Assembly: GCF_004114915.1 (NCBI RefSeq)
Contig: NZ_CP022219.1
Location: 6,416,501 to 6,480,500 of the forward strand
DNA from: Bradyrhizobium guangxiense
Lineage (GTDB): Bacteria; Pseudomonadota; Alphaproteobacteria; Rhizobiales; Xanthobacteraceae
Reading direction: 5' to 3'
DNA: 64,000 nt
A program made the translations under genes and the position numbers. This document shows positions 1-64,000 of the stretch, one piece after another. The notes under the pieces are model-generated. The model saw only the letters and a program-made list of their open reading frames with translations. It had not been told where the DNA came from and did no database searches. Position 1 is the stretch's first letter, and each line of letters begins with the position of its first letter.

Positions 1-75
1 CGGCGCCTTGTCGCTGATCAGCCCGCGCGCGCTGTCGCGGAGCATCGATTGTTCTTCGGTGAGGACGAGGGCCAT
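1..75 (-). CDS. Acyl-CoA dehydrogenase, N-terminal fragment (cut by window edge)
   Basis: Only the first 25 codons are in the window, read on the minus strand from an ATG at 75-73. They begin MALVLTEEQSML and continue through a DSARGLI stretch. This is the usual opening of acyl-CoA dehydrogenases, where an EEQ..LRD..R helix starts the N-terminal alpha domain. The gene lies downstream of, and on the same strand as, the complete acyl-CoA dehydrogenase at 216-1415, separated by about 140 bases that hold a palindromic repeat. Tandem dehydrogenases of this sort can form heteromeric enzymes (FadE28/FadE29 type), but with 25 residues this is only a suggestion. Confidence 0.7.
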   Translation of the reverse strand, partial: MALVLTEEQSMLRDSARGLISDKAP

Positions 76-110
76 GGTGGTGTTTCCGAATGTCAAAGTC
101 TGTTTGGTTC

Positions 111-213
111 GTCATTCCGGGATGCGCCGCAGGCGCAGGCCCGGAATCCATTTCACAGCAGAGAATGCGGCCTGATGGATTCCGGGTTCGCGCTACGCGC
201 GCCCCGGAATGAC
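111..213. repeat. Palindromic intergenic repeat, GTCATTCCGGGG family
   Basis: The element opens with GTCATTCCGGG and closes with CCCCGGAATGAC, forming an outer inverted repeat, with inner arms around GGCCCGGAATCCAT and ATGGATTCCGGG. Related copies lie at 24269-24368, 44162-44241, 46215-46309 and 48149-48244. It fills the gap between two same-strand acyl-CoA dehydrogenase genes, so its RNA hairpin could act as a terminator or processing site. That role is inferred from position only. Confidence 0.85.
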
Positions 214-215
214 AG

Positions 216-1415
<1,200 letters not shown>

Positions 1416-1554
1416 GGTCGTTTCCATCAAACAAAAATCGACTTGTTGGCGGCGACTCTGGGCCAAGCTTCCGCGGAATTCAACCACTTCCGCGGGGCCG
1501 CATTCGGCTATAGTCGCCCTCGTGGCGGTGCTTGAAAACAAAGAGGAAACGACA

Positions 1555-2100
1555 ATGCGCCTGAAGCTTCTTTCGCCTGGCGAAATGAACGAGAGCCAGC
1601 GGCAGACCTATGACGAGTCGATTGCCGGCAAGCGCGGCAAGCCGCCGGCGCCGATGATGGCCTGGCTCAACAGCCCCGACATGGCCCGTCACGCCACGCG
1701 GCTCGGCGAGGTGCTGCGCTATGACACGATCTTCCCGGCAAAGCTGTCGGAGATCGCGATCCTGGTGACGGCACGGCACTGGACCGCGCATTACGAATGG
1801 TACGCGCATAAGCGCCTCGCGCTCGCCGGCGGCATGGACCCGAAAGTGATCGACGCCATCCGCGACCGCCGCACGCCCGAGTTCGACGATCCCAGGGGCC
1901 GGATGATCTACGACCTCGCGAAGTCGCTGCACGAGGGCCACGGCGTCGAGAAGGGCCTCTACGACGAGGCCGTGAAGCTGCTCGGCGAGCGCGGCGTGGT
2001 CGAGGTGATCGGCCTGTGCGGCTATTACACGCTGGTGTCGATGACGCTGAACACGTTCGAGTTCGGCCTGCCCGAGGGCGAGGTGTCGGAGCTGGCTTAG
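1555..2100 (+). CDS. Carboxymuconolactone decarboxylase family protein
   Basis: A 181-residue helical protein of the CMD/AhpD fold. The motif KLSEIAILVTARHWTAHYEW, followed by AHKRLALAGG, matches the CMD core in which a Glu, an aromatic pair and a His line the active site. There is no CxxC pair, so a peroxidase role like AhpD is unlikely and a decarboxylase or lactone-type activity is more plausible. The start is supported by AGAGGAAAC just upstream. It is divergent from the acyl-CoA dehydrogenase at 216-1415 with about 140 bases between starts, and is followed by a VOC protein gene on the same strand. Its exact reaction cannot be read from the sequence. Confidence 0.85.
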   Translation: MRLKLLSPGEMNESQRQTYDESIAGKRGKPPAPMMAWLNSPDMARHATRLGEVLRYDTIFPAKLSEIAILVTARHWTAHYEWYAHKRLALAGGMDPKVIDAIRDRRTPEFDDPRGRMIYDLAKSLHEGHGVEKGLYDEAVKLLGERGVVEVIGLCGYYTLVSMTLNTFEFGLPEGEVSELA

Positions 2101-2189
2101 TTTCCCATCCGGAAACGCTGGGTTTCGGGATCGGCGGTAGCGCCGCCCCGGGGCCCGCCTTATGTGCGTGGTTTCGCAGGAGCATTCAC

Positions 2190-2681
2190 ATGTCGCAGAG
2201 CCCCGTTCATGCCGGCACCCGGATCGGCCACGTTCACCTCAAGGTCGCCGATCTCGATCGCGCGCTCGGCTTCTATTGTGGCGTGCTCGGCTTCGAGCTG
2301 ATGCAGAAGATGGGCTCGGGCGCGGCCTTCATCTCGGCCGGCGGCTATCACCATCACATCGGGCTCAACACCTGGGAGAGCAAGGGCGGCTCGCCGCCCC
2401 CGCCGGGCACCACGGGGCTCTATCACACCGCCATTCTCTATCCGACGCGGGCCGCGCTGGCCGATGCGCTGCATCGCGTGCTCACGGCCGGCATTGCGCT
2501 GGATGGCGCCAGCGATCACGGCGTCAGCGAGGCGCTGTATTTGCGCGATCCCGACCAGAACGGCGTGGAGCTGTATTGGGATAAGCCCAGGGAGCAATGG
2601 CCGTTCGGGCCGGATGGCAAGCTTGCGATGATGACGAAGCGACTGGATGTCGAGGCGCTGCTGAGGGATCGGGAAACGTAA
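2190..2681 (+). CDS. VOC family protein (glyoxalase/extradiol dioxygenase fold)
   Basis: A 163-residue single-unit vicinal oxygen chelate protein, probably with two beta-alpha-beta-beta-beta modules. Candidate metal ligands are His16 in GHVHLKVADLDRA, His79 in LYHTAI and Glu128 in NGVELYWD, with RDPDQNGVELYWD the usual C-terminal signature. Such proteins resemble CatE-like catechol 2,3-dioxygenases and glyoxalases. CAGGAG lies 8 bases before the ATG. It is 90 bases downstream of the CMD-family gene and may share its transcript; aromatic ring-cleavage products would suit both folds, but that is inference. Confidence 0.88.
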   Translation: MSQSPVHAGTRIGHVHLKVADLDRALGFYCGVLGFELMQKMGSGAAFISAGGYHHHIGLNTWESKGGSPPPPGTTGLYHTAILYPTRAALADALHRVLTAGIALDGASDHGVSEALYLRDPDQNGVELYWDKPREQWPFGPDGKLAMMTKRLDVEALLRDRET

Positions 2682-2682
2682 G

Positions 2683-2775
2683 GCCGTAGGGTGAGTTAGG
2701 CGAAGCCGTAACCCACCATGTCTCCGCAAGAACGGGGCGAAGTTGGCGGATTACGCTTCGCTAATCCGCCCTACG
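2683..2775. repeat. Palindromic repeat, GGCGGATTACGC/CCCTACG type
   Basis: Two adjacent hairpins: one around GTAGGGTGAGTTAGGCGAAG with GTAACCCACC, the other GGCGGATTACGC with GCTAATCCGCCCTACG. The same type of sequence recurs at 45220-45305 (GGTGGGTTAGCGCAGCG, GTAACCCACC) and in weaker form at 58815-58880. The element lies between convergent genes and runs into the 3' end of the MFS gene at 2761, whose last codons and stop lie inside it. Confidence 0.8.
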
Positions 2776-3999
2776 AAGCCTTTTCCCACGCACCATGATC
2801 AACGCAGCCGCCGCCACCTCCAGCGCGATGCAGAGATAGAACGGCAGCGAATAGCCGCCGGACCAATCGCGCAAGGCCCCGACCACACCGGGGCCGAAGG
2901 CGTAGGTGACCTGGTTGATCGCGGTGTTGAGGCTGATCAGCACGCCGAACGCGGCACTGTCGAATTCCTGCTGCACGATCAGCGACGGCAGTGTGATGAG
3001 GTTGCCGACCGAGAAGCCGAACCCCGCGCAGGCCGCGATCAGCACGTAATCATTGTGCAGGTTGACGACGACCAGCAGCGCCGCGGCCTGGCTGAGGAAC
3101 GACAGCGCGGAGGCCAGCCGCTGATTGAGACGGTCGATCACCAGCGAGAACAGCACGCGGCCGACAACCGCCATGGCGGTCAGCACCGCGACGGCGACCG
3201 CGGCGCGTTCGCGGCCGATCACGGGATCGAGGAACGAGATCAGGTGCACGATGAAGCCGACCTGCGCGAACAGCACCAAGGCAAAAGCAATGGTCACCGT
3301 GAGGAAGCCGACATCGCGCAGCGCATGGCTGCGGATCTCCGTCGATGATTGCGGCTTCGCCTTCGCCGCCGCGTGCCAGCCATGGTGTTCGGGCGGCCGG
3401 CCGACAACGAGAAGGATCACCGGCAGCAGCAGCACCAGCATGGCGCCGGCGGCGATGTACATCGCGCTGGCAAAGCCGACATGGCCGATCAGCGTCACCA
3501 GCAGCGGCACGCCGGCGATGCCGCCAAAGCTGGCGCCGTTGAGCGCGAGGCTGATCGCCATGCCGCGCTTGTGGTCGAACCACAGGCTGATCGTGTTGGT
3601 GATCATGGCGAGACTGGTGCCGGCCCAGCCGAAGGCGAGCACGGCATCGGCGAGATAGAGCTGCCAGGGCTCGCGCACCGTGCCGATCGCAACGCCAGCT
3701 GCCGCCATCGCCAGCGTTCCGGCGATCAGGCTGAGGCGGGGGCCGTATTTCCGCACGGCTTCGCCGACGAAGACGACGAGCAGCGCGCCGAACAGATAGA
3801 AGAACGTCGTGCCTGATGAGATCAGCGTGGTCGGCCAGCCGCGGGCACGCTGAAGCTCGGCGACATAGACGCTTTGGCCGTAGAAGCCGAGCCCCCAGCC
3901 GAAGGTCGCAAGCAGGAAACAGACCGCAACGATGCGCCAGCCTTCATAGCGGAAGGAGGATTCGTCGATCGGGGTCGCGTGGCGGGGATTGTCGAGCAT
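2761..3999 (-). CDS. MFS transporter (monocarboxylate/oxalate-formate-like)
   Basis: A 412-residue integral membrane carrier with about 12 hydrophobic segments. The first, after SFRYEGWRIVAVCFLLATFGW, is followed by GFYGQSVYVAELQRARGWP, the N-terminal pattern of the monocarboxylate and oxalate/formate branch of MFS. A central hydrophilic loop around HAAAKAKPQSSTE splits the halves. The start MLDNPRHATP was chosen because AAAGGAGAAG stands 7 bases upstream; the longer frame adds 29 unlikely residues. The gene follows another MFS gene on the same strand. The last five codons and stop fall inside a palindromic repeat, so the tail may differ from orthologues. The substrate is unknown. Confidence 0.88.
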   Translation of the reverse strand: MLDNPRHATPIDESSFRYEGWRIVAVCFLLATFGWGLGFYGQSVYVAELQRARGWPTTLISSGTTFFYLFGALLVVFVGEAVRKYGPRLSLIAGTLAMAAAGVAIGTVREPWQLYLADAVLAFGWAGTSLAMITNTISLWFDHKRGMAISLALNGASFGGIAGVPLLVTLIGHVGFASAMYIAAGAMLVLLLPVILLVVGRPPEHHGWHAAAKAKPQSSTEIRSHALRDVGFLTVTIAFALVLFAQVGFIVHLISFLDPVIGRERAAVAVAVLTAMAVVGRVLFSLVIDRLNQRLASALSFLSQAAALLVVVNLHNDYVLIAACAGFGFSVGNLITLPSLIVQQEFDSAAFGVLISLNTAINQVTYAFGPGVVGALRDWSGGYSLPFYLCIALEVAAAALIMVRGKRLRRAD

Positions 4000-4083
4000 T
4001 CGCGCTTCTCCTTTGTCTCCCCCGCGAGCGCCTTGCATCACGCCCGTCTGTTGATGACGAGCATCATGTAACAACCGGCCTTT

Positions 4084-4112
4084 CAAAAATCACTTCGACC
4101 CGGATCGAAGTG
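4084..4112 (-). terminator. Rho-independent terminator after the MFS gene at 4141-5394
   Basis: Read on the minus strand, CACTTCGA-TCCGGG-TCGAAGTG forms a perfect 8-bp stem with a 6-base loop and is followed directly by ATTTTTG. It starts 28 bases after the stop codon of the upstream MFS gene. The palindrome could also be an operator for the next gene, but the T-run favours a terminator. Confidence 0.65.
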
Positions 4113-4140
4113 TCAATGCTGCTGACAGCCTCCCGCCAGT

Positions 4141-5394
4141 TCAGACCGCGTCCGGGAACTCGCCCATCGCCGCCTCCAGCCTCGCCTTGCGGCGGCGGGC
4201 CCAGGAGACCAGCGAGAGCACGACGAGGCCGAGAACGACAGGCGGGAACACCACCAGGTTCCCCGCCGCCCAGCCGTAATTGGCGAGCAATTGGCCGGAG
4301 GAGAACGAGCCGATCGCCATCATGCCGAACACCAGGAAGTCGTTGAAGGCCTGCACCTTGTTGCGCTCCTGCGGCCGATGAGTCTCCAGCACCAGCGCGG
4401 AGGCGCCGATGAAGGAGAAATTCCACCCCACGCCGAGCACGATCAGCGTGGCCCAGAAATGCATCGCGGTGAGACCGGAGAGGCCGATGCTGGCGGCACC
4501 GGCTTCCAGCAGCAGGCCGGCGGCGACGATCTTCGGGGCGCCGAAGCGGGCGATCAGCGCGCCGGTAAAGAAGCTCGGCCCGTACATCGCGACGATATGC
4601 CATTGAATGCCGAAATTGGAATCGGACACGGACAGGCCGCACAGCTTCATGGCGAGCGGCGCCGAGGTCATCACCAGATTCATCATGGGATAGGAGATGA
4701 CGCCGCACAGCGCCGCCGCGATGAAGCGCGGCTGGGTTACGATGGTGAGCAGCGGCCGGCCGCCATGCAGATCGGCCGGCGCGGGCTTCGGCATATCGAC
4801 GCCGGCAACGATGCCCATCGCGACCAGCGCCACCGCGGCCTGCACCAGGAAGCTGAAGGCGAACAGATAGGGCTGCCAGACATCCATGGTCCATTGCACG
4901 AGCTGCGGACCGAGCACGCCGGCGAACACGCCGCCCGCCATCACCCAGGACACCGCCTTGGGCCGGTAGGCCGCGCTGGCGCCGTCGGCGGCGGCGAAGC
5001 GATAGGATTGCGCGACGGAGCCATAGAGGCCGCCGAGGAAGGTCGCGATGCAGAACAGCGCGAACGAGCCGTGCAGGATCGCGAACGAGCCGAGCAGACC
5101 TGTGATCGCGCCGAGGCTAGTTCCGATCACGAAAGCCGCGCGGCGGCCGAAACGGCGCGAGATCGCGCCGGTCGGCAGCGTGCCGGCGGCAAGCCCGACC
5201 ACATACATCGAGATCGGCACGGTCGCGAATGACATGTCGGGCGCGAGCGTGGCGCCGACGATCGCGCCGGTGGCGAAGATCACGGCCGAGTTGGCACCGG
5301 TCAGCGCCTGAGCCGCAGCCAGGCGCACCACATTGGCGCGGACGCGGGCGTCGTCGGCGATCTCATTGGCTGTCGTCACGTCCAGCATCGGCAT
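4141..5394 (-). CDS. MFS transporter
   Basis: A 417-residue carrier with about 12 membrane segments. AISRRFGRRAAFVIG after TM2 is the MFS motif A region. The start used is MPMLDVTTANEIADDARVRAN; MLDV two codons later is equally possible. The sequence GGGGCGGAA directly upstream is a fair ribosome site, whereas the longest frame adds 36 residues with no membrane character. A hairpin terminator at 4084-4112 separates it from the following MFS gene, so the two are probably not one transcript. It is divergent from the S9 peptidase gene at 5600. The substrate cannot be told; overall it resembles the YfmO/Bcr-like drug or metabolite exporters of Bradyrhizobium. Confidence 0.87.
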   Translation of the reverse strand: MPMLDVTTANEIADDARVRANVVRLAAAQALTGANSAVIFATGAIVGATLAPDMSFATVPISMYVVGLAAGTLPTGAISRRFGRRAAFVIGTSLGAITGLLGSFAILHGSFALFCIATFLGGLYGSVAQSYRFAAADGASAAYRPKAVSWVMAGGVFAGVLGPQLVQWTMDVWQPYLFAFSFLVQAAVALVAMGIVAGVDMPKPAPADLHGGRPLLTIVTQPRFIAAALCGVISYPMMNLVMTSAPLAMKLCGLSVSDSNFGIQWHIVAMYGPSFFTGALIARFGAPKIVAAGLLLEAGAASIGLSGLTAMHFWATLIVLGVGWNFSFIGASALVLETHRPQERNKVQAFNDFLVFGMMAIGSFSSGQLLANYGWAAGNLVVFPPVVLGLVVLSLVSWARRRKARLEAAMGEFPDAV

Positions 5395-5599
5395 TTCCGC
5401 CCCAAGGGACTTTCGAGCGCTCTGTTGATTCGCGGCACTATGGAGGGGCGTGGAAGGGCGGGCAACCGGCGCAAACGGGCGCGGGCCATGCCCGTGACGC
5501 AATCGGTGTGATGATAGCGGGCCGCGGCCTTGACGGCTTGCGCTCGATCAAATCCTATCCGCGGCAATCTCGGGGCATTCCGTTCATCAGGAGTTGTTC

Positions 5600-7666
5600 A
5601 TGTCCGTCGACGACCGGCCCACGCTTCAAGCTCCCGACGACGATCCCTTTCTGTGGCTCGAGGAGATCGAAGGCAAGCAGGCGCTCGATTTCGTCGAGCG
5701 GCAGAACAGCCTGACGCTCAGCGCGTTCGGCGGCAAGGCCTTCGAGCACGACCGCGATCTCCTCGCTGGGATCTACGACCGCCCCGATAACATTCCCTAT
5801 GTCAGCCGGCGCGGCTCCGACCTGCACAATCTCTGGAAGGACGCCGTCAACCCGCGCGGGCTGTGGCGGCGGACTACGCTTGCAGAGTTTCGCGAAGCCA
5901 GTCCAGCATGGGAGACCATACTGGACATCGATCAGCTCGCGCGCGACGAAAACGAGGATTGGCTGCTCGGCGGGATCGCCAGCACGCCGGGAAACTCACG
6001 CGTCGTTCTGAGCCTGTCGCGCGGCGGCAGCGATGCGGTGACGCTGCGCGAATTCGACATGATGACGAAGCGCTTCGTCGTGGGCGGCTTCACGCTGCCG
6101 GAAGCGAAGGGCGGCGTCGACTGGCTCGATGCCGACACGCTGCTGCTGTCGAGCGCCCATGGCGAGGGCATGGCGACGAGCTCGGGCTATGCGCGGACGG
6201 TTCGGCTGTGGCGGCGCGGACAGCCGGTCGACCAGGCCGAAATCATCGCCGAGACCACCGCCGATCACATGGTGATCTATGGCATGAGCGACGACACCGG
6301 ATCTGAGCCGCGGGTCTGGATCGTCGACCAGATCGACTTCTTCGACCACGCGATCCGGCTGCGCGATGCGGCGGGCGCGATGACCAAGTTCGATCTGCCG
6401 ACCGGCATCTGGCTGCAGGCCCATGGCGACTGGTTCGCAATGAAGCTGCGCAAGGACTGGACGGCCGGGGGGCGAACCTATGCCACCGACACCGTGCTCG
6501 GCATCTCGCTGTCGGCGTTCCTGAACGGCAGCCGCGACTTTGCCGTGCTGTTCGAGCCGTCGCCGCGGCGCGCCTTGCAGGGCCTGTTCTGGGCGGCGGG
6601 CAAGCTTGTGCTGTCGATCCTCGACGAGCTGCGTCCACGCTTCGAGATCTGCACGCCGTCCGCGGCCGGCTGGAAGCGCGAGATGCTTTCCGGCCTGCCG
6701 GAAATCGGCGTCATCGACGTCTGGACGCTCGATCGCCATCCTAGCGAGAGCAACGGCGATCTGCTCGCCAATGTGCAGGATCCGCTCACGCCGCCATCGC
6801 TGCTTCTGATCGAGCGCGGCGTCGCGAGCCCGACCGTGCTGAAGCAGGCGCCGAAGACGTTCACCGCCGACGGGCTCAGAGTGACGCAGCACGAGGCGGT
6901 CTCCGTCGACGGCGAGCGCATTCCCTATGTGCAGACCGGCCCCGCGAGCGAGACCGGCGATGCGCCGGTCTATATGAGCGCCTATGGCGGCTTCGCTGTT
7001 GCGGTGAAGCCGTACTACAATTCCTCGCTCGGCAAGCTCTGGCTCGAGCGCGGCGGCACCACGGTGCAGGCGAATTTGCGCGGCGGCGGCGAGTTCGGCA
7101 CGCGCTGGCACGATGCCGGGCGCCTCGCCGGCAAGAAATTATCGCATGACGATTTCGCGGCCGTTGCAACCGATCTCGTGCGACGCGGCGTGACTCGTGC
7201 GAAGCGCATCGCCGCGCAGGGCGGCTCGAACGGCGGCATCCTCATCACCAACATGCTGGTGCGCTACCCCGAGCGCTTCGGCGCGCTGTTCTGCACCATC
7301 CCGCTGATCGACATGCGCCGCTACACAAAGTTGCTCGCCGGTGCGAGCTGGATCGCGGAATATGGCGATCCGGACAAGCCCGAGGAGTGGGAGTGGCTGA
7401 AGACCTACTCGGCCTATCACAACGCAAAAGCCGGCCAGTCCTATCCGCCGATCCTGATCGCGACCACGCGGCGCGACGACCGCGTCCATCCGGGCCACGC
7501 GCGCAAGATGGCCGCGAAGCTGCAGGCGATGGGCTATGAAGCCTGGTTCTATGAGCCGGCCGCCGGCGGTCACGGCTACGGCAAGGACAACAAGGAGCGC
7601 GCCGGCTTCGAGGTGCTCGGCTTCCGATTCCTGAAAGACAAGATCGGGTGGAAGGATGAGGGCTAG
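5600..7666 (+). CDS. Prolyl oligopeptidase family serine peptidase (S9)
   Basis: A 688-residue cytosolic peptidase with no signal peptide. The N-terminal part, DDPFLWLEEIEGKQALDFVE, is the standard opening of S9A enzymes and leads into the beta-propeller. The C-terminal alpha/beta hydrolase domain has the nucleophile Ser543 in AAQGGSNGG, an acidic pair Asp626/Asp627 in RRDDRVHPGHARK and His658 in GGHGYG, giving a complete triad. The length is in the family range. CAGGAG sits 6 bases before the ATG at 5600; an in-frame TTG two codons earlier is less likely. It should cleave short proline-containing peptides. It is convergent with the methyltransferase gene, only 17 bases apart. Confidence 0.93.
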   Translation: MSVDDRPTLQAPDDDPFLWLEEIEGKQALDFVERQNSLTLSAFGGKAFEHDRDLLAGIYDRPDNIPYVSRRGSDLHNLWKDAVNPRGLWRRTTLAEFREASPAWETILDIDQLARDENEDWLLGGIASTPGNSRVVLSLSRGGSDAVTLREFDMMTKRFVVGGFTLPEAKGGVDWLDADTLLLSSAHGEGMATSSGYARTVRLWRRGQPVDQAEIIAETTADHMVIYGMSDDTGSEPRVWIVDQIDFFDHAIRLRDAAGAMTKFDLPTGIWLQAHGDWFAMKLRKDWTAGGRTYATDTVLGISLSAFLNGSRDFAVLFEPSPRRALQGLFWAAGKLVLSILDELRPRFEICTPSAAGWKREMLSGLPEIGVIDVWTLDRHPSESNGDLLANVQDPLTPPSLLLIERGVASPTVLKQAPKTFTADGLRVTQHEAVSVDGERIPYVQTGPASETGDAPVYMSAYGGFAVAVKPYYNSSLGKLWLERGGTTVQANLRGGGEFGTRWHDAGRLAGKKLSHDDFAAVATDLVRRGVTRAKRIAAQGGSNGGILITNMLVRYPERFGALFCTIPLIDMRRYTKLLAGASWIAEYGDPDKPEEWEWLKTYSAYHNAKAGQSYPPILIATTRRDDRVHPGHARKMAAKLQAMGYEAWFYEPAAGGHGYGKDNKERAGFEVLGFRFLKDKIGWKDEG

Positions 7667-7683
7667 CGTTCGGGCGTGACGAC

Positions 7684-8358
7684 CTATGACCGCGAAAACA
7701 CCAGCGTCAGATTATTCGCGGGCATCTCGATTATATCGACGAGGCCGAGGCCGACCGCCTTTGCCAGCTTCTCGACGTCGACGACATCGCGTACGCCCCA
7801 TTCGGGATTGCCTTCGCGCAAGGAGGTGTCGAACACCGCATTGCTGAGCGCGGTGTGCTTGCCGTCGCGCTTGAAGGGGCCGTAGAGGAACAGCTTGCCG
7901 TCGGCGCGCAGATAGCGGCCGGCGCCGGCGAACAGGCCCTCGGCCACGGCCCACGGCGCGATGTGGATGACATTGGCGCAGAACACGGCTGCAAGATTTG
8001 TCGGCCCCTGCCCGCTCTTCATCTCCGGACACCAGTCGGGATCGGCGAGGTCGATCCGCAAGGGTGAGCGAATGTTCGGCAGGCCGGCATAGACGCGCCA
8101 GGCCTCGATGCTCTTGAGATGGCGGTGGTTGAGGTCGCTCGGCCACCAGATCAGGGACGGCGTGTGGCGGGCGAAATGAACCACGTGCTGGCCGGTTCCG
8201 CTGCCGAGTTCGACCACGTTGCCGGTCCAGCCGGCAAGGTGCTTCTCCAGCGCTGCCCAGATCGGCTCGTGATTGCGGTGGAACGCCGGCGCATCGAGCC
8301 GCCCGTCCGGCTCGACCCGTCCGCCATCCCTGCCAAATTCGACGACATATTCAGCCAA
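7684..8358 (-). CDS. DUF938 family SAM-dependent methyltransferase
   Basis: A 224-residue class I methyltransferase-like protein. Near the N-terminus APAFHRNHEPI is the DUF938 family signature, followed by the SAM-binding glycine loop VVELGSGTGQHVVHFA and the acidic strand-2 end WWPSDLN. CANVIHIAPWAV and LFLYGPFKRDGKHTA complete the fold. The methyl acceptor is not known for this family. The start is taken at the first ATG, 8358; the region upstream is shared with the divergent sox operon, whose first start is 236 bases away. Confidence 0.9.
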   Translation of the reverse strand: MAEYVVEFGRDGGRVEPDGRLDAPAFHRNHEPIWAALEKHLAGWTGNVVELGSGTGQHVVHFARHTPSLIWWPSDLNHRHLKSIEAWRVYAGLPNIRSPLRIDLADPDWCPEMKSGQGPTNLAAVFCANVIHIAPWAVAEGLFAGAGRYLRADGKLFLYGPFKRDGKHTALSNAVFDTSLREGNPEWGVRDVVDVEKLAKAVGLGLVDIIEMPANNLTLVFSRS

Positions 8359-8594
8359 GCGAAGTCCCCAAAAAATCTGAAACGGAACGGGAGGCCATAA
8401 GGACCAAACGCCCTAGAATAATTTGCTAGTGCCAGCCTATTGGATGAACGAACTATCTCATCGGTTGTAATAGGGAGGATATTAACTCCATTTTGCCGCG
8501 TGCATAGTCTTGATTGTCAGGCGATGCCCTTTGTGCTTTTGAACCCCTATATTTCCACGAACGAGATCATCGACATAACGCCTGGGACGATGCC
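8359..8594. other. Divergent intergenic region before the sox operon
   Basis: A 236-base region, AT-richer than its surroundings, between the DUF938 gene and soxX. It must hold the sox promoter, but I see no clear -35/-10 pair or long palindrome that would mark a SoxR-type operator, and no convincing ORF. Confidence 0.4.
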
Positions 8595-8945
8595 TTGACC
8601 GCCTTCCCCTGCAAGCCTGCCATCCTGCTGGCGCTGGCCCTCTGCGCCGGCGCGGCTCCGGCACAGGCGCAATCCGCTGTCGCCGACGGCCGAAAGCTTG
8701 CTTTCGACCGCGGCAAGGGCAATTGCCTGACCTGCCACGTCATCCAGGGCGGCGACCTGCCGGGAACGATCGGTCCGGAACTGAAGGACCTCAAGGCCAA
8801 ATACCCCGATCGCAACGAGCTCACCGCGATCATCTTCGACGAGACCAAGCGCAACCCGCAAACCATGATGCCGCCGTTCGGCCGGAACCGGATTTTGACC
8901 GAACAGGAGATCAGCGCGATCGTTGATTTCCTGCAGACGCTGTAA
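8595..8945 (+). CDS. soxX: SoxX, sulfur-oxidizing c-type cytochrome
   Basis: A 116-residue periplasmic monoheme cytochrome c, partner of SoxA in the complex that oxidatively attaches thiosulfate to SoxY. The signal peptide covers about residues 1-25 (PAILLALALCAGAAPAQA). Heme attachment is C44-L-T-C47-H48 and the distal Met lies in QTMMPPFGRN (Met91 or Met92). There is no in-frame ATG near the signal peptide, so I take the TTG at 8595 as start; the longer frame from 8514 would put 27 residues before the signal sequence. First gene of the operon soxXYZA-K-B, with soxY 25 bases downstream. Confidence 0.9.
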   Translation: MTAFPCKPAILLALALCAGAAPAQAQSAVADGRKLAFDRGKGNCLTCHVIQGGDLPGTIGPELKDLKAKYPDRNELTAIIFDETKRNPQTMMPPFGRNRILTEQEISAIVDFLQTL

Positions 8946-8970
8946 CGGCCGGCTGCCCAGGAGACCCGAG

Positions 8971-9462
8971 ATGACCACGACCACCGGCCCGCTTGCGACA
9001 AGGCGCCTGATCCTTCAGGGCGCGGCCTGTGTCGCACTGCTCGGCCTTGGCAATCTGCCGTTCGCCGCGGCGCCGGCGCGCGCCGCGGCCAACGACAAAT
9101 ATCCGGAAGAGGCCTTCAAGCAGAAGAGCGAGGCCGACGCGATCAAGGCGCTCTATGGCAAGTCCGCCGAGCCGTCCGACAAGGTCAAGCTCGATGCGCC
9201 GGAGATCGCCGAGAACGGCGGCGTCGTGCCGGTCTCGGTGACGACGACCCTCGATAAGGTGACCTCGATCTCGTTCCTCGTGGCCGAGAACCCGTTCGCG
9301 CTCGCAGCATCCTACCGGATCGCCGACGGCACGATCCCGGCCGTGGCCAACCGGCTGAAGATGGCCAAGACCACCAACCTGGTCGCCATCGTCGAGGCTG
9401 ACGGCAAGCTCTACAGCGCGACCAAGGAAGTGAAGGTCACCGTCGGCGGCTGCGGCGGCTAG
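8971..9462 (+). CDS. soxY: SoxY, thiosulfate-binding sulfur carrier
   Basis: A 163-residue periplasmic protein that carries sulfur intermediates on a C-terminal cysteine. The protein ends VTVGGCGG, the diagnostic swinging arm, with Cys161 as the carrier thiol. The N-terminus has TRRLILQGAACVALLGLG with a twin-arginine pair (Arg11-Arg12), then an ARA-A cleavage site near residue 38, so Tat export with SoxZ is likely. CAGGAG is placed 9 bases before the ATG. soxZ follows after 13 bases, and its ribosome site AGGAGG overlaps the soxY stop codon, suggesting coupled translation of the heterodimer. Confidence 0.96.
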   Translation: MTTTTGPLATRRLILQGAACVALLGLGNLPFAAAPARAAANDKYPEEAFKQKSEADAIKALYGKSAEPSDKVKLDAPEIAENGGVVPVSVTTTLDKVTSISFLVAENPFALAASYRIADGTIPAVANRLKMAKTTNLVAIVEADGKLYSATKEVKVTVGGCGG

Positions 9463-9475
9463 GAGGATCGGTCCG

Positions 9476-9787
9476 ATGGCATCAAGCATTCGCGTGCGCG
9501 CAACCTCCAACGGCGACATCACCGAGGTGCAGGCGCTGATCCAGCACCCCATGGACACCGGCCTGGTCAAGAATCCCAACGGCGAATTGATCCCGGCGCA
9601 CTATATCCAGCAGCTGAAGTTCGAATGGAACGGCAAGGACGTGTTCGTCGCCGATTGGGGCACTGCGGTCTCCAAGGACCCCTATGTCAAATTCAGCTTC
9701 AAGGGCGCCAAGAAGGGCGACGAGATCAAGATCTCCTGGACCGACAACAAGGGTGCGTCGGATACGACCACCGCGAAGATCGCCTGA
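9476..9787 (+). CDS. soxZ: SoxZ, partner of SoxY
   Basis: A 103-residue beta-sandwich protein without a signal peptide. It is known to form the SoxYZ heterodimer and to be exported together with SoxY. The family signature is visible in EVQALIQHPMDTGLVKN and the C-terminal WTDNKGASDTTTAKI. It starts with MASSIRVRA after AGGAGG. Its stop shares one base with the soxA start (TGATG at 9785-9789), the usual arrangement for translational coupling. Confidence 0.96.
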   Translation: MASSIRVRATSNGDITEVQALIQHPMDTGLVKNPNGELIPAHYIQQLKFEWNGKDVFVADWGTAVSKDPYVKFSFKGAKKGDEIKISWTDNKGASDTTTAKIA

Positions 9788-10650
9788 TGAAGACCCGGTC
9801 TGCCCTCCTGCTCGGCTCGCTCAGCGCCGCGCTTGTCGCATTCGCCCTCACCGCACCTCGCGGCGTCGCGGCCGACAAGGTCGATCCCGTCGCCGACGCC
9901 AAGGCATTCCAGAACTTCTTTTTCCAGAAATTTCCGGACGTGAAGCACGAGGACTTCGTCAACGGTCCGTATTCCATGAATGCCGACATGAAGCGGCAGT
10001 GGCAGGAGAAGGAAGAATTCCCGCCTTACGAGTTCGCGCTCGATGCCGGCAAGGAGATGTTCGCGACGCCGTTCAAGAACGGCAAGAGCTATGCCGACTG
10101 CTTCCCGAACGGCGGCATCGGCATCCGCCAGAACTATCCCTATTTCGACACCGGGGAAGGCAAGGTCGTCACACTGGAGCTCGCGCTCAACCGCTGCCGC
10201 GAGGCCAATGGGGAAGCGCCCTACTCCTACGTCAAGGACGAGATGGCCTCGCTGACCGCCTACATGGCCTACACGTCGCGCGGCAAGCTGATGGACATCA
10301 AGATCCCCGATGACCCGCGCGCGCTCGAAGCCTTCGAGAACGGCAAGCGCTATTTCTACCCCCGCCGCGGCCAGATGAATTTCTCCTGCGCGAGCTGCCA
10401 TGTGCAGAGCCCGGGCGAGCGCATCCGCACCGAGACCCTGGCGCCGGCGCTCGGCATCCTGAACGCAATGCCGATCTACCGCTCCGAATGGAGCGGCATG
10501 GGGACGACCAGCCGGCGCTTCGTCACCTGCAACAGCCAAACCCGCGCGGTTCCGCTGGAGCCGCAATCGGACGAATATCGCGACGTCGAGTATTTCCTGT
10601 CCTATGTCGCCAACGGCCTGCCGATCTCGGGCCCGGGAGCGCGGCCATGA
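9787..10650 (+). CDS. soxA: SoxA, L-cysteine S-thiosulfotransferase cytochrome subunit
   Basis: A 287-residue periplasmic cytochrome with a Sec signal peptide (residues 1 to about 29). With SoxX it conjugates thiosulfate to the SoxY cysteine. The single heme site is C201-A-S-C204-H205 and the active-site cysteine is Cys248 in RRFVTCNSQTRAVPL, the expected CxxxR context. The N-terminal half keeps only Cys105 and Cys137, which probably form a disulfide, so this is the monoheme form and not the diheme SoxA. It overlaps soxZ by 1 base and soxK by 4. Confidence 0.96.
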   Translation: MKTRSALLLGSLSAALVAFALTAPRGVAADKVDPVADAKAFQNFFFQKFPDVKHEDFVNGPYSMNADMKRQWQEKEEFPPYEFALDAGKEMFATPFKNGKSYADCFPNGGIGIRQNYPYFDTGEGKVVTLELALNRCREANGEAPYSYVKDEMASLTAYMAYTSRGKLMDIKIPDDPRALEAFENGKRYFYPRRGQMNFSCASCHVQSPGERIRTETLAPALGILNAMPIYRSEWSGMGTTSRRFVTCNSQTRAVPLEPQSDEYRDVEYFLSYVANGLPISGPGARP

Positions 10651-10952
10651 AGCGGACACTTCCTCTCGCCATGCTGCTCGCGCTCGGCCTCATGGCCACG
10701 GCCCACGCGGCGACCGAAGCAGACTACAAGGCGGCCTACACCGCCGCCGAAGCCGCGTCCAAGCAGGCTGCCGGCCTGCGCAACCAATGGACCGTGACCG
10801 TCTCGGCGCTGGCGGCGGCGAAGAAGGCGGCCGATGGTGGCGATTTCGACCGCGCCATTGCCGCAGCCAAAGAAGCCGAGGCGCTGGCAAAGGCGTCGAT
10901 CTTCCAGGCGACGTCTGAAAAAGAGGCCTGGAAGGCGATGGAAATCCGCTAG
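10647..10952 (+). CDS. soxK: SoxK, small SoxXA-binding protein
   Basis: A 101-residue exported protein: the signal peptide MKRTLPLAMLLALGLMATAHA is followed by an Ala/Lys-rich helical domain (EADYKAAYTAAEAASKQAAG, AAAKEAEALAKASI). This size, composition and position between soxA and soxB match the SoxXA-binding protein family (SoxK/SAXB), reported in other bacteria to bind SoxXA and raise its activity. The start overlaps the soxA stop as ATGA. Assignment rests on context plus the helical pattern. Confidence 0.85.
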   Translation: MKRTLPLAMLLALGLMATAHAATEADYKAAYTAAEAASKQAAGLRNQWTVTVSALAAAKKAADGGDFDRAIAAAKEAEALAKASIFQATSEKEAWKAMEIR

Positions 10953-11005
10953 ACTGGCCTTCACTGGAACAGTCTCGCTAGCATTGAGGCGCGGAGAATA
11001 TTTGG

Positions 11006-12757
11006 ATGGCGATCCGCCGCCGCGATTTCCTGAAATCTGCAGGCCTTGCCGCCGCATCGCTCAGTCTGCCGCGCCTTGCGCACGGCACCGAGACCGCGAG
11101 CATTTACGACCTCGAGCGGTTCGGCAATGCGCGCATCCTGCACATCACCGACACGCATGCGCAGCTCAACCCGATTTATTTCCGCGAGCCCAGCGTCAAT
11201 ATCGGCATCGGCGAGATGGCCGGACGACCACCGCATCTGGTCGGCCGCGCCTTCCTCGAACGTTTCGGCATCCGTTCTGACAGCGCCGATGCCTATGCTT
11301 TCACCTGCGTCGAGTTCGAGAAGTCCGCGGGCCGCTTCGGCAAGCTCGGCGGCTTTGCCCATCTGAAGACGCTGGTCGACCGCCTGCGCGCCGATGTCGG
11401 CGAGAGGCGTTCGCTCCTTCTCGACGGCGGCGACCTCTGGCAGGGCACCGGGCTTGCCAACGTCATGCAGGGCCGCGACATGGTTGAGGTCGCCAATTTG
11501 CTCGGCATCGAGGCGATGACCGGGCATTGGGAATTCACCTATGGCGAGCAGGTGCTGCGCGACAATCTCGAGCACTTCAAGGGCGAGTTCCTGGCGCAGA
11601 ACGTCTTCCTGACCGAGGAAGCCGCGTTCAACGACGCTCCCGCCTTCGACAAGGCCACGGGGCGCGTGTTCAAGCCTTCTGTCATCAAGGAGATCGGCAG
11701 CCATCGGCTCCCGATCATCGGCCAGGCCTTCCCTTACGTGCCGATCGCGCACCCCAAGCGGTTCACGCCGGACTGGACCTTCGGCATCCGCGAGGAGGAA
11801 TTGCAGAAGCACGTCGATGCCTTGCGCGGCACCGACAAGGTCGATGCCGTCATCCTGCTGTCGCACAACGGCATGGATGTCGACCTCAAGCTCGCCAGCC
11901 GCGTCACCGGCATCGACATCATCCTCGGCGGCCATACCCATGACGCCGTGCCGCAGCCGATTCCGGTGAAGAACGCCGGCGGCACCACGCTCGTCACCAA
12001 TGCCGGCTCCAACGGAAAATTCCTCGGCGTGCTCGATCTCGCGATCGAGAAGGGCAAGGTCGGCGACGTTCATTATCATCTGCTGCCGATTTATTCCGAG
12101 CTGCTGAAGCCGGATCCCGCCATGGCCGAGCTGATCGGCCGGGTCCGTGCGCCCCACGTCTCCGACTGGTCGGAAAAGATCGCGACGCCCGACCGTCTGC
12201 TCTATCGCCGCGGCAATTTCTCCGGACCGGTCGATGAGCTGATCTGCACCGCGCTCCGCACCGAGCTCGACACCGAGATCGCGCTGTCGCCGGGATTTCG
12301 CTGGGGCGTCACCGCGCTGTCCGGCCAGGCGCTGACCATGGAGGATCTGCTGGCGGAGACTGCGATCACCTATCCCGAGACCTATGTGCAGGAGCTGACG
12401 GGAGCCCAGATCAAGGACGTGCTGGAAGACATCTGCGACAACCTCTTCAATGCCGACCCCTATTACCAGCAGGGCGGCGACATGGTGCGCGCCGGGGGGC
12501 TCAGCTACACTTGCACGCCGGCAGAGACGATCGGCAGCCGCATCTCGGAATTGAAGCTCAATAGCGGCAAGGCGCTCAGCGCCAGCCACCGCTACAAGGT
12601 CGCAGGCTGGGCTTCGGTCAATGGCCAGCAAGGCGCGCCCGTGTGGGACGTCGTCGGCAAATATCTACGCTCGGGCCGAATGTTTCCGGAGCGGCTCGGC
12701 TCCGGCGTCACCCTGAAGGGCGTCGAGGACAATCCAGGCATTGCGGGGCCGGGATGA
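11006..12757 (+). CDS. soxB: SoxB, thiosulfohydrolase
   Basis: A 583-residue periplasmic metallophosphoesterase-fold enzyme that hydrolyses sulfate from SoxY-bound thiosulfate using a di-Mn site. The N-terminus MAIRRRDFLKSAGL is a Tat signal. Metal-site motifs in order are ITDTHAQLNP (Asp49, His51), LLDGGDLWQGTG, MTGHWEFTYG, LLSHNGMDVD and LGGHTHDA, all as expected for SoxB. The C-terminal nucleotidase domain continues to residue 583. The start follows GCGGAG. Its stop overlaps the next gene (ATGA), placing the DsrE-like gene in the same operon. Confidence 0.97.
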   Translation: MAIRRRDFLKSAGLAAASLSLPRLAHGTETASIYDLERFGNARILHITDTHAQLNPIYFREPSVNIGIGEMAGRPPHLVGRAFLERFGIRSDSADAYAFTCVEFEKSAGRFGKLGGFAHLKTLVDRLRADVGERRSLLLDGGDLWQGTGLANVMQGRDMVEVANLLGIEAMTGHWEFTYGEQVLRDNLEHFKGEFLAQNVFLTEEAAFNDAPAFDKATGRVFKPSVIKEIGSHRLPIIGQAFPYVPIAHPKRFTPDWTFGIREEELQKHVDALRGTDKVDAVILLSHNGMDVDLKLASRVTGIDIILGGHTHDAVPQPIPVKNAGGTTLVTNAGSNGKFLGVLDLAIEKGKVGDVHYHLLPIYSELLKPDPAMAELIGRVRAPHVSDWSEKIATPDRLLYRRGNFSGPVDELICTALRTELDTEIALSPGFRWGVTALSGQALTMEDLLAETAITYPETYVQELTGAQIKDVLEDICDNLFNADPYYQQGGDMVRAGGLSYTCTPAETIGSRISELKLNSGKALSASHRYKVAGWASVNGQQGAPVWDVVGKYLRSGRMFPERLGSGVTLKGVEDNPGIAGPG

Positions 12758-13212
12758 GGCCGCGGCAGGTCTTTTGCGCGCTGGTGCTGGCGCTGCTGGT
12801 TTGGGCCACGATCCCACCGGCCTCGGCACAACAGGTGCCGCTGCAGGACAAGCCGTTCGCCGAGCATAGAATCGTACTCCAGCTCTCCGACGGCGATGCC
12901 AGGAAGCAGGCGCTGGTGCTGAGCGTCGCCAACAACCTTCTGAAGGCTTACGACCCCGACAAGATCGCGATCGAGGTGGTGGCGTTCGGTCCCGGCATCG
13001 ACCTCTTGCTCGCAGGCAGCGAGCGCCGCAAGCAGGTCGAAAGCCTGATCGCGCAAGGCGTGCGCTTCGACATCTGCCTCAACACGGTGGACACGATCGA
13101 GCGCGAGACCGGCAAGCGGCCGGAGTTCATTCCGGCGGCAACACCGGTGCAGGTGGGCGTCGGGCAGATCCTGTTCCTGGCGGAGAACGGCTACACGGTG
13201 GTGCGGCCGTAA
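12754..13212 (+). CDS. Exported DsrE-family protein at the end of the sox operon
   Basis: A 152-residue protein with a signal peptide (residues 1-25, VLALLVWATIPPASAQQ) and then a DsrE/DsrF-like domain: HRIVLQLSDGDARKQALVLS, NNLLKAYDPDKIAIEVVAFG and RFDICLNTVDTIE. The only cysteine in the mature protein is Cys108 in FDICLNT, at the place of the sulfur-carrying cysteine in DsrE and related sulfurtransferases. The ATG overlaps the soxB stop by 4 bases, so it is almost certainly co-translated with the Sox proteins. A periplasmic carrier of sulfane sulfur for the Sox cycle is a reasonable inference, not a demonstrated role. Confidence 0.85.
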   Translation: MRPRQVFCALVLALLVWATIPPASAQQVPLQDKPFAEHRIVLQLSDGDARKQALVLSVANNLLKAYDPDKIAIEVVAFGPGIDLLLAGSERRKQVESLIAQGVRFDICLNTVDTIERETGKRPEFIPAATPVQVGVGQILFLAENGYTVVRP

Positions 13213-13243
13213 GGGCGCAAGTGCGGTCCCGCGCCGCCCTCAA

Positions 13244-13346
13244 TGTCATTCCCCGCGAAGGCGGGGAATCCAGTACGCCGCGGCCTCTCCGTATCTCACG
13301 AACGTCGGTGGAATACTGGATCGCCCGGTCAAGCCGGGCGATGACA
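13244..13346. repeat. Palindromic repeat, CCCCGCGAAGGCGGGGAATCC type
   Basis: GTCATTCCCCGCGAAGGCGGGGAATCCAG forms a hairpin by itself (CCCCGC/GCGGGG). It is mirrored downstream by CTGGATCGCCCGGTCAAGCCGGGCGATGAC, so the whole unit is a nested inverted repeat. It separates the sox operon from the persulfide dioxygenase gene, arguing for separate transcripts. Confidence 0.8.
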
Positions 13347-13476
13347 GTGGTGGGTAGGGCGGCCGCCCCGAAATAAGAATCTTCCAAATTTTGTTATCTT
13401 TACAGTGAATTGCTTCTCTTTCTGGCCCGATACGTAGTAGAATCCTCGAAGTCAGTTCCCTGCCGGGCCTCCTGCC

Positions 13477-14514
13477 ATGATCTTCCGCCAGCTCTTCGAC
13501 AGCGTTTCGGGCACCTATAGCTATCTGCTCGCCAGCCGCCCCGGCGGCGAGGCGTTGATCCTCGATCCGGTGCTGGAAAAGGTCGACCGCTATTGCCAAT
13601 TGCTGCGCGAGCTCGACCTCAAGCTGGTCAAGGCGGTCGACACCCATCTGCATGCCGATCACGTCACCGGCCTCGGTGAGCTGCGCGACCGCACCCATTG
13701 CATGACCGTGATGGGCGACCAGACCAAGGCCGACGTGGTGGCGATGCGGGTCGCCGACGGTGACAAGGTGACGATCGAGGGCCTGTCGCTCGACGTGATG
13801 TACACGCCCGGCCACACCGACGATTCCTATTCCTATCTGATGGGCGATCGCGTCTTCACCGGCGACACGCTTCTGATCCGCGGCACCGGCCGCACCGATT
13901 TCCAGAACGGCTCTTCGCGCGCACAGTACGATTCGATCTTTAACCGGCTGCTCAAGCTGCCGGACGAGACGATGGTGTTCCCGGCGCACGACTACAAGGG
14001 CGACACCGTCTCCACCATCGGCGAGGAGAAGCGCTACAATCCGCGGCTGCAGGTGCGCTCGGTCGATGAATATATCGAGCTGATGGCCAATCTGAAGCTG
14101 CCCAATCCGAAGATGATGGACGTGGCGGTGCCCGCCAACATGCACGTCGGCCTGCATCAGGAGGAGTTGGAGAAGGAGGGCCGCGCGCTCAGCGCCGCCG
14201 AGGCGATCCGCGCGCTCGGCCGGCCCGACATCCTGCTGGTCGATCTGCGCGAGGCCAGCGAGCGTGCCAAGCACGGCATGCTCGAGGGCTCGCTGCATAC
14301 GCCCTATCCGTCCATCGAGGAGAACCTCAAGCCCGGCGGCATGCTGCGCGAGGTCGCAGCGGCCCCCGGCCGCCGCATCGTGTTCTTCTGCGCTTTCGGC
14401 GAGCGCTCGGCGATGGCGGTGGCCGCCGCCAAGGAGGCCGGGCTCGCCAACACCGCGCATATCGCCGGCGGCGTGGATGCCTGGAAGAAAGCCGGCGGGC
14501 CGCTCGTGCACTGA
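13477..14514 (+). CDS. Persulfide dioxygenase (ETHE1-like) fused to a rhodanese domain
   Basis: A 345-residue two-domain enzyme. Residues 1 to about 230 are a metallo-beta-lactamase fold with DTHLHADH (His57, His59, Asp61, His62), TPGHT (His113), FTGDTLLIRGTGRTDFQNG (Asp130) and FPAHDY (His171). The GTGRTDFQ segment is typical of ETHE1-type Fe(II) persulfide dioxygenases, which turn glutathione persulfide into sulfite. Residues 240-345 are a rhodanese domain with catalytic C305-A-F-G-E-R310-S. It lies 264 bases after the sox operon with a repeat between, so probably its own unit, but the substrates connect: sulfane sulfur to sulfite. Confidence 0.9.
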   Translation: MIFRQLFDSVSGTYSYLLASRPGGEALILDPVLEKVDRYCQLLRELDLKLVKAVDTHLHADHVTGLGELRDRTHCMTVMGDQTKADVVAMRVADGDKVTIEGLSLDVMYTPGHTDDSYSYLMGDRVFTGDTLLIRGTGRTDFQNGSSRAQYDSIFNRLLKLPDETMVFPAHDYKGDTVSTIGEEKRYNPRLQVRSVDEYIELMANLKLPNPKMMDVAVPANMHVGLHQEELEKEGRALSAAEAIRALGRPDILLVDLREASERAKHGMLEGSLHTPYPSIEENLKPGGMLREVAAAPGRRIVFFCAFGERSAMAVAAAKEAGLANTAHIAGGVDAWKKAGGPLVH

Positions 14515-14615
14515 CGGAGGGGCGTCATCCCCGATTTGCGATTCTTGCGCAAAGTCAGGAACCGCCCATATGTCCCGGGTAGGATCGGGTGCAGCATCGC
14601 CATCCGGGACCAGCC

Positions 14616-14774
14616 ATGGCCAAGATCGGCAAACCGAACGAGCCTCTCAAGCAGGCGGACGACAAGGCGAAGAAGCCTCCGCCTCCGCGCGCCACCGATG
14701 AGGACGACTACGAGGACGGCGACATCGCAACGCCGAAGCGCGACCGCTACGGTCCGGACGACGAGCCGTTGTGA
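14616..14774 (+). CDS. Small charged hypothetical protein (52 aa)
   Basis: A 52-residue very polar protein, probably disordered: KIGKPNEPLKQADDKAKKPP, then an acidic run TDEDDYEDGDIATPKRDRYG. It contains no hydrophobic core and no Cys. It starts 101 bases after the persulfide dioxygenase gene, with only GGGAC as a weak ribosome site. Bradyrhizobium genomes annotate many small proteins like this. I do not recognise a family, so it could be a chance frame. Confidence 0.5.
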   Translation: MAKIGKPNEPLKQADDKAKKPPPPRATDEDDYEDGDIATPKRDRYGPDDEPL

Positions 14775-14926
14775 GGGTGTAGCCCCAAACTCGCTGGACG
14801 ACGGCATGGAGGCGCTTCAACGCCCCTCACCTTCCGCCCGCTCTACCTGCCATGCGCTTGCGTTCATGGACAAATAACCGCGCTTCGATAGTTTCCGCCG
14901 CTCGAAGGGAGTGAAACGGAACTGCA

Positions 14927-16144
14927 ATGGTCGACGTTCTCGCCGCACCGCAGCAAGGCAAGGCGGACAGCGCGCTGCGCACGCTGACCGGAATCTCGAT
15001 CGCGCATTGGGTCAGCCATTTCCATCTGCTGGTCCTGCCGATGCTGTTCCCGTTCCTGAAGGACAAGCTCGGCGTCGGTTATGTCGAGCTCGGCTTCTCG
15101 CTGACCACGCTTGCCGTCGTCTCGGGCCTGACGCAGGCCCCGACCGGCTATCTCGTCGACCATTTCGGCGCGCGCAAGATCCTGCTGATCGGCCTCACGC
15201 TCGGCGGCTGCGCGCTGATCCTGCTCGGCCTGCATCTCAGCTACGCCTCGCTGATCGCCTGCGCCGTGCTGCTCGGCCTCGCCAACAGCGTCTATCCCCC
15301 CGCGGACTACGCGATCCTCGCCGAGCACATGGACGAGGCCCGGATGGGCCGCGCCTTCTCGATCCACACCTTTGCCGGCTATCTCGGCGGCGCGGTGACG
15401 CCGGCGATCGTGGCCGCGCTGGTCACGATCTCGGGCGGTGCCGGCGCGCTGATCGCTTCCGGTGCCATCGCCATTCTGGTTGCGCTGTTGCTGGTAGCAA
15501 TGAACATTCCCGAGGCCGGCGCCCACAAGAAGAAGCCGGGCAACGAGAACGCACCAAAGCAGGCCGTCATCACCCCGGCGCTGGTCACGCTGACCGCGCT
15601 GTTCATGCTGCTCAGCCTGTCGGTGGCCGGCATCAACAATTTCGGCGTGGTCGCGCTGATGAGCGGCTACGGCACCTCCTACTCGATCGCGAATGTCGCA
15701 CTGACCGCGTTCCTCGGCGCCAGCGCCGCCGGCGTGCTCGCCGGCGGTTTCCTCGCCGATCATACCGAGCGCCACGGCTATGTCGCCGCCGCCTGCTTTG
15801 CCGCGAACGCGGTGATCGTGCTGCTGATCGCGCTGGTGACGCTGCCGGGCTGGGCCCTGACCGCAACCATGACCGCCGCGGGCTTTCTCTCCGGCGTGAT
15901 TGCCCCCTCGCGCGACATGCTGGTGCGCAATGCAGCGCCTGCCGGCGCTGCGGGGCGCGCCTTCGGCATCGTCTCCACCGGCTTCAATCTCGGCGGCATC
16001 GTCTCACCGCTGCTGTTCGGCTGGATCATGGACCAGAGCGCGCCGCACTGGGTGTTCGGCGCGTCGGTGATCTTCATGGTCGCGACGGTGGTGCTGTCGC
16101 CGTTCACGGAACGGAAGCCGGCCAGGGCCGCGACGCAACCCTGA
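14927..16144 (+). CDS. MFS transporter
   Basis: A 405-residue membrane carrier with about 12 hydrophobic segments. TGISIAHWVSHFHLLVLPML in the first segment and YLVDHFGARKILLIG (MFS motif A) after the second identify the family; DHTERHGYV is the matching loop in the second half. The His-rich TM1 (HWVSHFH) resembles fosmidomycin-resistance (Fsr)-like carriers. GGAGTGAAACGG stands before the ATG. It is on the same strand as the amidohydrolase 80 bases downstream; a shared transcript is possible but a functional link is not evident. Confidence 0.88.
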   Translation: MVDVLAAPQQGKADSALRTLTGISIAHWVSHFHLLVLPMLFPFLKDKLGVGYVELGFSLTTLAVVSGLTQAPTGYLVDHFGARKILLIGLTLGGCALILLGLHLSYASLIACAVLLGLANSVYPPADYAILAEHMDEARMGRAFSIHTFAGYLGGAVTPAIVAALVTISGGAGALIASGAIAILVALLLVAMNIPEAGAHKKKPGNENAPKQAVITPALVTLTALFMLLSLSVAGINNFGVVALMSGYGTSYSIANVALTAFLGASAAGVLAGGFLADHTERHGYVAAACFAANAVIVLLIALVTLPGWALTATMTAAGFLSGVIAPSRDMLVRNAAPAGAAGRAFGIVSTGFNLGGIVSPLLFGWIMDQSAPHWVFGASVIFMVATVVLSPFTERKPARAATQP

Positions 16145-16224
16145 GCACACTTGCCTGCGGTTGACACTGCGCCGGCGCGCCCGAAAATGCGCCCAAGCAG
16201 AAACAACAAACGGGACGAAACACC

Positions 16225-17940
16225 ATGAGCACCCCTGATCTGATCATCCGCGGCGGCACCGTTGCGGACGGCAATGGCGGCGAGCTGTTCGAGGCTGATG
16301 TCGCCATTACCGGCGGCAAGATCAGCGAGGTCGGCCAGATCTCCGCGAAGGGACGCGAGGAGATCGACGCGCGCGGAAAGCTGGTGACGCCGGGCTTCGT
16401 CGACGTGCACACCCATTACGATGGCCAGGTCACGTGGAGCCATGACATCACGCCGTCGTCGCAGAACGGCGTCACCACCGCGATCATGGGCAATTGCGGC
16501 GTCGGCTTCGCGCCGTGCAAGCCTTCCGACCACACAAGGCTGATCCAGCTGATGGAAGGCGTCGAGGATATTCCCGAGCCGGTGCTGAGCGCCGGCATTC
16601 CCTGGGCCTGGGAGAGCTTTCCGGATTACATGGACTGGCTCTCCAAGCGCGATTTCGACATCGATGTCGGCGCGCAGCTGCCGCATGCGGCGCTGCGCGT
16701 CTATGTCATGGGCGAGCGCGGCGCGCGGCGCGATCCCTCGACCGCGGAGGACAATGCGGCGATGGCCAAGCTTGCGGGCGAGGCAGTGCGCGCGGGCGCG
16801 CTGGGCTTCTCGACCTCGCGCACGCTCAACCATCGCACCTCGACCGGCGACTTCACGCCGACGCTGAAGGCCGGCGAGGACGAGCTCTCCGCGATTGCCG
16901 GCGCTATGCACCGCCAGGGCCGCAGCGTGCTGCAATTCGTGCTCGATCTCTCCACCATCCACGAAGATCTGCCGATGATGTTGCGAGTGGCAGATGCGAC
17001 CCGCTGCCCGATCTCATTCTCGATCACGCAGAACGACAAGGCACCGAACCGCTGGCGCCAGACGCTGGACGAGATCAACGCGGCGGCCCGGCGCGGCCTC
17101 TCCATCACCGCGCAGATCGCCGCGCGCCCCGTCGGCCTCCTGCTCGGGCTCGAGCTGTCGCGCAACCCGTTCCAGACCCATCCGAGCTACAAGGCCATCG
17201 CGCATCTACCGCTTGCAGAGCGGCTGGCGCGGCTGCGTCAAGCCGATGTGCGCAAGGCGATCTTGAGCGAGACGGCGACCGCCACCGACGATCCGCTGTT
17301 CTTCCGGCCCAATTACGACAAGATGTTCCTGCTCGGCGATCCCCCCGATTACGAGCAGCCGCCGGAGAACGCGCTGGGGCCGCAGGCGCGCCGGCAGGGG
17401 CGTCAGCCGGAGGAGCTCGCCTATGATGCGATGCTGTCGGACGAGGGCCGCGGCATGCTCTACGTACCGTTCCTCAATTATTCCGACGGCAATCTCGATG
17501 CGACGCGCGAGATGCTGATCGACCCGCAATCGGTGCCGGGCCTGTCCGATGGCGGCGCGCATTGCGGCATCATCTGCGATGCCAGCTTCCCGACCTATCT
17601 GCTGACGCACTGGACGCGCGACCGCACGCGCGGCGAGAAGCTGTCGATCCCGTTCGTGGTCGCGGCGCAGTCGCGCAAGACCGCGCTTTCGGTCGGCCTC
17701 ACCGACCGCGGCCTGATTGCGCCCGGCTATAAGGCCGACGTCAATGTGATCGACTATGACCACCTGCACCTGCATCCGCCGAGGGTGCATTACGATCTGC
17801 CGGTGGGCGGGCGGCGTCTGTTGCAGGATGTCGACGGCTATGAGGCGACCATCGTGTCGGGCGTGGTGACGCGGCGGCACGGTGAGGCCACGGGCCAGCG
17901 GCCGGGGAAGCTGATCCGCGGCGCGCAGGGAATGAATTAG
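16225..17940 (+). CDS. Amidohydrolase family protein (D-aminoacylase type)
   Basis: A 571-residue metal-dependent hydrolase of the N-acyl-D-amino-acid deacylase branch. The small beta domain LIIRGGTVADGNGGE opens the protein. The metal site has VTPGFVDVHTHYDGQ with His62 and His64, GNCGVGFAPCKP carries the cysteine typical of D-aminoacylases, and LSDGGAHCG near residue 440 holds the late Asp. The C-terminal ALSVGLTDRGLIAPGYKADV closes the beta domain. The length is longer than the classic 480-residue enzyme but common in this branch. The substrate, an N-acyl-D-amino acid or a related amide, is not certain. Confidence 0.88.
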   Translation: MSTPDLIIRGGTVADGNGGELFEADVAITGGKISEVGQISAKGREEIDARGKLVTPGFVDVHTHYDGQVTWSHDITPSSQNGVTTAIMGNCGVGFAPCKPSDHTRLIQLMEGVEDIPEPVLSAGIPWAWESFPDYMDWLSKRDFDIDVGAQLPHAALRVYVMGERGARRDPSTAEDNAAMAKLAGEAVRAGALGFSTSRTLNHRTSTGDFTPTLKAGEDELSAIAGAMHRQGRSVLQFVLDLSTIHEDLPMMLRVADATRCPISFSITQNDKAPNRWRQTLDEINAAARRGLSITAQIAARPVGLLLGLELSRNPFQTHPSYKAIAHLPLAERLARLRQADVRKAILSETATATDDPLFFRPNYDKMFLLGDPPDYEQPPENALGPQARRQGRQPEELAYDAMLSDEGRGMLYVPFLNYSDGNLDATREMLIDPQSVPGLSDGGAHCGIICDASFPTYLLTHWTRDRTRGEKLSIPFVVAAQSRKTALSVGLTDRGLIAPGYKADVNVIDYDHLHLHPPRVHYDLPVGGRRLLQDVDGYEATIVSGVVTRRHGEATGQRPGKLIRGAQGMN

Positions 17941-17986
17941 AGTGAAGGCTGCAGGTGAGACGCGAAAGCGTATCCACAATCTCGCT

Positions 17987-18128
17987 GTCGTCCCCGCGAA
18001 AGCGGGGACCATAACCACAGGGAGACATGTGGCGCGAAGCTGTCAACTCCGAGTCGCCACCAACTGCTCCCTGTGGTTATGGGTCCCGGATCGGCGCTCC
18101 GCTTCGCTGCGCTTGTCCGGGACGACGG
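17987..18128. repeat. Nested palindromic repeat containing CATAACCACAGGGAG
   Basis: The left half GTCGTCCCCGCGAAAGCGGGGACC is a hairpin of its own, followed by CATAACCACAGGGAG. The right half gives CTCCCTGTGGTTATGGGTCCC and ends in GTCCGGGACGAC, so the two halves pair over more than 30 bases. A relative with the same ATAACCAC core is at 25689-25819. It lies between convergent genes. Confidence 0.85.
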
Positions 18129-18158
18129 CTGTGATTGGGAGTTGACAAACAGCCTCCC

Positions 18159-19508
18159 TTACGTCGGCGACACCGCGCCCTTCAGCGGCGCTGCTTGCGC
18201 CGCCGCACCACGCGTCAGCCTGGCCTTCTCCGTGTTCGGCCAGAGCAACAGCAGGCCGATGACGCCGGAACCGGCCATGACCACGGCGTTGATGGTGAAG
18301 CCGGTAATGTAACCGTCGTGCATGCTGCCGGCGCGCTGGATCACGGCGCCCATCACGCCCGGCGCAATCATTCCCGCCAACGTGTAGAGCGCGCCGTAGA
18401 TGGCGATCACCGCGCCGCGCTGCGAGACCGGGGTGAACTCGCCGAGCATCGGCGGGCAGACCACGTAAATCGCGCCGCAGAGTCCGGAGCCGACGACAAG
18501 CAGCGCGATCTGCAGGCCGGCACCCTCGACATGCGCCATCCCGGCGAGGATCAGGCCGCCGATGATCAGCGGCACCGAACCGAGCACGCCGCGCGAGATA
18601 CGCGTGGTGTAGCCGCGCGCCATCATGACCTGCGAGGTCCAGCCGGTGAGGATGACGATCGTGGCGCCGAACACCCAGGGCAGGATCGAGATGAAGCCGG
18701 CCTGGCTCTGCGAGAAGCCGAGTCCCTGGACGATGAAGGGCGTGAACCAGGTGAGGCCGAGCGACAGCGCCCAATAGGCGCCGAAGGTTGCTGCGACACA
18801 GCCGATGAAGGTGCGCGAGGTGAGAAGCTGCAGATAAGGGATCTTCTGCTCGCTCGCGGCCAGGACCTGGGTATCCTCCAGCGGCCCTTCCTTGCCGAGC
18901 GCGAGCCAGGCACAGACCCAGATCAGACCGACGACACCGAGCGCGCCGAAGGCATAGTGCCAGGAATGATTGACGATGACCCAGTTCAGCGCGGGCACCG
19001 CCAGGATGACGCCGAAGGCCGAGCCCTGCGACAGGATCGCGGTCGGCAACGTGCGCTTCTCGTCGGGGAACCATTTGTAGATCGCGTGTGCGGCGACCGA
19101 GAAGGCCGGACCTTCGCCGGCGCCCAGCACGATGCGGCAGATCAGGAGCGTGGTGAAGGAGACGGTGCCGACCATCGGAAACTGCGCCAGCGCCCAGATC
19201 ACCGCCAGCGTCAGGAGCACCCAGCGCGTCGGCACCTTGTTGACGATGAAGCCGACGACGATGGCCGAGATCGAGAACAGGAAGAAGAACGATTGGCCGA
19301 GGAAGCCGAATTGCTCGGGGTTAAGTTTCATGTCGGTCATGATCGGCACGCCGGCGAGGCCGACGACGATCTTGTCGGCAAAGTTCACGACCATGAAGAG
19401 AAAGAGGAGAAACGTGACGGTCCAGGCGCCTTTCGGCGATGGCCTTGCCGAACCCTTCAATTCCCCTGCCGTCCTGCCCGCCGCACCGGGCGTTCCCTGA
19501 GCGCTCAT
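18159..19508 (-). CDS. MFS transporter, anion:cation symporter-like
   Basis: A 449-residue carrier with about 12 membrane segments. FADKIVVGLAGVPIMTDMKL in TM1 and its loop, GFLGQSFFFLFSI in TM2 and NKVPTRWVL in the following loop are typical of the ACS branch (aromatic acid, hexuronate and tartrate carriers). The CRIVLGAGEGPAFSVAAHAI stretch in TM4 is also a strong ACS mark. The start MSAQGTPG was chosen for the GCGGGGAGAACG site upstream; the longer frame adds 25 basic residues. An organic anion is the likely substrate. It is divergent from the ABC exporter genes at 19654. Confidence 0.88.
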   Translation of the reverse strand: MSAQGTPGAAGRTAGELKGSARPSPKGAWTVTFLLFLFMVVNFADKIVVGLAGVPIMTDMKLNPEQFGFLGQSFFFLFSISAIVVGFIVNKVPTRWVLLTLAVIWALAQFPMVGTVSFTTLLICRIVLGAGEGPAFSVAAHAIYKWFPDEKRTLPTAILSQGSAFGVILAVPALNWVIVNHSWHYAFGALGVVGLIWVCAWLALGKEGPLEDTQVLAASEQKIPYLQLLTSRTFIGCVAATFGAYWALSLGLTWFTPFIVQGLGFSQSQAGFISILPWVFGATIVILTGWTSQVMMARGYTTRISRGVLGSVPLIIGGLILAGMAHVEGAGLQIALLVVGSGLCGAIYVVCPPMLGEFTPVSQRGAVIAIYGALYTLAGMIAPGVMGAVIQRAGSMHDGYITGFTINAVVMAGSGVIGLLLLWPNTEKARLTRGAAAQAAPLKGAVSPT

Positions 19509-19653
19509 CGTTCTCCCCGCATGTCTTTTTTGGCACTTTTTTGATTTGGCCGTCTTGGGAGCTAACAACGGCTTCGAGAGCAACGCAACCCGGCATTTCC
19601 GCAGCAGGTGTGCTACGCAACAATTCCGCTAATTCCGTCCGGCGCCATTCATC

Positions 19654-20307
19654 GTGCTGAGCATCCGCAATCTCTCCAAGACCTTCTCCTCGGCCGGCGA
19701 ACCGGTCCATGTGCTGCGCGGCGTCGATCTCGACCTCAGGGCTGGCGAACGCGCCGCGCTGACCGGCGAATCCGGCAGCGGCAAGAGCACATTGCTGCAC
19801 CTGATCGCGGGCCTCGACGCCGCCGATGGCGGCACGATCCGGCTGGAGGACGTCGAGGTGACCAAGCTCTCCGACGCAGGGCGCGCGGCCTTGCGGCGCG
19901 ACCGGATCGGCCTGGTTTTTCAGCAGTTCAACCTGATCCCGAGCCTGTCGGTTGCCGACAATCTGACCTTTCAGGCGCGGATTGCCGACCGTCACGATGC
20001 GGCCTGGACCAAGGAGCTGGTCGAACGACTCGGGCTCGGGCCGCTTCTGAAGCGCTATCCCGAGCAATTGTCCGGCGGCCAGCAGCAACGGGTCGCGATC
20101 GGCCGGGCCCTCGCCACGAAACCCTCGCTGCTGCTGGCGGACGAGCCGACCGGCAATCTGGACGAGGCCACTGCCGAGGACGTGCTGGCGCTGACGCGTG
20201 ACCTCGTCGCGCGCACCGGCTGCGGCTTCCTGATGGTGACGCACAGCCTGCATCTGGCAGCTCAGCTCGATCGCCATCTCACCTTGCACGCGGGGCGGAT
20301 CGCATGA
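19654..20307 (+). CDS. ABC transporter ATP-binding protein (LolD/MacB-like)
   Basis: A 217-residue ATPase: Walker A GESGSGKST (38-46), Q-loop around VFQQFNLIP, signature LSGGQQQR (139-146), Walker B LLLADEPTG and the H-loop in MVTHS. The compact length and the NLIPSLSVADNL segment place it with LolD/YbbA/MacB-type ATPases that work with FtsX-fold permeases. It starts at GTG. Its stop overlaps the start of the 820-residue permease gene (ATGA), so the two are translated together. Confidence 0.93.
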   Translation: MLSIRNLSKTFSSAGEPVHVLRGVDLDLRAGERAALTGESGSGKSTLLHLIAGLDAADGGTIRLEDVEVTKLSDAGRAALRRDRIGLVFQQFNLIPSLSVADNLTFQARIADRHDAAWTKELVERLGLGPLLKRYPEQLSGGQQQRVAIGRALATKPSLLLADEPTGNLDEATAEDVLALTRDLVARTGCGFLMVTHSLHLAAQLDRHLTLHAGRIA

Positions 20308-22766
20308 GACGCGCGCTCTGGGTCCTCGCGGTGCTGCTCAGCCATTGGCGGCGCCACAAGATGCAGTTCGCGACGCTGCTGGTTGGGCTGATCGCGGCGA
20401 CCGCGCTGTGGAGCGGCGTGCAGGCCATCAACCAGCAGGCCCGCAGCGCCTATGACCGCGCCGCGGCGACGTTCGGCGGTGTCCGCACCGCGATGCTGGT
20501 TGCGCCGAACAATGCAACCTTTCCCCAGGACCTGTTCGTAAAGCTCCGCCGCGCCGGCTGGCCGGTGTCGCCGGCATTGGAGGGCCGGGTCCAGATCAAC
20601 GGACGCTCGGTGCGGCTGCTCGGGATCGAGCCGGTGACGCTGCCGGTGGATGTCGGCAACGCACCGCGCCTCGGCGCCTCGGATCTGAGCAGCTTCGTGA
20701 CGACGCCGGGCCAGACATTGGTGGCGCGGGAGACGCTGCGCGACCTGCAGCAAGCGGAAGGCGCGGCGCCTGCGATCAGCAACGGCGCCAAACTGCCGCC
20801 GCTGCGCGCGCTGCCGCAGCTCGTGCCCGACGTCGTGGTGGTCGATATCGGCGTGGCGCAGCGTCTCCTGAACAAGCCGGATCAGCTGTCGCGGCTGCTG
20901 ATCGGCAAGCCGAAGAGCAGGCCTGCGCCGCTGGCAAGCGTGGTCGGCGACCAGCTGCAGCTGGTCGAGCCGACGGCCGAGACTGAGCTCGAGCGCCTCA
21001 CCGACAGCTTTCACCTCAACCTCACGGCGTTCGGCCTGCTGTCGTTCTTCGTCGGCCTCTTCATCGTCAATTCGGCGGTCGGCCTCGCCTTCGAGCAGCG
21101 GCTGCCGATGCTGCGCACCTTGCGCGCCTGCGGCGCCTCGGCCCGGCTCGTCAACAGCGTACTGGTGCTCGAGCTGGTGGCGCTGGCCCTCGCCGCCGGG
21201 CTGATCGGGCTCGCGTGCGGCTATTTCATCGCCGCAGCGCTGCTCCCCGACGTCGCAGCATCGCTGCGCGGGCTCTACGGCGCGCAGATTCCGGGGCAGC
21301 TTGCCTTGCGGGGCGAATGGTGGCTCGCCGGCATCGGCATCAGCATCGCCGGCGCGCTGGTTGCGGCGGCGCCCAGCCTGATCAAGGCGATCAGAATGCC
21401 GGTGCTGGCGACGGCGCAGCCGCGCGCCTGGCAGCAGCGGCAGCGCCACTGGCTGATCCTGCAGAGCTGTGCGGCCTGCGCCGTGTTCGCGGTCGCGCTG
21501 CTGCTGCTTCGCTATGGCGAATCCCTGATCGCGGGATTTGGCGTGCTGGCGGCCTTGATGCTCGGCGCGGCCCTGATCCTGCCGGCCTTGCTCGAACTGC
21601 TCCTGCTCGCAGGCCAACGCACCGCGCGAAAACCCCTTGCGCTGTGGTTCTGGGCCGACAGCCGGCAACAGCTCTCCGGCCTGTCGCTGGCGCTGATGGC
21701 GCTGCTGCTCGCGCTCGCCGTCAATGTCGGCGTCTCCACCATGGTGGAAACCTTCAGCCGCACCTTCATCGGCTGGCTCAACGGCCGGCTCGCGGCCGAT
21801 GTCTATATCAGCGCCTCCGACAATGCGCAGGGCACGGCGATCCGCAACTGGCTGAAGCAGCGCAGCGAGGTGCAGGCGATCCTGTCGGGCGGCCGCGCCG
21901 AAACGCAGATACAGGGCCAGCCGGTGGAGCTGCTCGGCCTGCCCGACCACGCGCTCTATCGCGAGCGCTGGCCGCTGTTGGAGGCCGCCCCGCGCGCCTG
22001 GACCCGGCTCGTGCCTGGCAACGCCGCCTTCATCAGCGAGCAGCTGAGCCGCCGCCTGAATGTGCGCGTCGGCGACGTCGTCGAGGTGCCAGCGCCGGGC
22101 GGCAGCTGGGAGCTCGACATCGCTGGCATCTATGCCGATTACGGCAATCCCAAGGGACAGCTGACCGTGAACGTCGCTGCGCTGCTGCGGCAATTCCCGC
22201 AGACGCCGCAGACGCGGATCGGCCTGATCGTCGCCAAAGAGAATATTCCCGGCCTGATCGCGGCCCTGCAGACGCAGTTCGCGCTCGACGACCGCAGCGT
22301 CGCCGACCAGGCGACGGTCAAGGCGGAATCGATCCGCATCTTCAACCGCACCTTCGCGGTCACCTCTGCGCTGAATGCGTTCACGCTCGGCGTTGCCGGG
22401 ATCGCGCTCTTCACCAGCCTATTGACACTGGCGAATTCCCGCCTGCCGCAACTCGCACCGCTATGGGCGATCGGCATCACGCGGCCACGGCTTGCCGTGA
22501 TCGAATTGAGCAAGACGCTGTCGGTGGCGCTGTTCACGGCGCTGCTGGCGGTGCCGCTCGGCCTGGTCGTGGCGTGGTGCCTGATCGCGATCGTGAACGT
22601 GAAGGCGTTCGGCTGGCGGCTGCCTTTCCATGTGTTTCCGGCGCAATTGATCGCCCTGGTCGCAGTGGCGCTGCTGGCCTCGCTGCTTGCGGCCCTGTTG
22701 CCGGTGGCGCGGCTGGCGCGGATGCAGCCGGCAAGCCTCGTCAAGGTGTTCGCCAATGAGCGCTGA
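20304..22766 (+). CDS. ABC transporter permease with duplicated FtsX domains
   Basis: An 820-residue inner-membrane protein of the AttF/YbbP type. One membrane segment lies near residues 15-32, followed by a periplasmic domain (about 40-225). Three segments at about 240-350 form the first FtsX domain, and three more lie at about 380-475. A second periplasmic domain follows (about 490-670), and a final FtsX triplet runs from about 690 to 810, with AGIALFTSLLTLANSRLPQL and VARLARMQPASLVKVF at the end. This is about twice the size of MacB or LolC permeases, so one polypeptide may supply both halves. Such permeases move lipoproteins or lipids mechanically. The 3' end overlaps the AttH-like gene by 11 bases. 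Confidence 0.88.
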   Translation: MRRALWVLAVLLSHWRRHKMQFATLLVGLIAATALWSGVQAINQQARSAYDRAAATFGGVRTAMLVAPNNATFPQDLFVKLRRAGWPVSPALEGRVQINGRSVRLLGIEPVTLPVDVGNAPRLGASDLSSFVTTPGQTLVARETLRDLQQAEGAAPAISNGAKLPPLRALPQLVPDVVVVDIGVAQRLLNKPDQLSRLLIGKPKSRPAPLASVVGDQLQLVEPTAETELERLTDSFHLNLTAFGLLSFFVGLFIVNSAVGLAFEQRLPMLRTLRACGASARLVNSVLVLELVALALAAGLIGLACGYFIAAALLPDVAASLRGLYGAQIPGQLALRGEWWLAGIGISIAGALVAAAPSLIKAIRMPVLATAQPRAWQQRQRHWLILQSCAACAVFAVALLLLRYGESLIAGFGVLAALMLGAALILPALLELLLLAGQRTARKPLALWFWADSRQQLSGLSLALMALLLALAVNVGVSTMVETFSRTFIGWLNGRLAADVYISASDNAQGTAIRNWLKQRSEVQAILSGGRAETQIQGQPVELLGLPDHALYRERWPLLEAAPRAWTRLVPGNAAFISEQLSRRLNVRVGDVVEVPAPGGSWELDIAGIYADYGNPKGQLTVNVAALLRQFPQTPQTRIGLIVAKENIPGLIAALQTQFALDDRSVADQATVKAESIRIFNRTFAVTSALNAFTLGVAGIALFTSLLTLANSRLPQLAPLWAIGITRPRLAVIELSKTLSVALFTALLAVPLGLVVAWCLIAIVNVKAFGWRLPFHVFPAQLIALVAVALLASLLAALLPVARLARMQPASLVKVFANER

Positions 22767-23838
22767 TCGCATCTCGCGTCGCGCCTTCGCGGGCGGCATC
22801 GCCGCGCTGGTGCTCGCTCGCCGCGCCGCCGCGCAGGGCTACGCCGGGCTCGGCGAAACCGCGGACGGATTTGCCAAGGTGACGCCGGGAAAGACGTTCG
22901 CCTTTCCGGAAGATCACGGCCCACATCCGGAGTTTCGGATCGAGTGGTGGTATCTCACGGCAAACCTCGTCGACGGCAGCGGCGCGGCTTGCGGCCTGCA
23001 ATGGACGCTATTCCGCCAGGCGGCGCAGCCGGGCCCGCAAGGCGAAGGCTGGGCCAATCAGCAGGTGTGGATGGCCCATGCCGCGGTGACGCGCGCCGAC
23101 ACCCACCGCTTCAACGAAGTCTTTTCACGCGGCGGCGTCGGCCAGGCCGGGGTCACGGCAAAGCCGTTCGCGGCCTGGATCGACGATTGGGGGATGACGG
23201 GGTCCGAACGCACCGATGATCACACCCTGGCGCCGCTGGCGCTGAAGGCATCCAGCACCGATTTCAGCTACGCACTGACGCTGGAGGCCGATCGTCCGGT
23301 CGTCCTGCAGGGCGATCGCGGCTACAGCCGGAAGTCGGAGCGTGGCCAGGCATCCTATTATTACAGCCAGCCGTTCTACCGCGCCCGCGGCACGCTCGCC
23401 ATCGACGACAAGCCGGTCGCTGTCTCGGGCCAGGCCTGGATGGACCGCGAATGGAGCAGCCAGCCGCTCGATGCCGATCAGACCGGCTGGGACTGGCTGT
23501 CGCTGCATCTGTCGTCGGGCGACAAGCTGATGCTGTACCGGCTGCGACAGAAGGACGGCCAAAACTATCCGTTCGGCAATTGGATCAGCGCCTCGGGCGA
23601 GACGCAGATGATCGCGGGCGGGGACATCCAGATGATCCCGAAAGCGACGGCAGAGGTCGCGGGACGCCGGCTGCCGTTAGAATGGCAGATTTCGATCCCG
23701 GCGCGGTCGTTCTCGATTCTCTGCAAGCCGCTCAATCCCAGGGCCTGGATGGGGACCGGCTTCGCCTATTGGGAGGGACCGATCAGCTTTGCCGGCACGC
23801 ATGACGGCGTTGGCTATCTCGAGCTGACCGGCTATTGA
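22756..23838 (+). CDS. AttH/lipocalin-like exported protein (carotenoid 1,2-hydratase fold)
   Basis: A 360-residue protein that begins MSADRISRRAFAGGIAALVL, a Tat-like signal with Arg-Arg, followed by ARRAAAQ. The body has the CrtC/AttH twin-lipocalin pattern: PEDHGPHPEFRIEWWYLTAN, GLQWTLFRQA, VWMAHAAVT, and later VSGQAWMDREWSSQ with GWDWLSLHL. The EWWY and MDREWS segments are family hallmarks. It overlaps the end of the ABC permease gene by 11 bases, the same gene pairing as in att-type clusters. It probably binds a hydrophobic ligand in the periplasm for the transporter; a carotenoid role is not suggested by the neighbours. Confidence 0.87.
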   Translation: MSADRISRRAFAGGIAALVLARRAAAQGYAGLGETADGFAKVTPGKTFAFPEDHGPHPEFRIEWWYLTANLVDGSGAACGLQWTLFRQAAQPGPQGEGWANQQVWMAHAAVTRADTHRFNEVFSRGGVGQAGVTAKPFAAWIDDWGMTGSERTDDHTLAPLALKASSTDFSYALTLEADRPVVLQGDRGYSRKSERGQASYYYSQPFYRARGTLAIDDKPVAVSGQAWMDREWSSQPLDADQTGWDWLSLHLSSGDKLMLYRLRQKDGQNYPFGNWISASGETQMIAGGDIQMIPKATAEVAGRRLPLEWQISIPARSFSILCKPLNPRAWMGTGFAYWEGPISFAGTHDGVGYLELTGY

Positions 23839-23865
23839 AGCCCGGTCTGTTCGAAGGGACCAGCG

Positions 23866-24252
23866 ATGTATCACCTCACCGCCCTCGTCACGCTGCTGGC
23901 GATCGCATTCTATTTCTTCACCGCCATCAACGTCTCGCGCTCGCGCACCAAGACCGGTGTCAAAGTGCCCGCGATGTCGGGCCATCCGGATTTCGAACGC
24001 GCCTTCCGCATCCAGATGAACACGCTGGAATGGATGCCGATCTTCCTGCCGGCGCTCTGGCTGTTCGCGGTCTATATCGGCGATGCCATTGCGGCGGGGA
24101 TCGGTGCGATCTGGATCATCGGCCGCATCGTCTACTTCATCGGCTATTCGAAAGCCGCGGCGAAGCGCGGCCCGGGTTTTGCGATCCAGGGCATCGCCGC
24201 GATGGCGCTGTGGGCGGGGGCGCTGGGGGCGGTGGTGTTGCGGCTGGTGTGA
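23866..24252 (+). CDS. MAPEG family membrane protein
   Basis: A 128-residue protein with four hydrophobic segments. HPDFERAFRIQMNTLEWMPI after the first segment is the MAPEG signature (FERAxRxxxNxxEx). Members include microsomal glutathione S-transferases and leukotriene synthases; bacterial ones are mostly uncharacterised. It starts 27 bases after the AttH-like gene on the same strand, with AAGGGACC before the ATG, so it may be the fourth gene of the ABC-AttH operon. Confidence 0.88.
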   Translation: MYHLTALVTLLAIAFYFFTAINVSRSRTKTGVKVPAMSGHPDFERAFRIQMNTLEWMPIFLPALWLFAVYIGDAIAAGIGAIWIIGRIVYFIGYSKAAAKRGPGFAIQGIAAMALWAGALGAVVLRLV

Positions 24253-24268
24253 GGGATGATTGTCAGGT

Positions 24269-24368
24269 GTCATTCCGGGGCGGCGCGCCAGCGCCGAACC
24301 CGGAATCTCGAGATTCTCAGGTGCAATTGCGCACTATCGTTCGATCTTCGCATCGCCCCGGAAATGAC
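24269..24368. repeat. Palindromic repeat, GTCATTCCGGGG family
   Basis: Opens GTCATTCCGGGGCGGCGCG and closes CGCCCCGGAAATGAC, with inner arms CCCGGAATCTCGAGATTC. It lies between the convergent MAPEG and Liv-type binding protein genes, a position suited to a two-way transcription stop. Confidence 0.85.
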
Positions 24369-24376
24369 GCTACGCG

Positions 24377-25570
24377 TCACTTCGTCAGCGGGCAGCCGCT
24401 TTCCTTGGTGGTGAAGAAGGCCTTGTCGCCGGGGACGGTAGCGAGGAGCTTGTAATAGTCCCAGGGCTTCTTCGACTCCGAGGGCTTCTTGACCTCGAAC
24501 AGGTACATGTCGTGGACCATGCGCCCGTTCTCGAGCACCTTGCCGCCCTGCGCGAAATCGTCGTCGACCGGCAGCTCCTTCAGCTTCTTGGCGACGGCTT
24601 CAGTATCCTTGGTGCCGGCAGCCTTGACGGCCTTCAGATAGCTCAGTGTCGCCGAATAGGTGCCGGCGTGAATCATGCTCGGCATCCGGCCGGTGCGCTT
24701 GAGGAAGCGTTCGCCGAGATTGCGGGTCTTGTCGTTGAGATCCCAGTAATAGCCCTCGGTCAGCACCAGGCCTTGCGCGGCCTGCAAGCCGAGGCCGTTC
24801 ACTTCGGCGAGCGTCATCAGGAGGCCGGCGAGCTTCTGGCCACCGGAGACGATGCCGAACTCGGACGCCTGCTTGATCGAGTTGGTGGTGTCGAGTCCGG
24901 CATTGGCGAGGCCGACGATCTTCGCCTTCGAGCTCTGCGCCTGCAGCAGGAAGGAGGAGAAGTCCGAGGAGTTGAGCGGCACGCGCACCGAGCCGACCAC
25001 CTTGCCGCCATTGGCGGTGACGATCTCGCTGGTGTCCTTCTCCAGCGCGTAGCCGAAGGCGTAGTCCGCGGTGAGGAAGAACCAGGTGTCGCCGCCGGCC
25101 TTGGTCAGCGCGCCGCCGGTGCCGACGCCGAGCGCGCGGGTGTCGTAGGCCCAGTGGAAGCCATAGGGCTGGCAGGCATCACCGGTCAGGCGCGAGGTCG
25201 CGGCGCCGACGACGATGTCGATCTTCTTCTTTTCCTTGGAGAGCTCGTGGATCGCGAGCGCGACCGAGGAGGTCGTCAGCTCCGTGATCATGTCGACGTT
25301 CTCGACGTCATACCAGCGCCGCGCGATCGAGTTCGCAAGGTCAGGCTTGTTCTGGTGGTCGGCGGTGACGAGCTCGATCTTCTGGCCGAGCACCTCGCCG
25401 CCAAAATCCTCGATCGCCATCTTGGCCGCCTCGACCGACCATTTGCCGCCGTAATCAGCGTAGACGCCGGACTGGTCGTTGAGGATGCCGATCTTGACGC
25501 CTTGCGCGGAGGCCGGCGCGGCCAGCACCAGGGCAGAGGTTGCGACGGCGGCCAAAAGTGCTGATTTCAT
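24377..25570 (-). CDS. ABC transporter substrate-binding protein (branched-chain amino acid/amide type)
   Basis: A 397-residue periplasmic binding protein with a clear signal peptide, MKSALLAAVATSALVLAAPA then SAQG. The mature start VKIGILNDQSGVYADYGG and AAKMAIEDFGGEVLGQKIEL are the LivJ/Peripla_BP_6 pattern. Two lobes follow, with WFFLTADYAFGYALEKDT in the middle. No permease or ATPase gene is adjacent, so it must work with components encoded elsewhere or act as an extra specificity subunit. Bradyrhizobium-type genomes carry dozens of these. GGGAGCT is the ribosome site. Confidence 0.93.
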   Translation of the reverse strand: MKSALLAAVATSALVLAAPASAQGVKIGILNDQSGVYADYGGKWSVEAAKMAIEDFGGEVLGQKIELVTADHQNKPDLANSIARRWYDVENVDMITELTTSSVALAIHELSKEKKKIDIVVGAATSRLTGDACQPYGFHWAYDTRALGVGTGGALTKAGGDTWFFLTADYAFGYALEKDTSEIVTANGGKVVGSVRVPLNSSDFSSFLLQAQSSKAKIVGLANAGLDTTNSIKQASEFGIVSGGQKLAGLLMTLAEVNGLGLQAAQGLVLTEGYYWDLNDKTRNLGERFLKRTGRMPSMIHAGTYSATLSYLKAVKAAGTKDTEAVAKKLKELPVDDDFAQGGKVLENGRMVHDMYLFEVKKPSESKKPWDYYKLLATVPGDKAFFTTKESGCPLTK

Positions 25571-25688
25571 CTGTTAGCTCCCAGCAGTTTTCTGTTTTGA
25601 AATCGCGCGGATACTAGTGAAGAACCCCGCGCCTGCCCATCCATTTCGAGTAGGCCGTTAGTATGGAGGATGGTGCGGCAAGAATGGT

Positions 25689-25819
25689 GTCGTCCCGGAC
25701 GAGCGAAGCGAAGATCCGGGACCCATAACCACCGGCAGGAGTTTGGCGAAGACTCGTGGTTACCTGTCTCGCGCCAACACTCCTCCTGGGGTTATGGGTC
25801 CCCGCGTTCGCGGGACGAC
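25689..25819. repeat. Nested palindromic repeat containing CATAACCAC
   Basis: Starts GTCGTCCCGGACGAGCGAAG, then GGGACCCATAACCACCGGC, and ends with GGTTATGGGTCCCCGCG and GCGGGACGAC. It shares its central ATAACCAC/GTGGTTAT module with the repeat at 17987-18128. It occupies about half of the 283-base gap between the binding-protein gene and the RND pump gene; nothing else is seen in that gap. Confidence 0.85.
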
Positions 25820-25853
25820 ACTGAGGATGTGGGCACGCTGGTGGCCTCCACAT

Positions 25854-28800
25854 TCAGGCCAGCACCTCCGGCTTCTTCCCCTCGTTCCGCCCTTCCGCCA
25901 GGTTCCGCACCACCACATAGAAGATCGGTGTGAACAACAGGCCGAACAGGGTGACGCCGATCATGCCGAAGAACACGGCAACGCCGCCCGCCTGCCGCAT
26001 TTCGGAGCCGGATCCCGTCGAGATCACCAGCGGCAGCACGCCGAGGATGAAGGCGAAGGAGGTCATCAGGATCGGCCGCAGGCGCAGGCGGCAGGCCTCG
26101 ATCACGGCCTCCAGCCGCGGCTTGCCTTCGTGCTCGATGTCGCGCGCGAATTCGACGATCAGGATCGCGTTCTTGGCCGCAAGCCCCACCAGCACGACGA
26201 AGCCGATCTGGGTGAGGATGTTGACGTCCTGCCCCATGATGCGGACACCAATGGTGGCGGCGAGCAGGCACATCGGCACGATCAGGATCACCGCGAACGG
26301 CAGCGTCCAGCTGCCATATTGCGCGGCGAGCACGAGATAGACGAACAGCACGCAGATCGGGAACACGTAGAGGCCGGCATTGCCGCCGGTGATCTGCTGG
26401 TAGGAGAGGTCAGTCCATTCAAAAGTGAAACCGCTCGGCAAGGTGTCGTCCGCCAGCTTCTTGATGGTGTTGAGCGCGGTGGTCGAGCTGGTGCCCGGCG
26501 CGGGCTCGCCCTGGAGCTCGGATGCGGCATAGAGATTGTAGCGCGCGACGCGGTCGGGACCCGACACGTCCCTGAACTCGACCACGCTGCCGAGCATCAC
26601 CATGTCGCCGGAGGCGTTGCGCGTGCGCAGGCGTGCGAGATCGCTCGGCTCTTTCCGGAACGGGAAATCGGCCTGCGCGGTGACGTGATAGGTGCGGCCG
26701 AACAGGTTGAAGTCGTTGACATAGGTCGATCCGAAATAGGTCTGGATCGTATCGTTGATGTTGGCGATCGGCACCCCGAGCTTCTGCGCCTTGGTGCGGT
26801 CGATGTCGACGAAGAGCTGCGGCGTGTTGGCCGAGAACGGGGAGAACACCGTGGGGCCGAGCAGCGACGGCGATTTGCGCGCCGCGGCGACTAGCTCGTC
26901 GGTTGCCGCGGCGAGCATCTCGGGCCCGCGGCCCTGGCGGTCCTGGATGCGGATGGTGAAGCCACCGCCGGTGCCGATGCCGGGCACGGCCGGCGGCGGA
27001 ATCACGATGATGAAGGCGCCCTGGATTGCGGCCAGGCGCTTGCGCAGCTCCACCGTGATCGCGTTGGCAGACAGCCCCTTCTTCAGCCGCGCCTCGGGCT
27101 CGTCGAACACCGGAAACAGCGCCGCGGCATTGCCGGCCTGCGTTCGTGTGGCGCCGGAGAAGCCGGCAAAGGCGGCGACGCGGACGATACCCGGCGTGTC
27201 CAGCGCGATCCGCTCGATCTCGCGCACGACCTCGGTGGTGCGCGCCAGCGAGGCCGCACCGGGCAATTGCACGGACACGATCACGTAGCCGCGATCCTGC
27301 GCCGGAATGAAGCCCTGCGGCGTGGTCCCAATCAACCAGCCGGCGCTGCCGATCAGCGCGACGTAGATCAGGATCATCACCACCGAATGCCGGATCACGA
27401 AATTGGCAAGGCCTGCATAACCGTGCGCCAGCCGGTCGAACACGCGGTTGAAGACCCCGGTGAAGGCACCCCACGCCCGCGCGATGAGGTTCCAGGCGGC
27501 GGGCGGCCGCTTCGCTTCATGCGGGGTGAGGATCAGCGAGGCCAGCGCCGGCGACAATGTTAGCGAGCAGAAGCAGGAGATCGCGGTCGCCACCGCAATG
27601 GTGACGGCGAATTGCTGGAAGAACTGTCCGGAAATACCACCGAGGAACGCGGTCGGCACGAACACCGCGCACAGCACCAGCGCGATCGAGACCAGCGCGC
27701 CGCCAACCTCCTCCATGGTCTTGAGCGCCGCATCGCGCCGACTGAGGCCGTGCTCGAGATGCCGCTCGACATTCTCGACCACGACGATGGCGTCGTCGAC
27801 CACGATACCGACGGCAAGGACGAGGCCGAACAAGGTGAGATTGTTGATGGAGAAGCCGAGCGCCGCCATCACCGCGAAGGTGCCGACCAGCGAGACCGGA
27901 ATCGCGATGATCGGAATGATCGCCGGCCGCCAGCCCTGCAGGAACACCAGCACGACCACGACCACGAGCAGCATGGCCTCATAGATCGTCTTGATCAGCT
28001 CGTGGACGGACTGCGCGATGAACTCGGTCGGATTGTAGCCGATATTGTAGTCGAGGCCTTTCGGGAAGCTCTGCTTGAGCCTCGTCATGGTGTCGGAGAT
28101 GTTGTTCGCCGTTGCCAGCGCGTTCGAGCCGGGCCGCTGCGTCACCAGCATCGCGACCGCGGATTTGCGCAGCAGGAAGCTGTTGGTGGAATAAGCGAGC
28201 GCGCCGAGCTCAATGCGGGCGACGTCGCGCAAGCGTACTGTGCGGCCGTCCGAGCCGGCCTTGATCAGGATGTCCTCGAACTGCTTCTGGTCTTTCAGTC
28301 GGCCGGTGAAAACCAGGTTCGGCTGAAAGGCGCGGTCCGCGATCGGCGGTTCGGCGATCTGGCCGCCGGCGATCTGCACGTTCTGGGCACGGATCGCGGC
28401 GAGCACCTCGGTCGAGGTCAGGCCGAGATTGGCGATCCGGTCAGGGTCGAGCCACAAGCGCATCGAGTAGTCGCGCGCGCCAAAAATCTGGATGTCGCCG
28501 ACGCCGTCGATGCGCAACAGCTGGTCGCGGACCTGGAGCAGCGCGTAGTTGGAGATGTAGAGCTGGTCGAAGGTGTCGTCGGGCGACAGCATGAACACGA
28601 CCATGAGGATGTCGGGCGAGTTCTTGCGGGTGACAACGCCGTTGCGCTGCACTTCGTCAGGCAATTGCGGCTGCGCAATCGCAACGCGGTTCTGCACCAG
28701 CACCTGGGCCTTGTCGAGGTCGGTGCCGAGCTTGAAGGTGACGGTGATGGTGAGCTGGCCGTTCGACGTCGCCTGGCTGTAGAGATACAGCATGTCCTCG

Positions 28801-29021
28801 ACGCCGTTGATCTGCTGCTCGATGGGAGCAGCGACCGTGTCGGACACGGTCTGCGCGGAGGCGCCCGGGTATTGGGTGGTGACGACGACGGTCGGCGGCA
28901 CCACTTGCGGATATTCGGAGACCGGCAACGTGGTGTAGGCGAGCGCGCCGACGATCAGGAGCACGATCGACAGCACCATCGCGAGGATGGGCTGGTTGAT
29001 GGAGAGGCGACCGAGATTCAT
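25854..29021 (-). CDS. RND efflux pump, inner-membrane subunit (HAE1 family)
   Basis: A 1055-residue AcrB/MexB-like proton-driven exporter, of normal family length. It begins MNLGRLSINQPILAMVLSIV (TM1). The proton-relay pair Asp409-Asp410 is in GIVVDDAIVVVENVERHLEH (TM4), and GGGFTIRIQDRQGRGPEML and VSVQLPGAAS belong to the periplasmic pore domains. The C-terminus ends in QAGGVAVFFGMIGVTLFGLL. The start codon overlaps the adaptor stop (ATGA), so this is an adaptor-pump operon. The outer-membrane TolC-type channel gene is not next to it. Substrates are probably drugs, dyes or plant phenolics. Confidence 0.96.
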   Translation of the reverse strand: MNLGRLSINQPILAMVLSIVLLIVGALAYTTLPVSEYPQVVPPTVVVTTQYPGASAQTVSDTVAAPIEQQINGVEDMLYLYSQATSNGQLTITVTFKLGTDLDKAQVLVQNRVAIAQPQLPDEVQRNGVVTRKNSPDILMVVFMLSPDDTFDQLYISNYALLQVRDQLLRIDGVGDIQIFGARDYSMRLWLDPDRIANLGLTSTEVLAAIRAQNVQIAGGQIAEPPIADRAFQPNLVFTGRLKDQKQFEDILIKAGSDGRTVRLRDVARIELGALAYSTNSFLLRKSAVAMLVTQRPGSNALATANNISDTMTRLKQSFPKGLDYNIGYNPTEFIAQSVHELIKTIYEAMLLVVVVVLVFLQGWRPAIIPIIAIPVSLVGTFAVMAALGFSINNLTLFGLVLAVGIVVDDAIVVVENVERHLEHGLSRRDAALKTMEEVGGALVSIALVLCAVFVPTAFLGGISGQFFQQFAVTIAVATAISCFCSLTLSPALASLILTPHEAKRPPAAWNLIARAWGAFTGVFNRVFDRLAHGYAGLANFVIRHSVVMILIYVALIGSAGWLIGTTPQGFIPAQDRGYVIVSVQLPGAASLARTTEVVREIERIALDTPGIVRVAAFAGFSGATRTQAGNAAALFPVFDEPEARLKKGLSANAITVELRKRLAAIQGAFIIVIPPPAVPGIGTGGGFTIRIQDRQGRGPEMLAAATDELVAAARKSPSLLGPTVFSPFSANTPQLFVDIDRTKAQKLGVPIANINDTIQTYFGSTYVNDFNLFGRTYHVTAQADFPFRKEPSDLARLRTRNASGDMVMLGSVVEFRDVSGPDRVARYNLYAASELQGEPAPGTSSTTALNTIKKLADDTLPSGFTFEWTDLSYQQITGGNAGLYVFPICVLFVYLVLAAQYGSWTLPFAVILIVPMCLLAATIGVRIMGQDVNILTQIGFVVLVGLAAKNAILIVEFARDIEHEGKPRLEAVIEACRLRLRPILMTSFAFILGVLPLVISTGSGSEMRQAGGVAVFFGMIGVTLFGLLFTPIFYVVVRNLAEGRNEGKKPEVLA

Positions 29022-30217
29022 GACTTGCCACCGGTCGGCGCCGTCTGGGGGGCAACCTTGGCGCCGACGCGGGCGCGCTGGATGCCATTGACGATGACGC
29101 GGTCGTCGGCCTTCAGACCCTCGCGGATCACGCGCAGGCCCTCGTCGAGCGGCCCGAGCACCACGGGGCGCGCCTCGACCGTGTCGTCGGGCTTCACCAC
29201 GAACACGATCTTGCGGGATTGGTCGGTCGCGATCGCGACGTCGGGAATCAAGAGCGCTTCGTAGGGCGCGCTGCCGATCAGGCGGACGCGGCCGAACTGG
29301 CCGGGCAGAATCGATAGGTCGGTGTTCTTGATCACAGCGCGGCTGCGCAGCGTACCGGTGGAGACGTCGAGGCGGTTGTCCAGGAAGTTGATAGTGCCTT
29401 CACGCGACGGCTTGGTTTCACCGGCGAGCGTCACCTGCACCGGGTTCGCGGTGTCGCGCGAGCTCGGGCGCTTACCTTCAAACCATAGCTTGCTGTATTT
29501 GATGAAGGTCGCCTCATCCATGTCGAAATAGATGTAGATCGGATCCAGCGCGACGATCGACGTGAGCAGCGTCGAGGTGCCGGTGTCGCTGCCCTGCACG
29601 AGATTGCCGGGGCTGACGAGATGGCGGCTGACGCGCCCCGTCAGTGGCGCCGTGACGTGGGTGAACTCGATATTGAGCCTGGCGGCTTTCAGCGCACCCT
29701 CGGCCTGCACCTCGGCGGCGTGCGCGGCCTGCAAGGCCTGACGCCGCTGATCGACGACCTGCTCGGAAACGGCGCTGGTCTGCACCAGGTTCAAGCCGCG
29801 ATCGAGCTCGCGCTTGGCAAGCTCCACCTTGGCCCGTGCATCCGAGAGCTGGCCTTCCGCCTGCGTCGCCACCGCCTCAAACGGACGCGGGTCGATCACG
29901 TAAAGCAGGTCGCCCTGATGGACGATGGCGCCGTCCTGGAATTCGACCGAGTTGACGAAGCCGCCGACGCGCGGGCGCACCTGCACCTCCTCGACGGCCT
30001 CGAAGCGGCCGGTGAACTCGTCCCAATCAGTGACGGTGCGCTTGACCGGCTGAGCCACGGTCACCGGCGCGGGCGGCGGCGCCGCCGCCTGCGAGGCCGG
30101 CTTGTCGCAACCGGTGAGCGCGAATGCCGCACTGAGTAGCGCGGCGATTGCGCCGCGTCGAACCGTAACGAAATCGTGCTTTTTGACATACTGCTCGCTT
30201 CCGTCCGGTCCGCTCAT
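29018..30217 (-). CDS. RND efflux periplasmic adaptor lipoprotein
   Basis: A 399-residue membrane fusion protein (AcrA/MexA type). A lipoprotein signal ends in FALTGC with Cys37 as the lipid anchor. It is followed by DEFTGRFEAVEEVQVRPRVG (barrel-sandwich start), an alpha-helical hairpin (about 115-170, QLSDARAKVELAKREL and onward) and FTHVTAPLTGRVSRHLVSPG. The C-terminus has VRLIGSAPYEALLIPDVAI. The start MSGPDGSEQY was chosen for GAGGACCTGGG just upstream; an ATG five codons earlier has no such site. The reading frame ends inside the pump gene start. It bridges the inner-membrane pump to an outer-membrane channel. Confidence 0.94.
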   Translation of the reverse strand: MSGPDGSEQYVKKHDFVTVRRGAIAALLSAAFALTGCDKPASQAAAPPPAPVTVAQPVKRTVTDWDEFTGRFEAVEEVQVRPRVGGFVNSVEFQDGAIVHQGDLLYVIDPRPFEAVATQAEGQLSDARAKVELAKRELDRGLNLVQTSAVSEQVVDQRRQALQAAHAAEVQAEGALKAARLNIEFTHVTAPLTGRVSRHLVSPGNLVQGSDTGTSTLLTSIVALDPIYIYFDMDEATFIKYSKLWFEGKRPSSRDTANPVQVTLAGETKPSREGTINFLDNRLDVSTGTLRSRAVIKNTDLSILPGQFGRVRLIGSAPYEALLIPDVAIATDQSRKIVFVVKPDDTVEARPVVLGPLDEGLRVIREGLKADDRVIVNGIQRARVGAKVAPQTAPTGGKS

Positions 30218-30470
30218 CCCAGGTCCTCGCATAAAAGCCGCAGAAAAAGCAGGGTACGCCTCTACCTGCGGGCGCCACAAGATGGGAGGCCGAGATGAAC
30301 TCTTCAAGACCGCGATGTGCGCAATGCTCAGATCACCGCCCTGGCCGGATGGCGGGTTGACACGCAGATGGCCGGCTTCACACGCGGCGATCAGCGGGCG
30401 GACTGCGAATGGAATTCTTCGCCGGGCTCATGAATGGAGACGGCAAGATGTCTGCGGCGCGATCGGTGTC

Positions 30471-30715
30471 ACCCTCCCTTGGAGGCAGAGCAATCGCATA
30501 TGGCTCTTTGCGCGAGCCGAGCGCGCGCCTCGTCCTTCGAGACGACCGCTTCGCGGTCTCCTCAGGATGAGGCTGAGCGGCATCGGAGCCCGTTGAAACC
30601 AGCGAAACGCACTCGATCCTCATCCTGAGGGCCCGCCAACGGCGGGCGTCTCGAAGGATGGCCACAGGCGATATCACTCCCATATGCGATAGCCCTGGCC
30701 CCTCCAGGGGAGGGT
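30471..30715. repeat. 245-bp nested palindrome in the gap 30218-30807
   Basis: The 590-base gap between the RND adaptor and the iron-ADH-like gene has no convincing gene. Its main feature is this element. Outer arms are ACCCTCCCTTGGAGG with ATCGCATATGG on the left (30471-30503), and CCATATGCGAT with CCTCCAGGGGAGGGT on the right (30680-30715). The 11-base ATCGCATATGG/CCATATGCGAT part is perfect. Inside lies a second inverted repeat: GTCCTTCGAGAC and CCTCAGGATGAGG on the left, CTCATCCTGAGG and GTCTCGAAGGAT on the right. The first 250 bases of the gap (30218-30470) hold nothing I can name. Confidence 0.85.
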
Positions 30716-30807
30716 AAAAGGGCCAGCGTCTTCGCACATGACGGGGGGCGGCGGCTCGGCTAGGCTATCCCGACAAGAACAAGACGAATTGTCCGGGGAG
30801 GACAGGC

Positions 30808-31962
30808 GTGCACCAGGGACGTGTCGTTTTCGCTGCCATCGAGGAGGTCGTGTTCGGCCATCCTGCGGCCGGCGCCATTGCCGCGCAGATGGACAGGCTG
30901 GGAGCGCGCCGCGCTTTCCTGATGGTCTCCGGCACGCTCAACCGGCAGACCGACGAAATCGAGAAGATCAAGCAAGCGCTTGGCTCCCGCTGCGCCGACC
31001 TGTTCGACGCCATGCCGGCGCACACACCGCGCGAGGCGGTGATCGCGGCCACCCGTGCGGCGCGCGAGGCGAATGCCGACCTGATCGTCACGGTGGGCGG
31101 CGGCTCGATCACCGACGGTGCCAAGGCGGTGCAGCTTTGCCTCGCCAATGGCATCACCGACATCGACGGCATCGATCGCATCCGTGTCCACAAGGGCGTC
31201 GCGCCCGAGATGACCGCGCCGACGGTGCGCCAGGTCAGCGTCCCCACCACCATCGCGGGCGGCGAGTTCAGCGCGGTCGCCGGGGTCACCGACCGAGCCG
31301 CGCATGTGAAGCAGATGCTGCGGCATCCGCTGGCCGTGCCGCGCGCGACCATCCTCGATCCCGCCATCACGGTGCACACGCCGGAATGGCTGTTCCTGTC
31401 GACCGGCATCCGCGCCGTCGACCATTGCGTCGAGGCGATCTGCTCGCGCGAGACGCATCCTTATGCCGATGCGCAATCGGTCAAAGGCCTCGCCATACTC
31501 GCCGACGCGCTGCCGCGGGTGAAGGCCGCCCCTGCCGATCTCGACGCGCGGATGGACGCGCAGATCGGCACCTGGCTGTCGATGGGCGCGCTCGCCGCCG
31601 GCGTGCCGATGGGCGCGAGCCACGGCATCGGCTACGTGCTGGGCGCGGCCTTCGACGTGCCGCACGGCTACACCTCCTGCGTCATGCTGCCGGCGGTGAT
31701 GCGCTGGAATGCGCGCGACAATGCCGAACGGCAGATGATCGTCGCGGCCGCGATGGGCTATCCCGGCCACGATGCTGCCGACGTGCTGGATGCCTTCATC
31801 CGCTCGCTCGGCATGCCGCGCAGCCTTGCCGACGTCCGCGTCGGGCCGGAGCATTTCGAGACGATCGCCGAACAGGCGATGCGCACCAACTGGATCCCGC
31901 GCAATCCGCGCAAGATCGAGGGTCCCGCCGAGTTGCGCGAAATCCTGCTTCTCGCCGCATGA
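30808..31962 (+). CDS. Iron-containing alcohol dehydrogenase/maleylacetate reductase-like protein
   Basis: A 384-residue oxidoreductase. The N-terminal nucleotide domain has TVGGGSITDGAKAV (GGGS at 97-100), and PTTIAGGEFSAVAGVTD matches the PTT.AGSE motif of maleylacetate reductases. In the helical domain the expected GMDALxH motif reads GIRAVDHCVEA, so Arg202 stands where iron-ADHs have a metal-binding Asp. His206, His272 (SHGIG) and His286 (VPHGY) are kept. Loss of that Asp is known for metal-free maleylacetate reductases, which have Asn there. It starts at GTG after GGGGAGGACAGG. The next gene, an acyl-CoA synthetase, begins 17 bases after its stop. Confidence 0.85.
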   Translation: MHQGRVVFAAIEEVVFGHPAAGAIAAQMDRLGARRAFLMVSGTLNRQTDEIEKIKQALGSRCADLFDAMPAHTPREAVIAATRAAREANADLIVTVGGGSITDGAKAVQLCLANGITDIDGIDRIRVHKGVAPEMTAPTVRQVSVPTTIAGGEFSAVAGVTDRAAHVKQMLRHPLAVPRATILDPAITVHTPEWLFLSTGIRAVDHCVEAICSRETHPYADAQSVKGLAILADALPRVKAAPADLDARMDAQIGTWLSMGALAAGVPMGASHGIGYVLGAAFDVPHGYTSCVMLPAVMRWNARDNAERQMIVAAAMGYPGHDAADVLDAFIRSLGMPRSLADVRVGPEHFETIAEQAMRTNWIPRNPRKIEGPAELREILLLAA

Positions 31963-31979
31963 TCCAAGCCGGAGGATAG

Positions 31980-33530
31980 ATGTACACTGGTCACCATGCC
32001 CGCCTGCGCCCGCTGCAGCCCGCCTTCATCATGGCGTCGACCGGCGAGGCCGTCACCTATCGCGAGCTCGAGGCGCGCAGCAACCGCCTGGCGCACCTGT
32101 TCCGCAAGCACGGCTTGAAGCGGCTCCACCACTATTCGATCTTCATGGAGAACAATTCGCGCTATCTGGAGGCCTGCGGCGCCGGCGAGCGCTCCGGGCT
32201 GTACTACACCTGCATCAACTCCTTCCTGACGCCGGGTGAGCTCGCCTATCTGCTCGTCAACAGCCAGTCGAAGATCCTGATCACGTCGATGGCCAAGCTC
32301 GACATTGCACGCGAGGCGATCCAGGCCTGCCCCGAGATCAAGCTCTGCATTGTTGCCGACGGCCCGGGAGAGAGCGAGCGCATCGTCGGGCTTGCGGACG
32401 TGACCGCTGGTCTGCCGACGACACCGATCGCGGACGAATGGCTCGGCACCGCCATGCTCTATTCGTCCGGCACAACGGGACGGCCGAAAGGCATCCTGCG
32501 GCCGCTGCCGGAGGAGCCGCCGAAGCACAATCTGCCGCTGTTCGATTTTCTGACCAAGCTCTGGCACTACCGCGAGGGCATGGTCTACCTCTCGCCGGCC
32601 CCGCTCTATCATTCCGCGCCGCAGGCTGCCGTGAACCTCACGATCCGCATGGGCGGCACCGTGATCATCATGGAGAGCTTCGATCCAGAACGATACCTGC
32701 AACTGGTGCAGCAATGGGGCATCACCCACACCCAGCTGGTGCCGACGATGTTCTCGCGCATGCTGAAGCTGCCGGAGGAGGTCCGCAAGCGCTACGACCT
32801 GTCGTCGCTGGAGATCGCGATACACGCCGCCGCGCCCTGCCCCGCTCTGGTCAAGGACGACATGATCGAATGGTGGGGACCCATCATTCACGAATATTAC
32901 GGCGCGACCGAAGGCCTCGGCTTCACCGCCTGCAACAGCGAGGAATGGCTGAGCCATCGTGGCACCGTCGGCAAGGTGCTGCTCGGCGACCTCCACATTC
33001 TCGACGAGAACATGCGGGAGTGCCCGATCGGCACGCCCGGCCAGGTCTGGTTCAAGACGGGATCGCCGTTCGAATATTTCAACGATCCGGAGAAGACCAA
33101 GGAAGCGCGCTCGGCCGACGGCAGCATGAGCACGGTCGGCGACGTCGGCTATGTCGACGCCGATCGCTTCCTTTATCTCACTGACCGCGCGACCTTCATG
33201 ATCATCTCCGGCGGGGTGAACATCTATCCGCAGGAATGCGAAAATCTCCTGATCACCCATCCGAAGGTCGCCGACGCCGCCGTGTTCGGCGTGCCCAATG
33301 CCGATCTCGGCGAGGAAGTGAAGGCGGTGGTGCAGCCGATGCCGGGCGTCGTGCCGGGGCCGGCTCTCGCCGAAGAGCTGATCGCGTTCTGCGCGAAATC
33401 GCTATCGCGGCAGAAGGTGCCGCGCTCGGTCGATTTCGAGAAGGAATTGCCAAGGCTGCCGACCGGGAAGCTGTACAAGCGCCTGCTGCGGGACCGGTAC
33501 TGGGGGAACAAGGCGTCGCGCATCGTGTGA
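31980..33530 (+). CDS. Acyl-CoA synthetase (AMP-forming)
   Basis: A 516-residue member of the ANL superfamily that activates a carboxylic acid to its CoA thioester using ATP. Motifs: P-loop-like SSGTTGRPKG (162-171), EYYGATEGLGF, TVGDVGYVDADRFLYLTDRA and the catalytic-lysine end LPRLPTGKLYKRLLRD. The segment after the P-loop (EEPPKHNLPLFDFLTKLWHY) is longer than usual. It is probably in one operon with the preceding dehydrogenase (17-base gap), and lies upstream of a peptide-type ABC importer 233 bases away. The acid used is not known. Confidence 0.92.
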   Translation: MYTGHHARLRPLQPAFIMASTGEAVTYRELEARSNRLAHLFRKHGLKRLHHYSIFMENNSRYLEACGAGERSGLYYTCINSFLTPGELAYLLVNSQSKILITSMAKLDIAREAIQACPEIKLCIVADGPGESERIVGLADVTAGLPTTPIADEWLGTAMLYSSGTTGRPKGILRPLPEEPPKHNLPLFDFLTKLWHYREGMVYLSPAPLYHSAPQAAVNLTIRMGGTVIIMESFDPERYLQLVQQWGITHTQLVPTMFSRMLKLPEEVRKRYDLSSLEIAIHAAAPCPALVKDDMIEWWGPIIHEYYGATEGLGFTACNSEEWLSHRGTVGKVLLGDLHILDENMRECPIGTPGQVWFKTGSPFEYFNDPEKTKEARSADGSMSTVGDVGYVDADRFLYLTDRATFMIISGGVNIYPQECENLLITHPKVADAAVFGVPNADLGEEVKAVVQPMPGVVPGPALAEELIAFCAKSLSRQKVPRSVDFEKELPRLPTGKLYKRLLRDRYWGNKASRIV

Positions 33531-33763
33531 AGGGCGTAGCGACGCCGGAATTTGTTGATACGATTGCGCGCAACATCTGCACAACCAGCAGAGGAACATT
33601 TCTTCGCACCTGCACTCTCTCATTGTGAGACATGAACGCTCCGCGACCTTCCGTCATCCGAATTGTCGAGGTGGCGTGCGGACTTACCGGTTGCCTCCCT
33701 CAACTTGCGTGCTATCGTTGCGGCAAACAGGCCGCAAAAGGCCGATGTCCAGGGAGGATGAGC

Positions 33764-35362
33764 ATGCGGAGCGTGTGGGCGCTCGCCGCAATGGCGACGC
33801 TATCTGTGCTGACGGCCTCAACCACCACGCTCGCCGGCGAGCCCAAGCAGGGCGGAACCTTGCGGATGTATCACCGCGACAGTCCGGCAAACGCCTCGAT
33901 CCTCGAAGGCGCGACCTATTCGGTCAACGTGCCGTTCATGGGGGTCTTCAACAATCTCGTCATCTACGACCAGCACATCGCGCAGAACAGTCCTGACACC
34001 CTCAGGCCCGAGCTGGCCGAAAGCTGGTCCTGGAGCGGCGACAACAAGAAGCTGACGTTCAAGCTGCGCCAGGGTGTCAAATGGCACGACGGCAAGCCGT
34101 TCACATCGGCCGACGTCAAGTGCTCCTTCGATCTGCTGATGGGCAAATCGCAGCAGAAGCTGCGGCAGAATCCGCGCAAGGCCTGGTACAGTGAAGTCAA
34201 CGAGATCACGACGAACGGCGATTTCGAGGTTTCCTTCGACCTGAAGCGGCCGCAGCCCTCGCTGCTGGCGATGCTCGCGTCCGGCTATACGCCGGTCTAT
34301 CCCTGTCACGTCTCGCCGGCGGACATGCGCACCCATCCGATCGGGACCGGACCGTTCAAGTTCGTCGAGTTCAAGGCCAACGAATCGATCAAGCTGACGC
34401 GAAATCCGGACTACTGGAAGAAGGGGCTGCCTTATCTCGACGGCATCGAATACACCATCATCACGAACCGCTCGACCGCGATTCTCGCCTTCGTCGCCGG
34501 CAAGTTCGACATGACCTTCCCGACGCACATCACGATCCCGCTGCTGAAGGACATCAAGTCGCAGGCGCCGAACGCGACCTGCGTCGTCGAGCCGACCAAC
34601 GTTTCGACCAACATCATCGTCAATTCGACCTCCGCGCCGTTCGACAACATCGATATCCGCCGGGCCATGTCGCTCGCACTCGACCGCAAAGCCTTCGTCG
34701 ACATCCTGTTCGAAGGCAAAGCCGATATCGGCGGCACCATGCTGCCACCGCCTCAGGGCATCTGGGGCATGCCCAAGGACAAGCTGGAGACCATCCCGGG
34801 CTACGGTCCGAACGTGAATGCGAACCGCGAGGAGGCAAAGAAGCTGATGCAGAAGGCGGGCTACGGCCCCGACAAGCATCTCGCCGTGAAAGTCTCGACA
34901 CGCAACATCGCGGAATATCGCGCCCCCGCCGTGATCCTGATCGACCAGCTCAAGAGCATCTATATCGATGGCGAGCTCGACGTCGTGGAGACCGCGAACT
35001 GGTTCCCGAAAGTCGCGCGCAAGGACTACATGCTCGGCCTCAATCTGACCGGCAACTCCGTCGACGATCCCGACCAGTCCTTCTACGAGAACTATTCCTG
35101 CGGCTCGGAACGGAACTACACCAATTACTGCAACAAGGAGATCGAGAAGCTGTTCGACGTGCAGTCGCAGGAGACGGACATTGCCAAGCGCAAGCCGCTG
35201 GTGTGGGACATCGACAAGAAGCTGCAGGAGGACGTCGCCCGCCCCATCATCTTCCATGCACGGGCCGGCACGTGCTGGCAGCCCTATGTCAAGGGCGTCA
35301 CGATCATGTCGAACAGCTCCTACAACGGCTTTCGCTACGAGGACGTGTGGCTCGACAAGTAA
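33764..35362 (+). CDS. ABC transporter substrate-binding protein (peptide/nickel type, family 5)
   Basis: A 532-residue periplasmic binding protein of the SBP_bac_5 (DppA/OppA) family. A signal peptide covers residues 1-24 (MRSVWALAAMATLSVLTAST). GGTLRMYHRDSPAN opens the mature protein, and LRPELAESWSWSGDNKKLTF with LRQGVKWHDGKPFTSADVK is the family signature. AGGGAGG at 33751-33757 is 6 bases before ATG 33764, so MRSVW is preferred over MSMRSVW, whose ATG abuts the ribosome site. It is the first gene of the complete importer that runs to 39243. The ligand may be an oligopeptide or another organic solute; the dehydrogenase and CoA ligase upstream hint at a carboxylic acid. Confidence 0.94.
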   Translation: MRSVWALAAMATLSVLTASTTTLAGEPKQGGTLRMYHRDSPANASILEGATYSVNVPFMGVFNNLVIYDQHIAQNSPDTLRPELAESWSWSGDNKKLTFKLRQGVKWHDGKPFTSADVKCSFDLLMGKSQQKLRQNPRKAWYSEVNEITTNGDFEVSFDLKRPQPSLLAMLASGYTPVYPCHVSPADMRTHPIGTGPFKFVEFKANESIKLTRNPDYWKKGLPYLDGIEYTIITNRSTAILAFVAGKFDMTFPTHITIPLLKDIKSQAPNATCVVEPTNVSTNIIVNSTSAPFDNIDIRRAMSLALDRKAFVDILFEGKADIGGTMLPPPQGIWGMPKDKLETIPGYGPNVNANREEAKKLMQKAGYGPDKHLAVKVSTRNIAEYRAPAVILIDQLKSIYIDGELDVVETANWFPKVARKDYMLGLNLTGNSVDDPDQSFYENYSCGSERNYTNYCNKEIEKLFDVQSQETDIAKRKPLVWDIDKKLQEDVARPIIFHARAGTCWQPYVKGVTIMSNSSYNGFRYEDVWLDK

Positions 35363-35402
35363 CCTGCCTGGCTGAAGACTAGCGGCTCGCGGAGGGCGAA
35401 GG

Positions 35403-36350
35403 ATGTTTGCCTATCTGGTGCGACGCCTGTTCCTGATGCTCGTGACCCTGCTCGGGATCTCGGTCGTCATCTTCGTTCTGCTGCGCATCGTGCCGGGCAA
35501 CATCGTCGACATCCTGTTCGCGGCCGCCGGCTATGTCGATCCCGCCGACAAGGCCAATCTGGAAAAGGAGCTCGGCATCGACCAGCCGCTGATCGTGCAA
35601 TATTGGCACTGGATCAGCGGTTTTGTGCGCGGCGACTTCGGCTACTCCTACGTCTCAGAAAAGCCGGCGCTGCAGGAGATCCTGCCGCGGATTCCGATCA
35701 CGGCAAAGCTTGCGGGCCTCGCCCTATTGTTCTCGGCCTCGATCGGCATTCCCTTAGGCGTCATCAGCGCGGTCAAGCAGGGCACCCGGCTTGATTACGC
35801 CCTGCGCGTCGTGAGCCTGAGCGGCTTGTCGCTGCCCTCGTTCTGGCTGGGCCTGCTCATCCTCACCGCGGCGGTCGCGATGTTCGGCCAGATACCGATC
35901 TTCAATCCGAACCCCAAGACCTGGCTCGAGGCGTTCGCGACCTATGCCGTGCCGGCCGCCGCCGTCGGCTTCCGCAGCGCCGCGCTGACCATGCGCATCA
36001 CGCGATCCTCGATGCTGGAAGTGCTGCGGCAGGACTACATCCGCACCGCGCGCGCCAAGGGCGCCTCCGATGCCGCCGTGAACTATCGTCACGCGCTGAA
36101 GAACGCGATCCTGCCCGTGATCACCGTGATCGGCATCGAGGCGGCGTTCCTGATCGGCGGGCTGATCGTCACCGAGACGGTGTTCAACATCCCCGGCGTC
36201 GCCCGCTTCCTGGTCGAGGCGATCCGCTGGCGCGACTATCCGATCGTGCAGAACCTCGTGATGTTCATCGCGGTGGTCGTGGTGGTCGCAAATTTCACCG
36301 TCGACATGCTCTACGCGGTGTTCGACCCGCGGATCAGGTACACGGATTAG
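35403..36350 (+). CDS. ABC transporter permease, DppB/OppB type
   Basis: A 315-residue inner-membrane permease with six membrane segments. It begins MFAYLVRRLFLMLVTLLGIS, standard for DppB. The ATPase-docking EAA loop is seen as DYIRTARAKGASDAAVNYRH. A GGIDVVENVFNIPG-like segment reads GLIVTETVFNIPGVARFLVE. GCGGAGGGCGAAGG precedes the ATG. The second permease gene follows after 9 bases. Confidence 0.95.
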   Translation: MFAYLVRRLFLMLVTLLGISVVIFVLLRIVPGNIVDILFAAAGYVDPADKANLEKELGIDQPLIVQYWHWISGFVRGDFGYSYVSEKPALQEILPRIPITAKLAGLALLFSASIGIPLGVISAVKQGTRLDYALRVVSLSGLSLPSFWLGLLILTAAVAMFGQIPIFNPNPKTWLEAFATYAVPAAAVGFRSAALTMRITRSSMLEVLRQDYIRTARAKGASDAAVNYRHALKNAILPVITVIGIEAAFLIGGLIVTETVFNIPGVARFLVEAIRWRDYPIVQNLVMFIAVVVVVANFTVDMLYAVFDPRIRYTD

Positions 36351-36359
36351 GAGAGCTGT

Positions 36360-37253
36360 TTGGCCGCAATCGACTACGATCTCGAACTGCGACGGGCCGG
36401 GGCGCATGCGACCGGCGGGTGGCGCCGCGTGCTGTTTCTGGCGCAGCGGCACGTCTTGGGCGCGGCCGGGCTCGTCATCATGGCGGTGTTCGTGCTCACC
36501 GCGATCTTCGCCGACTTCATCGCGCGCTATGATCCCCTCACGGTGGATTCTGCGCGCGCGCTCGCTCGTCCGAGCTGGGCCCACTGGATGGGGACGGACT
36601 CGTTCGGCCGCGACGTATTCAGCCGGATCATCCACGGCGCGCGGATCTCGCTCGCGGTCGGTATCGGCTCGACCGCGCTCGGCGGCACGATCGGCGTCAT
36701 CGTCGGTCTGACGTCAGGCTATCTGTCCGGCTGGGTCGATCTCGTATTCCAGCGCGTGTCGGACGTGCTGCAGGCGCTGCCGCTGCTCGTCCTCGCCCTG
36801 ATCATGACGGCGGCACTCGGCCCCTCCTTGCCGAACGTCATCATTGCCATCGCCATTCCGCTGATTCCGACCGTCTCCCGCGTCATCCGCGCCAACACGC
36901 TGGCGCTGCGCGAGCAACCCTTTGTCGAGGCCGCCAAGTCGATCGGCATGAGCGAGGTGCGCATCGCGCTCCGTCATGTGCTGCCGAACACGCTGGCGCC
37001 CTTGATCGTGCTCGCCACCGCCCAGCTCGGCTCCACCATCCTGACCGAGGCTTCGCTCTCCTTCCTCGGCCTCGGCATTCCCGAGCCTTATCCGTCATGG
37101 GGCCGCATGCTCTCCGAATCCGCCGCCGAATATGTCCGCACGGCGCCCTGGCTCGTGATCTTTCCGGGCATCGCCATCAGCCTCGCCGTGTTCGGCGCCA
37201 ATCTGTTCGGTGACGCCCTGCGCGACATTCTCGATCCGAGGCAACGCGGCTGA
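36360..37253 (+). CDS. ABC transporter permease, DppC/OppC type
   Basis: A 297-residue permease with six membrane segments. [20 protein letters not shown] is the DppC signature after the first segment, and the EAA loop is [20 protein letters not shown]. It ends with [18 protein letters not shown]. It starts at TTG (36360) after TAGGAGAGC; there is no ATG nearby in frame that would keep the first helix. The last base of its stop is the first base of the next start (TGATGG). Confidence 0.94.
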
Positions 37254-38260
37254 TGGCGGAAAAATCCGATCTCGTGCTCGAGGTGAAGAACCTGAAGACG
37301 GTGTTCTTCACCAATTCCGGCCTGTTCAAGGCCGTCGACGACGTCTCCTTTACCGTCAAGCGCGGCGAGACGCTGGCGATCGTCGGCGAATCCGGCTGCG
37401 GCAAGAGCGTCACCGCGCTGTCGCTGATGCGCCTCGTGCCCGACCCGCCCGGCCGCATCGTGGGCGGCTCCGTCTCGCTCGAAGGCACCGATCTGCTCGC
37501 GCTGGACGAGACGCAGATGCGCGCCGTCAGGGGCAATCGCATCTCCATGATCTTCCAGGAGCCGATGACCTCGCTCAATCCGGTGATGCGGATCGGCGAC
37601 CAGATCGTCGAGGCCGTGCGGCTGCACCGGAACATCCCGGCCAAGGAAGCGCAGACCATCGCCGTCGAGATGCTGCGGCTGGTGCGCATCCCCGAGCCGG
37701 CGCGGCGGGCGCGCGAATATCCGCACCAGCTCTCCGGCGGCATGCGCCAGCGCGCGATGATCGCCATGGCGCTGGCCTGCCGACCGGCGCTCTTGATCGC
37801 GGACGAGCCGACCACCGCGCTCGACGTCACCATCCAGGCGCAGATCCTGGCGTTGATCCTCGACCTGCAGAAGGAGCTGGGCACGGGCCTCGTGCTGATC
37901 ACGCATGATCTCGGCGTCGTCGCGCAGACCGCGCAGCGCGTGATCGTGATGTATGCGGGGCGAAAGGTCGAGGAGGCCAGCGTCGAAGCGCTGTTCGCCG
38001 CGCCCAAGCATCCCTATACGCGCGGGCTGATGGCCTCGATCCCGGCGGTCCCGGCATCCGGCGTCGCCGCGCCGGCGCGGCTGAACGAAATCCCGGGCAC
38101 GGTGCCGTCACTGGTACGGCTGCCGAAGGGTTGCGCCTTCGCGCCGCGCTGCAAGCTCGCCATCAAGCGTTGCGAGGCCGAATATCCGCCGCTGGCGGAT
38201 TGGGGCGGCGGCCATCTTGCCGCCTGCTGGCGCGCCGAAGAAGTCGCGGAGGTGGCATGA
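37253..38260 (+). CDS. ABC transporter ATP-binding protein, DppD/OppD type
   Basis: A 335-residue ATPase. Walker A GESGCGKS (45-52), Q-loop [13 protein letters not shown], signature LSGGMRQR, Walker [14 protein letters not shown] and H-loop [11 protein letters not shown]. The C-terminal oligopeptide domain has [20 protein letters not shown] with a cluster of cysteines that in some OppD/DppD proteins hold an iron-sulfur centre. It overlaps the permease stop by 1 base and the next ATPase start by 4. Confidence 0.96.
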
Positions 38261-39243
38261 CCGAGGCGCTGCTCGAGGTCACCGACCTCAAGAAACATTA
38301 CCCGGTGCGCGCCGGCGTGTTGCGACGCCAGGTCGGCACCGTGCACTCGGTCGACGGCGTCTCGTTCTCGCTTAATGCCGGCGAGACGCTCGGGCTGGTC
38401 GGGGAATCCGGCTGCGGCAAGTCGACGGTGGCGCGCAGCGTGCTGCGCCTGGTCGAGCCGACCTCGGGCCAGATCCGGCTCGACGGGGAGGATATCACCC
38501 ACCTCTCCAAGACAGCGCTGCGGCCGCATCGCCGCTCGATGCAGATCGTGTTCCAGGATCCTTTCGCCTCGCTCAATCCGCGCATGACCGCCGGCGACAT
38601 CGTCGGCGAGCCGCTCGCCGTGCATGGGCTTGCGACCGGCAAGGAGCTGGAAGCGCGGGTCGCAAGGCTGTTCGAGCAGGTGGGCTTGCGGCCCGACCAG
38701 ATGCGCAACTTCCCCCATCAATTCTCCGGCGGCCAGCGCCAGCGCATCTGCATCGCCCGCGCGCTGGCGCTGGGGCCGCGCCTGATCGTTTGCGACGAGC
38801 CGGTCTCCGCGCTCGACGTCTCGATCCAGGCGCAGGTGATCAATCTCCTGATCGACCTGCAGCGGCAGCACGGCTTCTCTTATCTCTTCATCGCGCACGA
38901 CCTCGCCGTGGTCGCTCATATCAGCCACCGTGTCGCCGTGATGTATCTCGGCCGCATCGTGGAGATCGCCGACAAGGACGAGCTGTTCCGCAACCCGCGC
39001 CACCCCTACACGCAGGCTCTGCTCGCCTCGGTGCCGATCGCCAATCCGCTGGCGAAGAAGCTCGCGCCGCTGGTCGACGGCGACGTGCCGAGCCCGGTCA
39101 ATCCGCCGCCAGGCTGCGCATTTCACACCCGCTGCCGGTTTGCGGTGGCGCGGTGCAAGACGGAACGGCCAACGCTGCTGGACGCCGGTGGCGGACACCA
39201 GGTCGCGTGCCTGCTCAATGACGGAACGGGGCGAAGCCAGTAG
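38257..39243 (+). CDS. ABC transporter ATP-binding protein, DppF/OppF type
   Basis: A 328-residue ATPase, last gene of the importer. Walker [10 protein letters not shown] (49-57), Q-loop [15 protein letters not shown], signature FSGGQRQR, Walker [14 protein letters not shown] and H-loop [13 protein letters not shown]. The C-terminal domain carries [20 protein letters not shown]. The start [17 protein letters not shown] overlaps the previous stop as ATGA and is preceded by GCGGAGGTGG; the longer upstream frame is noise. A short GC-rich hairpin followed by TGTTTTT near 39297-39322 could end the operon, but the stem is weak. Confidence 0.95.
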
Positions 39244-39388
39244 GCCGTGTCCTCATAAAAGCAATGTCAGCTCCTGAGGGAAGAGCGGAAATCTTCTGCT
39301 GGGCAGAGCGCTGCTGTTTTTGACCCGATGCGGACGTCATCCGCGTCCAGATTTTCCATCGAAGACCCTGGGCGATCGGATAGGATAA

Positions 39389-40381
39389 ATGCTCACGAAC
39401 CCCGGGGCATACATGAGACGGCGGCAACTTCTCTGGACGATGGTCGGAGTGGCGAGCGCATGGTCCTTCCGGTCGCGTGCGCAACAGCCAGCCAGAATGC
39501 CGGTGATCGGTATCCTGCTGACGGGCAATCCGGATCCAGCAATCTTCCTCGGCGGATTTGGCCAGGCCCTCCGTGAAGCAGGTTACGTTGACCGCCTGAA
39601 TATTCGATTGGAGGTTCGCTCTGCTGGGGGAAACAGCGGTTTGCTCACGGAAAGGGCGGCTGAATTAGTCGAGCTGAAGGTTGATATTATCGTCGCGTCC
39701 CTCACGCCGGCCATTCAAGCCGCAAGACAGGCAACCAGCGATATTCCGATCGTGATGGCGCCCGCGGGCGAACCGGTCGGCACGGGACTCGTTGAAAGTC
39801 TGGCGCGACCGGGAGGCAATGTGACTGGCGTATCAGCGGCGACTGCGGAATTGGCAGGCAAGAGTCTCGAGCTCGTCCGAGAAGTCATACCGTCCGCTCG
39901 CCGGATAGCGGTCCTCGCGAATGAGGCCGATCCGCTCGCGAAGCCGTTCCTTGAACAGATTAACCGGGGTGCTCGTATAATTGGGCTTCAAATCGATACG
40001 ACAATGGTGCGGCCTGAGACGCGGCTGGACGCGGTGTTCGCTGGCATCAGTGACAGGCGCGCCGATGCTCTCGTCGTTCAAGGGAGCCTCCAGCGCAAGG
40101 AGCTATTTGATTTGGCGATCAAACATCGCTTGCCGTCGTTTTCGAGCAACCGGCAGGTCGCGACCACAGGAGGGCTGGTAACTTACGCAGCCGACAGTAT
40201 GGAGGTTCTGCGCGGCGCGGTAGGATACGTCGACAGAATTCTCAAAGGTGCGAAGCCCGCTGATCTGCCCGTCGTGCAGCCCACCAGGTTCGAACTGGTG
40301 ATCAATCTCAGGACCGCCAAAGCCCTTGGCCTCACTATTCCGCCGACTCTGCTCGCCCGCACCGACGAGGTGATCGAATGA
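39389..40381 (+). CDS. Orphan ABC transporter substrate-binding protein (ABC_sub_bind family)
   Basis: A 330-residue periplasmic protein of the TrpX-like ABC_sub_bind family. MRRRQLLWTMVGVASAWSFR then SRAQQ forms the export signal, and RMPVIGILLTGNPDPAIFLG is the classic mature start. VESLARPGGNVTGVS and ARRIAVLANEADP are family motifs; it ends near LTIPPTLLARTDEVIE as most members do. I give the ATG at 39389 (TAGGATA upstream) as start; MRRRQ at 39413 is also reasonable. Two 60-base lines counted by hand give 52 and 58 percent GC, lower than the neighbours, and TTA and ATT codons appear. No permease or ATPase is nearby. Confidence 0.88.
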   Translation: MLTNPGAYMRRRQLLWTMVGVASAWSFRSRAQQPARMPVIGILLTGNPDPAIFLGGFGQALREAGYVDRLNIRLEVRSAGGNSGLLTERAAELVELKVDIIVASLTPAIQAARQATSDIPIVMAPAGEPVGTGLVESLARPGGNVTGVSAATAELAGKSLELVREVIPSARRIAVLANEADPLAKPFLEQINRGARIIGLQIDTTMVRPETRLDAVFAGISDRRADALVVQGSLQRKELFDLAIKHRLPSFSSNRQVATTGGLVTYAADSMEVLRGAVGYVDRILKGAKPADLPVVQPTRFELVINLRTAKALGLTIPPTLLARTDEVIE

Positions 40382-40433
40382 TCGCTTCCGGCCCTTCAGT
40401 GACATCGAAAGATTGCTGCTTCTCCACCAAAGC

Positions 40434-40542
40434 GACTTGTCCGCCGTGGCTCGAAGAGCGAAGGCGGAAGCGTGCCCACCATCCCGCGTAATCGTCGGGC
40501 ATTCGTGGGCACGGCGCTTCGCACCTTTGGCCACCCTACGAG
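40434..40542. repeat. Palindromic repeat, GCTCGAAGAGCGAAGGCGGA type
   Basis: Contains CTTGTCCGCCGTGGCTCGAAG, GTGCCCACCAT, GTGGGCACGGCGCTTCGC and CCACCCTACG. GTGCCCAC and GTGGGCAC pair across a 20-odd base loop, and TCCGCC pairs with GGCGGA. It fills most of the 178-base gap between the convergent ABC_sub_bind and carboxylase genes. No other copy lies in this window, but the GCGCTTCGC/CCACCCTACG wording is familiar from Bradyrhizobium intergenic DNA. Confidence 0.75.
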
Positions 40543-40559
40543 ACCGCGTTTGCGGCGAG

Positions 40560-42532
<1,973 letters not shown>

Positions 42533-42536
<4 letters not shown>

Positions 42537-44149
42537 GGGCGGGCTACCGAAAACTGCATGCGCTGGGGCGTGCGCGCATCGCCCTCGCGGCAGATCGCGA
42601 GCACCTCGGACAGCACCGCGCGGGTGTCGCGCGGATCGATCACGCCATCGTCGAGCACGCGGGCGCTGGTTGAGAACACATCCATCTGCCCGTCGAACAC
42701 GCCGACGATCTGCGCCTTCATGGCGTCGAGCTTGTCCTTCTCGATGGGCTTGCCGCGGCGCGCCGCTGCGGTCTCGGTCACGATTGCCATGGTCTCGGCG
42801 GCCTGCTCGCCGCCCATCACCGCCGTCTTGGCATTGGGCCAGGAGAAGCAGAAGCGCGGATGGAAGCCGCGACCGCACATGCCGTAATTGCCGGCGCCGA
42901 ACGACGCGCCGCAATAGATAGTGATCTGCGGCACCGTCGCCGAGGTCACCGCCTGGATCATCTTGGAGCCGTGCTTGATCATGCCGGCCTCTTCATAGGC
43001 CTTGCCGACCATGTAGCCGGTGGTGTTGTTGAGGTAGAGCAGCGGCGTCCGGGTCTGGCAACAGGCCTGGATGAAATGCGTCGCCTTGTTGGCCCCGGCG
43101 GGATCGAGCGGGCCGTTGTTTGTGATGATGCCGATGGCCTGGCCTTCGATGCGGGCATGGCCGCAGACGGTGGCCGGGCCGTAATTCGGCGCCATCTCGG
43201 TGAAATCGGAATCGTCGACGATGCGCGCGATCACCTGTTTCATGTCCACGGGGCGCTTGTGGTCCATCGGCATGATGCCGAGCAGCTCGTCCTGGTCGTA
43301 GCGCGGCGGCTTGAATTGCACTGAGGCTTTGGCCGGCCGCTCCCATTGCAGCGCCGCCATGATCTCGCGCGCGATGCGCAAGCCATCGCGATCGTCTTCG
43401 GCGAGATAGTCGCCGAGGCCGGAGACCTGCGTGTGCATCTCGGCGCCGCCGAGCTCTTCCTCGGTCGCGATCTCGCCGGTCGCGGCCTTCAGCAGCGGGG
43501 GACCCGCGAGGAACGCGCGGGTGCGGCCGCGGACCATCACGATGTAGTCGGAGAGGCCGGTCTGATAGGCCCCGCCGGCGGTGGAGGAGCCGTGTGTCAC
43601 GGTGACGACCGGGAGACCCGCAGCGGAGAGCAGCGCCAGATTGCGAAAGATGTTGCCGCCGCGGACGAAATCCTCGACGCGATAACGCAGCAAATTGGCG
43701 CCGGCGCTTTCGACCAGCTGGACATAGGGCAGCTTGTTCTCCAGCGCGAGCTCCTGCACCCGCAGCGTCTTGTCGAGGCCGTAAGGTTGCAGCGCGCCGG
43801 CATCGATGCCGGAATCGCTCGCGCTGACCATGCAGCGGATGCCCGAGACGAAGCCGATGCCGGCGATGACACCGCCGCCCGGCACGCTCTTGCTCGCATC
43901 CGGCACGTCGAACATGTAGCCGGCGAGCGTCGACAGCTCGATGAAGGGCGCGCCGGGATCGAGCACCAGCGCGACGCGCTCGCGCGGCAGCAATTGGCCG
44001 CGCTTGTGGAAACGGTCCTTTGCCGCGGCCGACGCCGTGCGCGTGCGCTCTTCCAGCGCGCGCATGCGGTCGATCAGTGCGAGCATGCCGTCGCGATTGG
44101 CGTGGAAGGCGGCGCTGCCGGGGGAAATGGTGTTTTCGAGAATGGACAT
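42533..44149 (-). CDS. Acyl-CoA carboxylase, carboxyltransferase (beta) subunit
   Basis: A 538-residue crotonase-fold protein that transfers CO2 from biotin to an acyl-CoA. RGQLLPRERVALVLDPGAPF is near the N-terminus, followed by SGIRCMVSASDSGIDAGALQ and THGSSTAGGAYQ. The second half has GITNNGPLDP-like and LLYLNNTTGYMVGKAYEEAG segments and ASFGAGNYGMCGRGFHPRF. The overall match is to methylcrotonyl-CoA and geranyl-CoA carboxylase beta subunits. Most methylcrotonyl enzymes I know read CGRAYSPRF at that last site, so CGRGFHPRF leans to the geranyl-type, weakly. No isovaleryl pathway partners such as a hydratase or HMG-CoA lyase sit beside it. Confidence 0.93.
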
Positions 44150-44161
44150 GACAGACCTTGA

Positions 44162-44241
44162 TCGTCATTCCGGGGCGCGCGAAGCGTGAACCCGGAATCT
44201 CGAGGTTCCGGGTTCGATGCTGCGCATCGCCCCGGAACGAC
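44162..44241. repeat. Palindromic repeat, GTCATTCCGGGG family
   Basis: Opens CGTCATTCCGGGGCGCGCG and closes GCGCATCGCCCCGGAACGACG, with inner arms CCCGGAATCTCGAGGTTCCGGG. It lies between the BKACE gene and the carboxylase beta gene, both on the minus strand. It follows the BKACE stop by less than 10 bases and could serve as its transcript end. Confidence 0.85.
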
Positions 44242-44249
44242 GGGGATAC

Positions 44250-45116
44250 TCAGCGATTTGTCCCAAAGATCGTCCGCGCCTCAGCCGGGCTTGCGATCTC
44301 GCGGCCTGCTCGCCTTGCGCAGGCGGCGACGGCCTCGATCAGCTGGCCGTTCGAGGTCACCTTCTTGCCGTCGGCGAGATAGAAGGTGTCCTCGAGACCG
44401 GTGCGTAAGTGGCCGCCGAGCTCGGCGCAGCGCTGGTGCAGCGGCCAGATCTCCTCGCGGCCGATGGCGGTGACCTGCCAATGCGCTTCGGGACGCTTGA
44501 GCTTGATCAGGATCGGCAGCAGCTCGGGATCAGCCGGCATGCCGGAGGCGACGCCCATCACGAAGTTATATTCGAGCGGCCCCTTGTACATGCCGACTTG
44601 GGTGTACATGCCGACGCAGCGCACGATGCCGACGTCGAAACATTCGAACTCGGGGATGGTGCCGACCGCGTTCATGACGTCGAGATAGTCCTTCACCTTC
44701 TCGACCGCGTTGTCGAACATCATTGGCGGCCAGGCCCAGCTGTTGTCGGCCTTCACCTTCAGATAGTTCAGTGAGCCGGCGTTGCAGGCGGCGATCTCCG
44801 GCCTGGTCTCGCGGATGCAGTCGAGCGCGCCGGAATAGTTCGGCCCCGACACGCCCGAGGTATGATTGATGATCACGCCGGGACAGGCTTCGCGGATCGC
44901 CTGCTGGATCTCCTTGCTGACCGCGACCTCCCAGGACGGCAGATGCCCCTTGCCCGGCGCCTGCTGGCGCAGGTGGATATGCATGATGGACGCGCCGGCG
45001 TCGAACGCAGCCTTGGCCTCGCGCGCCATCTGCTCGGGCGTCACGGGCACGTTGTGCTGCTTCGGATCGGTGAGCACGCCGTTCAGCGCGCAGGTGATGA
45101 CGGCCTTGTCGCTCAT
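44250..45116 (-). CDS. BKACE family protein (3-keto-5-aminohexanoate cleavage enzyme-like)
   Basis: A 288-residue TIM-barrel protein. Members condense a beta-keto acid with acetyl-CoA and cleave it to acetoacetate and a new CoA ester. The Zn-site motif GASIMHIHLR (His46, His48) and the INHTSGVSGPNYS segment match the family. LEDTFYLADGKKVTSNGQLI is the usual C-terminal signature. The start MSDKAVITCAL is preceded only by GAGATACTTTTGG, a weak ribosome site. A GTG six codons upstream is possible. The keto acid used cannot be told from sequence, but the acyl-CoA carboxylase next to it suggests catabolism of a CoA-linked acid. Confidence 0.92.
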   Translation of the reverse strand: MSDKAVITCALNGVLTDPKQHNVPVTPEQMAREAKAAFDAGASIMHIHLRQQAPGKGHLPSWEVAVSKEIQQAIREACPGVIINHTSGVSGPNYSGALDCIRETRPEIAACNAGSLNYLKVKADNSWAWPPMMFDNAVEKVKDYLDVMNAVGTIPEFECFDVGIVRCVGMYTQVGMYKGPLEYNFVMGVASGMPADPELLPILIKLKRPEAHWQVTAIGREEIWPLHQRCAELGGHLRTGLEDTFYLADGKKVTSNGQLIEAVAACARRAGREIASPAEARTIFGTNR

Positions 45117-45133
45117 GCCAAAAGTATCTCGCA

Positions 45134-45149
45134 CGTTGAGAATTCAACG
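45134..45149. promoter_or_regulatory. Inverted repeat upstream of the BKACE gene, possible operator
   Basis: CGTTGA-GAAT-TCAACG forms 6-base arms with a 4-base spacer, 18 bases before the BKACE start codon. Such a site would suit a dimeric regulator, or a LysR- or LacI-type operator. The AraC-type gene upstream is one candidate, although AraC sites are usually direct repeats. No -10/-35 pair is obvious. Confidence 0.3.
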
Positions 45150-45219
45150 CTTGCGATCATGTGATGCGCGAGATGCGGCTTCTTGCGCGGAGAAGCTGGA
45201 AAAGGGGCGAGCTTTCGTT

Positions 45220-45305
45220 TGGTGGGTTAGCGCAGCGTAACCCACCAACGTCTCTTGCCGCAGATGCATAAGTGGTGGGTTACGCCTTCGGCTAACCCAC
45301 CCTAT
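45220..45305. repeat. Palindromic repeat, GGTGGGTTA/TAACCCACC type
   Basis: GGTGGGTTAGCGCAGCGTAACC is a hairpin by itself and is repeated as GTGGTGGGTTACGCC with GGCTAACCCACC about 50 bases on. The unit resembles the repeat at 2683-2775. It lies just behind the stop codon of the AraC-type gene and upstream of the BKACE gene. Confidence 0.8.
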
Positions 45306-45309
45306 GAAG

Positions 45310-46110
45310 CTACGAAGCCTCCGGGAGCCTTACCGTCTCGGTGCTGCGATAAATGGCAAGGTCCCGCGATCCGACGAAGATCGCGCGCGGCTTCAATCCA
45401 TAGAAGCGACGAATCGAGTGGCTGAAATGGGTGGAGTCGGGATAGCCGATGTCCTGCGCGAGATGGGCGAGGTTGAGGTCCTGGTTGGCGAAGTGCAGCA
45501 AGTGCCGCGCGCGCTTCCAGGCGCGGAAGGAGCGGAAGGAGATGCCGGTCTCCTCCTTGAAGAGATGCAGGAAGCGCGAGGCGGAGAGGCCTGCTTCCGC
45601 CGCGCAGGTGTCGGCCGTCACCGGCTCGCCGGAGAATCGCTCGATGCGGGCGACGGCGCGGGTCACGCGCGGGTCGAGCACGCGGCGCGGTAGCGCTTCG
45701 CCGAAGCACATCTCGTCGAACTCGGCCGTGGTGATGTCGCCATAGCGACGCTGGCGCAGCAGCGCGTAGGCGGCAAGGATCTTGCGGGCATAGGCGGCCT
45801 TGTCCGGACCGCACAGCCGCTCGGCCAACGCCTCGATCACGCCATCCGGCATGCTTTCGGGCTCCAGCGTCACGCTAATGACGGTGCGATAGTCGCTGGC
45901 GATGGTGTGCCGCTGGTTCGGCAGGGTCACGACCAACTCGTCCGAGGTGTGGACGTCGTCGATCGTCAGATCCAGGCTGCCCTTCACCGCGACATAGACA
46001 TGGCAGCAGCCGGGGGTGCGCTTGCGAGGGCGGCCGAGCAGGCCGGCATAGAATACCCGCTCGGGCGTGATCAGCATCAGATGGTCGGATTCGCGACCTT
46101 TATCTTCCAT
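45310..46110 (-). CDS. AraC family transcriptional regulator
   Basis: A 266-residue protein. The first 160 residues form an effector domain with a cupin-like start (YVAVKGSLDLTIDDV, LVVTLPNQRHTIAS). The C-terminal 100 residues hold two helix-turn-helix motifs: AAEAGLSASRFLHLFKEETG and LAHLAQDIGYPDSTHFSHSI, with RRFYGLKPR closing the domain as usual. GAGGAGGATCCC lies just before the ATG. On the same strand as BKACE and the acyl-CoA carboxylase, it probably controls part of this catabolic cluster. Confidence 0.94.
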   Translation of the reverse strand: MEDKGRESDHLMLITPERVFYAGLLGRPRKRTPGCCHVYVAVKGSLDLTIDDVHTSDELVVTLPNQRHTIASDYRTVISVTLEPESMPDGVIEALAERLCGPDKAAYARKILAAYALLRQRRYGDITTAEFDEMCFGEALPRRVLDPRVTRAVARIERFSGEPVTADTCAAEAGLSASRFLHLFKEETGISFRSFRAWKRARHLLHFANQDLNLAHLAQDIGYPDSTHFSHSIRRFYGLKPRAIFVGSRDLAIYRSTETVRLPEAS

Positions 46111-46214
46111 TGGGATCCTCCTCGCGCGGCTCTCTGGCCGCTGCGGACGGGGGTCACCTTAGCGGAAATTTGGGCGCTGTCACGACGGGATAGCGCTGTC
46201 ATCGAAACGAGCGC

Positions 46215-46309
46215 CGTCGTTCCGGGGCAGTCTGCAGGACTGAACCCGGAACCGCGAGGTTGCTGCGCGAGATTCCGGGGTTCGCGCTATTGCGCGCCCC
46301 GGAATGACA
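46215..46309. repeat. Palindromic repeat, CGTTCCGGGG family
   Basis: Opens GTCGTTCCGGGGCAG, closes GCGCCCCGGAATGAC, with inner CCCGGAACCGCGAGG and GAGATTCCGGGG. It lies between the GST gene and the AraC-type gene start, both read on the minus strand, and follows the GST stop by 7 bases on that strand. Confidence 0.85.
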
Positions 46310-46316
46310 GTGTCCC

Positions 46317-46972
46317 TTACGCCCTCACCCTCGGCGCGACATTCTGCTCTTTCCCGGCCTTCTGCTCCGCAGCAACGGCACGCTTGAAACCGTCGCGCTG
46401 CTGGAGGCGTGCCCAATAGGCCGCGACATTGGGCCCAAAATCCTTGGCGAGCCCGATATTGTCGGCCAGCCGAAGCGCATAACCGATGACAATGTCCGCG
46501 GCGGTGAAGCGGCCGGCGCACAAGGTTTCGGCATTTGCGGTGGCTGCCTCGACGGCGCGCAGCCGGCCCAGGAACCACTTTGCATAGTCGGTAGCGACCT
46601 GTGGATTGCGGCGTTCCTCCGGCTCGAGCTGGGTGTAGCGGAGCACCAGCGTCTGCGGGAAGGTTAACGTGGCGTCGCTGAAATACATCCAGTTCAGAAA
46701 GGCCCCATAAGCGGGATCCTCCGGTCCGACCATCAGCGGCGTCGGGCCGTATTTGATGCCGAGATAGTGGCAGATGCCGGAGGATTCGGTCATCCGCGTC
46801 TCGCCATCGACTAGGAAGGGAATCGTGCCGAGCGGGTTGAGCGCGAGATATTCCTTGGCGAAGACCCGCGGCGGGAACGGCAGCATCCTCAATTCGTAGG
46901 GCAGCCCCATCTCCTCCAGCATCCAGAGCGGACGAAACGAGCGCGCGGCGTCGCAGTGATAGAGCGTGATCA

Positions 46973-46973
<1 letters not shown>
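46317..46973 (-). CDS. Glutathione S-transferase family protein
   Basis: A 218-residue two-domain cytosolic protein. The thioredoxin-like N-domain begins MITLYHCDAARSFRPLWMLE and includes LNPLGTIPFLVD and the G-site MTESSGICHYL, in which Glu-Ser binds the glutathione gamma-glutamyl group. The C-terminal helical domain has FTAADIVIGYALRLADNIG, the usual N-capping box. The start codon shares one base with the preceding acyl-CoA dehydrogenase stop (TGATG), so the two form an operon. Cys7 or Ser12 could be the catalytic residue. The substrate is unknown. Confidence 0.93.
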
Positions 46974-48136
<1,163 letters not shown>

Positions 48137-48148
48137 TATTTCCCCTTT

Positions 48149-48244
48149 GTCATTCCGGGGCGCGCGAAGCGCGAACCCGGAATCTCGATATGTTAGGACT
48201 CATCTCTGGGTCCCGGGTTCGCGCTACGCGCGCCCCGGGACGAC
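48149..48244. repeat. Palindromic repeat, GTCATTCCGGGG family
   Basis: Opens GTCATTCCGGGGCGCGCGAA and closes CGCGCGCCCCGGGACGACGG, with inner CCCGGAATCTCG and GGGTCCCGGGTTCG. It separates two same-strand acyl-CoA dehydrogenase genes in the same way as the copy at 111-213. Confidence 0.88.
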
Positions 48245-48249
48245 GGTCA

Positions 48250-49386
48250 TCACAATCCCATCTGCCGGCTGGCCAGATCCTTCATGATCTCCTCGGTGCC
48301 GCCGCCGATGGCGTTGACCTTGACCTCGCGGTAGATGCGCTCGGCCTTGATGCCGCGCATGAAGCCAGCGCCGCCGAAGATCTGCACGGCTTCCGAGGCA
48401 CAGAACGCCATGGTCTGCGTCGCCTGGTTCTTCATCATGCAGATGTCGGCGACCGGGCTCTCGCCCTGCCCGAGCCGCCAGGCCAGCATTTCCAGCATCG
48501 CCTGGCTGGCTGCGACCTTCTGGGCCATGTCGACGATCTTGTGACGGATGACCTGGTGCTGCGCGAGCGGCTTGCCGAAGGTCTTGCGCTCCCTGGCGTA
48601 GGCGATCGCCTCATCGAGGCAGACCCGGGCGAAGGCGGTGCAGCCTGCCGCCATGCCCATGCGCTCGCTGTTGAAGTTCTGCATGATGATCTTGAAGCCT
48701 TGGCCCTCCTCGCCGATCAGGTTTCCGGCCGGCACGCGGCATTGGTCGAAATGCAGCGTCGCGGTGTCGGAGGCCCACCAGCCCATCTTCTTCAGCTTGG
48801 TGCGCGACAGGCCGGGCGTGTCGCCCTCGATCAGCAGCAGGCTGACGCCGCCGGCGCCCTCGCCGCCCGTACGCACGGCGACAGTCAGATAGTCGGCGCG
48901 CATCCCTGAGGTGATGAAGGTCTTCTCGCCACTCACGACGTAGTGATCGCCGTCGCGCGGCGCCCTCGTGCGGAGGTTCGCAACGTCGGAGCCGCCGCCC
49001 GGCTCGGTGATGGCGAGCGCGGAGATCTTCTCGCCGGCCAACACCTGCGGCAGCACGCGCGCCTTCACCTCGGGACGCGCCGCGCGCGCGATCGGCGGCG
49101 AGCCGATGGTGTGGCTCATCAGGCTGGCGCTGATGCCGCCCGCTCCCGCCTGCGCCAGCTCCTGGCTTGCGACGATCTTCATGAACTGGTCGGCGGCGAC
49201 CCCGCCATATTCCTCGGGGAATCCGAGACCCAACAGCCCGATCTCGGCCGCCTTGCGATAGAGCTCGCGCGGGAATTCGCCGGCTTCGTCCCACTCATGG
49301 GCGAACGGGACGATCTCCTTCTCAACGAAGCGGCGCATCACGTCGCGAAACGCGTCGTGCTCGGCGGTATAGAACGGGCTTTTCAT
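48250..49386 (-). CDS. Acyl-CoA dehydrogenase family protein (IVD/LCAD-like catalytic site)
   Basis: A 378-residue enzyme with MKSPFYTAEHDAFRDVMRRF at the start. Signatures include ALAITEPGGGSDVANLRTRA and YVVSGEKTFITSGMRADYLT. The late site reads IGGGTEEIM without the usual Glu, while FNSERMGMAAGC offers the base where isovaleryl-CoA dehydrogenase has its active Glu. The C-terminus FGGAGFMRGIKAERIYREVK is typical. The start at 49386 fits GAGG 11 bases upstream; MCAM three codons earlier would have it too close. It is divergent from the CoA ligase gene at 49655, so a shared control region is likely. Confidence 0.93.
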   Translation of the reverse strand: MKSPFYTAEHDAFRDVMRRFVEKEIVPFAHEWDEAGEFPRELYRKAAEIGLLGLGFPEEYGGVAADQFMKIVASQELAQAGAGGISASLMSHTIGSPPIARAARPEVKARVLPQVLAGEKISALAITEPGGGSDVANLRTRAPRDGDHYVVSGEKTFITSGMRADYLTVAVRTGGEGAGGVSLLLIEGDTPGLSRTKLKKMGWWASDTATLHFDQCRVPAGNLIGEEGQGFKIIMQNFNSERMGMAAGCTAFARVCLDEAIAYARERKTFGKPLAQHQVIRHKIVDMAQKVAASQAMLEMLAWRLGQGESPVADICMMKNQATQTMAFCASEAVQIFGGAGFMRGIKAERIYREVKVNAIGGGTEEIMKDLASRQMGL

Positions 49387-49654
49387 CGCACACATGCCTC
49401 GTGGACGGATTCGTCGCGGCAACCATGGCCGGAACCTGGGCGGCCCACTTGCGCGGAGTGGCTGATCGGCGCGGACGATCCGGCCGACGCAGCAAGCTAG
49501 CAACTCAACGCAAGACGATTTTCACCGCTCGCAGGCCAACTCTGACGAAAAAAAACGTTGCTGCACAGACTCCGGCGGGCCCCCAGGGCCACGCCGGGCA
49601 TAGTGCGCGAGCAGCAAGACAGCGGGCGGCACAAGACCGCCGAGGGAGGAATTT

Positions 49655-51205
49655 TTGGCCGTTCGCTACTACGACTGGATCGTCCATCATGGCCGACGTA
49701 CGCCGAACAAGATCGCGCTGATCGACCTCGCAAGCGAGCGACGCCTGACCTATTCGCAGCTCGACGCCCGCGTCTCGCGCCTCGCCTCCTTCCTGCGTCA
49801 CACGCTGAATGTCTCACGCGGCGACCGTGTCGCGGTGCTGGCGCTGAACACGACCGATACGCTGGAGGTGCAGTTCGCCTGCGGCCGGCTGGGCGCCATC
49901 TTCGTGCCGCTGAACCCCCGCCTCGCCGTACCCGAGCTTCAGTTCATCACCGCCGATTGCGCGCCCAAGGTGATGATCCACGACGCCGACCTGGCGGAAA
50001 CCGCGCTGAGCGTCGCTAAGCTCTGCGGCATCGCAACCAGCCTGCTGCTTGGACCCGGCGGGTCCTATGAGGCCGGCATCGCCGGCGCAAGACCGCTGGC
50101 GCGCGCCGAGCAGGTCACGCTCGATGACGTCTCGACCATCATGTACACGTCAGGCACGACGGGCCATCCCAAGGGCGCGACCATCACCCATGGCATGACG
50201 TTCTGGAATTGCGTCAATCTCGGCGGCCCCGCCTGCATCGGGCCCTCCTCGGTCCTGCTCACCGTGCTGCCGCTGTTCCATACCGGCGGGCTCAACTGCT
50301 ACACCAATCCGGTGCTGCATGCCGGCGGCACCGTGATGATCATGCGCGCCTTCGATCCCGGCACCGCGCTCGGCCTGATCAACGATCCCGCGCAGGGCAT
50401 CAACGTGTTCTTCGGGGTGCCGGCGATCTACCAGTTCATGGCGCAACACCCCGCCTTCGCGACGACGGATCTCAGCCGGCTGATCGTCGGCGGGGTCGGC
50501 GGCGCTCCGATGCCGGTCCCGCTGCTGAAGGTCTGGGAGGCGCGCGGCGTCGCGCTGCAGCAGGGTTACGGCATGACGGAGACCTCGCCGGCCGTGCTGG
50601 TGCTCGATCGCGAGGATGCAGCGCGCAAGGCCGGCTCCGCCGGCAAGCCGGTGCTGCATACCGAAGTGCGCATCGTGCGCCCCGACGGCAGCGATGCCGA
50701 TGTCGGCGAGCTTGGCGAGCTCTGGGTCAAGGGACCCAACATCACGCCGGGCTATTGGAACAGGCCGGAGGCAAACAAGACCTCCTTCACCGACGGCTGG
50801 CTGCATACGGGCGACGCCACGCGCGTCGACGAGGAAGGCTTTTACTACATCGTCGATCGCTGGAAGGACATGTACATTTCCGGCGGCGAGAACGTCTATC
50901 CGGCCGAGGTGGAGAACGTCCTGCACCAGCTCGCGGCCGTCGCGGAAGCCGCCGTGATCGGCATTCCCGATCCGCAATGGGGCGAGGTCGGCCTTGCCAT
51001 CCTTGCGGTCAAGCCGGGCCAGAAGCTGACCGAGGCCGATGTCTTTGCACATTGCTCGGCCAATCTGGCGCGCTTCAAATGCCCGCGCCAGATCCGCTTC
51101 GTCGACGCGCTGCCGCGCAACGCCACCGGCAAGATCCACAAGCCGACGCTGCGGAAGGATTTCTCGATCGCTTCCGAGGTCGACAAGAAAGTTGCCAATG
51201 CCTGA
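49655..51205 (+). CDS. Acyl-CoA synthetase (AMP-forming)
   Basis: A 516-residue ANL-superfamily ligase. Motifs: TSGTTGHPKG (165-174), GYGMTETSPAVLVLDRED, LHTGDATRVDEEGFYYIVDR, DMYISGGENVYPAEVENVL and the C-terminal PRNATGKIHKPTLRKD. It starts at TTG after GAGGGAGGA. The closest types are medium- or long-chain fatty acyl-CoA and cinnamoyl-like ligases. Divergent from the dehydrogenase at 48250 and followed by a binding protein gene, it would supply acyl-CoA for the oxidising enzymes. A terminator lies just after its stop. Confidence 0.94.
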   Translation: MAVRYYDWIVHHGRRTPNKIALIDLASERRLTYSQLDARVSRLASFLRHTLNVSRGDRVAVLALNTTDTLEVQFACGRLGAIFVPLNPRLAVPELQFITADCAPKVMIHDADLAETALSVAKLCGIATSLLLGPGGSYEAGIAGARPLARAEQVTLDDVSTIMYTSGTTGHPKGATITHGMTFWNCVNLGGPACIGPSSVLLTVLPLFHTGGLNCYTNPVLHAGGTVMIMRAFDPGTALGLINDPAQGINVFFGVPAIYQFMAQHPAFATTDLSRLIVGGVGGAPMPVPLLKVWEARGVALQQGYGMTETSPAVLVLDREDAARKAGSAGKPVLHTEVRIVRPDGSDADVGELGELWVKGPNITPGYWNRPEANKTSFTDGWLHTGDATRVDEEGFYYIVDRWKDMYISGGENVYPAEVENVLHQLAAVAEAAVIGIPDPQWGEVGLAILAVKPGQKLTEADVFAHCSANLARFKCPRQIRFVDALPRNATGKIHKPTLRKDFSIASEVDKKVANA

Positions 51206-51210
51206 CCAGA

Positions 51211-51238
51211 GCGCCCCTCGCGGGCGCCTTTCTTTTTG
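51211..51238 (+). terminator. Rho-independent terminator after the CoA ligase gene
   Basis: GCGCCC-CTCGC-GGGCGC makes a 6-base stem with a 5-base loop, followed by CTTTCTTTTT. It starts 5 bases after the ligase stop codon and ends about 40 bases before the binding protein start, suggesting separate or attenuated expression. Confidence 0.75.
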
Positions 51239-51278
51239 AAGTGCCTGCCCAACCCAGAAGAAAACCCAAGGAATTTCC

Positions 51279-52502
51279 ATGAAGAACAAGAAACTCGTTC
51301 TGCTCGCCGCCGCGGCGGCCCTGACCTTGCTCTCCGTCCAAGGCGCCTCTGCGCAGAAGAAATACGACACCGGGGCCAGCGACACCGAGATCAAGATCGG
51401 CAATGTCGAGGCCTATTCCGGCCCCGCTTCCGCCTACGGCATCATCGGCAAGACCGAGGAGGCCTATTTCAAGATGATCAACGACCAGGGCGGCATCAAC
51501 GGCCGCAAGATCAACTGGATCTCCTACGACGACGGCTATTCGCCGCCCAAGACCGTGGAGCAGGTCCGCAAGCTGATCGAGAGCGACGAAGTGTTCCTGG
51601 TCTTCAACGCGCTGGGCACCCCGACCCAGACCGCCGTGCAGAAATATCACAATTCGAAGAAGGTGCCGCAGCTCTTCCTCGCCACCGGCGCCAGCAAGTG
51701 GAACGACCCGAAAGGCTTCCCCTGGACCATGGGCTTCCAGCCGAGCTACCGCGTCGAGGCGCGGATCTTCGCGAAGTACATCCTGCAGGCCAAGCCCGAC
51801 GCCAAGGTCGCGATCTTCTATGCCAATGACGATTTCGGCAAAGACTACGTCGCCGGCATCAAGGAGATCTTCGGCGACAAGGCCTCTTCCCTGATCGTCG
51901 CGGAAGAGAGCTACGAGACCACCGAGCCGTCGATCGACTCGCACATCGTCAAGCTGAAGGGCACCGGCGCCAATGTCTTCGTCAACATCTCGACGCCGAA
52001 ATTCGCCGCCCAGGCGATCAAGAAGATCGCCGAGCTCGAATGGAAGCCGATGCATGTCATGACCGACGTATCGATCTCGATCGGCGCCGTGATGAAGCCG
52101 GCAGGCCTCGATGCATCCGAAGGCGTGCTGTCGGCGACCTATCTGAAGGACGCATCCGACCCGCAGTGGAAGGACGACGAGGGCATGAAGAAGTTTCTCG
52201 CCTTCGTCGACAAATACATGCCGGGCGCCAACGTCTCCGACACCAACCTCGTCTACGGCTATGCCGCAGCGCAGACCATGGTGCAGACGCTGAAGCAGTG
52301 CGGGGACAATCTGACGCGGGAGAACGTGATGAAGCAGGCCGCCAGCCTGAAGGACTTCACGCCCGATACGCTGATCCCCGGCATCAAGATCAATACCGGC
52401 GCCAACGACTTCGCGCCGATCGAGCAGCTCAAGATGATCCGCTTCAAGGGCGGCCAGTGGGAGCTGTTCGGCGATATCATCAGCGCCGAAACCGGGGGTT
52501 GA
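51279..52502 (+). CDS. ABC transporter substrate-binding protein (branched-chain amino acid/amide type)
   Basis: A 407-residue periplasmic protein of the Peripla_BP_6 type. A signal peptide covers about residues 1-25 (LVLLAAAAALTLLSVQGASAQ). The mature start IKIGNVEAYSGPASAYGIIG, MINDQGGINGRKINWISYDD and EQVRKLIESDEVFLVFNALG are the family pattern, with IFYANDDFGKDYVAGIKEIF in the second lobe. No permease or ATPase gene is adjacent. It follows the CoA ligase, and may supply the solute that the ligase activates. Confidence 0.93.
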   Translation: MKNKKLVLLAAAAALTLLSVQGASAQKKYDTGASDTEIKIGNVEAYSGPASAYGIIGKTEEAYFKMINDQGGINGRKINWISYDDGYSPPKTVEQVRKLIESDEVFLVFNALGTPTQTAVQKYHNSKKVPQLFLATGASKWNDPKGFPWTMGFQPSYRVEARIFAKYILQAKPDAKVAIFYANDDFGKDYVAGIKEIFGDKASSLIVAEESYETTEPSIDSHIVKLKGTGANVFVNISTPKFAAQAIKKIAELEWKPMHVMTDVSISIGAVMKPAGLDASEGVLSATYLKDASDPQWKDDEGMKKFLAFVDKYMPGANVSDTNLVYGYAAAQTMVQTLKQCGDNLTRENVMKQAASLKDFTPDTLIPGIKINTGANDFAPIEQLKMIRFKGGQWELFGDIISAETGG

Positions 52503-52532
52503 CGCGCCGTCCAGCCGCGCGACGAGATGTCG

Positions 52533-52562
52533 AATGGCGGCCGAGAGGCCGCCATTCTCTTG
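52533..52562. terminator. Hairpin between convergent genes, likely bidirectional terminator
   Basis: AATGGCGGCC-GAGA-GGCCGCCATT is a perfect 10-base stem with a GAGA tetraloop, between the binding protein stop (52502) and the XRE gene stop (52574). The plus-strand trailer CTCTTGTCT is only moderately T-rich, so the hairpin is sure but its efficiency is not. Confidence 0.7.
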
Positions 52563-52573
52563 TCTGTCGCAGG

Positions 52574-53344
52574 CTATAGCGTCAAGAACAGCGCAAAAGG
52601 CTCTTCTACCGTGCGGCGCAGGTGCTTTCGATACAGGGCATGATTGGCGTCGTCGGGCGCGACCCGTCCCAGCGAAGGCTGCGGGACGTTCCTGAGCGGC
52701 ACATAGGCGATCGGCGCCGCGATCGGCGTGAGCTGCGAGCCGGGACCAGCGCGCAGTGTCGAGATGATGCCGTACATCTCGCCGGACACCGTCGGCCGCG
52801 ACACCGTGATGACGCGATGCTGGCCGTGCTTGATGATGACGAGGTAGATGAAGCCGGACTGATGGGGCACCGCGACCTCGCCGGTATGCTCGTAGGCAGC
52901 ATCGGTCCGGTCGCCCTCGCGGAAGACCAGCGAGGAGACCTTCGGCTCCCAAACGATCTCGGTGCGGTAGGCGAAGATCGCGTCCTTGTCGCCGAACGAC
53001 GGCCGCAACGTGATGTAGACGTCCTCGAGCCAGGTCACGGCGCGATGCGCATAGGAGCCGAGACTGTCGGGAGCGACATCGTTGGCGGCCTGAGGCGCCG
53101 CCACGACGGGGGTTTTGCGCAAGGAGACGCCCAGCGCCTGCTCAAGCCGGACCGTCGTCGCCAGCGTGAACGGCCGACGCCCGCCGAGCACTTTCTCCAG
53201 TGTCGACAGGCTGATCTTGGCCTGCTCGGCCAGCGCCTGCCGGGAGATCCGGCGCCTCGCAAGCTCCTCGCGAATGGTCTCGGCGATCTCGCGACTCTGC
53301 TCGTCCGAAAGCTGCTTGTCGTTCAGTTTGTCCTGCATCCGCAT
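52574..53344 (-). CDS. XRE-type helix-turn-helix regulator with large C-terminal domain
   Basis: A 256-residue protein. Residues about 19-75 form the HTH: RRRISRQALAEQAKISLSTL and VLGGRRPFTLATTVRLEQAL. The C-terminal part of about 160 residues (HRAVTWLEDVYITLRPSFGD, VSSLVFREGDRTDAAYEHTG, GFIYLVIIKHGQHRVITVSR) is a predicted beta-rich domain that I cannot name, probably a ligand sensor. AGCAGGG before the ATG supports the start at 53344. Its start is 187 bases from the divergent sortase-substrate gene, so it is the obvious candidate for controlling the sortase pair. Confidence 0.85.
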   Translation of the reverse strand: MRMQDKLNDKQLSDEQSREIAETIREELARRRISRQALAEQAKISLSTLEKVLGGRRPFTLATTVRLEQALGVSLRKTPVVAAPQAANDVAPDSLGSYAHRAVTWLEDVYITLRPSFGDKDAIFAYRTEIVWEPKVSSLVFREGDRTDAAYEHTGEVAVPHQSGFIYLVIIKHGQHRVITVSRPTVSGEMYGIISTLRAGPGSQLTPIAAPIAYVPLRNVPQPSLGRVAPDDANHALYRKHLRRTVEEPFALFLTL

Positions 53345-53531
53345 CGCTAGCCCTGCTCCGGCACGCCCATTCTAGCAGGCCGGACAAACCAGCACAAAAC
53401 CGCACATGACCGCCCCGGCTGCGGCGCGCCCGGCCAGCCGTGGCGGAACATTGCCGATCATTCTGCTCGCGAAATCAGCCCCTTCCGGCGAATGCTCAGA
53501 GCCAGCAAACGTCCCTCCGGGAGCTGGCCAA
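53345..53531. promoter_or_regulatory. Divergent control region of the XRE gene and the sortase system
   Basis: 187 bases between two divergent starts. It must carry both promoters. I can point to GGGAG 9 bases before ATG 53532, but not to a clear palindrome or a convincing -35/-10 pair. An operator for the XRE protein would be expected here. Confidence 0.4.
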
Positions 53532-55796
53532 ATGAACACCTACGACACAGCCGACAACGACGAGCACCCCATGTTGAGCCGGCTGATCAAGCTCGGATTG
53601 TTTCTTCTCGCGCAGGGCATCGCGGTGATGCTGATGGCCTTCGTGGCCCTGCTCGTCAGCTTCGGGACGAGCTGGTCGGCAACGACCGAGCAGGCCGGTC
53701 TGCTCCAGCCCGGCGATGCCCGGTCCGGTACGCTGCTTCTGAAGGAAGATGGCGCCGTCATCGAGGCGATCCGCCTCGGTATCGACGTCGACATCACGGT
53801 CTCCGGCCCGACGCTGCGCGCCCGGGTCACTCAGGTCTTCCGCAATCCGAGCAAGGATTGGGTCGAGGCAACCTATGTCTATCCGCTTGCGACCGGCGGC
53901 GCGGTCGATACGCTGAAGATGGTGGTCGGCGACCGCGTCATCGTCGGAGACATCAAGGAGCGGCAGCAGGCGCGCATAATCTACGAAGAGGCGCGCCGCG
54001 CCGGCCAGAAGGCCGCGCTCACCGAGCAGGAACGCCCGAATATCTTCACCAATTCGGTGGCCAATATCGGTCCCGGCGAAACCGTGCTGGTGCAGATCGA
54101 ATATCAGGAGCCGGTGCATCAATCCGGCAATGAATATTCGCTCCGCCTGCCGCTGGTGGTCGGACCGCGCTACAACCCGGTGCCGATCGTCCAGAGCGTC
54201 GATTTCCGCAAGGATGGATCGGGCTGGGGCGCGGCGACCTCGGATCCGGTGCCGGACCGTGACCGCATCTCGCCGCCCGTGCTGGACCCTGCCAAGGCTG
54301 CCCCGATCAATCCGACCAGCATCACGGTGCGCCTGAAGGCCGGCTTCGCGCTTGGCGAGGTCAAGAGCCACCATCACAAGGTCAAGATCGAGAGTCCGGA
54401 CAGCGCGACACGCGTCGTCACTCTCGCCGACGGCGCTGTCCCAGCCGACCGCGACTTCGAGCTGACCTGGCAGCCCGCCGCCGACAAGGCGCCAACGGTC
54501 GGCCTGTTCCGCGAACATGTCGGCGATGCCGACTACCTTCTCGCGTTCGTCACCCCGCCCAGCGCCGAGCAGGCGATGCAAAAGCCGCTGCCGCGTGAGG
54601 TGGTGTTCGTGATCGACAATTCGGGGTCGATGGGCGGCACGTCGATGATCCAGGCCAAGGCGAGCCTCACTTACGCGCTCTCTCGGCTTCAGCCGGCCGA
54701 TCGCTTCAATGTCATTCGCTTCGACGACACGATGGACATGCTGTTCCCCGCCGCCGTGCCGGCAGATGCTGCGCATATCGGCGAGGCGACCTCCTTCGTG
54801 AGCGCGCTACAGGCGCGCGGCGGCACCGAGATGGTGCCGGCGATGCGCGCCGCACTGGCCGACAAGCTCGGCGAGAGCGGCATGGTTCGCCAGGTCGTCT
54901 TCCTGACCGATGGCGCAATCGGCAACGAGCAGCAATTGTTCGAAACCATCACGGCGATGCGCGGCCGCTCGCGCATTTTCATGGTCGGCATCGGATCGGC
55001 GCCCAACACCTATCTGATGACACGCGCCGCCGAGCTCGGCCGTGGAGCCTTCACCCATATCGGCTCCGTCGAGCAGGTGGAGGAGCGCATGCGCGGCTTG
55101 TTCGCCAAGCTCGAAAACCCGGCCGTGACCGGCCTCACCGCGAAGTTCTCCGAAGCCAAGGCTGACGTCACCCCAGCGATCATCCCCGACGTCTATCGCG
55201 ACGAGCCGCTGGTGCTTGTGGCAAGGCTCGACCAGCTCGCAGGCTCGCTCGAGATCAAAGGACGCGTCGGCGACCGTCCATGGTCGGTGACGCTGCCGCT
55301 GCAAAGGACCGCCGAGGGCAAGGGCCTGTCGAAGCTCTGGGCCAAGCGCAAGATCGGTGACGCCGAAGTGGCGCGTGCCATGCGGGAGCTCGCGCCCGAG
55401 GAGGCCGACAAGGCGATCCTGGCGCTGGCGCTTGAGCATCAGATCGTCACGCGCCTGACCAGCCTCGTGGCGGTCGACAAGACGCCGAGCCGCCCCGAAG
55501 GCGCGCCGCTCAAGCTCAGCGAATTGCCGATCAACCTGCCGGCCGGCTGGGATTTCGAGAAGGTGTTCGGCGAACGGCCGCATCTGACGCCGACACAGCT
55601 GCGCGAACGCCATGCCGACGCGCGCAACGAGCCGGCGACGCGACGGCCGACGCCCGCTGCAGCCGATGCGATCCGTCTGCCCAAGACGGCGACCTCGGCC
55701 GAGCTGAGGATGATGGCGGGCCTGGTCCTTATCGCGCTCGCCCTGATCCTGTTCGTGTTCAACCGGCGTCAGCCTTTGCTCACTGACGCCGCTTGA
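53532..55796 (+). CDS. VIT and vWA domain sortase-substrate protein (marine proteobacterial sortase target type)
   Basis: A 754-residue surface protein. A membrane segment near residues 18-45 (FLLAQGIAVMLMAFVALLVS) serves as signal or anchor. The VIT domain follows at about 75-200 (VTQVFRNPSKDWVEATYVYP, IKERQQARIIYEEARRAG). The vWA domain has an intact MIDAS, D362-N-S364-G-S366 in VVFVIDNSGSMGG, and later VVFLTDGAIG. The C-terminus carries L716-P-K-T-A-T, then a hydrophobic segment (AGLVLIALALILFVFN) and Arg-Arg, i.e. a complete sorting signal. The sortase gene follows. This is the arrangement named marine proteobacterial sortase target. The function of the anchored protein, probably adhesion or metal-dependent binding, is unknown. 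GGGAG precedes the start. Confidence 0.93.
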   Translation: MNTYDTADNDEHPMLSRLIKLGLFLLAQGIAVMLMAFVALLVSFGTSWSATTEQAGLLQPGDARSGTLLLKEDGAVIEAIRLGIDVDITVSGPTLRARVTQVFRNPSKDWVEATYVYPLATGGAVDTLKMVVGDRVIVGDIKERQQARIIYEEARRAGQKAALTEQERPNIFTNSVANIGPGETVLVQIEYQEPVHQSGNEYSLRLPLVVGPRYNPVPIVQSVDFRKDGSGWGAATSDPVPDRDRISPPVLDPAKAAPINPTSITVRLKAGFALGEVKSHHHKVKIESPDSATRVVTLADGAVPADRDFELTWQPAADKAPTVGLFREHVGDADYLLAFVTPPSAEQAMQKPLPREVVFVIDNSGSMGGTSMIQAKASLTYALSRLQPADRFNVIRFDDTMDMLFPAAVPADAAHIGEATSFVSALQARGGTEMVPAMRAALADKLGESGMVRQVVFLTDGAIGNEQQLFETITAMRGRSRIFMVGIGSAPNTYLMTRAAELGRGAFTHIGSVEQVEERMRGLFAKLENPAVTGLTAKFSEAKADVTPAIIPDVYRDEPLVLVARLDQLAGSLEIKGRVGDRPWSVTLPLQRTAEGKGLSKLWAKRKIGDAEVARAMRELAPEEADKAILALALEHQIVTRLTSLVAVDKTPSRPEGAPLKLSELPINLPAGWDFEKVFGERPHLTPTQLRERHADARNEPATRRPTPAAADAIRLPKTATSAELRMMAGLVLIALALILFVFNRRQPLLTDAA

Positions 55797-55823
55797 GAGA
55801 GGAGCCCCCCAACTCCTCTGTTA

Positions 55824-55871
55824 GCGCGCGCGGCTGCCCGTCCCGCAAAAACGGCCGCGCGCGCCTTTTTT
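55824..55871 (+). terminator. Strong hairpin with T-run between sortase substrate and sortase
   Basis: GCGCGCGCGGC (55824-55834) pairs perfectly with GCCGCGCGCGC (55854-55864), loop 19 bases, followed by C and six T residues. It lies between the substrate stop (55796) and the sortase start (55885). A smaller hairpin, AGAGGAG with CTCCTCT (about 55798-55818), precedes it. As an internal terminator it would let only part of the transcripts reach the sortase gene. Confidence 0.8.
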
Positions 55872-55884
55872 CAAGGTCATTGCA

Positions 55885-56451
55885 ATGCCCCGCCTCGTCT
55901 CTCCTCTGGCTCTCGCGCTTGTCGGCTTCCTCTTGTTCGGCGACGGCGCCTACATCCACGCCAAGGCCTGGCTGACGCAGGTGCTGCTGGAGCAGGCGTT
56001 CGACCGAAGCATTGCGACGGGCCAACCGGTCAAGCCGTGGTCCTGGGCCGACACCTGGCCGGTTGCGCGGATCGAGGTCAAGCGGATCGGCGCCAGCGCC
56101 ATCGTGCTGGAAGGCGCGAGCGGACAGGCGCTTGCTTTCGGACCCGGCCACATCCAGCACACGGCCGATGCAGGCGAACGCGGGATAGCCGTCTATGCCG
56201 CGCATCGCGATACGCATTTCCGCTTCCTGCAGAATGTCGCCATCGGCGACGTCATCGACATCACACGAAGTGACGGCCGACATTTTCGCTATCGCGCGGA
56301 TTCCTCGGCCGTGGTTCGTTTCGATGCATCGGGGATCGACGCCACGGCACGAGATTTCGAGCTCGTTCTCGCGACCTGCTGGCCATTCGATGCCGTCACT
56401 CCCGGACCCGAGCGCTACATCCTGCACGCGACATTGATCGGCACCGACTAG
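55885..56451 (+). CDS. Class GN-type sortase
   Basis: A 188-residue transpeptidase anchored by one N-terminal membrane segment (LALALVGFLLFGDGAYIHAK). The catalytic triad is complete: His107 in VYAAHRDTHFRFL, Cys165 in VLATCWPFDAV and Arg177 in GPERYILHA. The TCWPF context is typical of Gram-negative class GN sortases; Gram-positive ones usually read TLxTC. It should cleave the LPKTA signal of the preceding protein and link it to an acceptor that in Gram-negative bacteria is not well defined. No ribosome site is obvious; CAAGGTCATTGCA precedes the ATG. A strong terminator lies 14 bases upstream. Confidence 0.93.
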   Translation: MPRLVSPLALALVGFLLFGDGAYIHAKAWLTQVLLEQAFDRSIATGQPVKPWSWADTWPVARIEVKRIGASAIVLEGASGQALAFGPGHIQHTADAGERGIAVYAAHRDTHFRFLQNVAIGDVIDITRSDGRHFRYRADSSAVVRFDASGIDATARDFELVLATCWPFDAVTPGPERYILHATLIGTD

Positions 56452-56594
56452 TAGGTCGCCCACCGGGCCGACACGCACCGATGCACACTTCATTCCACCA
56501 CACGGCATACCACGCACGCGGTTGCCACTTCGAAAGACTCGCCATAGAACAGAGTGACGCGCCACCAAACAAGAACAACAGGTGAGGTCACGCC

Positions 56595-58811
56595 ATGGAA
56601 GCCCATGTGTCTGCTGCGTCCGCGTCCCGTCCATGGTCTCCGCCGCGTGATGCCAGCGACATCGTCAAGCGTGTCCATGCCATGCTGCACCCGCACAACA
56701 TCGTGCTGGTGGGCGCAACCGACAAACCCGGCAATTATGCCGAGCGCATCTGGAACAATCTGGTCAAGTACGGCTTCGAGGGCGGCCTCTATCCGGTCAA
56801 CGCCAAGCGCGAGGCCATCTGGGGCGTCCCCTGCTACAAGGACTTTGCCAGCCTCCCGGAGAAACCCGATCACGTTCTGGTGCTGGTGCCCGCGCGCTTT
56901 GCGGTGCAGGTGATCCGCGACGCCGCAGCGGCGGGCGCGCGGTCGGCCACCATCGTCACGTCGGGCTTCAGCGAGCTGCAGGATGAGGAAAGCCAAAGGC
57001 TCGCCGCCGAATTGCAGGCGGCCGTGCGCGAGACAGGGCTTGCGGTCACGGGGCCGAACTGCCTCGGCAACTTAAGTGCCGGCGAAAAGCTCTTCACCAA
57101 CATCGACGACCGTGTCGTGACCATGGAACAGGGCGCGGTGGCGATCGCCGGGCAATCCGGCGCCATCGTCATGGCGATCCGCCAGGCGCTGGAGGATCGG
57201 GGCGTCGGTGTCGGCTACATGGTGACGACCGGCAACGAGGCCGGACTCGAGACGCCGGACCTGATGCGCTATTTCGCCGAGGATCCGAGCGTCAAGGTGA
57301 TCGTCGTCTATCTCGAAGGCGTCCGCAACACCAAGGCGTTCCGCGATGCCTGCAAGGCCGCGCGCGCCGCCGGAAAGCCTGTGATCGCACTCAAGCTCGG
57401 CGCATCCGAGGGCGGCCGCGCCGCGGCGATGGCTCACACCGGGGCGCTCGCGGGCTCGATCGAGACGTTCGACGCCATTGCAACGCGCGAGGGCGTGATC
57501 CGGGTCGGCGGCCTCGACGAGCTGATCGAGACTACCGAATGCTTCGTCCACGCGGCCGCGCCCAAGGGCGACCGGCTCGCGGCGGTTACGCTGTCGGGCG
57601 GCAAGCGCGGCATGCTGATCGACGCCTTCTACGCGGAAGGCCTGAATTTCGCGCCGCTGAGTCCGCATGTCAGCTCGGAGCTGGCGAAGATGCTCGGACC
57701 GGGCTCGATCGTCGGCAATCCGCTCGACGCCGGCTTTGCCGCGGTGGTCGATCCCTCCGTCTACATGAAGTCGATCAAGCTGATGATCGACGACCCCGAC
57801 ATCGACATCGTCATCATCGATGCCGAACTGCCGAAGACCCCGCACGAGCTGCGCGAACGTAACCTGCGCATCGTCAACGAGATGGCGGGCAAGGCCTCAA
57901 AGCCCGTGATCTATATCAGCGCGATGTCGATCGGCTTCACTGAATTCACCAAATCCTTGCGCAAATCGCTGCCGCATCTTGCGGTCATGCAGGGCATGGA
58001 CCGGGCGGTGGCCGCGATCAAGTCGCTGCTCGCCTACGCCAAGCTGCGGAAAGAAGTGCCCGACATCGTCTCAAGCTCGAAGCCCGCCGCGCGCGCCGTG
58101 CTGGAGAAGGCGCTGAAGTCTGCGAACAGCGCCGCACTCGACGAGGTGGCCTCGAAGAAGCTGTTGAAGGCCTATGGCATCCCGATCTCGAAGGAAGCGA
58201 TCGCGCGGACGGCCGCGGAGGCGGCGAAGATCGCCAAGCAGATCGGTTTTCCGGTGGTGGCGAAGGTCGTCAGCGCCGAGATCCTGCACAAATCCGACAT
58301 CGGCGGCGTGGTGCTGAACCTGAAGAGCGCCGCTGAGGTGAAGAAGGCTTTCGCCGACATCACTGCCCGGGTGGGCAAGTTGAAAGGCAAGCCCAAGCTC
58401 GACGGCATTCTGATCGCACAACAGGTCAAGGCCGAGCTCGAGCTCGTGGTCGGTGCTTCGCTCGATGCCGAGATGGGGCCTGTCGTGCTGTTCGGCACCG
58501 GTGGCATCGACATCGAGTTGATGAAGGACGTCGCGCTCGCCGGCGCGCCGCTGGACGAGGCCGAGGCGCGGCTTCTGATCGGCCGCACCAAGGCCGGAAT
58601 CAAGATGCGCGGCTATCGCGGCAAGCCGGCCCTGCACGAAGCATCCGCAGTGAGGGCGCTGGTCGGCCTGTCCAATTTGATCGCCGATGCCGGCGACCGG
58701 ATCGCCTCGATCGACATCAACCCGTTCCTGATCAATGCCAGGACAGGTGTCGCCGTCGATGCCCTGATCGTGCTGAACAATGCTGCGGCAAAGCGAGCGG
58801 CCGGACATTGA
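56595..58811 (+). CDS. Acyl-CoA synthetase, NDP-forming (acetate-CoA ligase family)
   Basis: A 738-residue protein. The order is CoA-binding domain (about 25-160, HNIVLVGATDKPGNYAERIW), succinyl-CoA ligase-like domain (about 170-320) with the phosphohistidine His281 in AMAHTGALAG, a further ligase-like domain, and a C-terminal ATP-grasp domain (about 510-735) with VVAKVVSAEILHKSDIGGVV. This is the fused Acd alpha-beta layout. The enzyme makes acyl-CoA with ATP or GTP through a phosphoenzyme, or runs in reverse. It starts 143 bases after the sortase, so probably not in its operon. The acid is unknown. Confidence 0.93.
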   Translation: MEAHVSAASASRPWSPPRDASDIVKRVHAMLHPHNIVLVGATDKPGNYAERIWNNLVKYGFEGGLYPVNAKREAIWGVPCYKDFASLPEKPDHVLVLVPARFAVQVIRDAAAAGARSATIVTSGFSELQDEESQRLAAELQAAVRETGLAVTGPNCLGNLSAGEKLFTNIDDRVVTMEQGAVAIAGQSGAIVMAIRQALEDRGVGVGYMVTTGNEAGLETPDLMRYFAEDPSVKVIVVYLEGVRNTKAFRDACKAARAAGKPVIALKLGASEGGRAAAMAHTGALAGSIETFDAIATREGVIRVGGLDELIETTECFVHAAAPKGDRLAAVTLSGGKRGMLIDAFYAEGLNFAPLSPHVSSELAKMLGPGSIVGNPLDAGFAAVVDPSVYMKSIKLMIDDPDIDIVIIDAELPKTPHELRERNLRIVNEMAGKASKPVIYISAMSIGFTEFTKSLRKSLPHLAVMQGMDRAVAAIKSLLAYAKLRKEVPDIVSSSKPAARAVLEKALKSANSAALDEVASKKLLKAYGIPISKEAIARTAAEAAKIAKQIGFPVVAKVVSAEILHKSDIGGVVLNLKSAAEVKKAFADITARVGKLKGKPKLDGILIAQQVKAELELVVGASLDAEMGPVVLFGTGGIDIELMKDVALAGAPLDEAEARLLIGRTKAGIKMRGYRGKPALHEASAVRALVGLSNLIADAGDRIASIDINPFLINARTGVAVDALIVLNNAAAKRAAGH

Positions 58812-58814
58812 GGA

Positions 58815-58880
58815 TGTCATAGGGCAGATTGTAATCCGCCAATCCCTACGGCGGACAAGTCGTTAACCCGCCCGCCCTAA
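58815..58880. repeat. Degenerate palindromic repeat, TAATCCGCC/CCCTA type
   Basis: CATAGGGCAGATTGTAATCCGCC and CCCTACGGCGGACAAG are related to the arms of the repeat at 2683-2775, and GTTAACCCGCCCGCCCTAAT follows. Pairing is imperfect, so it looks like a decayed copy, placed between the NDP-forming synthetase and the MCE gene. Confidence 0.5.
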
Positions 58881-58946
58881 TATTGCGACCGAAGCGCCAT
58901 CCGGGCTCCTTCCAACTTCGCCGCTTTGGCCGTAAAATCTTCCTGC

Positions 58947-59783
58947 ATGGCACGCGCGAGCAATCTTGTAATCGGCACGGTGACGCTGGCGGTGATCGCC
59001 GTGGCGTTCGGCGGCCTGCTCGGCGTGCAGAAATGGCGCACCATCCAGAGCCGCAGCCAGTTGCGCGTGGTGTTCGAGGGCGGCTCCGCCAGCGGCCTGC
59101 GTCGCGGCGGCCCGGTCAATTTCGATGGCGTGCCCGCCGGCCAGATCCTGTCGATCAAGCTGGACAGTCCGCGCCGGATCGTGGCGCTGGTGATGCTCGA
59201 CAACACCGCACCGATCCGCAAGGACACCGTGGCGGGCATCGAGTTCCAGGGCCTCACCGGCGTTGCCGCGATCTCGCTGATCGGAGGCGCTCCCACCGCG
59301 CCACCGGTGCCGCTGGACTCGGACGGCGTCCCCGTATTGACCGCCGATCTCAGCGACGCCGAATCCATCGTCGAGACCCTGCACAGCGTCGACCGCACGA
59401 TCGTCAGCAACGCCCCCGCCATCAAGGACGGCCTGCGCACGTTCGAAGATTACACTGCCGATCTCCGGAGCAAGGGCGGCGAGATCGATTCCGTCATGGC
59501 CAAGGTCGACAGCGCCTTCGCGGGCTTCGACAAGGCGGTCACGAAGATCGAGGGCGTGGTGCCCGGCTTTGTCAACGGCAAGGCCGACGAGCTGTTCGAG
59601 AAGATCAAGGGACTGCATGAGCTTGCCGACACCATGAAGACGAAGTCGGCGAGCTATATCGAGGACATCCGTCGCTCGCTGCTCGACGTCAGCGAGGCCG
59701 CCAACAAGATGAGCGGAACGCCCGCACCGGCCGCGCCCCCACGGCCGCGTCCGCCGAGCAAGCCACCGCAGAAGAAGCAGTAG
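58947..59783 (+). CDS. MCE (MlaD-like) domain protein
   Basis: A 278-residue protein. One N-terminal membrane segment (LVIGTVTLAVIAVAFGGLLG) is followed by a single MCE domain: LRVVFEGGSASGLRRGGPVN, FDGVPAGQILSIKLD, and TVAGIEFQGLTGVAAISLIG. After this comes a helical region (about 135-250), and a tail rich in Pro and basic residues (APPRPRPPSKPPQKKQ). MCE proteins form rings or tubes that carry lipids across the periplasm. No MlaE/MlaF-type permease or ATPase gene is adjacent. The start MARASN is chosen to keep the helix near the N-terminus; no good ribosome site is seen, and a TTG 7 codons earlier is an alternative. Confidence 0.88.
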   Translation: MARASNLVIGTVTLAVIAVAFGGLLGVQKWRTIQSRSQLRVVFEGGSASGLRRGGPVNFDGVPAGQILSIKLDSPRRIVALVMLDNTAPIRKDTVAGIEFQGLTGVAAISLIGGAPTAPPVPLDSDGVPVLTADLSDAESIVETLHSVDRTIVSNAPAIKDGLRTFEDYTADLRSKGGEIDSVMAKVDSAFAGFDKAVTKIEGVVPGFVNGKADELFEKIKGLHELADTMKTKSASYIEDIRRSLLDVSEAANKMSGTPAPAAPPRPRPPSKPPQKKQ

Positions 59784-59827
59784 CGATCTTTTCTCACCTT
59801 CGCTGAAGGATTGACGGCCGCCTCATC

Positions 59828-59931
59828 TAAAGCGCGATAAGATTTAGATGAATCGTCATCGCTCTTTAGGTTGTTGCTTTCGCATGATCATTCCGGAAAA
59901 CCGCTTCGCACTTTTCCGGATCATGCTTTAG
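59828..59931. repeat. Compound hairpin repeat, TAAAGCGCGAT and GCATGATC units
   Basis: Two hairpins in tandem: TAAAGCGCGATAAGATTTAG with TCATCGCTCTTTA, then GCATGATCATTCCGGAAAA with TTTTCCGGATCATGC. I recognise this combination as a common intergenic repeat of Bradyrhizobium and other rhizobia. It lies between the convergent MCE and autotransporter genes. Confidence 0.85.
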
Positions 59932-59941
59932 CGACGAGGTC

Positions 59942-62869
59942 TTACCACGCGTAGCGCACGAGCCCCTTGCCGGCGTAGGAGCGGGTGACGTTCGAGAACT
60001 CCCCCTCAAAGGTCGCCGACGCTGACCAGCCGTTCATCCAGTTCATCTGCGCCGAGGCCGTGGTCAGCGCCGCATCGCGCGCCTGCACGGCACCGTTCAC
60101 GACGAAGGCCGATCCCGGCAGCGTCTGGAACACCGCGCCGACCGTGCGGTCCGGATTGTAATCATGCGCCCAGGCGAGCCGGCCGCGCAGGGTCATCAGG
60201 CCGCTGGCCGCGGCAAAGGACCGGTCCGCGCGCAGGCCGAGCTCGGAGCGGGTGCTGGTCACGTCCTTGGCGGCATAGCTGAGCGCGAAGACATTGCTGC
60301 CGACCACGGCGGACTCTGCATAGGAGGGAAGGCTGAACAGGGTGGCCTGGAGCGCGGCGTAAGGCGTGACGCCGGCCCATTGCATGGCATAGCGATAGCC
60401 GCCCTCGATGCGGCCCGAGATCGCGTTGGTGTTGAACTGCGCGCGCAACTGGTCATAGCCGGCAGCGGTCACGACGCGGTTGGTCGTGACGTCCTGCCAG
60501 CCATAAGCGAGCGCCGCCGTGACGTAAGCCGGTCCGGCCGTATGGCGCACGAAGGCGCCGGCCTGGAACAGATCAGAGCGCCCCCAACCGAGCCCGCTGA
60601 CGTTGAACCCGGTCCCGCCGCCCGAGAGGGCGAAGCCCGCAACCGTCGACGGCGAGAAGCGGTAGTCGAGGCCTACGGCGGTGCCATAGACGCTGCTGGT
60701 GGTGGTGTTCGAGCCGAGGCCGGCGTTGCCATCGGTGGCCTGCGAGCCGCCATAGCCGGCCGCCCACACGTCCCAGCGCTGCTCGAACGTCGCAGCTGGC
60801 GCCCTGCGGTCGATCGCGGCAAAGGCGCCGCGCGCGCTTCCGTCATGTGCACTCCTGCCGGTCGCCGCATAAGCGTTCGCACTCGCCTCATCGCCAAACG
60901 GGGTCGTTCCAGGCGCGCCACTGCGCCCTGAGCCGAACACATCGGTCAGCAGGCCGAGGAACAGGCTCATCGCGTTGAAGGTGGTCTGCTGCGATCCCGT
61001 GCCCGATTCACCGGAGGCCTGCGTGAGACCGGCCGGCGAGAGATTGGCGAGCGCCAGGGGAAGGCTGCCGGTGCGGTCGAAATAGCGCGCCAGCGCGTTG
61101 GCAACGCTCTGCTGGTTGACGTTGAGGCCGGAACCGTAGCTCAGCGAAAGATCGAGAAAGACGTTGTTCGGATCGTAGCTCAGCACAGCCTTCAGGTTCG
61201 ACGAGAGCCCGGCGACGACCGGATTGAACGTGTCGGGGAGCGTCGTCGCCGTCAGGATCGTGTAGTGCTTCGCGCCCGAGCCGGTCGGGACGACGACGAC
61301 CGTGGCACTGCCGAGCGTCGCCGTTCCTGTCACGACCGCGAGGCCGTTGCTGGCGCCCGAGATTTGGACCTTGTAGTTCGACGCCGACGTGAAGGCGAGA
61401 TCACCGGACACGGTCAGCGTGCCGGTCGGATGGCCCGGCGCCAGCGTACCGCCGTTCACCGCGGTGGTGCCGACCGTGCCGACGCCACCGAACGTGCCGC
61501 TGCTCGCAACGATCATGGTGCCGTTGATGGTGCCGGCGAGCATGAGCGTGCCGCCGAGCACGCTCCAGTCTTGATTGCCTGTGCCGGTCACGGTCCAGGT
61601 CGAGCTGTCGCCCTTGTTGAAGGTCGAAAAGCCGACATACTGGAGACCGCCGCCGATCAGGCCGAGATTGAACGTATCCTTGCCGGTGCCGCCGAGCTGG
61701 AATGTGTCGGTGCCGGCGCCGAGCACTTGGCCGGTGATGACGCTGCCGGGGCCGAGGGTGAGCGTATTGGGGCCGCAGGCGCAGAAGTCGATCGCGACGG
61801 CACCGGACGCACTGGCGTTGATCGTTCCCGAATTGAAGACGCTCCCCCCGCCGTCCACTCTGATGCCGACACTGCTGGCGCCGACGGTGACGATGCCGGT
61901 ATTGATGACCTTGTTGGTCGAACTGAAAGCAACCACGTCGATGCCGACGCCGGAAGCGCCGACGGTGATGCTGCCGCTGTTGGTAACTGTGTTGGAAATA
62001 CCAACCGCGACGATGCCTTCGGCGAAATCACCGGCGGTGATCCGCCCGCTGTTGGCGATCGTGGCCCGATCACCCTGCACGAAAATGCCCGCCGAGCTGT
62101 TGCCCCCTACCATGATCGTGCCGCCGTTGGTGATCTTGGAATCGTCCCCCTGCACGGCAATGCCGACGCCCAGATCGTCGGTCGCGATCGCGCCAAAATT
62201 GCTGACGGTCTGGAAGTTGCCCTGCATATAGATGCCGGCGGCGTTCTGTCCGACCGTGATCGTGCCCGGCGCGGCGTTGGTGATGGTATTGTTCTGGCCC
62301 GCGAAGATGCCTGTGCCCGACGCGCCGGCCGACAGCGCGCCGCTGTTGGTGACGGTGTTGTTGTCGCCAATCGAGATCGCGACGCCGCTATTGCCGGTCG
62401 CGATCGTTCCGGCATTGGCGATGATGTTGTGATCGATCGCGTGGATTCCGAGACCGTTGTCGAGCGCCGTGATGGTGCCGTTGTTGGTCACGACGTTCGA
62501 ATTTCCGGCTCCGATCCCGGTCAGGCCGGAGCCTGCCGACAAAGTCCCGTTGTTGATGACCCCGTTAGAATCATTGACGCCGATCGAAAGCCCGCCGTTG
62601 TCGTTCACGGTCGCGCCCGAGAGCACGTTGACATTGAGGCTGTCGACGCCGACACCGGCCTGAAAGCCGTCGGCGTCCGTGCCGCCGCAGGTGACAGTCT
62701 GGCCGCTGGTGGCCGGATCGGGTGCGCACAGCGCGTTGACCGGCGTCGTGAGAAGGCTGAGGCCAAAGAAGACCAGCGATACGCTGGCGAGAGACGCAGC
62801 GACGCAACGGCGCAGTCGACGCTGCCGCCACGATAGCCCCTCGTCCCTCACGCCACGCCCCCCCGCCAT
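59942..62869 (-). CDS. Autotransporter with repeat-rich passenger and C-terminal beta-barrel
   Basis: A 975-residue type Va secreted protein. An extended basic signal region (SWRQRRLRRCVAASLASVSL and a hydrophobic core, ending VNA) covers residues 1-46. The passenger (about 70-380) is a beta-helix built of units like NNGTITALDNGLGIHAID, VTNSGALSAGASGTGIFAG and NSGRITAGDFAEGI, period roughly 24-27 residues. It is followed by autotransporter-strand repeats (GGTLMLAGTINGTMIVASSG). The barrel occupies about the last 270 residues, from RWDVWAAGYGGSQAT, and ends GKGLVRYAW with the expected aromatic C-terminus. Probably a surface adhesin. The longest overlapping frame on the other strand is an artefact. 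Confidence 0.93.
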   Translation of the reverse strand: MAGGRGVRDEGLSWRQRRLRRCVAASLASVSLVFFGLSLLTTPVNALCAPDPATSGQTVTCGGTDADGFQAGVGVDSLNVNVLSGATVNDNGGLSIGVNDSNGVINNGTLSAGSGLTGIGAGNSNVVTNNGTITALDNGLGIHAIDHNIIANAGTIATGNSGVAISIGDNNTVTNSGALSAGASGTGIFAGQNNTITNAAPGTITVGQNAAGIYMQGNFQTVSNFGAIATDDLGVGIAVQGDDSKITNGGTIMVGGNSSAGIFVQGDRATIANSGRITAGDFAEGIVAVGISNTVTNSGSITVGASGVGIDVVAFSSTNKVINTGIVTVGASSVGIRVDGGGSVFNSGTINASASGAVAIDFCACGPNTLTLGPGSVITGQVLGAGTDTFQLGGTGKDTFNLGLIGGGLQYVGFSTFNKGDSSTWTVTGTGNQDWSVLGGTLMLAGTINGTMIVASSGTFGGVGTVGTTAVNGGTLAPGHPTGTLTVSGDLAFTSASNYKVQISGASNGLAVVTGTATLGSATVVVVPTGSGAKHYTILTATTLPDTFNPVVAGLSSNLKAVLSYDPNNVFLDLSLSYGSGLNVNQQSVANALARYFDRTGSLPLALANLSPAGLTQASGESGTGSQQTTFNAMSLFLGLLTDVFGSGRSGAPGTTPFGDEASANAYAATGRSAHDGSARGAFAAIDRRAPAATFEQRWDVWAAGYGGSQATDGNAGLGSNTTTSSVYGTAVGLDYRFSPSTVAGFALSGGGTGFNVSGLGWGRSDLFQAGAFVRHTAGPAYVTAALAYGWQDVTTNRVVTAAGYDQLRAQFNTNAISGRIEGGYRYAMQWAGVTPYAALQATLFSLPSYAESAVVGSNVFALSYAAKDVTSTRSELGLRADRSFAAASGLMTLRGRLAWAHDYNPDRTVGAVFQTLPGSAFVVNGAVQARDAALTTASAQMNWMNGWSASATFEGEFSNVTRSYAGKGLVRYAW

Positions 62870-63100
62870 TGCAGCGGGAACTTAGGCCATCGGGGGGCCC
62901 CGTAAAACTACGGCGCGGCCGGAATGCGCCCGTTTGGCACACAACCGAGGCCGAATCCCGCCATCATGTTGCAACCGCGCCACGGTTTTGCCGAGCGCCA
63001 TTCCCATTCCGCGCATCGGCGGATGCGTCAGAGCGACCGCCGTCATGGATGGCCATTCACATCGCTGACTGACCGTCCAACTCGCCGTGCCGGCGAGGGC
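62870..63100. other. Intergenic region between amidase and autotransporter genes
   Basis: A 231-base stretch read between two minus-strand genes. A 7-base perfect stem CTCGCCG-TGC-CGGCGAG lies at 63081-63097, just after the amidase stop on the minus strand; without a T-run it is only a weak terminator candidate. GGGGGGCCCC at about 62893 and no other clear promoter or operator features are seen. Confidence 0.45.
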
Positions 63101-64000
63101 TCAATAGTTGCTGGCCGCCGACCCATTCGGGATGCCGTCGATCGGGCATTCCTCGGTCCCCGGCGTCGAGCGGGTCATCGCCTCGACCATGTCCCGCGTC
63201 CCTTCGGGATCTTTGATCCAGTTCCTGTAGAAATCATACGGGCACGCCGCGACGCCGCGCGGGCTGTCGCCGGAATTGATCATGCCGGTGTAGCCGCGAT
63301 GGACCAGCTTGTAGAGATGATTCTGCGACTGTCCGTTGCGGCGCGCATCCCGGATCAGATGCTTCGACAGCTGCGCGTACTGGATGCCGTAATCCTCCTC
63401 GCCGCATTCGCCGAGGGTGCGGCCGTCGAAGCCGATGATCGCGGAGTGACCGAAATACGAATAGACGCCGTCGAAGCCGGCGGCATTGGCGACCGCGACA
63501 TAGACGTTGTTGGCCCACGCCATGGCCTTGGAGATCATGACCTGCTGCTCCTTGGCCGGGTACATGTAGCCCTGGCAGCGTACGATCAGCTCGGCCCCCT
63601 TCATGGCGCAGTCGCGCCAGATCTCCGGATAGTTGCCATCGTCGCAGATGATCAGGCTGACCTTGAGGCCCTTCGGACCCTCTGAGACATAGGTGCAGTT
63701 GCCGGGATACCAGCCCTCGATCGGCACCCAGGGCATGATCTTGCGATATTTCTGCACGATCTCGCCCTTGTCGTTCATCAGGATCAGGGTGTTATAGGGC
63801 GCCTTGTGCGGATGCTCCTCGTGGCGTTCGCCGGTGAGTGAGAACACGCCCCACACCTTGGCCTTGCGGCAGGCCTCGGCGAAGATCGCGGTCTCCTCGC
63901 CCGGCACCATTGAGGCCGTCTCGTACATCTCCTTGGAGTCGTACATGATGCCCTGCGTGGAATATTCCGGGAAGATCACGAGGTCCATGCCGGGCAGGCC
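63101..64000 (-). CDS. amiE: Aliphatic amidase (AmiE-like), 5' end outside the window
   Basis: The C-terminal 299 residues of a nitrilase-superfamily amidase that hydrolyses short aliphatic amides to acid and ammonia. Visible triad: Glu in [12 protein letters not shown] (codon 63965-63967), Lys in [10 protein letters not shown], and Cys in [12 protein letters not shown] (codon 63644-63646). [11 protein letters not shown] and [13 protein letters not shown] are hallmark segments of AmiE and the closely related formamidase AmiF. I prefer AmiE because [20 protein letters not shown] agrees well with AmiE. The frame runs off the edge (codons GLPG precede the first visible Met), and about 45 residues are missing. 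It ends NGSAASNY. Confidence 0.9.

Follow-up and report, generated by a model that had tools for sequence, protein, structure and literature searches.

A Gram-negative sortase and its VIT/vWA substrate in Bradyrhizobium guangxiense, with a divergent XRE-type regulator as a proposed third partner

What accompanies and controls a Gram-negative sortase and its substrate where the Pds genes (PdsO, PdsR and PdsS) are missing? This question is raised by a locus of Bradyrhizobium guangxiense, lying in a stretch of 64,000 nucleotides (the window, in whose numbering positions are given). The role of Gram-negative sortases is called unknown in the available text of PMC10581121. The initial annotation placed here a sortase target, a sortase and a divergent XRE gene, and all three ORFs were found where it had located them. 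The answer reached below, which is considered fairly likely, is a three-gene module in which the sortase and the one VIT/vWA protein it serves are joined by a one-component regulator of their own, acting via DNA repeats; a mechanism is proposed for it.

The substrate gene was first listed as an ORF at 53406-55796 (+), in the numbering of which the VIT domain spans residues 126-233 and the vWA domain about 398-548, with DNSGS at 404, LPKTAT at 758 and RR at 787. Its initial 42 codons are probably non-coding. Because frame-breaking indels are observed in this stretch in the alignment of 25 Bradyrhizobium gaps, and because GGGAGC stands ahead of the ATG at 53532, the start was moved to this codon. 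The resulting protein (53532..55796, +; 754 aa) carries DNSGS at 362 and LPKTAT at 716, and hydropathy reveals hydrophobic segments close to both ends, the C-terminal one starting at 725 and being followed by RR. The domains, motifs and tail initially ascribed to the target were thus all retrieved. Of 129 target ORFs, 111 have a signal of the LPxT[AGS] type among their last 70 residues; the 18 others comprise, among others, non-alpha targets where PQTA or a similar motif replaces LPxTA, and LPxGA variants (L136, L171, L178). A search for further substrates, suggested with the initial annotation, gave 21 genome matches to the LPXTG-anchor model at E<=10, three of them above the cut-off and the target at the top. 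Among the eight inspected (target included, the other 13 being weaker), only the target combines LPxT, a hydrophobic segment and an Arg-containing C-terminus.

The downstream gene (55885..56451, +) encodes a sortase of 188 aa with an N-terminal hydrophobic segment, and it contains the single sortase domain of the whole genome. The predicted catalytic residues His107, Cys165 and Arg177 are present, and invariant in 21/21 aligned sortases. The target scores 804.6 bits against TIGR03788 (curated cut-off 551.65) and the sortase 208.4 bits against TIGR03784 (curated cut-off 158.25); since both exceed their cut-offs, the pair is not a chance match, in agreement with its first assignment as a Gram-negative sortase–substrate pair. 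An Rfam match to tfoR inside the sortase gene (56169-56261, -) reaches 20.9 bits for a gathering score of 70 and was discarded as a chance match.

The target and sortase genes are separated by a predicted hairpin (55824..55871, +), with a 13 bp stem, CCCGTCCC in the loop and a T6 run behind it. Folding of this gap gives a z value of -3.71, and 43 of the 44 such elements detected in 1.196 Mb (loci L070-L149) fall in a target/sortase gap. No Rfam family matches the hairpin, and covariation in its stem, which is nearly invariant, does not rise above shuffles. The terminator scan, which allows loops of 3-8 bases only, does not list it. From its sequence, this element is a candidate terminator or attenuator.

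The lack of Pds genes, asserted in the initial annotation, holds genome-wide. The best PdsO match (TIGR03789) reaches 60.1 bits for a cut-off of 152.2 (16/16 candidates scored), the best PdsR match (TIGR03787) 221 for 335.7 (105/105) and the best PdsS match (TIGR03785) 158.2 for 612.2 (52/52). The next-best models behind those of PdsR and PdsS include BaeR, CreBC and ChvG. The top PdsR and PdsS matches of the genome lie side by side, with hprK/PTS-like genes after them, and we take the two to be chvI-chvG.

The description of the system as a reduced or unusual version does not stand. In a sample of 398 genomes of the phylum, with up to six candidates scored per genome, PdsO is found at E<=1e-30 in none of the 19 sortase-bearing genomes of the same class, and the XRE family is present in 14 of them. 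Decay was likewise rejected, the triad and the sorting signal being intact here, the triad invariant in the aligned sortases and the signal present in most target ORFs.

The XRE-type regulator gene (52574..53344, -; 256 aa) follows the pair very closely. The expectation of a different regulator was borne out. Of the 75 named loci whose upstream sequence extends far enough, 74 carry the gene divergent from the pair (L136 is counted although a contig end cuts its XRE gene). A passive neighbour, retained by synteny, could produce such a count, since the 80 named loci, the best among 577, come mostly from Bradyrhizobium and have conserved surroundings. This explanation is extremely unlikely in view of loci where the surroundings have changed. 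Outside Bradyrhizobium, loci L118-L121, L123-L145 and L147-L149 lack the flanking CoA-ligase gene, but XRE is kept wherever the locus extends far enough. The three genes also occur together, with XRE divergent, on plasmids of Phyllobacterium and Novosphingobium. In one genus XRE has been relocated, to about 1 kb or less downstream of the sortase in two of three loci and about 7 kb in the third. Among 100 genomes of the family, with up to 27 candidates scored per genome, an XRE match of at least 400 bits is found in 12/12 genomes with a sortase over the cut-off and in 0/88 others. XRE and target distances are correlated (r 0.92; permutation maximum 0.24). On this comparative evidence, which includes the gene-order comparison called for initially, the XRE gene is the third member of the module, a conserved partner of the target–sortase pair. 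No description of an XRE partner for class GN sortases was found in the open-access literature searched, as far as its text was available.

The gap between the divergent genes contains three 10-bp direct repeats, GGACAAACCA GCACAAAACC GCACATGACC (53382..53411, +), proposed as the XRE operator. This is the sole site of the genome with at most two mismatches to the three-unit pattern. ACA repeats at a spacing of 10 are present in 48/58 gaps (shuffles: mean 1.9, maximum 7). Upstream of the target, ACA-10-ACA is seen in 76/85 loci with a divergent XRE, in 1/14 loci of the class without a nearby XRE, in 0/3 loci with a moved XRE and in 1/17 non-alpha loci. Omitted from the upstream counts are L159, with 184 bp of upstream sequence, L163, which lacks a target, L216, a weak second target in genome G552, and L204/L205, which repeat L175/L176. 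When XRE has moved, the repeats go with it: using a site matrix trained without these three loci, the top site of 17 kb lies in XRE's own promoter in 3/3 cases (15.7, 22.9 and 24.9 bits), and no good match is left at the target.

This last observation suits an alternative in which XRE would regulate only itself, another factor driving target and sortase from a second block and the tie between XRE and the pair having another cause. A second conserved block is indeed observed nearer the target start, GGAACATTGCCGATCATTCTGCTCG (53445..53469, +), conserved across the Bradyrhizobium alignment and possibly the promoter of target and sortase. Its pattern, GAACA-N14-16-[GC]CT[CG]G, occurs in 20/58 gaps (shuffles: mean 0.30, maximum 2). 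Autoregulation alone is nevertheless judged unlikely, given the position of the repeats in the shared gap at divergent loci and the coincidence of XRE and sortase in the 12 family genomes. Control of the pair by XRE through the three repeats between the genes is probable. The EcfG promoter pattern, GGAAC-N16-17-CGTT, was rejected, with 0/58 gaps containing it, and a sigma-70 promoter scan found none.

The best PdsR and PdsS matches of the genome, presumably chvI-chvG, bring in another explanation, in which the pair would be under ChvG/ChvI here too, as for Sinorhizobium meliloti SMc01580, with a secondary role for XRE. For SMc01580, the available portions of PMC3687685, PMC10659215 and PMC2651895 report ChvI binding upstream and acid induction. 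A ChvI consensus, described as putative, is that of Ratib et al. 2018 as quoted in the accessible text of PMC9731502. The motif GCCAYRAWTWRGCC, defined only after sequence inspection, resembles it and occurs in 6/12 XRE-less Rhizobiaceae loci. ChvG/ChvI control is very unlikely for the present locus, where GCC-N8-GCC, a pattern itself putative, is found neither in the window gap (53345-53531) nor in 17/25 Bradyrhizobium gaps. In Rhizobiaceae the same pair would apparently be regulated by ChvGI, an envelope-homeostasis system according to the title of PMC9731502. Regulation of one enzyme–substrate pair would thereby take three forms, the two others being PdsRS and an XRE protein with a barrel. 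With BaeR, CreBC and ChvG among the runners-up of the PdsR and PdsS models, this suggests a function in the envelope.

The XRE protein has a Cro/C1-type helix-turn-helix, matching HTH_31 at 28.9 bits (cut-off 27), and HTH_31 is matched by 31/33 members of its family at E<=0.01. Its Pfam matches are confined to residues 21-76, and a search of solved structures with its sequence gave two weak matches, both to helix-turn-helix proteins (E 0.15 and 0.77). The AF2 model (mean pLDDT 89.9) predicts a helix-turn-helix at about residues 14-71, then an eight-stranded beta barrel (about 108-216) and a C-terminal helix; the barrel by itself reaches 91.7, with a pTM of 0.88. In this predicted structure, eight antiparallel strands close the barrel, as in avidin, FABP and lipocalin-type barrels.

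In the module favoured here, the XRE helix-turn-helix would bind the three repeats within the shared divergent promoter, and XRE would regulate its own expression and most likely also that of target and sortase, its barrel probably sensing a small ligand. The C-terminal segment would keep the substrate in the inner membrane until the sortase cleaves between Thr and Ala of LPKTAT and joins it to an amine, the simplest candidate acceptor being the peptidoglycan stem peptide. It is a quite improbable extension that the barrel reads the sortase reaction or the envelope state, such as through a lipid or peptide released on anchoring. If so, a closed loop would hold the anchored VIT/vWA protein constant, and the hairpin would keep the enzyme below its substrate. 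Since the putative operator is short and unique and the regulator may contain a ligand-binding domain, laboratory strains offer a direct route to the signal, hence to the function.

How does this locus compare with known systems? Class D sortases (NF033746, NF058671) provide the next-best models and have LPxTA-type signals in common, but the window sortase is far below their cut-offs (77.7 bits for 165, and 80.6 for 140 with SrtD). With the class GN pair TIGR03784/TIGR03788, the gene order, the triad, the LPxTAT-TM-Arg signal and the passed cut-offs are shared, and no difference was found in enzyme or substrate; the regulator does differ, and PdsO is missing. S. meliloti SMc01580 is likened to the target through a published table, which in the accessible part of PMC6637203 sets it beside an Ensifer adhaerens "sortase target protein" (80% identity); it is ChvI-regulated according to the publications as available, unlike the XRE-linked target.

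The Pds system of other proteobacterial classes is built on the same pair, likewise with a divergent regulator: PdsR/PdsS relatives occupy the XRE slot in 10 of the 17 fetched non-alpha loci. Three PdsR and four PdsS were named by NCBIfam and the remaining members come from BLAST clustering; the clustering of conserved neighbours, noisy owing to antisense ORFs, served merely as a pointer to them. PdsO, missing at the window locus, is also missing beside the target in four of these ten loci, three of which have a weak PdsO-profile match alone in the locus (44-45 bits). The regulator differs, a two-component pair there and a one-component XRE protein here, and the best reading is that this dedicated XRE regulator takes the place of PdsRS.

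The enzyme and substrate encoded in the window are of already known kinds. The sortase target (53532-55796, + strand) is recognized by the NCBIfam model TIGR03788 with 804.6 bits and the sortase (55885-56451, + strand) by TIGR03784 with 208.4 bits, both above cut-off, and this is the only sortase domain in the genome. The three genes of the initial annotation, including the divergent XRE gene (52574-53344, - strand), are all present as described, together with the VIT, vWA, DNSGS, LPKTAT and Arg-Arg features of the target and His107, Cys165 and Arg177 of the sortase. Its nearest relatives place the host in Bradyrhizobium: named best protein matches include this genus, and among the best 80 of 577 loci the match to B. 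nanningense is 93%. The target start should be better placed at ATG 53532, since the stretch 5' of it carries frame-breaking indels across 25 Bradyrhizobium gaps and a GGGAGC motif precedes this codon. Downstream of the module lie a lone MCE/MlaD-like gene (58926-59783, +) and a large autotransporter-like gene (59942-62869, -). Elsewhere in the genome (C1:320863-321922), two adjacent ORFs, L025 and L026, end in near-identical tails (VPGP-VGAGLPGL, a hydrophobic stretch, AWRRRR), which are matched by an LPXTG-anchor model although they contain no LPxT; these tails resemble PEP-CTERM-type sorting signals.

The XRE protein is the third component of this module. A divergent XRE gene lies within 700 bp, start to start, in 72 of the 80 named loci, and also in two loci where the target is split into two frames (L097 and L106). 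Five loci (L087, L111, L114, L117 and L139) end too early to be judged and L103 has no XRE, which gives 74 of 75 loci. In this last locus, from Bradyrhizobium hereditatis, the sortase is retained, but no more than the final 38 residues of the target remain (7659-7772). Within the sample of 100 genomes of the family, 12 have a sortase over cut-off, and exactly these 12 reach at least 400 bits with the XRE profile; none of the remaining 88 does, including G034, which shows one further weak sortase match (20.5 bits). Two other family genomes hold distant XRE relatives (142.8 and 127.5 bits). Among 398 Pseudomonadota genomes XRE was matched in 16, 14 of which have the sortase, G463 and G339 being those that lack it. 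The full-length G463 gene (L201 8097-8951) is an orphan: its neighbours are unrelated, neither sortase nor target is nearby, and its promoter matches the repeats weakly. It may be what remains of a lost module.

XRE was not seen in five of the 19 sortase-bearing alphaproteobacterial genomes (G141, G204, G348, G397 and G470), nor in any of the 18 sortase-bearing genomes outside the class. Of the 101 genomes sampled from the family of G141, 12 contain the target, and two of those 12 the XRE, although L131 and L133, named loci of Rhizobium, carry it too. The adjoining CoA-ligase gene is a Bradyrhizobium neighbour, and XRE is retained where that gene is gone. All three genes lie together on plasmids of Phyllobacterium and Novosphingobium (typed conjugative), and a Rhizobium leguminosarum plasmid has the target-sortase pair only. 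XRE and target distances correlate over 61 loci (r 0.92; permutation maximum 0.24), as would also be expected from vertical descent alone. Two loci titled Frankia sp. RB7 (L076) and Bacillus subtilis SK6B4 (L125) are like those of Bradyrhizobium and Pseudochrobactrum; these records are probably mislabelled or contaminated assemblies.

A candidate operator of three repeats, defined by ACA units at spacing 10, lies at 53382-53411. When XRE-target gaps were read outward from XRE in the window and in loci numbered L095 or higher, ACA-10-ACA was found in 48 of 58 (shuffles: mean 1.9, maximum 7); spacing 9 occurred in one gap and 11 in none, and spacing 8 was likewise elevated (16 vs 2.3). The 48-site consensus extends beyond the letters used for selection, with C between units 1 and 2 at 0.96 and CCG at 0.79, 0.88 and 0.88 ahead of the third ACA-like core. 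Within 480 bases around the target start, the repeat is present in 76 of 85 loci with a divergent XRE, in one of the 14 loci of the class that have no XRE close by, in none of three with a relocated XRE and in one of 17 non-alphaproteobacterial loci. In the relocated loci (L172-L174, one genus), XRE shares the strand of the target, and 2.7 to 9.7 kb separate it from the target start. With a matrix trained on 48 sites from other loci, the best site in 17 kb falls within XRE's own promoter in all three (15.7, 22.9 and 24.9 bits). Against this, 21 loci lacking XRE reached best scores of 15.8, 13.3 and 13.0, and the orphan promoter of G463 just 12.3. That the repeats accompany XRE supports control of its own gene, and the shared gap suggests control of the target.

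With at most two mismatches the three-unit pattern occurs in the whole genome at the window site alone, so that the putative operator looks single and local; three mismatches add 17 places, vs 10 for a reversed control. At two of these (C1:1962080-1962114 and C1:3821554-3821588) the pattern is repeated 10 bases further, possibly as further XRE sites, or by chance. Such a dedicated, barrel-containing XRE regulator with a three-repeat operator appears undescribed in the open-access literature searched.

Two other non-coding elements are conserved. The block at 53445-53469 upstream of the target (GGAACA...CTCG) resembles the -35/-10 elements used by an ECF-type sigma factor; the EcfG consensus does not fit. 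Between target and sortase, a GC-rich hairpin with a CCCGTCCC loop (55824-55864) is followed by T6, through 55871. The predicted folding energy of this gap is -39.3 kcal/mol (z -3.71), and Rfam has no match at 55824-55871. The hairpin is conserved in Bradyrhizobium and almost restricted to this position: of 44 stem-plus-CCCGTC[CA]C elements counted across the 80 named loci (1.196 Mb), 43 fall there, and a stable fold followed by at least five T is found in 34 of 49 Bradyrhizobium-type loci. Its stem is almost unvarying among relatives, and covariation within it does not exceed that of shuffles. The hairpin could reduce sortase relative to substrate.

The system had been described as reduced. 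PdsO, PdsR and PdsS are indeed all below cut-off in this genome, but the system is not a reduced one: the lack of PdsO at E<=1e-30 is shared by the sampled sortase-bearing genomes of the class. TIGR03784 matched 37 of the 398 genomes (33 over cut-off), 19 in the class and 18 outside. PdsO matched 13 at E<=1e-30 (12 over cut-off), 10 of them with the sortase; since all 13 lie outside the class, none of the 19 sortase-bearing class genomes has it at this threshold (at most six candidates scored per genome).

The window genome's top PdsR and PdsS matches are neighbouring genes. We interpret those that follow them as hprK, a component of the PTS and HPr, which matches the chvI-chvG layout. The pattern GCCAYRAWTWRGCC, picked after inspection of these loci, stands upstream in six of 12 Rhizobiaceae loci without XRE (shuffles 0.00); it fits GCC-N8-GCC, the consensus quoted in a passage of PMC9731502. 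This looser pattern is found in eight of the 12 (shuffle mean 1.95, maximum 6) and not in the window gap. Passages of PMC3687685, PMC10659215 and PMC2651895 present SMc01580 of Sinorhizobium meliloti as induced by acid and, on gel-shift evidence, as a target of ChvI, and a table row in PMC6637203 pairs it with a sortase target protein. Outside the class, PdsR and PdsS relatives stand divergent upstream in 10 of 17 loci by BLAST clustering; the three PdsR members scanned are all above cut-off, as is one of four PdsS members, the others scoring 520-587 vs 612.2. Four of these 10 loci lack an adjoining PdsO, three of them with only weak PdsO-profile matches (44-45 bits) in the locus; in the other six PdsO adjoins the target.
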